Of a stretch of DNA of 35,340 nt, positions 1 to 35,340 are shown one piece after another (within the stretch, counting starts at the first letter, position 1; every line of letters begins with the position of its first letter). The translations under genes were made by a program, and so were the position numbers. Below the pieces are notes generated by a model. It was not told where the DNA came from, did not search any database, and saw only the letters and a program-made list of their open reading frames with translations. This stretch comes from an uncultured Clostridia bacterium. Lineage in GTDB: Bacteria; Bacillota; Clostridia; Lachnospirales; CAG-274. The stretch covers positions 1-35,340 of the forward strand of contig CALWRD010000159.1 of NCBI GenBank assembly GCA_944383875.1, written 5' to 3'.

Positions 1-1187
1 GGCTGAGCCTTTGTAAGCGTACCCGTCTTATCAAAAACAATGGTAGTTGCCTCCGCAAGAGCTTCAAGATACTTGCCTCCCTTTACAGTAATATGATGAG
101 TGCTTGCTTCCCTTATGGCAGAAAGAACAGTTATTGGCATAGCCAGTTTTAGCGCACATGAAAAATCAACCATCAGCACCGACAGTGTCCTTGTAATATT
201 TCTTGTTAAAAGCCACGTAAGTCCCATTCCCATAAAGGTATACGGAACTAATTTGTCTGCAAGATGTGATGCTTTGCTTTCAGCCGATGACTTGAGTTTT
301 TCGGAATCCTCAATCATTGTGATTATCTTTTCATAACGTGTAGAACCTGTTATCTCCTTAACCCGGATTGTAATTTCACCTTCTTCGACCACAGTACCGG
401 CATATGCATAGCCGTCAACACATTTACGCACCGGAAGTCCTTCGCCGGTAAGTGAGGTCTGATTTACCATTGCCTCTCCATCAACCACTATACCGTCAAA
501 GGGTATTACCGTACCCATATGAACCACAACATAATCACCCTGTTTAATTTCTCTTACATCCACAAGCATCTCACTATCATTTTTCTTAAGCCAAACTTTA
601 CTGACATTAAGTGACATGCTCCTTGCAAGATCTCCAACAGACTTTTTATGTGTCCATTCTTCAAGTATTTCACCTATTTCCAAAAGAAACATAACCGAAC
701 TTGCAGTAGTAAAGTCTCTTCGCAAAACCGATACTCCTATTGCAGTAGCGTCCAGAACAGGAACTTCAATTTTTCCCCTTACAAGGCAATTAAGACCTTT
801 TTTAATGTACTGCAGAGATTTAGCCGCAATATACATCACTCTGAGCGGATAAGGCATAAACCACTTTGCCAATAACCGTACTGCAACCTTTTGTATTAGC
901 TTTTCCTTGTATATAGCATTCAAGTTTCTGCCGGAGCTCTCTAACATTCCCTTTGGCATATCTACCGTTTCATAAGAGAACTTTCTGATGCTTTCCATAA
1001 GAATATTTTCATTACCTACATACTCTATAGCTACATCAGCCGTTTTTTCATACACACGTACTGACTTGACAAAATCAAGATTTTCAAGATAATAAAGCAA
1101 GATATCTGCCTCTTCTGCGCTCATATGAGGCTGTGCAATATGCACTCTCATACGTCCTTTAATTTTATGCTTAATTATAAATTTCAC
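1..1187 (-). CDS. Heavy-metal (P1B-like) P-type ATPase, 3' end off window
   Basis: Membrane cation pump driven by ATP; 395 codons are visible and the C-terminal half runs off the left edge. The protein begins with a short soluble segment resembling a degenerate HMA domain (VKFIIKHKIKGRMRVHI), has hydrophobic helices, the actuator motif LTGEGLPV (T247-G248-E249) and the phosphorylation motif DKTGTLT (D386). The usual P1B Cys-Pro-Cys in the metal-binding helix is replaced by F342-S343-C344 in FSCALKLAMP, so only the second Cys remains. I chose the GTG at 1187 because GGAGG lies about seven bases upstream; no ATG is similarly placed. It is last of three genes in an operon with a 26-aa peptide and a DUF6110-like protein. 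Metal specificity cannot be read from what is visible. The family is sure; the substrate is unknown. Confidence 0.9.
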   Translation of the reverse strand, partial: MKFIIKHKIKGRMRVHIAQPHMSAEEADILLYYLENLDFVKSVRVYEKTADVAIEYVGNENILMESIRKFSYETVDMPKGMLESSGRNLNAIYKEKLIQKVAVRLLAKWFMPYPLRVMYIAAKSLQYIKKGLNCLVRGKIEVPVLDATAIGVSVLRRDFTTASSVMFLLEIGEILEEWTHKKSVGDLARSMSLNVSKVWLKKNDSEMLVDVREIKQGDYVVVHMGTVIPFDGIVVDGEAMVNQTSLTGEGLPVRKCVDGYAYAGTVVEEGEITIRVKEITGSTRYEKIITMIEDSEKLKSSAESKASHLADKLVPYTFMGMGLTWLLTRNITRTLSVLMVDFSCALKLAMPITVLSAIREASTHHITVKGGKYLEALAEATTIVFDKTGTLTKAQ

Positions 1188-1217
1188 TCAAATCCCTCCA
1201 TACATTTAACTGTCGGG

Positions 1218-1241
1218 AAAAGGGGAGCCGATAAGCTCCCC
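1218..1241 (-). terminator. Hairpin with short T-run between DUF6110-like gene and ATPase
   Basis: On the minus strand a 7-bp GC-rich stem (GGGGAGC/GCTCCCC, 6-nt loop) is followed by TTTT, just after the stop of the DUF6110-like gene and before the ATPase. The T-run is short, so this is more likely a partial terminator or mRNA-processing hairpin that lowers ATPase expression relative to the small upstream genes than a full stop. Confidence 0.4.
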
Positions 1242-1252
1242 CTTAATATCAT

Positions 1253-1522
1253 TTATTCCACTTCAGACTCAACAACAGCAGCCTCCTCTGCTGCCATTCT
1301 GTCAGCATTAATCTGCTTAGCCTCAGCGAGTATATCCTCTGCATTCTCCTGAACACAGGTTGCTGTCTTTACAACACAATCCTTTGCCCTTAGTGCCGCT
1401 GCTGTACAATGTACATAGACCTTCTTGGTATCTTTTGAAGAAAGAAGTTTAATACCTGCCGTACCAAAAAGTACACCACCTAAAAAAAGACCGATTTGCT
1501 TAATGTAATCACTGTTTAACAT
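1253..1522 (-). CDS. DUF6110-like small protein
   Basis: 89-aa protein with a short N-terminal hydrophobic segment (IGLFLGGVLFGTAGIKLL, about residues 10-27), then the signature-like stretch SKDTKKVYVHCTAAALRAKD and QENAEDILAEAKQINADR, ending in an acidic tail. This matches my memory of DUF6110, a family that travels with metal P-type ATPases in Clostridia; its biochemical role is unknown. ATG at 1522 has AAGGAGG upstream. The gene starts 15 bp after the stop of the 26-aa peptide and ends 65 bp before the ATPase, so the three form one transcript. The two Cys residues (in VHCTAA and ATCVQE) could bind metal, but this is speculation. Family call is from memory, not a search. Confidence 0.8.
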   Translation of the reverse strand: MLNSDYIKQIGLFLGGVLFGTAGIKLLSSKDTKKVYVHCTAAALRAKDCVVKTATCVQENAEDILAEAKQINADRMAAEEAAVVESEVE

Positions 1523-1537
1523 AACTGATTTACCTCC

Positions 1538-1618
1538 TTACTTATGCTTATATCCGGTATAAAAAAGCATTACAAAGCATACCAGACAAGCCCATGCCCA
1601 AAATTTATGTTGTTTCAT
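1538..1618 (-). CDS. 26-aa single-pass membrane peptide, first gene of ATPase operon
   Basis: A very short ORF starting MKQHKFWAWACLVCF and ending FYTGYKHK. It has a strong GGAGGAATTACAAT site before its ATG and sits between a near-consensus promoter and the DUF6110-like gene. Basic residues flank one predicted membrane helix (about residues 6-22) containing two Cys. Translation signal, promoter position and operon placement argue it is real. I recall similar short aromatic-rich peptides beside DUF6110/HMA-type ATPases in Clostridia, but cannot confirm a family. It may be a subunit or chaperone of the pump; that is inference. Confidence 0.75.
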   Translation of the reverse strand: MKQHKFWAWACLVCFVMLFYTGYKHK

Positions 1619-1672
1619 ATTGTAATTCCTCCTAACCGGTTATACGCGCCTACCTCTGGTTACCTTGCGCTA

Positions 1673-1701
1673 ATTATACCATCTAAAATATAAAAAGTCA
1701 A
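1673..1701 (-). promoter_or_regulatory. Sigma-A promoter of the metal ATPase operon
   Basis: Minus strand TTGACT (1696-1701), 17-bp spacer, TATAAT (1673-1678), about 55 bp upstream of the 26-aa peptide start. The leader between contains short palindromes (AACCGGTT, GGTAACC) that could be operator or leader structure, but no known metal-regulator site is recognisable. Confidence 0.75.
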
Positions 1702-1762
1702 TATTTTGTAAAAACTTGGCAAAAGTTTTACTGTTTTTTTTGTTATACATGTCCGTAAAACA

Positions 1763-1793
1763 CAAAAACGCCGCAACTCTTTAAGTTGCGGCG
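1763..1793 (-). terminator. Rho-independent terminator of the acidic secreted protein gene
   Basis: Perfect 10-bp stem CGCCGCAACT/AGTTGCGGCG (1769-1778 with 1784-1793) and 5-nt loop. On the minus strand it is followed by TTTTTGTGTTTT. It lies just past the stop at 1808. Confidence 0.85.
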
Positions 1794-1807
1794 CTCAATA
1801 CTAAAGC

Positions 1808-3853
1808 TTAATCTTCATTTACTCTAAGGGTAAAGTCATATTCATCATAGTTATCATCATCTTCACCCTCAGCAATAACATTGTAACTTACACGGCTACC
1901 GGTATCGTCAGCATTAAAACTGAGTTCCCAAATATACTCATCCCCATCTTCATCATCAGGACTGGAAACTCTTTTGCCTACTCTGTCACCATTAGAATCC
2001 TCAATCCAGACTCTCTCAACAACTTTGTTTGTATATACGGTTACTTCAACTTCATCACCCTCATCAACTGTTGTATCAGATACATCTACTCCTGTGATTT
2101 CGGGATCCTCAACCTCATATACATCAAGCGTAAACTTCTTGCTGTCCGAATTATCATCCTCATCATAAGCATATGCTACATATTCGTCATCAGCATCTCC
2201 TACCTGAATGGTAACGGAAAACTTTTTAAGACCGCTTGAAGAGGAACCGCTGGTGGAAGAGCCAAGCTCTGTACCGCCCTTTGTCTTTACAACAACCTTT
2301 TCGGCAGATTTGGTGGTCTTTATTTCAAGCTTACAATCATCGTCTTCTTCAACATTTTTAGTTTTTTGATTTATGCTCAGCACTACAAGATCACTTTCGG
2401 AATAACTTTGACCATCAACTTTAAAAGTATCCTCGGTTTCATTATCATCCTCATCATAAGCCACTACTCTGAATTTTTCCGTATCATCAGAATCCATTTC
2501 AAATTCCAGGGTCCACTTATATTTATTGGAATACTTCTGCGTGGTAAATGCAGATGAATCGAGTCTTTCATCATCATCGTTGTATACGGTTACCTCAACA
2601 ATGTCCGTACTTGTATATACATAAGCCTTAACATCTTCGCCTTCATATACATCCTCATCGGCAAGTTCAATATCAATTATTTCAAGGTCACCATAGTCGG
2701 TATCACTGTCATCATCCGGATCCGTTACTTTAACAATAATTGTCTGCTCAACATCCTCATATCCGCCATCTTCAGTAGAAAGGCAAACGTAAAGCTTAAT
2801 TGTTCCTTTTTTGGTAAGTCTTGTCCTTACTTCAAACTCCCTTTCTCCGTCGTCATCCTCATCATAATTTGAAGAAACAGCATTTTTGTCGCCAAAACTG
2901 TTGGTAACCTTTACTCTGTTTACTTCATCATCGGTTCTGATAGTAAGCTCTGCGTAATCGTCAATATCAAAATTGGTTTCATTAATCTTAATGCTTACCA
3001 TATGATCCGACTTGTAGCTGCCCTGAACTCCCAATGAATCTTCATCATCGTCTTCATCTTCAGTGGTTGTTTCTGTAGTGGATTCGGTGGTTGTTGCTCC
3101 GCTTGAAATCATAACAGATACCTTACCGCACTTATCAAGTGATTCAATATATCCACTGTCATTACCGGGATATACATAATACGTCTTAATAATGCTGTCA
3201 TTGGAGCTGTTTTCAGCCGAAATGTCACAGGTAAAGGTACGGCTTCCGTCGCTGCCCTCTGTATATTCCGAAACTTCTGCAAGCACTTCACTTGTTTCCG
3301 AATCAACAAACTTCACCTTTGAAGCACTGTTTGCAACTGCAGTAATTGTAATATCCGAACCGGAAGAAACCACCGTGCTTGATGAAGTTACCGACATAAC
3401 TTCCGGCGTCGTTGTGGTAATGTTAACACATCTGTTTGTATCATCCCATTCGACATCGGCACCGATAGACTCTGCAAGCATTCTTACAGGCATCAGAGTT
3501 CTGTTGTTTTTATTAATTGACTTCGTATCAAACTTAACCGGTTCACCATTAACATATACAATATCCGAACGCATTGTATGGGCTATCGTAACACCGTCTC
3601 TTGTAAATGTAAGGGTTTCTGTCTTTGAATTCCAGTCAATAGTAAGCCCAAGGCTTTCCGCAGTTTTTCTTATAGGGACATATGTACGGCTGCTGAATAT
3701 CTGCGGCTGAGCATCATTGCTGTCATAAACAATCTGCTCTCCGTTTAAGTAGACGGGTATAATTTCTGCGGCATATACCGCAGCCTGACCCGAGATGGCA
3801 ATACACCCCAGCGTCATAACAATAGTCATCATAATACCGATAATACGACGCAT
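1808..3853 (-). CDS. Secreted acidic protein with copper-amine-oxidase-N-like domain and beta-sandwich repeats
   Basis: 681-aa exported protein. A signal peptide (MRRIIGIMMTIVMTLG..., about residues 1-29) is followed by a tandem copper amine oxidase N-terminal-like (stalk) domain, about residues 30-150 (SSRTYVPIRKTAESLG and NRTLMPVRMLAESIG). In Firmicutes this domain is common on secreted proteins with no amine oxidase activity. A Thr/Glu/Asp linker (about residues 265-285) leads into several similar domains of about 90 residues, many ending AYDEDDN-like, so the protein is extremely acidic, as in calcium-binding or extended wall proteins. No catalytic motif, LPXTG or SLH anchor was seen. The start at 3853 is chosen because AAAGGA precedes it, while the longer reading from 3901 would begin inside the promoter -10 box. 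Single-gene transcript with its own promoter and terminator. Role unknown. Confidence 0.85.
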   Translation of the reverse strand: MRRIIGIMMTIVMTLGCIAISGQAAVYAAEIIPVYLNGEQIVYDSNDAQPQIFSSRTYVPIRKTAESLGLTIDWNSKTETLTFTRDGVTIAHTMRSDIVYVNGEPVKFDTKSINKNNRTLMPVRMLAESIGADVEWDDTNRCVNITTTTPEVMSVTSSSTVVSSGSDITITAVANSASKVKFVDSETSEVLAEVSEYTEGSDGSRTFTCDISAENSSNDSIIKTYYVYPGNDSGYIESLDKCGKVSVMISSGATTTESTTETTTEDEDDDEDSLGVQGSYKSDHMVSIKINETNFDIDDYAELTIRTDDEVNRVKVTNSFGDKNAVSSNYDEDDDGEREFEVRTRLTKKGTIKLYVCLSTEDGGYEDVEQTIIVKVTDPDDDSDTDYGDLEIIDIELADEDVYEGEDVKAYVYTSTDIVEVTVYNDDDERLDSSAFTTQKYSNKYKWTLEFEMDSDDTEKFRVVAYDEDDNETEDTFKVDGQSYSESDLVVLSINQKTKNVEEDDDCKLEIKTTKSAEKVVVKTKGGTELGSSTSGSSSSGLKKFSVTIQVGDADDEYVAYAYDEDDNSDSKKFTLDVYEVEDPEITGVDVSDTTVDEGDEVEVTVYTNKVVERVWIEDSNGDRVGKRVSSPDDEDGDEYIWELSFNADDTGSRVSYNVIAEGEDDDNYDEYDFTLRVNED

Positions 3854-3899
3854 ATAATCATATCCTTTCTCTAGTAAATTTTCCTTTTTTGATAAAATC

Positions 3900-3928
3900 A
3901 TTATAGCATATTAGACTGTGCTTATCAA
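3900..3928 (-). promoter_or_regulatory. Sigma-A promoter of the acidic secreted protein gene
   Basis: Minus strand TTGATA (3923-3928), 17-bp spacer, TATAAT (3900-3905). It places the transcript start near 3893, which rules out translation from the ATG at 3901. Confidence 0.75.
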
Positions 3929-3988
3929 CAATATAACCAAATTGTAATACTAATTTCACATTTGAAACAAAAGCTGTATTACTTAATT

Positions 3989-4645
3989 TCAACCTTCAAC
4001 ACCATAAGTCTTTCTATACTCTTTCATAGCTTCAAGATATTCTTTTCCCGCAATGGTACCATCCTCGATGCAGTCTATAATATCACAAACCGTTACAATC
4101 GGATAAACCTTTATACCAAACTCATCGTTTACTTCCTGAACAGCACTTTTCTCACCTTTACCCTTTTCCATTCTGTCAACGGAGATAATTACCGCTTCAA
4201 CATTTACATCAGCGGCATTTTTAAGGATAGGCAAGGTTTCCCTTATGGCAGTACCTGCTGTTATAACATCTTCGATCACCGCAACTTTGTCACCGTCGCA
4301 AAGCTTATGTCCTACGAGCACACCGCCTTCGCCGTGATCCTTTGCTTCCTTTCGATTAAAGCAATAATTGACACTTTTTCCTGTCTTGTTATAAAGTGCC
4401 ATAGCTGCGGCTACAGCAAGAGGAATTCCCTTGTACGCAGGACCGAAAAATACATCTGCATCTATATTGTTTTCTTCAATACATCTGGCATAAAACTCTC
4501 CGAGCTTTGCTATATGCTCACCCGTCTTATAATTACCTGTATTTATAAAATAAGGCGCTTTCCTTCCGCTTTTAAGAGTGAACTCACCAAATGTAAGCAC
4601 GCCTGCATCACACATAAATTTAATAAACTGCTTTTTGTAATCCAT
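3989..4645 (-). CDS. pyrE: Orotate phosphoribosyltransferase
   Basis: Joins orotate to PRPP to make orotidine 5'-phosphate in pyrimidine synthesis; cytosolic. 218 aa, normal for the family. The N-terminus shows TLKSGRKAPYFINTGNYKTG (orotate site region). The PRPP-binding type-I PRTase motif VAVIEDVITAGTAIRET is near residues 124-140 with the conserved acidic pair E-D. ATG at 4645 has TTGGAGG six bases upstream; an earlier in-frame ATG at 4666 would place that site inside the gene. It stands alone with its own promoter rather than in a pyr operon; no pyrimidine attenuator or PyrR-binding leader is evident in the short leader. Confidence 0.95.
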   Translation of the reverse strand: MDYKKQFIKFMCDAGVLTFGEFTLKSGRKAPYFINTGNYKTGEHIAKLGEFYARCIEENNIDADVFFGPAYKGIPLAVAAAMALYNKTGKSVNYCFNRKEAKDHGEGGVLVGHKLCDGDKVAVIEDVITAGTAIRETLPILKNAADVNVEAVIISVDRMEKGKGEKSAVQEVNDEFGIKVYPIVTVCDIIDCIEDGTIAGKEYLEAMKEYRKTYGVEG

Positions 4646-4698
4646 ATTTAACCTCCAACAATACAATAAATATTAAGCTAAGTTTAAGCTTTGCTTTT

Positions 4699-4727
4699 AT
4701 TTTAGCATAGTTTTAAGTGTATTACAA
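4699..4727 (-). promoter_or_regulatory. Promoter of pyrE
   Basis: Minus strand TTGTAA (4722-4727), 17-bp spacer, TAAAAT (4699-4704), about 50 bp upstream of the pyrE start and back to back with the EamA permease promoter. Confidence 0.55.
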
Positions 4728-4749
4728 TAATTTTCGTTATTAATTGGAC

Positions 4750-4778
4750 TTGTTATGTGAGATGAATTTTGATATAAT
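4750..4778 (+). promoter_or_regulatory. Promoter of the EamA permease gene
   Basis: TTGTTA (4750-4755), 17-bp spacer, TATAAT (4773-4778), followed by the ribosome site AAAGGA at 4801-4806. Confidence 0.6.
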
Positions 4779-4816
4779 CGTTTAACGGAAATTGATTAAG
4801 AAAGGACTTGTTTAAT

Positions 4817-5680
4817 ATGACAGACAAACAAAAAGGTATTGCTTTCATAATAATGTCAGCATTTTGCTTTGCACTTATGAACGCCTTTGTACACCTTTCG
4901 GGGGATTTACCAACCCTGCAAAAATGTTTTTTCAGGAACTTTATTGCACTGATTTTTGCCGGTGCCGTAATTGTAACTTCAAAGGAAAAGCTTCATTACA
5001 ACAAAGCTGACCTTCCGCTTCTTGTATTACGTTCAGCTGCCGGTACCATAGGTATCCTCGGAAACTTTTATGCGCTTGACAGAATAAATATAGCAGACGC
5101 TTCAATGCTTAATAAGCTTTCACCGTTTTTTGTAATTATTTTTTCCTATTTTTTCTTAAAAGAAAAACCACGTTTAATACAGGTAGCAGGTGTTATTGTC
5201 GCATTTATAGGCAGTCTGTTCATCATTAAACCTACATTAAATATGTCAATATCGCAGCTTGCCCCTTCACTTGCGGGATTTGCAGGAGGTATGGGCGCAG
5301 GTGCCGCATACACCGCCGTGCGTGCACTTGGAAAAAGAGGAGTCAAAGGACCTCTGATTGTATTCTTCTTCTCCGGTTTTTCGTGTCTGGTAACACTTCC
5401 TTATCTTATTTTCTGTTATCATACCATGACATTATACCAAACAATAATACTTCTGTTGGCGGGACTTGCCGCATCCGGAGGACAGTTTGCCATAACCGCC
5501 GCATACACCTATGCACCTGCCAAAGAAATATCGGTATTTGATTATACAAATATAATATTTGCAGCAATACTTGGATTTTTTATGTTCAATCAAGTACCCG
5601 ATATTTACAGCTTTATCGGCTATATAATTATATGCGGTATATCAATAGCAATGTTCTTCTCTGAAAAGAAACATGCTTAA
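4817..5680 (+). CDS. EamA-family (drug/metabolite superfamily) permease
   Basis: Inner-membrane transporter of the DMT superfamily, likely exporting a small metabolite or drug; substrate not predictable. 287 aa with about ten hydrophobic helices in two EamA repeats. Typical features include FRNFIALIFAGAVI, the LRSAAGTIGILGNFYAL region and YFFLKEKPRLIQVAGVIVAF at the end of the first repeat; the second ends near MFNQVPDIYSFIGYIIICG. ATG at 4817 is preferred over the in-frame TTG at 4808, which would sit almost on the AAAGGA site. Monocistronic by spacing: 108 bp and a new promoter precede the next gene. Confidence 0.88.
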   Translation: MTDKQKGIAFIIMSAFCFALMNAFVHLSGDLPTLQKCFFRNFIALIFAGAVIVTSKEKLHYNKADLPLLVLRSAAGTIGILGNFYALDRINIADASMLNKLSPFFVIIFSYFFLKEKPRLIQVAGVIVAFIGSLFIIKPTLNMSISQLAPSLAGFAGGMGAGAAYTAVRALGKRGVKGPLIVFFFSGFSCLVTLPYLIFCYHTMTLYQTIILLLAGLAASGGQFAITAAYTYAPAKEISVFDYTNIIFAAILGFFMFNQVPDIYSFIGYIIICGISIAMFFSEKKHA

Positions 5681-5719
5681 CAACATATATACTTCCACTT
5701 TACGTTTTACTGCATATGC

Positions 5720-5748
5720 TTGACATATTAGGTAGGTTATAATAGAAT
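5720..5748 (+). promoter_or_regulatory. Promoter of the chromate transporter pair
   Basis: Consensus TTGACA (5720-5725) with 17-bp spacer to TAGAAT (5743-5748). A perfect TATAAT at 5738-5743 is only 12 bp from the -35, so the TAGAAT pairing is preferred. Confidence 0.6.
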
Positions 5749-5788
5749 AAACTGATCAACTGAAATTTGTATATACATTGGAGTTATT

Positions 5789-6373
5789 ATGGAAAATAAA
5801 ACTGAATACAAAGGACTTAAATTTTACTGGATTTTATTTATCAATACATTTTATATAAGCGCTTTCACAGTCGGCGGAGGATATGTAATTGCCGGAATAC
5901 TGCAAAAAACATTTGTAGATAAGCTTAAACTTATAGATGAGGACGAAATGCTGGAGCTGATTGCCATAGCTCAGTCTGCCCCCGGGCTTTTGGCACTTAA
6001 TACCTCTGCTGTAATAGGTTACAAACTGCGTGGACTAAAAGGTGCCCTTGTTACCGTGCTCGGTGCTGTATTGCCACCATTTATCATCATAATAGCAGTA
6101 TCCTATTTCTATCACGCTATTAAGGATAACGAGGTGGTTCAAGTTGCCCTTTCCTTTATGCAGGTCGGCATAGGTATTGTAATACTTGATGTTGTTGTAG
6201 GTATGTTCCAGAAGGCAATGAAAAATGAAAGAGCATTCAAAATCCCTGTGTTTATTGCTGCATTGCTTGCATCACTTGTATTTAACGTAAATGTAGGCTT
6301 TATCGTTCTTGCAAGCGGTACACTTGGATTTCTTTACACTTATTTTAAAGGAAAGGCGGGTAAGAAAGCATGA
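5789..6373 (+). CDS. Chromate transporter family protein, N-half (CHR domain)
   Basis: 194-aa single-domain CHR membrane protein. Conserved opening FYISAFTVGGGYVIAGILQ with the glycine-rich T-x-GGG-Y motif, then the AIAQSAPGLLALNTSAVIGY region and about six helices. Short CHR proteins act as pairs of opposite membrane topology; the partner starts at 6370 with a 4-bp ATGA overlap, so the two are translationally coupled. GGAG lies five bases before the ATG. The family exports chromate in studied cases, but in anaerobic gut bacteria the physiological anion is not established. Confidence 0.9.
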   Translation: MENKTEYKGLKFYWILFINTFYISAFTVGGGYVIAGILQKTFVDKLKLIDEDEMLELIAIAQSAPGLLALNTSAVIGYKLRGLKGALVTVLGAVLPPFIIIIAVSYFYHAIKDNEVVQVALSFMQVGIGIVILDVVVGMFQKAMKNERAFKIPVFIAALLASLVFNVNVGFIVLASGTLGFLYTYFKGKAGKKA

Positions 6374-6972
6374 ATATATATATCCGGCTTATTATAAGCT
6401 TTTTCCAAATAGGACTGTTTACTTACGGCGGCGGCTATGCTGCACTTCCGCTAATAAAATACCACTGCGTTGATAAAATGCACTGGCTTACCATGACAGA
6501 GTTTAATGACATATTAACAATTTCCCAGATGACCCCCGGTCCCATAGGTATTAACAGTGCCACATTCACAGGTTTTACCGTTGCGGGATTTGGCGGTGCA
6601 TTTTGCGCTACATTTTTTAACGTTCTGCCATCTTTTATAATAGTGGTTTTGTTAGCCAAGATATATTACAAATACCGTTCCCTTGACTGGATGAGGGGAA
6701 TAATGCTCGGCTTAAATCCGGCAGTCGTTGCCATGATAGCCTCAGCCGGTTTATCCGTAGTATATACCTCTGTTTTCAACGACACAGGTGCGGAATATAT
6801 TATCAGGGGTATCAAATTAATTTCAGAAAGCATTAATATCAATTTGCTTTCAATAACACTCTTTATAATAGGATTTATTATAATTAGAAAGTTTAAGCTT
6901 GGACCTGTAACAATGATGATAGGTACCGGATTTTTCGGAACTGTAATACACTATGCACTTAAGTTGCTTTAA
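6370..6972 (+). CDS. Chromate transporter family protein, C-half (CHR domain)
   Basis: 200-aa single-domain CHR protein, partner of the gene immediately upstream. It begins LIISFFQIGLFTYGGGYAAL, the same FxxGxxTYGGGYA signature, followed by ISQMTPGPIGINSATFTGF, the conserved APGP-like loop of the family, and several hydrophobic helices. The 4-bp overlap implies fixed stoichiometry with the first half. The two copies are diverged from each other, as expected for an old heteromeric pair rather than a recent duplication. Downstream lies a hairpin-rich spacer whose last stem-loop may terminate the transcript. Confidence 0.9.
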   Translation: MNIYIRLIISFFQIGLFTYGGGYAALPLIKYHCVDKMHWLTMTEFNDILTISQMTPGPIGINSATFTGFTVAGFGGAFCATFFNVLPSFIIVVLLAKIYYKYRSLDWMRGIMLGLNPAVVAMIASAGLSVVYTSVFNDTGAEYIIRGIKLISESININLLSITLFIIGFIIIRKFKLGPVTMMIGTGFFGTVIHYALKLL

Positions 6973-6980
6973 TATGTAAT

Positions 6981-7291
6981 GGGCTCTTCGCCCGCCCTTT
7001 AACGCTCGCTATGACGAGCGTTCAGGCTGTCGAAAAAGTCGACAGCCTTGCAAGAAATGCTTGCATTTCTTGCAGTAGGGGTACTGGCGTACCCACCAAG
7101 GAAGTAACAACCCGTGCCTCAAAGAGGGCTTCGCCCTCATTTCGACACTCTTGTTATACCCTCGGACGGGCAAAGCCCGTCCTGCGGATTAAAGTCTGCG
7201 ACGCTAGTTGCAAATTACGTGGTTGCAGACTTCAAAATTTCGATTAAATTTAAGTTTTTTGACAATCTGAACGCTCGCTATGACGAGCGTT
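6981..7291. repeat. Array of about nine stem-loops bounded by two identical 22-nt hairpins
   Basis: This spacer holds successive strong inverted repeats. They are GGGC/GCCC (6981-6993), AACGCTCG/CGAGCGTT (7001-7022), AGGCTGTCGA/TCGACAGCCT (7024-7048), TGCAAGAAATGC/GCATTTCTTGCA (7049-7074), GGGTAC/GTACCC (7079-7094), GAGGGC/GCCCTC (7124-7138), GGACGGGC/GCCCGTCC (7164-7182), AAGTCTGC/GCAGACTT (7192-7232), and again AACGCTCG/CGAGCGTT (7270-7291). The 22-nt units at 7001 and 7270 are identical. It is more GC-rich than its surroundings. It looks like a mosaic of REP/MITE-like palindromes; a structured RNA is the other possibility. No protein gene is credible across it on the plus strand. Confidence 0.7.
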
Positions 7292-7486
7292 ATTTTTTAT
7301 TATATCAAGTATTTTAAATTCAACTGAAATATCCTCATCCTCCCTTGGCAGTTCACCACCGCTGAACTGCGGATAAAGCATACCCCACCAATTATAATGT
7401 GTCCCTGCATCATTTCCGGATGTTTGCTGCATAGGTAAAGACATAATCACTGCTGCCGCAAGTGCAACCCAACTTTTGTTAATCAC
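7250..7486 (-). CDS. Small putative secreted protein, C-terminus formed by a repeat
   Basis: 78-aa ORF starting at GTG 7486 with AAGGAGG seven bases upstream. The first ~24 residues (MINKSWVALAAAVIMSLPMQ...) look like a signal peptide or membrane anchor. The middle is YNWWGMLYPQFSGGELPRED, and the last ~14 residues (NNARHSERSDCQKT) are encoded by the AACGCTCG palindrome and what follows it. The gene may be a small real protein whose original 3' end was replaced when the repeat inserted, or a decaying fragment. No family recognised. It is divergent from the pectate lyase gene. Confidence 0.45.
   Translation of the reverse strand: MINKSWVALAAAVIMSLPMQQTSGNDAGTHYNWWGMLYPQFSGGELPREDEDISVEFKILDIIKNNARHSERSDCQKT
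7270..7300 (+). terminator. Candidate plus-strand terminator formed by the second 22-nt palindrome
   Basis: The AACGCTCG/CGAGCGTT hairpin (7270-7291) is followed by ATTTTTTATT on the plus strand, and no other terminator is visible after the chromate transporter pair. The identical copy at 7001-7022 lacks a T-run, so the hairpin alone is not diagnostic. Confidence 0.45.
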
Positions 7487-7621
7487 TTTATTTCCTCCTT
7501 ACGACGTTTATCTGCATATATATTTATTATTTCTTGTACTAAAAAAAATATACTTATCAGTTTTGTATTTTTGTGAAGTTTAACCAAAAATAAAGTTAAT
7601 ATATACGTTTAATAACATATA

Positions 7622-7630
7622 TGCTATAAT
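7622..7630 (+). promoter_or_regulatory. Extended -10 promoter of the pectate lyase gene
   Basis: TGCTATAAT (TGn plus TATAAT at 7625-7630) without a good -35 hexamer 17 bp upstream. It predicts a leader of about 50 nt carrying AGAAAGGAG at 7671-7679. The poor -35 suggests activator dependence, which would suit a substrate-induced hydrolytic gene. Confidence 0.45.
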
Positions 7631-7687
7631 ATGTATAAGGACTTACATAAGTCTGAAAAAAATACACAACAGAAAGGAGCAACTAAA

Positions 7688-10600
7688 ATGAAGCGAAAAT
7701 TTTTATCTGCTTTACTTGCTTTTTCATTGGCATTCACTGCCGCTTTCGGCAGCATAAACGTGTTTGCCGCCGAAGGTGACATAGAAGCATTTGCGGTTGA
7801 TGATACCACATACAACTTCCGTGACACCACCGATCTGGAAACCAGCTTTGAAATCAACTCTGCGGGAGATGAAGTGCTTACACTTACTTGGCCCGCTGTT
7901 GACAAGAATGGTACCATAATCAAAACAAACCCTCTGAGAAGTACCTCGGAATACGGCAATCCCATGGGAAGTTGGACTTCCGTAACACAGGGCATGGTAA
8001 TAGCTTATTCAGGTTGGGATATAGAGGGGGTTTCTCAAAATCCGACCAAAACCTCCACCGGTGACGAACAAATACTGATGGGGTTGACATCAACCACTAC
8101 CAACTATCCTGTGTCCATTGTTGATGCACATGACTCCAATATTCAGCTCGGTACAGCTTATTTAAGTGATGAAGTTGTATCTGCAAGCGGTTTTGCAACT
8201 GCTTATGTCGTTGAATACTCCAAAGACGGTGTTGAATTTACACAGGATCACGTGGTAAGCTCTATTGATCACGGCAAAAAGCTTGTGCGTATAAATGATG
8301 ACGGCACAACAACCAATGACAGAGGAACAACTTATTTCCTCCGTGATCAGTTTGTTGAAGAAATGGCTTCACCTCTTGAACCTGATACCGAATACACTAT
8401 TCGTGTAAGGGCTACAAATGCAAACGATACTTCCGTTACATACCGTAGTTTTGAGCAGAAAGTCATTACGCCCGAAGCTGCCGAAAAGACCCCTGCTTTT
8501 GCCACCGTTGAAGGCGGCGGAACATATTCGCAAGGCGGACGTGGCGGAGATGTCTATGTTGTTACCAACCTTACAGACAGCGTAAGCGATCCTCAGCCCG
8601 GTTCACTGCGTTACGGTCTTTTAAGAAAGGATCGTGCAGACGGCAATACTACTGCTCCACGTACTATAGTATTTGCTGTGGGCGGTACAATTAATGTTGA
8701 TGAAACCGCATCCAAATCAGCCCGGAGATTTAATATAACCGACAACACCACAATACTTGGACAAACAGCTCCCGGTGAAGGAATTACCATAGCAGGTGCC
8801 TCCATTAAATTTACCGGTGAAAATATCATAGTCAGATATGTTGACTTCAGGCTTGGAGGCGGCTATGACCTTGATGCCGCAACCGCAACCGGAAGATATA
8901 TAGTAATTGATCACTGTTCATTCAGCTGGGGTGTTGATGAGGTATTTTCAGCAAAAGAAATTCTTAACTCCAGTATACAATACAACATTATGTCTTCAGG
9001 ACTTGCCGTACCTGACAAAAACGGAATAAATAACTCCGATGCGGAAATTGCATCCGGTGAGTCAGAGGCAAAACACGGTATGGGATCTATCCTGAACGGC
9101 TATGAAGTTAGCTATACCCATAACCTCTGGGCACACAACGGCACAAGAAATCCACGTTTTGAAGGTGGTTTTGAATACAACGGTGTACGCTACGAAAACA
9201 AAATAGATTATGCTAACAACGTTGTATACAACTGGGGACATAATTCAACCTATGGCGGCGAACGCGGAAACGGACAAATGAATTTTGTAGGGAACTACTA
9301 TAAGCCCGGTCCGGAAACACTTGAAAAGGTTAAATATCAATTTGTTGACTGCGATGCCAGCGGAAGTTATAAAAGCTCATATTATGTTGACGGAAATATT
9401 ATGACCTCCGACGAAAACGTTACGGCTAATAATGAATTGGGCTTCTCCGATTCTCAAAACGCAGTACTGCTCAGCGAACCTGTTGAGCTTTTAGTACCTT
9501 ACACCGCAAGCTCTGCCGATGAGGCATACAATAAGGTACTTAGCACAGTAGGCTCAAGTCTTCACCGTGATGCTCAAGACGCAAGACTTATATATGAAGT
9601 TGAAAACGGTCTTGGTGCATTTATTAATGACCAAGCTGAAGCAGGCGGTTGGAGTACTGCCGTTTATGAATCCGAGCTTATAGACAGTGATTCAGACGGC
9701 TTACCTGATGATTATGAAACTCAAAACGATCTTAATCCTAATGATGCTTCCGATTCTGCCGCATTGATTACAGATGAAAACAGCATATACTACGGATATT
9801 CAAATATCGAAGTATATGCAGGCAATCTTGTTGGTGACTGGGACAATATGGTAACAGCTGAAGAGGCACCAGATGTACAAATCGGTCAAATACTTGATGC
9901 AAACGGCAACAATATTTTGACAGAAAACGGCAATACTACTCTTACAGTGGGTCAGACATATACGATAGTACCTTCAAAAACAGTTGCCGATACAGACATT
10001 TACTTAAATGACAGAATTGTTACAGATAATAACCTCAGCTTTACTCCTGATGAAATAGGTGTATATAATCTTTCTTGCTTAAGTACAGAAAATGGTTACA
10101 GCAGCTTTTCGGTAGCTGTACCTGTATCAATTATAAGCGGCGAGTCTAACTTGGAAGGATATACCTCAGTTGACATAGGTACTGTTGGTGCAGTCGGTAC
10201 GGATAACTATGATGCATCTACAGGAACACTTTATTCACAAGGTGCAGGACGTATTGGACGAACAAATACCTCCAGCGCACAAGGACCTGATGCCTTTCAC
10301 TTCAACTACAAGGAAGTAACAGGTGACTTCGAATTTATTGCTAAGATGGATAACCTTTCTAAAATCGACTATGCCCAGAAGTCAGGTATAATGGTTCGCA
10401 GCAGTCTTGCTCCAAGCAGCGAATTTTATATGGCAGCCCTTACCTACCTTAAAGGTGAAGACTACGAAGGTATTACCGATATTGCAGGTGAAAGTGTAAA
10501 GGCGAAAAATATTATAGCAATGATGCGTATCCATGAGGGTCAAAACTCAGGTACAGGCAAATTCCTTGGTATCCCTATTGTCAGAGTTGACAGAGAAAAG

Positions 10601-11035
10601 AACATGGGCTACGGAAAGATAACAAGAGTTGGAGATGTAATCACTATTTCCGCCTCCCTTGACGGAACACAGTGGTATACACTTGCTGAATACACCACTA
10701 CGCTTCCCGATACTTGCTATATCGGCTTTGCTACAGAAGCCGCACAAGATACGAGTGAAAAGGTTCGCTACAATGTAACAGCATTCAGCGAAATTACACT
10801 AAATGAAACCCCTGCATCACTTTTGTTGGGTGATACTAATTGTGACGGTATAATAACTGCTTATGATGCAGCAATGATTCTTCAATACAGCCTTGACGCT
10901 ACATCAGTGGATATCAGTGAGCAGGGTCTTAAAAATGCAATGGTTCTTACTGAAAATATATATACAGCAAATACCGCTGCCAATATACTTCAGAAAGCCC
11001 TTGATGCATCTTTCCTCTTCCCTGTAGAAAGATAA
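7688..11035 (+). CDS. Secreted multidomain pectate lyase with C-terminal dockerin-like module
   Basis: 1115-aa extracellular enzyme predicted to cleave polygalacturonate by beta-elimination. Order: signal peptide (1-28); fibronectin-III-like region (about 30-260, ending PDTEYTIRVRA); a PL1-like parallel beta-helix (about 268-655) with GGRGGDVYVVTNLTDS, PGSLRYG, RTIVFAVGGTI, VIDHCSFSWGVDEVFS and NLWAHNGTRNPRF; a calcium-binding thrombospondin-3-like loop DSDSDGLPDDYETQNDLNPN (about 665-685); an Ig-like stretch; a laminin-G/DUF1349-like beta-sandwich (about 822-1035); and GDTNCDGIITAYDAAMILQ (from 1048), a good first dockerin repeat. The second dockerin repeat (TENIYTANTAANILQKAL) lacks calcium ligands. 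ATG 7688 is chosen for AGAAAGGAG and because it starts the signal peptide. Terminator follows. Class of PL1-like fold is firm; subfamily is not. Confidence 0.9.
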   Translation: MKRKFLSALLAFSLAFTAAFGSINVFAAEGDIEAFAVDDTTYNFRDTTDLETSFEINSAGDEVLTLTWPAVDKNGTIIKTNPLRSTSEYGNPMGSWTSVTQGMVIAYSGWDIEGVSQNPTKTSTGDEQILMGLTSTTTNYPVSIVDAHDSNIQLGTAYLSDEVVSASGFATAYVVEYSKDGVEFTQDHVVSSIDHGKKLVRINDDGTTTNDRGTTYFLRDQFVEEMASPLEPDTEYTIRVRATNANDTSVTYRSFEQKVITPEAAEKTPAFATVEGGGTYSQGGRGGDVYVVTNLTDSVSDPQPGSLRYGLLRKDRADGNTTAPRTIVFAVGGTINVDETASKSARRFNITDNTTILGQTAPGEGITIAGASIKFTGENIIVRYVDFRLGGGYDLDAATATGRYIVIDHCSFSWGVDEVFSAKEILNSSIQYNIMSSGLAVPDKNGINNSDAEIASGESEAKHGMGSILNGYEVSYTHNLWAHNGTRNPRFEGGFEYNGVRYENKIDYANNVVYNWGHNSTYGGERGNGQMNFVGNYYKPGPETLEKVKYQFVDCDASGSYKSSYYVDGNIMTSDENVTANNELGFSDSQNAVLLSEPVELLVPYTASSADEAYNKVLSTVGSSLHRDAQDARLIYEVENGLGAFINDQAEAGGWSTAVYESELIDSDSDGLPDDYETQNDLNPNDASDSAALITDENSIYYGYSNIEVYAGNLVGDWDNMVTAEEAPDVQIGQILDANGNNILTENGNTTLTVGQTYTIVPSKTVADTDIYLNDRIVTDNNLSFTPDEIGVYNLSCLSTENGYSSFSVAVPVSIISGESNLEGYTSVDIGTVGAVGTDNYDASTGTLYSQGAGRIGRTNTSSAQGPDAFHFNYKEVTGDFEFIAKMDNLSKIDYAQKSGIMVRSSLAPSSEFYMAALTYLKGEDYEGITDIAGESVKAKNIIAMMRIHEGQNSGTGKFLGIPIVRVDREKNMGYGKITRVGDVITISASLDGTQWYTLAEYTTTLPDTCYIGFATEAAQDTSEKVRYNVTAFSEITLNETPASLLLGDTNCDGIITAYDAAMILQYSLDATSVDISEQGLKNAMVLTENIYTANTAANILQKALDASFLFPVER

Positions 11036-11046
11036 TTGCACATCTG

Positions 11047-11089
11047 AAAGACATTCGGCATTGTATCAACTTGCCGGATGTCTTTTTTA
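11047..11089 (+). terminator. Terminator of the pectate lyase gene
   Basis: 12-bp stem AGACATTCGGCA/TGCCGGATGTCT (one G-T pair) at 11049-11060 and 11072-11083, followed by a T-run on the plus strand. Confidence 0.85.
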
Positions 11090-11098
11090 TTTTGTTAT

Positions 11099-11135
11099 AA
11101 AAAAATCCCCTAAACCGAAAAGTAGGCTTAGGGGA
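11099..11135 (-). terminator. Terminator of rny
   Basis: Minus-strand stem CCCCTAAGCC/GGTTTAGGGG with an 8-nt loop, followed by seven Ts. It faces the pectate lyase terminator across a few bases. Confidence 0.85.
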
Positions 11136-11179
11136 AATAAATATCGGGAAAACACTCTTATACCGATGTCAGTCAAAAA

Positions 11180-12733
11180 TTACTTTGCATATTCAACAGC
11201 ACGAGTTTCCCTAATGAGGTTTACTTTTATATTACCCGGATATTCAAGCTCGGACTCGATCTTTTTAGCTATGTCACGAGCAAGCAATACCATCTGATCA
11301 TCATTGACCTTGTCAGGTATTATCATAATTCGCAATTCACGACCTGCCTGAATTGCAAATGACTTTTCAACACCATCAAATGAGTTTGAAATCGCTTCAA
11401 GCGACTCAAGCCTCTTAATATAAGACTCCAAGGTTTCTCTTCTTGCACCCGGTCTGGCAGCCGAAATAGCATCTGCCGCCTGCACAAGCACCGCTATTAT
11501 ACTCTGTGGCTCAACATCACCGTGATGAGCTTCCACAGCATTAATAATAAGAGGAGACTCGTGATACTTTTTACAAAGGGCTACACCCAACTCAATATGT
11601 GAGCCTTCGATATCATGATTAACCGCCTTGCCTATATCATGCAATAATCCCGCACGTTTTGCAAGGGTAACATCAACACCAAGCTCTGCCGCCATAAGAC
11701 CGCAAAGCTGCGATACCTCGATGGAATGCCTTAAAACATTCTGTCCATAACTTGTTCTAAACTTCATCTTACCAAGCAAACGTATCAGCTCAGGATGAAG
11801 TCCGTGAACACCTGTCTCAAAGGTTGCGGACTCTCCCTCTTCTCTGATGGAAGTCTCGACTTCTTTTTTAGCCTTTTCGACCATTTCCTCAATGCGTGCC
11901 GGATGAACTCTTCCATCTATAATAAGCTTTTCAAGCGCAAGTCTCGCAACTTCACGCTTCATTGCATCAAAACAGGATAAAATAACTGCCTCCGGTGTAT
12001 CATCTATAATAAGCTCAACGCCGGTAAGTGACTCAAGGGTACGTATATTACGTCCCTCTCTTCCGATTATGCGTCCCTTCATCTCATCATTTGGAAGCGA
12101 AACAACAGATACAGTGGTTTCTGCCACGTGATCGGCAGCACAACGCTGGATTGCTCCGGCAATTATCTCTTTAGCCTTTTTATCAGCTTCCTGTTTAGCC
12201 CGTGCTTCCATTTCCTTAATCATAACCGCAGTTTCATGCTGAACCTCATTTTTAACCGTGTCTAACAAACATTGCTTTGCCTGTTCCACCGTTAACCCCG
12301 AAATTCTTTCAAGCTCCTCATGGCGTTTTTGATATAACGCTTCTGCTTCGGCTTTTCTTGCCTCAACGCTTTCAAGTTTGTGCTGAAGCTGCTGCTCCCT
12401 GTTATCAAGGGCGTCGCTTTTCTTATCCTGGGCATCCTCTCTTTGTTGTAAACGTTTTTCCAGTCGCTGTAATTCGTTTTTGCGTTCCTTATATTCTTTG
12501 TCAGCTTCTTTTTTTACTCTAAGGCTTTCTTCCTGCGCCTCAAGCAGTATTTTATTTTTATTAACTTCAGCCTCTCTCATAGCCTCAAGCTTTATATTGT
12601 CCGCCTCTCTTTCGGCAGAACCTATTGCCGCTTCAGCTACCTTCTTACGAAGAGCCTGTCCAATAAAAATACCGATAGCTAATGCAAGAACAAGGGTGAC
12701 AAAGACGATAACAACCCAAACTATAGTGTCCAG
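11180..12733 (-). CDS. rny: Ribonuclease Y
   Basis: Membrane-anchored endoribonuclease that starts bulk mRNA decay in Firmicutes. 517 aa from the chosen start: an N-terminal helix ([21 protein letters not shown]), a long charged coiled coil to about residue 190, a KH domain with [15 protein letters not shown] and [14 protein letters not shown], and an HD phosphohydrolase domain with [12 protein letters not shown]. The start is unusual. The GGAGG at 12742-12746 shares its last G with the GTG at 12742, so that GTG is too close. CTG at 12733 has an 8-nt spacer and begins just before the helix. No ATG occurs until after the membrane anchor. Transcribed alone, with a long leader upstream and a terminator downstream. 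Confidence 0.93.
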
Positions 12734-12742
12734 TCTAAACAC

Positions 12743-12935
12743 CTCCTATTCAATTTTCAATGTACAATTACTTTACAAATATACTCAAGCAGCTGCAACA
12801 ATGGGCATTTGCATACTGCACAATATGTAAAGCTATGCAGATGTATAAAATACATCTATAAAAGCACGATTATATTTTATAGCTTTTTTACAAAAAAGTC
12901 AACATAATATAAAACATTTTTAAATTTTTCTTGAA
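12743..12935 (-). other. Leader and promoter region of rny, no gene
   Basis: AT-rich spacer. On the minus strand it holds TTGACT near its upstream end and TATAAA/TATAAT a little further on, but with spacings of 15 or 22 bp, so the promoter is only tentative. A perfect small hairpin AGATGTAT-TTT-ATACATCT and a further GC-containing palindromic stretch lie in the transcribed leader. The remaining bases to 13012 hold only the end of the neighbouring operon; no terminator was found for it. Confidence 0.4.
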
Positions 12936-13012
12936 GGTATATGACTGATTTAACATTCAAACCTGTTAATTATAAAGTATCTCTTTCATTTATATTGGTT
13001 TCAAAATCCAAT

Positions 13013-13714
13013 TTAATTATAGTCGGAATATTCGTAACCGTCTTCATAATCATTTTCGTATACAGGATAGATAAGCACATAATCGCCGTTTTCGTCATAA
13101 GTAAAATACTCATCACTGTTTGAATTATAATATATATTATCACCGTAGCCTCTTATTTCCGGAGGAATTTCATAAAGTGTTGAGTAATCATCTCCAAGCA
13201 CATCAAACCTTGTATAGTCCTGAGGATTAACCTTAAGGGTTACTGTAATATCAGGACTTACGTATGTATAAAGCTTTCTGTCCTTAATATCATACAGAAG
13301 AGTTTTAAACGCCTCCAAATCATTGCCATAGTCCGTAGTATATGCAGACATAAAATTATACCTTTGGCTTGAAACGTGACCGGTTGCTATTGAATAGATA
13401 TAAGCGGACTCCGAAAAATCCACATGTGTATCTGTATTTGCCGGTGCCCTGTACTCTAGCAGTGCATTGCCCACATCAACACTATCATCCTCCTCAAGTT
13501 TAACCGAATAAGCAGGATAGAAAATCTTCATATCATTTGAAGGCAGAATCAGCGTTTCCTCTTTTGACACCATATTATCTGCATTCAACACCTTCTCACC
13601 GGCATAGGTCATCCCCTGAAATTCAAAGAAACTGACGCCGCATCCAATACCCATAATAAGTATACCGGCAAAGAATGCACTGAGCAAAACCCTTAATCTG
13701 AATATTTTTTTCAT
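13013..13714 (-). CDS. Membrane-anchored protein of PadR-HAAS operon (DUF4097-like position)
   Basis: 233 aa with one N-terminal hydrophobic segment (about residues 8-28, LLSAFFAGILIMGIGCGVSF) then an extracytoplasmic, beta-rich region ending in an acidic, Tyr-rich tail (YENDYEDGYEYSDYN). In related operons the third gene after PadR and HAAS usually encodes a DUF4097-like beta-helix protein; this one occupies that slot but I cannot confirm the domain. ATG at 13714 overlaps the upstream stop by 4 bp (ATGA) and has AAGGAGG. Last gene of the operon. Function unknown, perhaps envelope-stress sensing. Confidence 0.75.
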   Translation of the reverse strand: MKKIFRLRVLLSAFFAGILIMGIGCGVSFFEFQGMTYAGEKVLNADNMVSKEETLILPSNDMKIFYPAYSVKLEEDDSVDVGNALLEYRAPANTDTHVDFSESAYIYSIATGHVSSQRYNFMSAYTTDYGNDLEAFKTLLYDIKDRKLYTYVSPDITVTLKVNPQDYTRFDVLGDDYSTLYEIPPEIRGYGDNIYYNSNSDEYFTYDENGDYVLIYPVYENDYEDGYEYSDYN

Positions 13715-15024
13715 ACACTCTCCTCCTTGACTCTGTTTTTCATAAATACCAGTTTAATTATCAAACCCGCAAAAGCCAAACCGCTTATACAACAGCCCAT
13801 ACCAATAATAAAAAGACCGACAGCAGGGTAACCCAAAATAAGAAATACCGGGGCAGCTCCCGTCATAAAAATTACAGGCAGCAGCATACAGCAGAAGAAT
13901 AAAAGACCTGCGGCAACACAAAACTTAAACAATATACATACAGCTCTCCAACATAAATGCATAAAAGTCTTAGTAGCACTCAGCAAGGAATTTAAAAGTG
14001 ACTCATCCGGAATAATTCCATCGTCATTCCTTGTCGCAGTCTTATCTACGTCAGCACTTTTTTGCTTAGGTACCTCAGATCCACTCACCTCATCTGTTTG
14101 TACCGGCTCAACTTCAACTACATTGTTTTCAAAATTATCCATAGGCACACTCTCCTTTTTAACTATGGAATTTTTTATCATCATTTTATGAGCAAGTCTT
14201 GCGGTATAGCAGTATAAAATATATATACCCACAGGAAATGCAATTATAAAATAAAGACCGTAAAGCAACCCATTTATATCAACAATATAACTTGTAACGA
14301 ACGCTATTACGGTAGGAATAAGCATACCTATCAATCCCACGGTAAACAGCAGCACTGCCATAATAAATATCTTAAAAAGCATAACAATAAGCGCAAGGGG
14401 ACGTTGAGTTATAATAAAATCCGCAAAGGAATTTACACCTTTTTTTATCTTAACAAGCGCACTTGTTCTATGTAAAGCTCCGTTTAACTTTATCTCCATG
14501 GTCAACTTTTTAATATATACCATAAGCATATAGATTGCAAATGAAACGGCAATTATTATATAAGCCAGCAAAAACAGCCAACATATGCTTTCCGGAAGAT
14601 AATACATAAGAATTTCATCGGTAAACTCTGCAAGCAAGCTAAATATCAACACTTCAATAAATCCTAAGATTACGGTCATAACAGCAATCCTTATAAGCAT
14701 TGAAAACAAAACTTGAGGCTTTTGCTTAAGTATAAACTCCACTATTCCGCTGACACTGTCTTTAACTGATTTAAATAAATTCCTTTTTCCATTGTTGCGC
14801 TCCATCTCTTCTTCATATTCCGGGTCGATGTTGTACGCCTCCAGAATTTCGTCCGCAAATGCCTTGGGATCACCAAACTCCTTAATTACTTCATACTCAT
14901 TTAATCCCGACGTAACCTTTAAGTCTATATGTTGAGAATATTCTTGAATAATGTCTTCCCGCTCCCTTTTATTTAAAACCGAAAGACGTTTTTCAAGATA
15001 ATCCATAAATTCCTGTTTATTCAT
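13711..15024 (-). CDS. HAAS-domain (DUF1700-like) multi-pass membrane protein
   Basis: 437 aa. The N-terminus (MNKQEFMDYLEKRLSVLNKREREDIIQEY to about residue 70) is a HAAS domain, the helical module that pairs with PadR-type regulators, with the conserved VIKEFGDPKAFADEI. The rest has about eight hydrophobic helices split by a hydrophilic loop (about residues 290-340, rich in Glu, Asp, Ser). ATG at 15024 is chosen over the GTG at 15033 because AAGGAG lies about ten bases upstream of the ATG and overlaps the GTG. It overlaps the PadR gene by 8 bp. Likely a membrane partner that relays a signal to PadR; this role is known only by association. Confidence 0.85.
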   Translation of the reverse strand: MNKQEFMDYLEKRLSVLNKREREDIIQEYSQHIDLKVTSGLNEYEVIKEFGDPKAFADEILEAYNIDPEYEEEMERNNGKRNLFKSVKDSVSGIVEFILKQKPQVLFSMLIRIAVMTVILGFIEVLIFSLLAEFTDEILMYYLPESICWLFLLAYIIIAVSFAIYMLMVYIKKLTMEIKLNGALHRTSALVKIKKGVNSFADFIITQRPLALIVMLFKIFIMAVLLFTVGLIGMLIPTVIAFVTSYIVDINGLLYGLYFIIAFPVGIYILYCYTARLAHKMMIKNSIVKKESVPMDNFENNVVEVEPVQTDEVSGSEVPKQKSADVDKTATRNDDGIIPDESLLNSLLSATKTFMHLCWRAVCILFKFCVAAGLLFFCCMLLPVIFMTGAAPVFLILGYPAVGLFIIGMGCCISGLAFAGLIIKLVFMKNRVKEESV

Positions 15025-15340
15025 CCTTATCACTCTCCTTTATAAATTCCTCCACTTTTGAAGAAAATTCCTCCCATTCTTTTCTTAGTATATTTTTGTA
15101 CTGTTCTCCGTTGGAAGTAAGATGATAGTACTTTCTGGGCGGTCCCTCCGTAGACTCCATGAGATAAGTTTCAAAATAATGTTCATTTGTAAGCCTCTTA
15201 AGCAGCGGATAAATTGTACCTTCATTTACATCTATAACCTTAGATACTTCGGAAACAAGCTCATATCCATACATATCCTTCTTTGTAACGGACATAAGGA
15301 CAATAAGCTCTAAAACTCCCTTTTTAAACTGAACATTCAA
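15017..15340 (-). CDS. PadR-family transcriptional regulator
   Basis: 107-aa winged-helix DNA-binding protein of the short PadR type (PadR-s2). Sequence features: LELIVLMSVTKKDMYGYEL, then DVNEGTIYPLLKRL (recognition helix region) and the wing GPPRKYYHLTSNG, followed by a C-terminal dimerising helix. The start is TTG at 15340 with AGGTGAG seven bases upstream; no ATG is suitably placed. First gene of a three-gene operon with an HAAS protein. PadR repressors often control their own operon, and imperfect dyads (AATATTAGAAATAT) lie downstream of the -10, so autoregulation is plausible but unproven. Confidence 0.92.
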   Translation of the reverse strand: MNVQFKKGVLELIVLMSVTKKDMYGYELVSEVSKVIDVNEGTIYPLLKRLTNEHYFETYLMESTEGPPRKYYHLTSNGEQYKNILRKEWEEFSSKVEEFIKESDKDE

Positions 15341-15395
15341 TAATATCTCACCTGCCTTAGTCTATAATTTACAGTATTTGTATATTTCTAATATT

Positions 15396-15424
15396 ATGTT
15401 ACACCAACTACTATGTATTGTCAA
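15396..15424 (-). promoter_or_regulatory. Promoter of the padR operon
   Basis: Minus strand TTGACA (15419-15424), 17-bp spacer, TAACAT (15396-15401). Dyad-like AT-rich sequences between here and the TTG start are candidate PadR operators. Confidence 0.7.
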
Positions 15425-15433
15425 GTACTAAAA

Positions 15434-15527
15434 CAAAAAAAGCAAATTATAATCACCCGTAATGCAGCGGTTTACACATCACTGTAGGTTGCAGCAGCCA
15501 ATCGACTGTCGGGGTGTTATATTTGCT
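15434..15527 (-). ncRNA. Candidate structured RNA or large terminator hairpin
   Basis: The outer arms AGCAAATATAA and TTATAATTTGCT plus CACCC/GGGTG can pair (15512-15527 with 15441-15458, read on the minus strand), closing about 50 nt of GC-richer sequence. On the minus strand the 3' arm is followed by TTTTTTT, like an intrinsic terminator. The enclosed part could form further small hairpins (CGAC/GTCG). It may be the terminator and 3' end of a small RNA starting between 15530 and 15741, or the end of the recN-lipoprotein transcript. No known family recognised. Confidence 0.35.
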
Positions 15528-15599
15528 TTGTTATAATCGCTACTTTTTATTTCGGAAGCTATCTAAAAGCTTTTGTATTGTCCAGCTTTAAAGCAGATA

Positions 15600-15741
15600 A
15601 ACTTAATGATTAATTTTAAATAAGATGTGGTTGCCACCCTTGCAAGAAGTGCCTTTTTTGTCCTCTGCCGCACAAAAAGACATCTCTTGCAAGAATTGAC
15701 CTTCAATCCCTAAGGTAAGGGCATCACCATATTTTTGTCAA
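15600..15741. repeat. Palindrome-rich spacer with TCTTGCAAGA hairpin
   Basis: A long imperfect hairpin forms between CTTGCAAGA (15639-15647) and TCTTGCAAG (15685-15693), continued by TTTTTGT (15655-15661) with ACAAAAA (15672-15678). It is enclosed by a weaker GGTTGCC/GGCATCACC pairing. The 15-mer CCTTGCAAGAAGTGC (15638-15652) differs at one base from 7046-7060 in the other hairpin array. A TGTCAA (-35 TTGACA on minus, 15736-15741) is present but the -10 is poor. No ORF. Either a dispersed repeat remnant or part of a structured transcript. Confidence 0.4.
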
Positions 15742-15750
15742 AAATTAAAA

Positions 15751-16893
15751 TTATTCCACAGCTTCTGTTTCGGAAACAGGAGCTTCTTCTCCGGTTACCG
15801 TTTCACTTACTTCACCTGTATCAGCAGTTGTAGCCTCCGCTGCCTGCTGCTGTTCAAGATACTCGTTTACATCCATATAACTTTCAAGGTCTGAATATGC
15901 TTCGACTTCAGTATTATTCAGATCATTAAATGTTGCTGTTACGGAATATACAAATGGGCTTTCGGTAACATCCGTCACTGTCTGTGTATCATCTGTAGTT
16001 TCCGCTTCACTTGCAGTTTCCTCCGCTTCATTATCGGCTGATGTGGCATCTTCCGTTACAGACTCCTCACTTGTTGTGGAAGTTACAAACTTAGCGTCAA
16101 GCTCCATATTAAATCCTGCTAAATTGCCATCCGGATCAACTTCAAAATAAAGATATGCCGTGTTAATAGCCATAGATTCATCACTGCCAAAAGCACCGCC
16201 GGCAGCAAGCATATTGTTCATCATCATTTCAGCCATTGCATCGGGGTCAAATTGAACAATATATGCTTCATTGTCACCCTCTGTGGTTGAATAGGCTCCG
16301 GATACTACACCTTCATCAAATTGGAGGGCATAACTGCCTACTATATACATAAGATCCGTATAACTCATAGTTTCCTTTACTTTTGCATCGCCTAAATTAT
16401 AGTAAAGATAGCCATCCTCATAATATCCTTCAATGGTATTGGTATTTCCATCATAATCATTGGTTATATTCACATATGCAACTCTGTCAATGTCTTCTGT
16501 GTCATCAGCAGCCTCTGTTCCTTCGGCAGAAGTAGTTCCTTCAGCTGATTCATCCGCAGCCTCGGTAGTTTCTTCTGTATCACCCGAATCAGGTGCGGGC
16601 ATATACATAATCTGTGTACTGTTTTTGCTGGAACTGGTTTGTCCCGCATCGGTAAGTTCAATACTTACCTCCGTTCCTATAGTAGCAGAATCTGCAGCTT
16701 CCGAATTTGCAAGTGCGGTTGAAAAAGTTTCCGTAACATCTGCTGCATCTATACTGTCACTGCTCTGCATTTCTTCAAACAATTCATCGGTAGCTTTACC
16801 AGCTGTAATTGTTTCATTTTCACTTCCACTGCAGCCTGTCATTAATGATAATGCTAAAAGTGCGGAAGCTGTAATTTTTAAACCTTTTTTCAT
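15751..16893 (-). CDS. Putative surface lipoprotein, Thr/Glu/Ala-rich
   Basis: 380-aa exported lipoprotein: signal peptide with lipobox LMTGC (acylated Cys21), then low-complexity Thr/Glu/Ser/Ala linkers (about residues 105-135, 275-310 and the C-terminus) around a folded core (about 137-265) with YVNITNDYDGNTNTIEGYYEDGYLYYNL. Pattern and length resemble the broad DUF6612-like lipoproteins, but I cannot assign a family. It begins 13 bp after the recN stop, so it is probably co-transcribed with recN; a link to DNA repair is not implied. It occupies the place where spoIVB is usually found. Confidence 0.8.
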   Translation of the reverse strand: MKKGLKITASALLALSLMTGCSGSENETITAGKATDELFEEMQSSDSIDAADVTETFSTALANSEAADSATIGTEVSIELTDAGQTSSSKNSTQIMYMPAPDSGDTEETTEAADESAEGTTSAEGTEAADDTEDIDRVAYVNITNDYDGNTNTIEGYYEDGYLYYNLGDAKVKETMSYTDLMYIVGSYALQFDEGVVSGAYSTTEGDNEAYIVQFDPDAMAEMMMNNMLAAGGAFGSDESMAINTAYLYFEVDPDGNLAGFNMELDAKFVTSTTSEESVTEDATSADNEAEETASEAETTDDTQTVTDVTESPFVYSVTATFNDLNNTEVEAYSDLESYMDVNEYLEQQQAAEATTADTGEVSETVTGEEAPVSETEAVE

Positions 16894-16906
16894 AAAATAC
16901 TCCTTT

Positions 16907-18592
16907 TTATTCTTTAAACTTATTTGCCATATTCTTCATATCCTTTGCGGCATTAAGTGTCGCATCGGTTATACGTGCACCACCTATCAGCCTTGCCAAT
17001 TCCTCTTCAATTTCAGATGCGTTAAGCTCCGATACTATGGTTGTGGTACCGGCATCAGTTGACACCTTATCAATAAGATAATGATGATCTGCCATAGCTG
17101 CAATCTGTGGCAAGTGTGTAATACACAAAAGTTGATGGGTTTTTGAAACCTTAGCCATCTTCTCGGCAACCCTCTGTGCGGTACGTCCGCTTATACCTGT
17201 ATCAATTTCATCGAAAACAAAAGTTCCTATGTTGTCAACATCTGCTAAAATTACCTTAAGCGCAAGCATAACACGGCTCATTTCACCACCTGAGGCTATT
17301 TTATTAAGTGGCTTAGGTTCTTCACCCAAATTGGCGGATATTAAGAACTCCACCTTATCATGACCTCTTTCATTTAATGCCTCGGAAGGGCTGACACTTA
17401 CGTTAAACACGGCATTTATCATACCAAGATCATATAATACATCTTCGATTTGTTTGCCCAGTAAACTTGCCTGTGCCCGTCTTACCTCACTTACCTCATC
17501 GGCAAGCTTGTTAATGATACGTTCATCGGCTTCTTTGCGAATCTGATACTCCATAAGCATCTCGGCACTGTTTTCAATAAATGCAAGTTTTTCCTCCACC
17601 TTATCAACATAGGCATTGATTTCTTCAATGGTTGAACCGTATTTCTTTTTAAGGTCATATATAAGCTGCAGTCTGATTTCAATATCATCAAGTGCTCTTG
17701 GATCTGCCTCCATATTTTCCGAGTAATTCCTGAGTCCCTCAATAACGCCCTCCAACTGGGCTGCAATGCTTTCAAGCGCCTCCTGTAATGACATCTGTGA
17801 AGGATCTATCTTTGCTATTGAAGCAACATCATCTATTGCAACCGCAATCTTATCTGAAGCAGAAGCATTATCACTGCGATACAGGACATCAAGGGCATTA
17901 TCACTGAACTGTTTCAGCTTGACGCTGTTAGCTATGATGTCACGTCTTTCATTAAGCTCGTCTTCTTCACCCGGCTTAAGATTTGCCTTCTTAATCTCGT
18001 CAATCTGAAACTTATAAAGGTCAATTTTCGCCTCACGGTCGGCATCATCCCCGTTCAAATCCTCGAGCATCTTAATGGTTTCCTTGAAATCCTTGTAACG
18101 TTCACTTATTTTCTTAAGATTTTCCTTTATATCATCGCCGCACATTCTATCAAGCAAAACAAGCTGGCTTTCATTTTTAAGCAGGGACTGATGATCATAT
18201 TGACCATGTATATCAACAAGGTACTCACTCACCTCTTTAAGCATACCTACCGTTACGGTTCTGCCGTTGACCTTACATGCGGATTTACCTTCTGTATTGA
18301 AACTCCGCTCAAGTAAAATGCAGCCCTCTTCATCCGGTGTAATGTTCTTTTCGGCAAGCTGTTGTGCCACGAAATCATTGTCAATAGTAAAAACCGCCGA
18401 TACCTCTGCCATATCTTTACCCGACTTGATAAGGTCTTTATCAGCCTTTTCGCCCAGCACAAAGTTAATTGCTTCAAAGATTATTGATTTACCGGAACCG
18501 GTTTCACCGGTAAGTACATTCAAACCTGCTTTAAATCTGATTTCCAGCTCGTCAATCAAAGCAAAATTTCTAATATGTAATTTTTCAAGCAT
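16907..18592 (-). CDS. recN: DNA repair protein RecN
   Basis: SMC-like ATPase that acts early in double-strand break repair by holding broken ends. 561 aa, normal length. Walker A GETGSGKS near residue 33; a central coiled-coil region (about 155-375); the ABC signature KIASGGEMSRVMLALK; Walker B FVFDEIDTGISG; and a D-loop/H-loop region TAQRVAEKM...LLCITHLPQIA. The ATG at 18592 is chosen since GGAGG lies eight bases upstream; the GTG nine bases earlier overlaps that site. It follows argR by 101 bp, as in many Firmicutes. SOS regulation is common for recN, but I saw no clear LexA box. Confidence 0.97.
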   Translation of the reverse strand: MLEKLHIRNFALIDELEIRFKAGLNVLTGETGSGKSIIFEAINFVLGEKADKDLIKSGKDMAEVSAVFTIDNDFVAQQLAEKNITPDEEGCILLERSFNTEGKSACKVNGRTVTVGMLKEVSEYLVDIHGQYDHQSLLKNESQLVLLDRMCGDDIKENLKKISERYKDFKETIKMLEDLNGDDADREAKIDLYKFQIDEIKKANLKPGEEDELNERRDIIANSVKLKQFSDNALDVLYRSDNASASDKIAVAIDDVASIAKIDPSQMSLQEALESIAAQLEGVIEGLRNYSENMEADPRALDDIEIRLQLIYDLKKKYGSTIEEINAYVDKVEEKLAFIENSAEMLMEYQIRKEADERIINKLADEVSEVRRAQASLLGKQIEDVLYDLGMINAVFNVSVSPSEALNERGHDKVEFLISANLGEEPKPLNKIASGGEMSRVMLALKVILADVDNIGTFVFDEIDTGISGRTAQRVAEKMAKVSKTHQLLCITHLPQIAAMADHHYLIDKVSTDAGTTTIVSELNASEIEEELARLIGGARITDATLNAAKDMKNMANKFKE

Positions 18593-18693
18593 ATCCTGCA
18601 CCTCCCATTATCTGTATAAAAATTCATCAAAAGCGCCCAAAACACATCCGTATTGCTGCAATATTTATAAAAAGGTTTGCAAACATATGTAAA

Positions 18694-19137
18694 TTACTGC
18701 ATCTTGAGCCTCTCCATAAGTTTAATTGCCTTCTGCTCGGTCTTGACTACACAAAATATGGTATCATCCCCTGCGATAGTCCCCATCACCTCGCTGTTTC
18801 CCATTGAATCAAGAGCAGCGGCAACCGCCATTGCTGTGCCGTTAAGTGTTTTTATTACGATTATATTTTGAGCAAAGTCCATAGATATTACGCCATCTCG
18901 AAAAACTCTGGCAAGTCTTTCGGAGACTTGCACATCATCCGAACGCAAAAGTGCATATTTTTGCCCTCCGTTTTCAGATGCCACCTTTGTAAGCCTAAGC
19001 TCCCGCAAATCACGTGATACGGTTGCCTGAGTAACATTAAAGCCTTCCGCATTAAGCATTTCGACAAGCTGATCCTGAGTCTCAATATCGTTATCTCTTA
19101 TCAATTCAACTATTTTAGATTGTCTTTTAACCTTCAT
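18694..19137 (-). CDS. argR: Arginine repressor ArgR/AhrC
   Basis: Arginine-responsive hexameric regulator: represses arginine synthesis and can activate catabolism. 147 aa, typical. N-terminal winged helix with VTQATVSRDLRELRLTK (recognition helix), and a C-terminal oligomerisation/arginine-binding domain with the conserved GTAMAVAAALD and GTIAGDDTIFCV (acidic pair contacting arginine). Own promoter immediately upstream, so it can be expressed apart from nadK. The promoter region has AT-rich TGAAAAATTATATATA, vaguely ARG-box-like, not a convincing operator. Confidence 0.97.
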   Translation of the reverse strand: MKVKRQSKIVELIRDNDIETQDQLVEMLNAEGFNVTQATVSRDLRELRLTKVASENGGQKYALLRSDDVQVSERLARVFRDGVISMDFAQNIIVIKTLNGTAMAVAAALDSMGNSEVMGTIAGDDTIFCVVKTEQKAIKLMERLKMQ

Positions 19138-19159
19138 AAAAATTCACTCCGACAAATAT

Positions 19160-19188
19160 ATTATATATATAATTTTTCAAATTTACAA
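19160..19188 (-). promoter_or_regulatory. Promoter of argR
   Basis: Minus strand TTGTAA (19183-19188), 17-bp spacer, TATAAT (19160-19165). It lies in the 69-bp gap after nadK and likely drives argR, recN and the lipoprotein gene. Confidence 0.6.
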
Positions 19189-19206
19189 TAAAAAAAGCAA
19201 AAAAAA

Positions 19207-20055
19207 TTATTTTCCGCATTCAAACATCTTGTTTCTCAGCACATCATAAAAGCTCATATCTGTAGTACGTATAGTCTTTGTTACATATTTTGACTTTCGC
19301 ACAATAACAACATCATCCTTCATAAGGGGAATAATTTCCTGCCCGTCCATATTAAGCACAACATTGCTTACCGTACTTTCAACCTGTATGCGCATTACAT
19401 CATTTCCCGAAACAACAAAGGGTCTTGCGGTGAGAGAATGGGGGCATACATGTGTAATCGCTATTAAATCGGTATCCGGTTTAAGTATGGGACCACCTGC
19501 CGAAAGATTGTAGGCAGTTGATCCGGTTGGTGTTGAAACTATAATGCCATCGGCTCTGTAGCTGCTGAGATAATCATCATTAATCTCCAATCGCAGCTGT
19601 ATCACCCTTGAAAAAACAGAGTTTGTCACATACACCTCATTCAGCGCAATACCCGCCGCACGTTCGGCACCATCTCTTTCAATATACGCCTCAAGCATCA
19701 TACGTCTGTCCGTATGATATTTTCCTTCAATAACATTTCTGATTGCCCACTTTGCATCATTTCTTTCAACATCGGCAAGATAGCCTAAAGTACCTATATT
19801 AATGCCTTGTATCGGTACGTCAAACTTAGCCGCGTGCCTTGCGACGCGAAGAATTGTTCCGTCACCCCCAAGCACTACCACAAAATCCGCATTACCGTAA
19901 ATATATTCGGCATTTACCGATTCCTCATTTTTTAACTCACCCACCGGATCGGCAATAAGCGCCTTACAGCCATTATCCCGCACCCATTCCACAAGTTCTT
20001 TTGTATAAACCATATTGGGATCCTTGTCAGGATTAGTTACAAAGCCAACTTTCAT
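19207..20055 (-). CDS. nadK: NAD kinase
   Basis: Phosphorylates NAD to NADP using ATP or polyphosphate; cytosolic. 282 aa. Shows the GGDGT motif (VVLGGDGTILRVARH), NIGTLGYL, the conserved TPTGSTAYNLSAGGPI and the C-terminal DGQ region. The start is placed at the second of two adjacent ATGs (20055; the first is 20058). AGGTGAG lies at a better distance from it, and family members begin MK-x-x-F. A longer in-frame start at 20082 would lie inside tlyA. It starts 8 bp after the tlyA stop, as in other Clostridia. Confidence 0.96.
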   Translation of the reverse strand: MKVGFVTNPDKDPNMVYTKELVEWVRDNGCKALIADPVGELKNEESVNAEYIYGNADFVVVLGGDGTILRVARHAAKFDVPIQGINIGTLGYLADVERNDAKWAIRNVIEGKYHTDRRMMLEAYIERDGAERAAGIALNEVYVTNSVFSRVIQLRLEINDDYLSSYRADGIIVSTPTGSTAYNLSAGGPILKPDTDLIAITHVCPHSLTARPFVVSGNDVMRIQVESTVSNVVLNMDGQEIIPLMKDDVVIVRKSKYVTKTIRTTDMSFYDVLRNKMFECGK

Positions 20056-20062
20056 CATATAC

Positions 20063-20842
20063 TCACCTGTTAAGCCCCGCAAAGGCTTCCTTTATTGTAC
20101 TCTCAATATCAATGCAAGCTGTTTTATCCAAATTTTTCGTAAGATAAAGCAAATATTCCGTATTTCCGTCTCCGCCTCTGATAGGGGAATATGTTAATCC
20201 GACTGCATTAAATCCAATATTATTTGCAAAATCAATTATCTCAGTCAAAACTCGTCTGTGCACCGATTTATCTTTAACCACTCCGTGCTTATCCAGATTT
20301 TTTCTTCCTGCTTCAAACTGCGGCTTTATAAGCACAACAGCATCCCCGTCAGACTTAAGAAACTCATTTACTTTATATATAACCTTAGTTACCGAAATAA
20401 ATGACACATCCATACATATGAAATCAACCTGCGGCAGATTTGCCTCTCGTATATCGGTATTTTCCATGGAAATTACTCTGCAATCATTTTTCAGCTTTTC
20501 GTCAAGCTGAAGTTTTCCCACATCAAGGGCATAGACGGTTTTTGCGCCGCTTTGCAGCAGGCAATCGGTAAATCCACCTGTTGAAGCGCCTATATCAAGG
20601 CAAACCAATCCCCTGACGTCTATATTAAAAAACTTCAAAGCTTTTTCAAGCTTTAATGCTCCTCTGCCCACATATTTTAAGACATCCGATCGGCAAACCT
20701 CTATCACATCTTCTTGAGAAACGTCAACAGCCGATTTGAACACTACAGACCCGTTTAGCTTTACGCTGCCCTCTTCTATCAGCATTTGTGCTTTTTGCCT
20801 TGATATGCCAAGTTTTTCTTTTACCGCAACGTCAATTCTCAT
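20063..20842 (-). CDS. tlyA: TlyA-family rRNA 2'-O-methyltransferase
   Basis: 259-aa protein with an N-terminal S4 RNA-binding domain (GISRQKAQMLIEEGSVKLNG) and a FtsJ-like methyltransferase domain: SAM-binding LDIGASTGGFTDCLLQ (about residue 82) and VLIKPQFEAGR (about 172). Family members methylate 16S/23S rRNA cytidines; mycobacterial TlyA controls capreomycin sensitivity. Some family members are called hemolysins, probably indirectly. ATG at 20842 overlaps the end of dxs by 11 bp, consistent with coupled translation. The exact target is not known in this organism. Confidence 0.93.
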   Translation of the reverse strand: MRIDVAVKEKLGISRQKAQMLIEEGSVKLNGSVVFKSAVDVSQEDVIEVCRSDVLKYVGRGALKLEKALKFFNIDVRGLVCLDIGASTGGFTDCLLQSGAKTVYALDVGKLQLDEKLKNDCRVISMENTDIREANLPQVDFICMDVSFISVTKVIYKVNEFLKSDGDAVVLIKPQFEAGRKNLDKHGVVKDKSVHRRVLTEIIDFANNIGFNAVGLTYSPIRGGDGNTEYLLYLTKNLDKTACIDIESTIKEAFAGLNR

Positions 20843-22703
20843 TGTTTAATATTTCCTTAATTTTATTATATAATCCATCACCGCTCATACCGTAGCGTTC
20901 AAAAAGCTGTTCTCTTGTGCCTTGCTCAATATACGCATCCGGGAAAGAAAAGCTCCTGTATGTTGCCTTAAAGTTTCTCTCAGTAAGAGCCTGAGCCAGA
21001 TATGAACCGAACCCTCCGGAATAAATATTATCCTCAAAAGAAAACACATAGTCAAAACCGCTGCAAAGCCTGTCAACCATTTCTGAATCAATAGGAGATA
21101 TAAATCTTACATTTATAAACTCAGGACTATATCCTTCGGAAAGCAATCTTTCATATACAGCAACAACTTCGTCTGCCATAGCTCCTACGCTTAAAAGCGC
21201 AATTTTTTCGCCTGAATAAACCGTTTCCGATTTACCGTATTCGATAGGAGTTCTGACGCTGTTAAATATATTTGAAGCCTTCCCTCTCGGATATCTGAGA
21301 GATATAGGTCCGTCAAATTTAACAGCAAACTCCAACATATCTTCAAGTTCATATTTGTTTTTAGGTGCCATAACGGTTAATCCCGGAATGTGCCCCATAA
21401 ATGAAATATCGTATATTCCTTGATGTGTACAGCCATCATCACCCACAATGCCTGCCCTGTCTACTGCAAAGATAACGTGAAGTTTTTGCAGACAGACATC
21501 ATGCACTATTTGATCATAACTTCTTTGCAAAAAGGTAGAATATACCGCAAATACAGGTACTAATCCTCCTTTGGCAAGTCCTGCGGCAAAGATAACCGCA
21601 TGTTCCTCAGCTATTCCCACATCAAACATTCTGTCCGGAAAAGATTTTCCGAAGGCTTCCATTCCCGTTCCGGACGGCATTGCAGCTGTGATGCCGCAAA
21701 TACGTTTATCCTCACGGGCAAGGCGAATAAGCTTTTTAGAAAAAACTTCCGTATTCGTTTCGGCAGTAGATGTTTTGACAATTTTTCCCGTACCCACATC
21801 GAACTTGCCAACCCCGTGATATTTGCTTGGATATATCTCTGCGGGCTTATAGCCACGTCCCTTTTGGGTAATAACATGAAGCAGAACCGGTGCATTAATT
21901 CGCTTGACCTTATTTAAAATATGCACAAGTTTTTTTATGTCATGTCCGTCCACGGGACCAATGTACTTCAGCCCCAGCTGTTCAAACAAACTGTTGGGCA
22001 TAAGGGAATATTTAAGACCTTCTTTTGTTTTACCCACAAAATTTGTAAGAGAATGTCCTACCAAAGGCACTTTGTCTAAAGTTTTCTTAATATCATCTTT
22101 TGCATCAATATACTTTTCGGCAGTCCTGAGTTCGTTTAAATAATGACTCATAGCCCCCACATTTTCGGAAATGGACATTTGATTATCGTTTAGTACGATA
22201 AGCATCTTTGCGTTGCTTCTGGCCGCATTGTTCATTGCCTCATATACCAATCCGCCTGTCATGGCTCCATCGCCTATAACAGATACGACATTAAAGTTTT
22301 CGCCTCGTAAATCCCTCGCTTTAGCCAAGCCTAAAGCGGCAGATATGGAAGTGGAGCTGTGCCCTGTGGTAAAACTGTCATAGGGACTTTCTTTTATCTG
22401 CGGAAATCCGCTCAAACCATCCAGTTTTCTAAGGCTTACAAACTCATTTTTTCTGCCTGTCAATATTTTATGTGTATATGCCTGATGACCAACATCCCAA
22501 ATTATTTTATCCTTTGGACAATTAAAGCAATAATGAAGGGCAATCGTAAGCTCAACGACTCCCAAATTGGAAGCTAAATGTCCTCCTGTTTTTGAAACGG
22601 AGGAAATTAAGAAAGCCCTTATTTCTTCCGCAAGCTTGTCCAACTTTTTGAGCTCCAGTTTTTTTAAATCCTCCGGAGAATTTATTTTATTAAGGTAGGT
22701 CAT
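20832..22703 (-). CDS. dxs: 1-deoxy-D-xylulose-5-phosphate synthase
   Basis: Thiamine-diphosphate enzyme that condenses pyruvate and glyceraldehyde-3-phosphate, first step of the MEP isoprenoid pathway. 623 aa, full length. Motifs: GHLASNLGVVELTIALH, GDGAMTGGLVYEAMNN (cofactor and Mg binding), the catalytic region FTTGHSSTSISAALG, DRAGIVGDDGCTHQGIYD and the transketolase C-domain. It lies 24 bp after a PAP2-like gene and in the same operon as ispA, so substrate supply and prenyl chain elongation for isoprenoids are encoded together. The neighbouring gap gene is separate. Confidence 0.97.
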   Translation of the reverse strand: MTYLNKINSPEDLKKLELKKLDKLAEEIRAFLISSVSKTGGHLASNLGVVELTIALHYCFNCPKDKIIWDVGHQAYTHKILTGRKNEFVSLRKLDGLSGFPQIKESPYDSFTTGHSSTSISAALGLAKARDLRGENFNVVSVIGDGAMTGGLVYEAMNNAARSNAKMLIVLNDNQMSISENVGAMSHYLNELRTAEKYIDAKDDIKKTLDKVPLVGHSLTNFVGKTKEGLKYSLMPNSLFEQLGLKYIGPVDGHDIKKLVHILNKVKRINAPVLLHVITQKGRGYKPAEIYPSKYHGVGKFDVGTGKIVKTSTAETNTEVFSKKLIRLAREDKRICGITAAMPSGTGMEAFGKSFPDRMFDVGIAEEHAVIFAAGLAKGGLVPVFAVYSTFLQRSYDQIVHDVCLQKLHVIFAVDRAGIVGDDGCTHQGIYDISFMGHIPGLTVMAPKNKYELEDMLEFAVKFDGPISLRYPRGKASNIFNSVRTPIEYGKSETVYSGEKIALLSVGAMADEVVAVYERLLSEGYSPEFINVRFISPIDSEMVDRLCSGFDYVFSFEDNIYSGGFGSYLAQALTERNFKATYRSFSFPDAYIEQGTREQLFERYGMSGDGLYNKIKEILNNEN

Positions 22704-22727
22704 AAAAACACACCCTTTTCTCAGTAA

Positions 22728-23180
22728 TCATAGCAACACAAAAAAAACAAACGCCATAACAAAACCAAGCAATGCACCCGCTCCCACCTCAACAGGTGTA
22801 TGCCCCAGCAGCTCTTTTAACTTAATTTCCATCTTAAAATCTCTGTTTTCAAAACGCTGTATCAACTTATTAAGCACCTCCGCCTGCTTTCCCGCTGCAC
22901 GACGAACACCGGCAGCATCATACATTACAACAAGTGCCAATACAAAACAAAGTGCAAAGGCCGATGTATCAAAGCCCTGCGTAAAACCCACACCAAAGCC
23001 CAATGATGTAACAAAAGAAGTGTGTGAGCTTGGCATACCGCCCGAAGATAGCATCAAAGAAGCATTAAATCCCTTATTTTCAATAATATCCAATATTATT
23101 TTTATTACTTGAGCTATTGCCCAAGAAAGAACCGCTACTCCTATTAATCTGTTACTGAAAAACTGCTGTATATATTGCAT
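22728..23180 (-). CDS. Divergent PAP2-family membrane protein (DUF212-like)
   Basis: 150-aa membrane protein with several hydrophobic helices and the acid-phosphatase-like signature GGMPSSHTSFVTSLG followed by YDAAGVRRAAGKQAEVLN, and a later LLGHTPVEVGAGALLG. This is the short PAP2-like family (also called DUF212/YuiD-like), often found beside isoprenoid genes in Clostridia. A phosphatase acting on a prenyl or lipid phosphate is suggested by position, but not shown for this protein. Located 13 bp after ispA and 24 bp before dxs. Confidence 0.88.
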   Translation of the reverse strand: MQYIQQFFSNRLIGVAVLSWAIAQVIKIILDIIENKGFNASLMLSSGGMPSSHTSFVTSLGFGVGFTQGFDTSAFALCFVLALVVMYDAAGVRRAAGKQAEVLNKLIQRFENRDFKMEIKLKELLGHTPVEVGAGALLGFVMAFVFFVLL

Positions 23181-23193
23181 ATTAATACCTCAT

Positions 23194-24072
23194 TCAGTTT
23201 ATACGATTTACGAGACTTTCACAATACGCCTGCATAAAGCAGCCTTCACCGCCCAATTGACCGGCTAAGGCATTTACTTCTTTACATAGTTTTAAATATT
23301 CTTCTTCAGCTTTCTCTAAACCATACATAGTAACATAAGTAACCTTGTGATTTTTTTCATCACTGAATACAGGCTTACCCAAAGTTTCTTCCGTACTTGT
23401 GACATCCAGTATATCATCCATAATCTGAAAAGCAAGTCCAAGTTTGTCCCCCATAAGTTCATATTTTCTTACAACAGACTCATCTGCACCCGCAATCACA
23501 GCACCATTCATCAGTGCAGCCTTAATCAAGCCTCCTGTTTTGTTTTTATGAATATACGAAAGGGTATCTTTATCTATAGCTTTCCCTTCAGATACAACAT
23601 CAACCACTTGTCCTACAAGCATTCCTTCACTGCCTGACAACCTTGCAGTATTTTCAGCAGCCTTAACATATTTGCTGTCAAAATCAACATATGCCTTTTT
23701 CAGCATAATTTCAAAGGCATAAGTTAGAAGCCCGTCACCTGCAAGCACGGCAATACCCTGATCAAATTTCTTATGACAGGTAGGCTTTCCACGTCTGAAA
23801 TCATCATTATCCATTTCCGGAAGATCATCATGGATAAGGGAATAAGTGTGTATCATTTCAAGTGCACAGGCATAGGGCAGTACGTCATCCTCCGCTCCGC
23901 CCTCAGCCTCACATGCCGAAAGCATAAGCACAGGACGTAAACGCTTGCCTCCCGCAAATACACTGTAACCCATTGCCTCAAAAATAATTTCAGGATACCT
24001 AACCGCAAGATACTTGTGTAATTGTTCGTTTACAACATTTATTTTTCTGTCAAGCTCTTTTTTAAAATCCAT
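23194..24072 (-). CDS. ispA: Polyprenyl (farnesyl/geranylgeranyl) diphosphate synthase
   Basis: Adds isopentenyl diphosphate to an allylic primer to make a medium-chain isoprenoid precursor. 292 aa. First Asp-rich motif DDLPEMDND (with the LIHDDLPEMD context), second motif DDILD, conserved FAGGKRLRP and KTGGLIKAALMNGA. The ATG at 24072 is used because GGAGG lies directly upstream within the end of xseB; an in-frame start at 24174 would lie deep in xseB and lacks support. Two residues after the first motif are acidic/small, so I would not assign chain length from sequence alone. Confidence 0.95.
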   Translation of the reverse strand: MDFKKELDRKINVVNEQLHKYLAVRYPEIIFEAMGYSVFAGGKRLRPVLMLSACEAEGGAEDDVLPYACALEMIHTYSLIHDDLPEMDNDDFRRGKPTCHKKFDQGIAVLAGDGLLTYAFEIMLKKAYVDFDSKYVKAAENTARLSGSEGMLVGQVVDVVSEGKAIDKDTLSYIHKNKTGGLIKAALMNGAVIAGADESVVRKYELMGDKLGLAFQIMDDILDVTSTEETLGKPVFSDEKNHKVTYVTMYGLEKAEEEYLKLCKEVNALAGQLGGEGCFMQAYCESLVNRIN

Positions 24073-24073
24073 A

Positions 24074-24310
24074 TTATTCCTCCATAGGTTCAAAGGGTTG
24101 TTTTTCAAATAAACCTGATGCCGTCTTTTGCAATGTTGAAACCTGCTGTTGAACATCTTTGAGTTTTTGCGCACAGGACATGGAAATATTTACGCCCTCC
24201 TTATAAAGCTTAACCGAATCTTCCAATCCGATATTTCCGTTTTCCATTAAGTCCACAATTTCTTCCAACCTTCGGAGATTGTCCTCGAAACTTTTTTTTC
24301 TTGCAGCCAT
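24074..24310 (-). CDS. xseB: Exodeoxyribonuclease VII small subunit
   Basis: 78-aa small subunit that binds XseA to form exonuclease VII, which degrades single-stranded DNA. Typical helical sequence KSFEDNLRRLEEIVDLMENG and SVKLYKEGVNISMSCAQKL. The start at 24310 (GAGG six bases upstream, 1 bp after the xseA stop) gives the family's normal length of about 75-80 residues; the longer reading from 24346 would lie within xseA. The stop at 24074 lies 1 bp from the ispA ATG, so the three genes are packed without gaps. Confidence 0.95.
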   Translation of the reverse strand: MAARKKSFEDNLRRLEEIVDLMENGNIGLEDSVKLYKEGVNISMSCAQKLKDVQQQVSTLQKTASGLFEKQPFEPMEE

Positions 24311-24311
24311 A

Positions 24312-25505
24312 TCAATCCTCAACTCTCGCTTTAATTTCTCCGTCACTTAACTTTATTTTCAATACTTCGTCCTTAACTGCGTCTTTGCTGTTGGTTAAAA
24401 GGCTTCCGTCCTCTTTATAAACCAAAGAATAACCTTTTTTCATTATATTAAGGGGGGATAATCTTTCCAGCCCTTCCGCAAGAGGAAGCAAAGTTAACTC
24501 AGCCCTTTGCAGGGAATTGCCCATCGCTCTTTCAAGCCTGTCATACAAAGCCGACGCATATATGTCACTGTTGCTTACATTCTCCGAAAATCGTTTAAAT
24601 GCAGGCATATTAATAAGCCTTTCATAATAAAGGCTGTTTTCTCTGATACTTTTAAGCATACCCTGTCTGAGACGCTCCACAGAGGTAACTATTATTTCTT
24701 TAAAGCCCTTTGCCTCAGGTATTGCCAGCTCTGCTGCGGCAGATGGAGTCGGCGCTCGCATATCCGCTATAAAATCGGCAATAGTAAAATCTGTTTCATG
24801 TCCCACCGCCGAAATAACAGGTATATTTGATTCAAAGATTGCTCTTGCAACAATCTCCTCGTTAAAAGCCCATAGATCCTCTATGGAACCTCCACCTCTG
24901 CCAACTATAACGGTATCTGCCCCGCCCCACTCGTTTACTTCCTTAATAGCCTTTGCTATATCCGGAGCGGCATTTTCACCCTGAACAAGAACAGGTCTTA
25001 ACACAATTTCAACGGAAGGATTTCTCCGTCTTGATATTTGAATAATATCTCTTACAGCCGCACCCGTAGGTGAGGTAATTACAGCAACACATTTGGGATA
25101 TTTGGGAATAGGCTTTTTGTGTTCCTCTCCAAAAAGTCCCGCTTTTTCAAGCCGTTCTTTAAGCTGTTCATACGCCATATAAAGCGCACCTCTGCCTGCC
25201 GGTTCCATATTCTGAACATATATCTGATACTGCCCTGTCTTTTCATACAGTGAGATGTACCCGTACACTGTCACCTTCATTCCGTTTTCCGGCATAAACT
25301 TAATTTTTTCGGCATAGCTTTTAAACATTACTGCGGAAATGGCAGCATTTTCATCTTTAAGTGTAAAATAAAAATGACCGCTGCCGTGTGCCTTAAAATT
25401 AGAAATTTCCGCCTCAATAAATATATCGCTTAAAAATACATCATTTTCAAGGAGCTGTTTGATATATCTGTTGACCTGTGAAACCGTATATACAAATGCT
25501 TTCAT
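24312..25505 (-). CDS. xseA: Exodeoxyribonuclease VII large subunit
   Basis: Catalytic subunit of ExoVII, a single-strand exonuclease used in repair and recombination. 397 aa: N-terminal OB-fold (about residues 1-100, including GHFYFTLKDENAAISAVMF), the catalytic core with ITSPTGAAVRDIIQISRRR and VIVGRGGGSIEDLWAFNEE, and a helical C-terminal region ending in the short strand-rich tail. RBS GAGG before ATG 25505, 2 bp after the nusB stop. Intact and of normal organisation. Confidence 0.96.
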   Translation of the reverse strand: MKAFVYTVSQVNRYIKQLLENDVFLSDIFIEAEISNFKAHGSGHFYFTLKDENAAISAVMFKSYAEKIKFMPENGMKVTVYGYISLYEKTGQYQIYVQNMEPAGRGALYMAYEQLKERLEKAGLFGEEHKKPIPKYPKCVAVITSPTGAAVRDIIQISRRRNPSVEIVLRPVLVQGENAAPDIAKAIKEVNEWGGADTVIVGRGGGSIEDLWAFNEEIVARAIFESNIPVISAVGHETDFTIADFIADMRAPTPSAAAELAIPEAKGFKEIIVTSVERLRQGMLKSIRENSLYYERLINMPAFKRFSENVSNSDIYASALYDRLERAMGNSLQRAELTLLPLAEGLERLSPLNIMKKGYSLVYKEDGSLLTNSKDAVKDEVLKIKLSDGEIKARVED

Positions 25506-25507
25506 AT

Positions 25508-25912
25508 TTATTCCTCGGCTATGACTTTTCCAAGGATACCATTTATAAAGCCGGGGGCTTTATCGGAACTGTACTCCTTTGCAAGCTCTACCGCTTCATT
25601 TACCGAAACCTTATCTGGTATATCCGAACAAAACAACATTTCATATATCGCAATCTTAAGTATAGCCGTATCAAGTCTGCTCATTCTTTCCACTGTCCAG
25701 CCCGAAGCAAACTTTTCAATAGTTTCCAAAATCACCGGTTCATTGGCAGCTATACCCTCCAACTCGTCCTTTATAAAAGGTAAATCATTACCGTTTATAC
25801 GCTCAATTTCCTCACTGTAAGTTTTGATTATCTCTTCCAAAGATTCATCAGCATTAAAATCCTTTTGAAACAGGATATTAAGCACATGCTTTCTTGCCGT
25901 TCTTCTGCTCAT
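25508..25912 (-). CDS. nusB: Transcription antitermination factor NusB
   Basis: 134-aa all-helical RNA-binding protein that, with NusE (S10), promotes antitermination of rRNA operons. Family features: N-terminal SRRTARKHVLNILFQKDF, then ERMSRLDTAILKIAIYEMLF and the C-terminal VSVNEAVELAKEYSSDKAPGFINGIL. ATG 25912 has GGGAGAG upstream. It lies 18 bp after the asp23-like gene in the same operon. Confidence 0.96.
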   Translation of the reverse strand: MSRRTARKHVLNILFQKDFNADESLEEIIKTYSEEIERINGNDLPFIKDELEGIAANEPVILETIEKFASGWTVERMSRLDTAILKIAIYEMLFCSDIPDKVSVNEAVELAKEYSSDKAPGFINGILGKVIAEE

Positions 25913-25930
25913 TTTACTCTCCCAATAACA

Positions 25931-26299
25931 TTATTCCGCCTTATCAGGCTCATTTGCTTTTTCAAACTCTATTCCAACAACATTAATGTTCACTTGCTCC
26001 GCCCTAAGTCCTGTCATATTTTCAAGGGCGTCCTTTACCTTGCTCTGTGCCGTCTCGGCAGCCTTTTGTATTTTACAGCCATGTAAAACATTAACATTAA
26101 TCTCCACACAAACCGCTTTACCGTCCACTTTAATGGCTACGCCCCTCTGGTTTGTCTTTTTACTTATTTTATCCATAATTGCCTTGCCGGCGGCAAGGGA
26201 TGATATTCCCTCAGCCTCCAATGCGGCTGTGCCCGCAATAGAAGCTATAACATCATCTGCAATTTGTATTTGTCCCTTTACCTTATTATCATTCTCCAT
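25931..26299 (-). CDS. Asp23/Gls24-family envelope-stress protein (YqhY-like)
   Basis: 122-aa protein with IQIADDVIASIAGTAALEAEGI, GVAIKVDGKAVCVEINVNVLHGCKI and a conserved downstream helix, typical of the Asp23/YqhY family. In Bacillus YqhY sits in the same place before nusB and is linked to fatty-acid/acetyl-CoA carboxylase control; whether that holds here is not known. GGAGG precedes the ATG at 26299. First gene of the housekeeping operon that includes nusB, xseA, xseB, ispA, dxs, tlyA and nadK. Confidence 0.93.
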   Translation of the reverse strand: MENDNKVKGQIQIADDVIASIAGTAALEAEGISSLAAGKAIMDKISKKTNQRGVAIKVDGKAVCVEINVNVLHGCKIQKAAETAQSKVKDALENMTGLRAEQVNINVVGIEFEKANEPDKAE

Positions 26300-26340
26300 A
26301 ACACTACCTCCGTAACAAGTTCAATTTTACCATATATATT

Positions 26341-26368
26341 ATTATAACAGGTTTTTACTTTTTTGCAA
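26341..26368 (-). promoter_or_regulatory. Promoter of the asp23-nusB-xseAB-ispA-dxs operon
   Basis: Minus strand TTGCAA (26363-26368), 16-bp spacer, extended -10 TGTTATAAT (TATAAT 26341-26346). It is the only good promoter upstream of these tightly packed genes. Confidence 0.6.
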
Positions 26369-26414
26369 CAATCCTTTTGTCATTTTGGTTGTAGACGTTA
26401 AATGATATTTGTTG

Positions 26415-26420
26415 TATAAT
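26415..26420 (+). promoter_or_regulatory. Possible -10 element of the RNA methyltransferase gene
   Basis: A perfect TATAAT at 26415-26420, 33 bp before the chosen ATG; the 17-bp -35 position reads TAGACG, which is weak. Back-to-back with the asp23 operon promoter. Confidence 0.35.
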
Positions 26421-26453
26421 AAAAGCAATACAAAGCTGAAAAAGAGGTACAAT

Positions 26454-27590
26454 ATGAACAACATTAAATTGATTGCCACCACCACTTTCGGATTAGAATC
26501 AACAGTCAAGCGTGAGCTTTTAAATTTGGGATATGACAACTTAAAGGTAAGTGACGGAGCTATTGAAATAGAAGGAAGCTATAACGATATTCCCAGACTT
26601 AATATCAATCTGCGTTCAAGTGACAGAATATTGCTCGTAATGGGAAGGTTTAAAGCCTTAAGTTTTGATGATCTGTTTGAGGGGACAAAATCTCTGCCAT
26701 GGGGTGACATTATACCGGAGGACGGGCATTTTATCATCACCGGCAAATCAGTTAAATCAACACTTTACAGTGTGCCCGACTGCCAATCCATAGTGGAAAA
26801 AGCCATTGTAGATAAACTTAAGCAAAAGTACAAAGTGTCCTGGTTTCAAAAAACCGGAGCTGTCTATAAAGTACAGGTATCAATTTTAAAAGACATTGTT
26901 ACTTTAACACTTGATACAACCGGACACGCTCTTAACAAAAGAGGATATCGTGACAATGCCGTTGCAGCCCCTCTTAAAGAAACAATAGCACATGCGCTTA
27001 TTGACCTATGTTATTATCGTCCCGAAAGGACACTGCTTGATCCATGCTGCGGTTCCGGTACAATCGCTATAGAAGCAGCCCTTAAAGCCAAAAATATAGC
27101 ACCCGGAATATCAAGAAAATTTGTATCGGAAGATTGGGATATAATAGATGCAAGTGTCTGGAAAGGCGCCCGCTCAAAAGCCTTTTCTTCTATTAAGGTT
27201 GACTTTATGCCATCCATTTATGCCTCTGACATTGACAAAAATGCAATAGAAATCGCCAGACACAATGCGGTAAATGCAGGTGTGGATGACTGCATTGTAT
27301 TTGAAAACAAACCTCTTAATCAGGTAAAACTGCCATGCCGCTACGGAATATGTATATGTAATCCTCCCTACGCCGAAAGAATGGGAGAAATTGATGAGGT
27401 GGAACAATTATACCGTGATATGGGTAAACTGTTCAGAGATGATAATACTTGGTCTGTATATGTAATAACTTCGCATGAAGGCTTTGAAAAACTGTATGGC
27501 AAAAGGGCAGATAAAAAGCGAAAGCTTTTTAACGGCAGTGTTAAGGTCGACTATTATCAATATTTTGGCTTAAGACCTCCCAAACAATAA
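26454..27590 (+). CDS. THUMP-domain RlmL-like class I RNA methyltransferase
   Basis: 378-aa predicted 23S rRNA (guanine N2) methyltransferase of the RlmL/YpsC group. The N-terminal half (about residues 1-160) carries a THUMP-like RNA-binding domain including LIATTTFGLESTVKREL. The Rossmann-fold methyltransferase has DPCCGSGTIAIEAAL (SAM binding), an acidic residue at ASDIDKNAIEIARHN and the catalytic NPPYAERMG. The start at 26454 has AAGAGG upstream and fits the family; an earlier in-frame start at 26409 lies before the -10 element. The single-domain length indicates no RlmK fusion as in E. coli RlmKL. Monocistronic. Confidence 0.92.
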   Translation: MNNIKLIATTTFGLESTVKRELLNLGYDNLKVSDGAIEIEGSYNDIPRLNINLRSSDRILLVMGRFKALSFDDLFEGTKSLPWGDIIPEDGHFIITGKSVKSTLYSVPDCQSIVEKAIVDKLKQKYKVSWFQKTGAVYKVQVSILKDIVTLTLDTTGHALNKRGYRDNAVAAPLKETIAHALIDLCYYRPERTLLDPCCGSGTIAIEAALKAKNIAPGISRKFVSEDWDIIDASVWKGARSKAFSSIKVDFMPSIYASDIDKNAIEIARHNAVNAGVDDCIVFENKPLNQVKLPCRYGICICNPPYAERMGEIDEVEQLYRDMGKLFRDDNTWSVYVITSHEGFEKLYGKRADKKRKLFNGSVKVDYYQYFGLRPPKQ

Positions 27591-27692
27591 GTCTATATAC
27601 CTTAACTGTATACTATTCGATATTTTCAACAGTAAAACATTTTAGTTTCAAGAGCAATTTTTTATTCAATACATACCAAAATCGTTTAAACA

Positions 27693-27743
27693 GGCTCTAT
27701 AATAAGTATTGGAACGAAAACTCTCAACATTTATTATAGAGCC
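27693..27743. repeat. 51-bp palindrome with IS-like terminal inverted repeats
   Basis: Left end GGCTCTATAATAAGTATTG (27693-27711) and right end, read inverted, GGCTCTATAATAAATGTTG (27725-27743), match at 17 of 19 positions with 13 perfect outer bases; the centre is only about 13 bp. The GGCTCT- ends recall ISL3-family inverted repeats, so it may be a MITE or a collapsed IS. No clear target duplication flanks it. A regulatory stem-loop is the alternative. Confidence 0.5.
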
Positions 27744-27778
27744 AAAAAAGGGTACATATGACTTAATCATACATACCC
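27744..27778 (-). terminator. Terminator of the Nudix/acidic membrane protein operon
   Basis: Minus-strand hairpin GGGTATGTATGA/TCATATGTACCC (two G-T pairs, 5-nt loop) followed by TTTTTT, 74 bp after the stop at 27852. Confidence 0.75.
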
Positions 27779-27851
27779 TCTAAAGTTTGTATTAGCTGCC
27801 AACCGCATTCGCTGATAAAGAACCGTTAAAACAGTTAATTAAAACAAGGCA

Positions 27852-28142
27852 TTAAATATCCGAATCCTCATCCTCGTAATCAAGAGCATGATAATCTTCT
27901 TTTATTTCATCATCTTCATCATCATCCTTGTAATCCTCATAATCAAACTCGTCAAAGTCATCATCAAAATCTTCGTAATCGCCCCATACCATCCTGTCTT
28001 TGAGCTTGATTACAACAAAAACAATGACAAAAATAATTATGGCAATACCAGTTGCAACAAAAACAACTGTTTTAAGATTATTTTTCTTTTCAAAACGCTT
28101 TAAAAAATTTCTGATTTCGTCCATATACAGTTCATTTTTCAT
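27852..28142 (-). CDS. Single-pass membrane protein with acidic Asp/Glu tail
   Basis: 96-aa protein: short basic N-terminal helix (MDEIRNFLKRFEKKNN), one membrane helix (about residues 26-46, VVFVATGIAIIIFVIVFVVI), then a very acidic, Tyr-rich tail to the end (DYEDFDDDFDEFDYEDY...). This is a common, uncharacterised clostridial architecture. AGGAGG precedes the ATG, which overlaps the Nudix stop by 4 bp (ATGA), so it is translated from the same mRNA. No function can be assigned. Confidence 0.8.
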   Translation of the reverse strand: MKNELYMDEIRNFLKRFEKKNNLKTVVFVATGIAIIIFVIVFVVIKLKDRMVWGDYEDFDDDFDEFDYEDYKDDDEDDEIKEDYHALDYEDEDSDI

Positions 28143-28603
28143 AAGGTTGACCTCCTATTGATATTAAGTGAGCTGCGCTCCCTTGATTTATAGTCATTAT
28201 ATTCGGCATAGGCACGGCGCATTATCTGCTTTTCATCATGAAATTTCAGCAGGTAGAAAGCCTCATGTTGTTTATAAAAGCCTGCGTCGGCAAAAAATTC
28301 CTCCGCCTGCGGTTTACAGTGATAGGAGTCAGTAGACATGAGATACCAATGTACCGTTTTGCTTACTATATCATTACTCCCTCTGAAGGTATACTGTGTT
28401 TTACCGATATATTTGATTATTTCGGCATCAACGTCCGTTTCCTCCTTTACCTCTCTCAAGGCTGTCTGCTTAAAGGTTTCTCCGTTTTCAACCGTGCCCT
28501 TTGGCATAACCCAGCCCATATAGCGTCCGTTTTGGTTTTTATAAAGCAACAGAACCTTGTCCCGATGAATAACAACTCCTCCGCAGCTGACTGCTTCAAT
28601 CAT
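28139..28603 (-). CDS. Nudix hydrolase
   Basis: 154-aa hydrolase of nucleoside-diphosphate-linked compounds. The Nudix box GTVENGETFKQTALREVKEET fits G-x5-E-x7-REVxEE except that the usual small residue after EET is D. Motif flanks VIHRDKVLLLYKNQNGRYMGWVMPKG are typical of Nudix proteins cleaving (d)NTPs or Ap4A-like substrates; the true substrate is unknown. GGAGG lies before the ATG at 28603. It is followed with overlap by an acidic membrane protein gene. Confidence 0.9.
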   Translation of the reverse strand: MIEAVSCGGVVIHRDKVLLLYKNQNGRYMGWVMPKGTVENGETFKQTALREVKEETDVDAEIIKYIGKTQYTFRGSNDIVSKTVHWYLMSTDSYHCKPQAEEFFADAGFYKQHEAFYLLKFHDEKQIMRRAYAEYNDYKSRERSSLNINRRSTL

Positions 28604-28647
28604 GTTATTACCTCCGATTCTGTCTTAAAAATACATATATTAAATTT

Positions 28648-28676
28648 ATTATACACCAACCGGAAGGACATTTCAA
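28648..28676 (-). promoter_or_regulatory. Promoter of the Nudix operon
   Basis: Minus strand TTGAAA (28671-28676), 17-bp spacer, TATAAT (28648-28653), 45 bp upstream of the Nudix start. Confidence 0.65.
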
Positions 28677-28828
28677 CCGCAAAAGCAAATTTTGCTAAAA
28701 AATATATTGCCGAAAGCATAAGCTTTGTATAAATTTCATTTTTTTGACTGCCTTTTATGATACACTGTATAAAAATTGCAGAAAATATCCACTATAGTTA
28801 AAAGAATATATTTCTAAATCAAGTACAC

Positions 28829-29800
28829 TTATATCATCCGTATATCACTGCCGTAGAAAAAGTAAATTTCATATCTGCCTATAATTCTCGATACTATTCT
28901 GTCCGAATAAAGAGGTCTTAATTCATTCGGACTTAAGTTGGAAGAAATTATAGTTGACTTGTTGTTTATAAGCCTGCTGTTTATGATATTAAAAAACTCG
29001 GATACCGTAAAGTTGTTTGGAGATTCCGTTCCCAGATCGTCAATAATAAGTAAATCTGTATCAAAGAGCATTTCCACGGCTTCGGAAGGTTCCTCGTCAA
29101 AATCCCCTCGTCTGAAACGATTACTTTCCAAAAGTGAAGCCAGAGAATAAGCTGTCATATATATAACACTTTCTCCTCTGTCTAAAAGTTCTTTGGCAAC
29201 ACAGGAGCACATAAAAGTTTTACCAAGACCCGAATTGCCATAGAAAAACATATTAAAGCAAGGATTATCAGCCTTCATATCTCTTTTTACAGACTTAAGT
29301 ATTTCCCTCATATTTTCCCGTGGGGTAAGTTCCTTATCTTCAAATACATCATCTGAATAAAATTCAAGGTTGAAATTATCAAAATTTTCTATGCTCAGCA
29401 AAGTATTCAAATTGGACATTGCATAGTATTTGTCAATAAGCTTTTTCTTCATACAACTGCACTTCTGACTGCCTATATATCCGGTATCTTTACATTCCGA
29501 GCAGGTGTATATAGGCTCAAGATACTCCCCTGTTAGCCCAACAGATGCAAGGGCAGCAGTTTTTATATCTTTGTTTTTATTTATTTCCCGTTTAACCTTT
29601 TCTATTTCCTCGGAAGAGGCATGTCGAAGCGCAAGCCTTACAAGAGATGTACCAAGTTCTTTCAGCCGTTTATCCGCTTCCTCAACCACGGGCAGTCGTT
29701 TATAAACCTTATTCCTTCGTTGTTCAATCAGCCTTTCGTTTTTATCCCTTGTAACCTCATATTCTCTTTGTATCTGTCGGTATATGTATTGCTTATTCAT
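28829..29800 (-). CDS. DnaC/DnaI-like helicase-loader ATPase
   Basis: 323-aa AAA+ protein that in relatives loads the replicative helicase. N-terminal helical part (about 1-95), a four-Cys zinc motif CSECKDTGYIGSQKCSC (about residue 100), Walker A GNSGLGKT (about 190) and Walker B LLIIDDLGTE (about 250), followed by sensor-like SNLSPNELRPLYSDRIVSRI. An IstB/DnaC transposon ATPase was considered, but there is no adjacent transposase and the partner upstream is a DnaD-like gene with a 4-bp overlap, as in the chromosomal helicase-loading pair of Clostridia. No strong terminator after it. Confidence 0.9.
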   Translation of the reverse strand: MNKQYIYRQIQREYEVTRDKNERLIEQRRNKVYKRLPVVEEADKRLKELGTSLVRLALRHASSEEIEKVKREINKNKDIKTAALASVGLTGEYLEPIYTCSECKDTGYIGSQKCSCMKKKLIDKYYAMSNLNTLLSIENFDNFNLEFYSDDVFEDKELTPRENMREILKSVKRDMKADNPCFNMFFYGNSGLGKTFMCSCVAKELLDRGESVIYMTAYSLASLLESNRFRRGDFDEEPSEAVEMLFDTDLLIIDDLGTESPNNFTVSEFFNIINSRLINNKSTIISSNLSPNELRPLYSDRIVSRIIGRYEIYFFYGSDIRMI

Positions 29801-30861
29801 TTCTCGGCGTTTCTCCTTTGTTTCTTTCGCCTGATTGCAGCCTCTATTTCCTCATCGGTATATACAGGCTGATTATAATTTACAAACTTTGTTTGTGCCA
29901 CAGGACGTTGTGCGGAAATATTTTTTGCATTTGCATTATTGGTACGAACCTCTTTATTTTCCGCCTTCTTTTTAATAAAGGCAAGGTCAGTGGCATTAAC
30001 TTCCGCAATTGTTTTTAATCCCTTTTTATACCAGTCCTTAATTATACCGTCTGCATATTCCCATGCGACTTTACCCGTCTTAAGCAAAGTACGGTCACAT
30101 GCCAGCTTAATTAAATCAAGGGGCATCTTAAGCTTAAATAGCCAGTCATCCATAAATTTCCGTTCTTTTTCACCTGGATTTCTGGCTCCTATTCCAAAGG
30201 CATTCATTATGTCATGATAATTGTTGTAATGGGTATTGATATATTCTTCCGCTTCCTCGCAGGTACTTATACCCTTATCAGCCCAGTCACAAGCCGTTTT
30301 TTCAATGTAACGCATTGATTTGCCCCTGCAATGTCCGAACAAGTACATTATCACTTCCGCAGATAATCCAAGCCATTGATAAAATCCCACAACCGTACTT
30401 AAATCAGATGGAGTAAAGGGTTTGGCATATATCTGCTCCGCAGCCTGAACTATCTGACCTATCTCCGGATTAACTTCTAACAGCTCGTTAATATCTTCGG
30501 AAGTATATGTCGGTTTTATCGGCTGTGGTTTTGTTTCCGTCAAAATCGGCTCTTTTATCGCAGTCTCTTCCCTAATACCTTTGTTAAGATCCAAAAACTC
30601 AATGCTGCAATCATTTTCATTTTTTTCAAGTGCAATAACTCCGCACTTTTCCCAATACTCCCACGCTCTTATCACGTCAGACTCCAAAATATCCAACTTA
30701 TCTGCAATTTCCGCATTTTCGATCTGCTCACCGGATGCCGCACATTTCAAGCCATATATATAGATTATTGAAAAAACGGGCGACTTTGCTTTTGGCATAT
30801 ATTCTTCTATAAATATATTACTTATGGGGGTCACGCCGGTATTAACTTGAAATTTAATCAT
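29797..30861 (-). CDS. DnaD-domain replication protein
   Basis: 354-aa primosomal protein of the DnaB/DnaD family. The N-terminal part (about 1-100) is a winged helix with IADKLDILESDVIRAWEYWEKCGV. Two DnaD C-terminal domains follow: about 140-205 (TPSDLSTVVGFYQWLGLS...SMRYIEKTACDWADKGIST) and about 225-300 (NPGEKERKFMDDWLFKLKMPLDLIKLACDRTLLKTGKVAWEYADGIIKDWYKKGL, containing the YxxxIxxxW-like motif). A basic C-terminal tail ends RRKKQRRNAEK. It overlaps the helicase-loader gene by 4 bp, so the two proteins are very likely partners at the origin or in restart. Confidence 0.92.
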   Translation of the reverse strand: MIKFQVNTGVTPISNIFIEEYMPKAKSPVFSIIYIYGLKCAASGEQIENAEIADKLDILESDVIRAWEYWEKCGVIALEKNENDCSIEFLDLNKGIREETAIKEPILTETKPQPIKPTYTSEDINELLEVNPEIGQIVQAAEQIYAKPFTPSDLSTVVGFYQWLGLSAEVIMYLFGHCRGKSMRYIEKTACDWADKGISTCEEAEEYINTHYNNYHDIMNAFGIGARNPGEKERKFMDDWLFKLKMPLDLIKLACDRTLLKTGKVAWEYADGIIKDWYKKGLKTIAEVNATDLAFIKKKAENKEVRTNNANAKNISAQRPVAQTKFVNYNQPVYTDEEIEAAIRRKKQRRNAEK

Positions 30862-30874
30862 AATATTCTCACCA

Positions 30875-31246
30875 TTATTTCTTAGGAACGATTTCTATCC
30901 AGTAATTATCCGGATCTGAGATAAAATAAATACCCATTGCGGGATTTTCAAAGCAAATACAACCCATTTCCTTATGCTTTTTGTAAGCTGAATCAAAATC
31001 ATCTGTCTCAAACGCCAGATGAAACTCATTATCGCCCAAATTATAGCTGTCCTTTTCCCAATCCCTGAGCCAGGTTAGCTCCAGACTGTGGGAAGTTTTT
31101 CCGTCACCCAAATACACAAGGATAAAACTGCCGTCATCCGCCTCCTTGCGGCGTATTTCCTTAAGTCCCAAGGCATCCTTGTAAAAATCAAGAGACTTAT
31201 CAAGGTCAATTACGTTAAAATTATTATGTGCAAAAGTAAAATTCAT
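30875..31246 (-). CDS. VOC-family protein (glyoxalase I-like)
   Basis: 123-aa vicinal-oxygen-chelate protein with two beta-alpha-beta-beta-beta modules. Metal-ligand-like residues occur: H7 (FAHNNFNV), E in HSLELTW, H in EFHLAFE and E in WIEIVPKK, the classical glyoxalase I pattern, so lactoylglutathione lyase-like activity is possible. Clostridia usually lack glutathione, so the thiol substrate is uncertain. ATG at 31246 has GAGG upstream; it starts 2 bp after the MBL-fold gene and is followed 13 bp later by the DnaD gene. Confidence 0.88.
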   Translation of the reverse strand: MNFTFAHNNFNVIDLDKSLDFYKDALGLKEIRRKEADDGSFILVYLGDGKTSHSLELTWLRDWEKDSYNLGDNEFHLAFETDDFDSAYKKHKEMGCICFENPAMGIYFISDPDNYWIEIVPKK

Positions 31247-31248
31247 AT

Positions 31249-31953
31249 TTATTCCTCCGATATAGTAAAACTTTCTCCTCTGTATGAAGCATTTCTGAGC
31301 AGTGCCGCTTCTCTCGGTTCAAGCTGAAAAGCCAACTCTTCAGCCGTTTCGTACTTATCCCACATATGCATAGGAAAGATATTTTCGGCATTTGCATATT
31401 TCATAAACAGTCTGATTCCACGCTGTCGGTCATTCTGACTTTGTCGGGGATCAAGGGGAATGAAAGCAAGCAAAAAATCAGTTCCCCTTAACTTTTCCAT
31501 CTCCTTAATATAGCTTGCCTCCATATTTGTGTTATATTCACTGCTTTCACCCTTCCAAATCCAATCGTTTAAATCACCGGCGTGATAAATAAGTTTTCCG
31601 TCATCATCAACTATAAATGCAACCCCCAAATCTGTTGATTTAAGAGTTTTAACCGAAATTTTATCAATAATTACGGTCTGCGACGGAGCCACAAAATCCG
31701 TACGGGAGTAGAGTTCTGCAGGTACATATTTTTTTAATATATCATCTGAAAGTATATAATGTACGTTAGGATGATGTACTGTTTTTTCAAAAAGCTTTTC
31801 GGAAAAATGATCTCCGTGTGAATGACTGGAAAAACAATAAAGGGGCTTGTCGCAGTTTAATTCGGGAATATCTCCGTCAAAATAATCAAACAAAAAAAGA
31901 CCGGTATCACTTTCCACCAAAAAACAGCTATGATTTATATATGTAACCTGCAT
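31249..31953 (-). CDS. MBL-fold metal-dependent hydrolase
   Basis: 234-aa beta-lactamase-fold hydrolase. The zinc motif is SHSHGDHF (H-x-H-x-D-H) and AGDLNDW provides the downstream Asp region; MHMW near the C-terminus may supply the last His. Related small MBL proteins (UlaG/YtnP-like) are hydrolases of unknown substrates. The start at 31953 has AAAGGAGG upstream; the longer in-frame reading to 32004 lacks a ribosome site. First gene of a four-gene operon with VOC, DnaD-like and DnaC-like genes; why these are together is not evident. Confidence 0.85.
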   Translation of the reverse strand: MQVTYINHSCFLVESDTGLFLFDYFDGDIPELNCDKPLYCFSSHSHGDHFSEKLFEKTVHHPNVHYILSDDILKKYVPAELYSRTDFVAPSQTVIIDKISVKTLKSTDLGVAFIVDDDGKLIYHAGDLNDWIWKGESSEYNTNMEASYIKEMEKLRGTDFLLAFIPLDPRQSQNDRQRGIRLFMKYANAENIFPMHMWDKYETAEELAFQLEPREAALLRNASYRGESFTISEE

Positions 31954-32121
31954 GTAAATCCTCCTTTCGGTTATGTTAAAAACGATAATGTTTTTTGCTG
32001 ACAAGTATGCGTAAACAACAAATACATCCGCTTTATTATCTCACTGTTTGTACATAATAAGCATCAAAAAAATTCTGCTTAACCTTACCGCACAATTCAG
32101 CAATTATATTCCACCGATTAT

Positions 32122-32150
32122 ATTATAATATATTTTGCTGATTTGCACAA
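32122..32150 (-). promoter_or_regulatory. Possible promoter of the MBL-VOC-DnaD-DnaC operon
   Basis: Minus strand TTGTGC (32145-32150), 17-bp spacer, TATAAT (32122-32127). The -35 is weak. Confidence 0.45.
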
Positions 32151-32174
32151 GATGATGATATGATAAAAACAACC

Positions 32175-32206
32175 AAAAAGGTGCAGACAAAACGCCTGCA
32201 CCTTTT
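32175..32206 (-). terminator. Terminator of gap
   Basis: 11-bp stem AAAAGGTGCAG/CTGCACCTTTT (32176-32186 with 32196-32206), followed by T-rich sequence on the minus strand. Confidence 0.85.
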
Positions 32207-32251
32207 AAACACTTTACATAAATAAGCCGTTATTATATTACTGATTATTTA

Positions 32252-33259
32252 TCAGCCAAGCTCAGCAAAGTACTTGATTGTTCTAACCATCTGGCTTGTG
32301 TATGAGTTTTCATTATCATACCAAGATACAACCTGAACCTCATACTGATCATCAGAAATCTTGTTAACCATAGTCTGGGTAGCATCAAAGAGTGAGCCAT
32401 ACTTCATACCGATAACATCGGAAGAAACAATGAGGTCTTCATTGTAACCGAAAGATTCATCGGAAGCAGCCTTCATAGCAGCATTGATAGCATCAACGGT
32501 GATATCCTTGCCCTTAACAACAGCAGTAAGGATAGTAGTTGAACCTGTAGGAACAGGAACTCTCTGTGCAGAACCGATAAGCTTGCCATTAAGCTCAGGG
32601 ATAACAAGACCGATAGCCTTAGCAGCACCTGTAGAGTTAGGAACAATGTTGATAGCTGCGGCACGTGCCCTTCTGAGGTCGCCCTTTCTCTGAGGACCGT
32701 CAAGGATCATCTGGTCGCCTGTGTAAGCGTGGATTGTAACCATGATACCTGACTGAATTTCAGCAAAGTCGTTAAGAGCCTTAGCCATAGGAGCAAGGCA
32801 GTTTGTTGTACAGGAAGCAGCGGAAATGATCTTGTCTTCCTTAGTAAGTATGTCATGGTTTGTGTTAAATACAATAGTAGGAAGATCGTTGCCTGCAGGA
32901 GCGGAAATAACTACCTTCTTAGCACCTGCATTGATGTGAGCCATTGACTTTTCCTTTGAAGTATAGAAACCTGTACATTCAAGAACAACGTCAACATCAA
33001 GCTCGCCCCAAGGAAGGTTGTTAGCGTCAGCCTCCTTGTAGATCTTAATTTCCTGACCGTTTACAATAATAGAATCATCTGTAGCCTCTACAGTACCCTC
33101 AAACTTACCCTGAGCAGAATCATACTTAAGAAGGTGAGCAAGCATCTTAGGTGCTGTAAGGTCGTTAATAGCTACAACTTCGTAACCGTCAGCAACAAAC
33201 ATCTGTCTGAAAGCAAGACGACCGATACGACCGAAACCATTAATAGCAACTTTTACCAT
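32252..33259 (-). CDS. gap: Glyceraldehyde-3-phosphate dehydrogenase (type I)
   Basis: NAD-dependent glycolytic enzyme, oxidising glyceraldehyde-3-phosphate with phosphate to 1,3-bisphosphoglycerate. 335 aa. N-terminal [18 protein letters not shown] binds NAD; the catalytic motif is [12 protein letters not shown] (Cys nucleophile); [26 protein letters not shown] and [16 protein letters not shown] are conserved. ATG 33259 has TTAGGAGG upstream; the in-frame start at 33331 lies essentially at the predicted transcript start and is unlikely. Own promoter with a repeat-bearing leader, own terminator; the usual pgk-tpi neighbours are absent here. Confidence 0.97.
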
Positions 33260-33299
33260 TTTTTTATTCCTCCTAAAAATATATTTAGATTGATCGGGA

Positions 33300-33345
33300 G
33301 GTAACCCCGAGTTGTTACCCTTTGTAACCAATTAACATTATATCA
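33300..33345 (-). promoter_or_regulatory. gap promoter and repeat-bearing leader
   Basis: Extended -10 TGATATAAT on the minus strand (33337-33345, TATAAT at 33337-33342) with a poor -35. Directly downstream, in the leader, lie three GTTACC/GGTAAC-type units: plus strand GGTAACC (33300-33306), GTTACC (33314-33319) and GTAACC (33324-33329). They can pair with one another in alternate ways, and a further TCGGG/CCCGA stem is possible. Candidate operator or mRNA-stability structure. Confidence 0.5.
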
Positions 33346-33393
33346 CATTTATTGCAAAAGATAAACAATTTTTTGTATCTTTTACATTTTTTA

Positions 33394-33489
33394 TCAACTT
33401 TTATGAACAAGTGCTATAATTGAAAGAACAAGAGCCGCCGCACTCATCAATAACGCCGTACCACTTATGGCAACACTTACAATTTTCAT
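33394..33489 (-). CDS. 31-aa hydrophobic membrane peptide between purL and gap
   Basis: Short ORF beginning MKIVSVAISGTALLMSAAAL and ending IIALVHKS. GGAGG lies just before the ATG at 33489 with a 7-nt spacer. The whole chain is one membrane helix with a basic C-terminal end. It begins 66 bp after the purL stop, and no clear promoter lies between, so it probably shares the purL transcript. Small hydrophobic peptides of this kind can modulate transporters or be toxins, but nothing here shows which. No family known to me. Confidence 0.6.
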   Translation of the reverse strand: MKIVSVAISGTALLMSAAALVLSIIALVHKS

Positions 33490-33554
33490 ATCAATACCTC
33501 CAATTTAGTCGTATTTTAATAGCAAAATTTGTATAAAATCACCAGTTTTGTCTG

Positions 33555-35340
33555 TTAACTGAAGTATTTAACGCCGGAAAGTATAATCTTTTGATCTTTT
33601 TCTCCGCATACGTTTTTATATACGCCCTTACTGATACGTTCGGTATGTCCCATTTTTCCGAGTACACGACCGTCGGGGCTTGTAATACCCTCAATAGCAT
33701 ATACCGAACCGTTTGGATTATACCTGATGTCATAAGTAGGCTCACCATTCGGTTCGACATACTGTGTTGCAATCTGTCCGTTAGCCTCAAGCGCTTTTAT
33801 GGTAGCCTCATCTGCCACAAAACGTCCCTCACCGTGTGAAAAAGCAACGGTGTGAATATCCCCTACTTCACTTTCCCAAAGCCATGGGGACTTATTTGAA
33901 ACAATCTTGGTATTTGCCAAGCAGGATACGTGTCTGCCTATGGTGTTGAATGTAAGGGTAGGGGAATTTTCCTCCATATCCCTTATTTCGCCGTATGGCA
34001 CAAGACCCAGTTTGATAAGTGCCTGGAAGCCGTTGCAGACACCCAGCATAAGTCCGTCCCTGTTTTTAAGCAGATTGTTTACTACCTCGGTAATCTTTGG
34101 ATTGCGGAATACGGCAGCTATGAACTTACCAGAACCCTCAGGCTCATCACCTGCGCTGAAACCGCCGGGAACCATAATTATCTGCGAATTATTAATCATT
34201 TCAGCCATCTTGTCAATGGATTCACTGAGCCACTCATTCTTAAGGTTTGAAATAACAAGGGTATCGGCAACCGCACCTGCCCTTTCAAAAGCCCTTAAGG
34301 TATCATATTCACAGTTTGTACCGGGGAATACGGGAATAAGCACACGAGGAGAGGCTATACCCTTACCCGATGTCTTCTTAACAGCAATATTAAAACTCTT
34401 TAAAGTAATATCGCTGTCATCAAAGGTATCAAAATACTTGGTTGGGAACACCTTTTCAAGAGGCTTGAACCATGCTCTTAAAGCTTCGTCCAATGTAATT
34501 GTTTCACCGTTTGCCACAATGTACGCTTTATCAATAGTATTACCGATTACCTTGCAATTATAAGCCTTAAGTTCCTCAATGGCACTGTCATCCGCAAGCT
34601 CCAATACAAAGGAACCATAGCTCCAGTTAAATAAATCATCATCATTAATTTCAGCGCCTATTCCGTTACCGAAACACATCTTGCTTACTGCCGCCGAAAC
34701 ACCGCCGAAACCTATAGTTGCAGCCGAAACAACCTTTTTGCTTTCAATAAGGTTGCTGACAACATCAAAGTTTTTCTTAAGCACCTCAAAATCAGGTCTG
34801 TCATATTCATCATATGCGGCTGTCAGCTTAACTATCTTGTGTCCCGCAGCCTTAAATTCAGGGGAAATAACCTTGTCCATATCCGTTACGTCAACTGCAA
34901 AGGAAACAAGAGTAGGAGGTACATCCATATCCTTAAATGTACCGGACATACTGTCCTTGCCGCCTATTGAACCGGTACCAAGCTGCATCTGTGCTTCAAG
35001 TGCGCCGAGAAGTGCCGCAAACGGCTTTCCCCATCTGCTTGCTTCCTCACCCAGTCTTTCAAAATATTCCTGGAAGGTAAGCCTTACCCTGTCATATCTG
35101 CCGCCGCCTGCTACTATCTTAGCTACAGATTCAACCACCGCATACATTGCACTGTGGAATGGACTCCATTTAGCAACAACAGGGTTGTAACCCCAGCTCA
35201 TAAGTGTGGTAGTAGTGGTTTCGCCCTTAAGAACAGGAACCTTGGCTGCCATTACCTCCGCAGGCGTCAACTGATTTTTGCCGCCGAAAGGCATAAGCAC
35301 AGTGTTTGCACCAATGGTTGAGTCAAATCTTTCAACAAGA
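33555..35340 (-). CDS. purL: Phosphoribosylformylglycinamidine synthase, clostridial single-chain type, 5' end off window
   Basis: Fourth step of purine synthesis: ATP- and glutamine-dependent conversion of FGAR to FGAM. About 595 codons (C-terminal half) are visible and the reading frame continues past the right edge, where it reads LVERFDSTIGANTVLMPFGG. Visible parts: the second AIR-synthase-like domain with GTGSIGGKDSMSGTF, a linker, and a C-terminal class-I glutamine amidotransferase domain with PGGFSAGDE, GVCNGFQALIKLG (catalytic Cys) and HTVAFSHGEGRF (His). The fusion of PurL and PurQ-like domains is the long single-chain form. The 31-aa peptide gene follows. Confidence 0.95.
   Translation of the reverse strand, partial: LVERFDSTIGANTVLMPFGGKNQLTPAEVMAAKVPVLKGETTTTTLMSWGYNPVVAKWSPFHSAMYAVVESVAKIVAGGGRYDRVRLTFQEYFERLGEEASRWGKPFAALLGALEAQMQLGTGSIGGKDSMSGTFKDMDVPPTLVSFAVDVTDMDKVISPEFKAAGHKIVKLTAAYDEYDRPDFEVLKKNFDVVSNLIESKKVVSAATIGFGGVSAAVSKMCFGNGIGAEINDDDLFNWSYGSFVLELADDSAIEELKAYNCKVIGNTIDKAYIVANGETITLDEALRAWFKPLEKVFPTKYFDTFDDSDITLKSFNIAVKKTSGKGIASPRVLIPVFPGTNCEYDTLRAFERAGAVADTLVISNLKNEWLSESIDKMAEMINNSQIIMVPGGFSAGDEPEGSGKFIAAVFRNPKITEVVNNLLKNRDGLMLGVCNGFQALIKLGLVPYGEIRDMEENSPTLTFNTIGRHVSCLANTKIVSNKSPWLWESEVGDIHTVAFSHGEGRFVADEATIKALEANGQIATQYVEPNGEPTYDIRYNPNGSVYAIEGITSPDGRVLGKMGHTERISKGVYKNVCGEKDQKIILSGVKYFS

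Follow-up and report, generated by a model that had tools for sequence, protein, structure and literature searches.

A 247-bp MITE between two copies of a terminator hairpin, and the whole-hairpin duplications of its IS1182-family relatives

What kind of sequence fills an intergenic spacer almost entirely with stem-loops and closes it on both sides with the same hairpin? The question is raised by positions 6981-7291 of a contig from an uncultured Clostridia bacterium, of which the whole stretch analysed (the window) comprises 35,340 nucleotides. The first-pass annotation had described nine stem-loops, richer in GC than their surroundings and framed by identical 22-nt hairpins, and had offered as explanations a BIME- or MITE-like mobile palindrome, a chromosome-organisation site or a structured transcript. 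Comparison of sequences leads us, with considerable confidence, to read the locus as a non-autonomous 247-bp MITE mobilised by the IS1182 family, which inserted in the terminator hairpin that separates a chromate-transporter-like gene from a small ORF converging on it, duplicating the whole 22-nt stem-loop.

The description of the locus largely held. Repeat search verified that the outer hairpins, AACGCTCGCTATGACGAGCGTT at 7001-7022 and 7270-7291, are identical, and the same pattern found no third match in the window at up to three mismatches (expected 0.02). Folding is stronger than chance would give: as single-stranded DNA, 6981-7291 reaches -79.4 kcal/mol compared to a shuffle mean of -41.2 (z = -9.98, equalled by 0 of 100 shuffles), and 7023-7269, folded as RNA, has a z of -6.61 (0 of 200 shuffles). 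The stem-loops number about nine to ten, roughly as claimed, the tally varying with the treatment of the compound stem at 7105-7156. The G+C of the stretch (0.47-0.49 in 300-bp windows) is above that of the immediate flanks, as had been stated, but is equalled by some coding windows nearby. The parts of the locus, and what identifies them, are listed here.

6370..6972, plus strand: chromate-transporter-like gene (ChrA family), the upstream ORF, whose 3' terminator is the target site
7001..7022, unstranded: target hairpin, left copy (target-site duplication); repeat, pattern and end-pair searches
7023..7269, plus strand: MITE, 247 bp, CAG...CTG; genome copies, paired ends and nhmmer hits
7023..7037, plus strand: left terminal inverted repeat, CAGGCTGTCGAAAAA
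7255..7269, minus strand: right terminal inverted repeat, CAGATTGTCAAAAAA as read on the minus strand
7024..7048, unstranded: internal hairpin 1, overlapping the left end; compensatory changes between genera
7049..7074, unstranded: internal hairpin 2, TGCAAGAAATGC/GCATTTCTTGCA; compensatory changes
7079..7094, unstranded: internal hairpin 3, GGGTAC/GTACCC; near-invariant in own-lineage copies
7105..7156, unstranded: compound stem TAACAA/TTGTTA with inner GTG/CAC and GAGGG/CCCTC; compensatory changes
7164..7182, unstranded: internal hairpin GGACGGGC/GCCCGTCC; compensatory changes between genera
7182..7204, unstranded: near-invariant core CTGCGGATTAAAGTCTGCGACGC, common to copies of ten genomes
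7270..7291, unstranded: target hairpin, right copy (target-site duplication), retaining the terminator T-tract
7292..7301, plus strand: ATTTTTTATT, the T-tract of the original terminator; conserved beside a single hairpin in a congener

The product of the upstream gene scores 92.6 bits against NCBIfam ChrA, which is under the cut-off of 250 bits. The small ORF on the minus strand (window 7270-7490; VINKSWVALAAAVIMS...IIKNNARHSER) converges on the terminator of this gene; if the element is removed and its flanks are brought together, the frame stops at the hairpin (...NNARHSER-stop), and the element, where present, abolishes this stop and lengthens the frame by six residues (SDCQKT). Further along the plus strand, the product of a large ORF of 1134 aa (7631-11035) weakly resembles pectate lyase PelZ (95 of 840 bits), and sequence related to this region occupies the same place in the congener G001. 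Just 5' of the left hairpin lies the palindrome GGGCTCTTCGCCC (6981-6993), which is missing at the G001 site.

The source genome is a draft assembly (2.07 Mb, 189 contigs, 92% complete), and a search of it with 6975-7300 (E<=1e-5) returned related copies at 30 places on 28 contigs, counted by hand, which bears out the suggestion of a MITE-like mobile palindrome. The best full-length matches span positions 47-297 of the query, reaching from the inner edge of one hairpin to that of the other, so that the shared unit is 7023-7269 and both the outer hairpins and the GGGCTCTTCGCCC palindrome lie outside it. The unit starts with CAGGCTGTCGAAAAA and ends with TTTTTTGACAATCTG, and it has the features of a MITE: it is short, carries no transposase gene (no ORF of at least 80 aa within 7023-7269), has imperfect 15-nt terminal inverted repeats, is flanked by a perfect 22-nt target-site duplication and occurs in many dispersed copies. 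In the same search the 22-nt unit was matched at this locus only. Inspection of the flanks of 30 loci revealed that complete copies each sit between two copies of one hairpin and that the hairpin differs per copy; among own-genome copies with both ends, eight of nine have a duplicated hairpin, each of different sequence, the exception being L004. The outer hairpins were therefore ruled out as element ends, since their sequence differs from copy to copy while the interior is common, and what had been taken for the frame of the element is better described as a host terminator duplicated at insertion. Across 121 loci, 37 candidate end pairs were obtained, a denominator that includes several alternative pairings of one locus that are probably not elements; 24 of them had a flanking direct repeat with a score of at least 10, compared to a fraction of 0.022 among permuted flank pairs (self-pairings included), and 22 of the 24 repeats fold as a stem-loop (not so in L034 and L046).

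Copies of the element also vary internally. Modules of about 60 nt, consisting of three hairpins with a closing stem (e.g. GCACTTTTGC..GCAAAAG CC GCCC..GGGC ..TGC), are inserted inside it at recurring points (L009/L016, L021, L024 and L029; at another position in L007, L014, L015, L027 and L028), and copies lengthened in this way measure 299-419 bp among those with both ends. A second own-genome type (L011, L013, L014, L017, L018, L019, L024) has the left and core parts in common and the ends GGGCTGTCGCC and GGGTGTTAATGCGACACCCCC, and its copies lack a duplicated hairpin. Hairpin duplication is likewise absent from many copies, in the same genome, of a variant whose ends are GGGCTGTCGC; the flanks of L017, ACAGATA and TATCTGT, could be the arms of an interrupted hairpin, as reported for IS1272. 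Contigs C92 and C6 hold degenerate or partial copies, and single matches resembling the terminal repeat on C164 and C73 were considered as ends of longer elements and dismissed, with no partner end or transposase nearby.

An element-free counterpart of the locus exists in G001, whose chromate-transporter-like protein is 86% identical to that of the window. At the same point it has one hairpin, the conserved TTTTTTATTAT tract and then related downstream sequence in the same order. The hairpin differs in sequence from that of the window, and the G001 site is thus an orthologous terminator and not the exact ancestral site. Before insertion, the parent site would have consisted of a single AACGCTCG...CGAGCGTT followed by ATTTTTTATT.

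As the MITE encodes no transposase, the source of its mobility has to be sought elsewhere. Transposases of the PF05598 and PF13751 type (DUF772 / DDE_Tnp_1_6) had no match in the source assembly (92% complete, 189 contigs); within the bacterial family, 12 of 48 genomes contain PF13751. One of its carriers, the locus L071 from a sister genus, contains a 1511-bp transposon with the ends CAGTCTGTCAATAAA and CAGTCTGTCAAAAAA (end motif CAGTCTGTCAAWAAA) and with ACCGCCGCATTATAAATGCGGCGGT on both sides, and its transposase scores 417 bits against NCBIfam NF033551 (IS1182 family; cut-off 270). In L071 (1361-3190) this transposon is directly followed by a related MITE, and three copies of the same hairpin stand before, between and after the two, which indicates that a hairpin, once duplicated, may again become a target. 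The two neighbours differ in that the transposon has the transposase gene and the MITE does not, and their interiors look unrelated on inspection. More generally, the IS1182 family (NF033551, e.g. ISEfa7) and the MITE have in common the terminal repeat CAGNYTGTCRAWAAA, terminator targets and whole-hairpin duplication: the ends of the MITE match those of transposons with an IS1182-family transposase, and the targets of both are palindromes or terminators. The locus belongs to a family of IS1182-type MITEs that extends across one bacterial family and, judging from the shared ends and footprint, an IS1182-family transposon probably moves it.

The same footprint recurs on IS1182-family transposons. 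Scanning genome contigs with the L071 transposase yielded 444 confirmed relatives, of which we surveyed the best 80, anchoring the ends on CAG; 63 were testable, having both ends and enough flank, and the other 17 were left out (contig end too close in 11, no usable end pair around the longest frame in six). The following figures all refer to these best 80 of 444. A duplication of 19-42 nt (median 26) was present in 51 of the 63 testable copies; of 6198 permuted flank pairs, none attained the threshold. All 51 duplications fold with at least 5 pairs (median 10 bp, -15.9 kcal/mol; shuffled duplications, median -2.7). In 48 the dyad is centred, with equal numbers of unpaired bases at both ends (0/0 in 35, 1/1 in nine, 2/2 in three and 3/3 in one), and in three the numbers are unequal. 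The first base of the duplication is A in 44 of 51 and the last is T in 42, and 47 of 51 have a terminator-like A-tract before or T-tract after. Several of the surveyed loci come from one genome, with flanks unique to each locus. By a loose test, 56 of the 63 copies have a hairpin abutting the left end and 55 have one abutting the right, compared to 224 of 1816 random positions. No duplication was found in 12 of 63. On inspection, unlike hairpins abut the two ends in L124, L128, L148, L168 and L170, for which recombination between copies could be the source; one end matches the pattern with two or three mismatches in L132, L133, L158, L160 and L197, where it may have been misplaced; and L194 and L195, both from Enterococcus avium, have perfect ends and no whole-hairpin duplication, L195 having only a partial arm on the left.

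A before/after pair is provided by plasmids. The linear plasmid pELF_AA94 of E. faecium (L203) carries an IS1182-like element, relatives of which are annotated as ISEfa7 in other records, with the 25-nt hairpin AAACGATGCCTATTTAGCATCGTTT on both sides. When its flanks were joined by one copy of the hairpin into a 400-base query, all 400 bases were matched at 100% in two other plasmid records, and 28 of 40 matching records matched at least 80% of it. Two hairpins with the insertion sequence, one without it and otherwise identical flanks mean that one hairpin becomes two on insertion. This E. faecium comparison is based on L203 alone; left out were L202, of which the exact pattern finds the left end only, and L204-L207, which represent one common site with unlike flanks and no duplication, adjoining an IS256 transposase gene.

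How might a whole hairpin be duplicated? Transposition probably joins the element across an extruded cruciform of the terminator hairpin, which would set the two feet of the hairpin side by side whatever the length of its arms. Gap repair would then copy each arm, and the length of the duplication (18-42 nt in the hairpin cases) would be set by the hairpin and not by a fixed stagger. We infer a folded, cruciform target because a duplex cut of fixed stagger would not give duplications of 18-42 nt that track the hairpin. Joining at the 5' feet with duplication of the stem-loop corresponds to pathway b, put forward as hypothetical in Fig. 13 of Wan et al. (2017; PMC5678879, excerpted text), and our data support this pathway for a broad, mostly Firmicute IS1182 set and for the MITE in the window. 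Opinion can be evenly divided over the more specific proposal that a broad IS1182 branch targets a four-way junction, its transposase binding the extruded terminator cruciform and joining at the 5' feet of both arms, in which case the duplicated stretch would be the arm itself, of no set length.

Other readings of the locus must be weighed against this one. That the 311-nt stretch forms, with its outer hairpins, a single composite BIME/REP-like repeat moving as a unit would agree with the dense hairpins and the identical ends, yet the outer hairpins are copy-specific and only the inside is common, the genome search matched the 22-nt unit nowhere else, and full-length matches at other places start from its inner edge; we give this reading almost no credence, and a chromosome-organisation site likewise found no support. 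Hardly more credible is that the hairpin duplicates arose by later recombination or slippage between palindromes, beside an element inserting without duplication. Such insertion has precedent in IS1272, which in the excerpted text of Wan et al. (2017; PMC5678879) follows a replacing pathway with loss of the target stem-loop and no duplication, and which, together with TnSha1, shows loss of part of the hairpin and no duplication in that of Furi et al. (2016; PMC4923244); the unlike hairpins on the two sides of some copies would also fit. Near-perfect duplications at 51 of 63 different sites, with a centred dyad in 48 of 51 (among the best 80 of 444), and a before/after plasmid pair that is otherwise identical in sequence speak against it. 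A better case, although still a doubtful one, can be made for a target recognised as a transcribed hairpin, an R-loop or single-stranded lagging-strand DNA instead of a double-stranded cruciform, given that the terminator-like tracts in 47 of 51 sites (among the best 80 of 444) are places where transcription could expose it; whole-hairpin duplication, however, would need both strands to be joined at opposite feet, for which a cruciform appears the simplest arrangement.

The remaining reading, that the element is kept mainly as a structured or regulatory RNA and that its mobility is past history, seems improbable to us, but it draws on real features of the interior. We aligned 35 copies from ten genomes, chosen from 92 nhmmer hits by setting aside repeated loci, fragments and copies into which modules had been nested, and, separately, 18 copies of the own lineage (41 pairs). 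Across the 35 copies, 97.6% of cells in three helices are paired, and two-sided changes occupy 95 cells compared to a shuffled mean of 26.7 (0 of 500 shuffles; slid partners at most 16); the near-invariant CTGCGGATTAAAGTCTGCGACGC adjoins a hairpin whose sequence changes. Among the 18 copies, 94.4% of cells are paired and 56 are two-sided compared to 22.5 in shuffles (0 of 500), while the number of pairs with a two-sided change is unexceptional (10, with 8.2 expected; 66 of 500) and further pair types are fewer than in shuffles. The compensatory changes that had been called for are thus present and, like the near-invariant core, agree with an RNA. Against it, no Rfam family reached the gathering threshold (best matches at chance level, E 1.1-2.8), and the copies are located at unrelated terminators. 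G-U intermediates are few in the interior helices, so that selection on DNA hairpins or upkeep by template switching is as likely as RNA, and either would suffice.

Most DDE transposases generate a short duplication of fixed length, which results from the spacing of the two cuts. A duplication of 18-42 nt that matches a stem-loop from foot to foot suggests that DNA structure, and not sequence or fixed spacing, sets the cut in the insertion of the MITE and its IS1182-family relatives. If so, cruciform-directed transposition would become directly testable and the build-up of IS1182-type elements in terminators would be explained; in practical terms, foot-to-foot duplication provides a simple rule for locating precisely where IS1182 elements and their MITEs begin and end. 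As the hairpin is copied whole and one copy keeps the T-tract, terminator function could survive the insertion. Should four-way-junction targeting prove true, terminators would be self-renewing safe landing sites, as the tandem of insertion sequence, hairpin and MITE in L071 might illustrate, and the covarying hairpins of the MITE would owe their upkeep to this or a related requirement for folded DNA.

Several known systems resemble the one described here in part. The REP-targeting insertion sequences IS1397 and ISPpu10 also insert into palindromes, but their target is the conserved REP sequence, whereas here the sequence of the target varies and folding alone is common. The pneumococcal BOX elements are modular, hairpin-rich, non-autonomous repeats and share with the MITE the presence of nested modules; they differ in sequence and host and are not known to duplicate a terminator hairpin. 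The bacterial MITEs covered by a review (PMC10969869), in the main text of which the term IS1182 is absent, are likewise short, multi-copy, hairpin-rich and intergenic and have terminal inverted repeats, but, as far as that text goes, the MITE in the window differs from them in duplicating a complete hairpin of variable length instead of a short fixed target. IS1272 and TnSha1, according to excerpts of PMC5678879 and PMC4923244, also target potential hairpins, often terminators, without a primary sequence consensus. Replacement of the IS1272 type is not what we find, however, as the hairpin is present twice here and is duplicated in 51 of 63 IS1182 copies (best 80 of 444). Palindromic targets in the IS1182 family were noted by Siguier (2015, as cited in the excerpted PMC4923244), and a 2025 paper (PMC12056078, in excerpt) has IS1182 transposases acting with or without duplication and sometimes on target structure. 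Within the PMC literature, a scope outside which most subscription papers and ISfinder lie, we found no survey of whole-hairpin duplication. Palindrome targeting, stem-loop replacement and, as a hypothesis, the duplication pathway are already known from that literature, and the duplicated-hairpin footprint is a variant of this known structure-directed insertion, for which the present analysis gives broader documentation than the literature searched.
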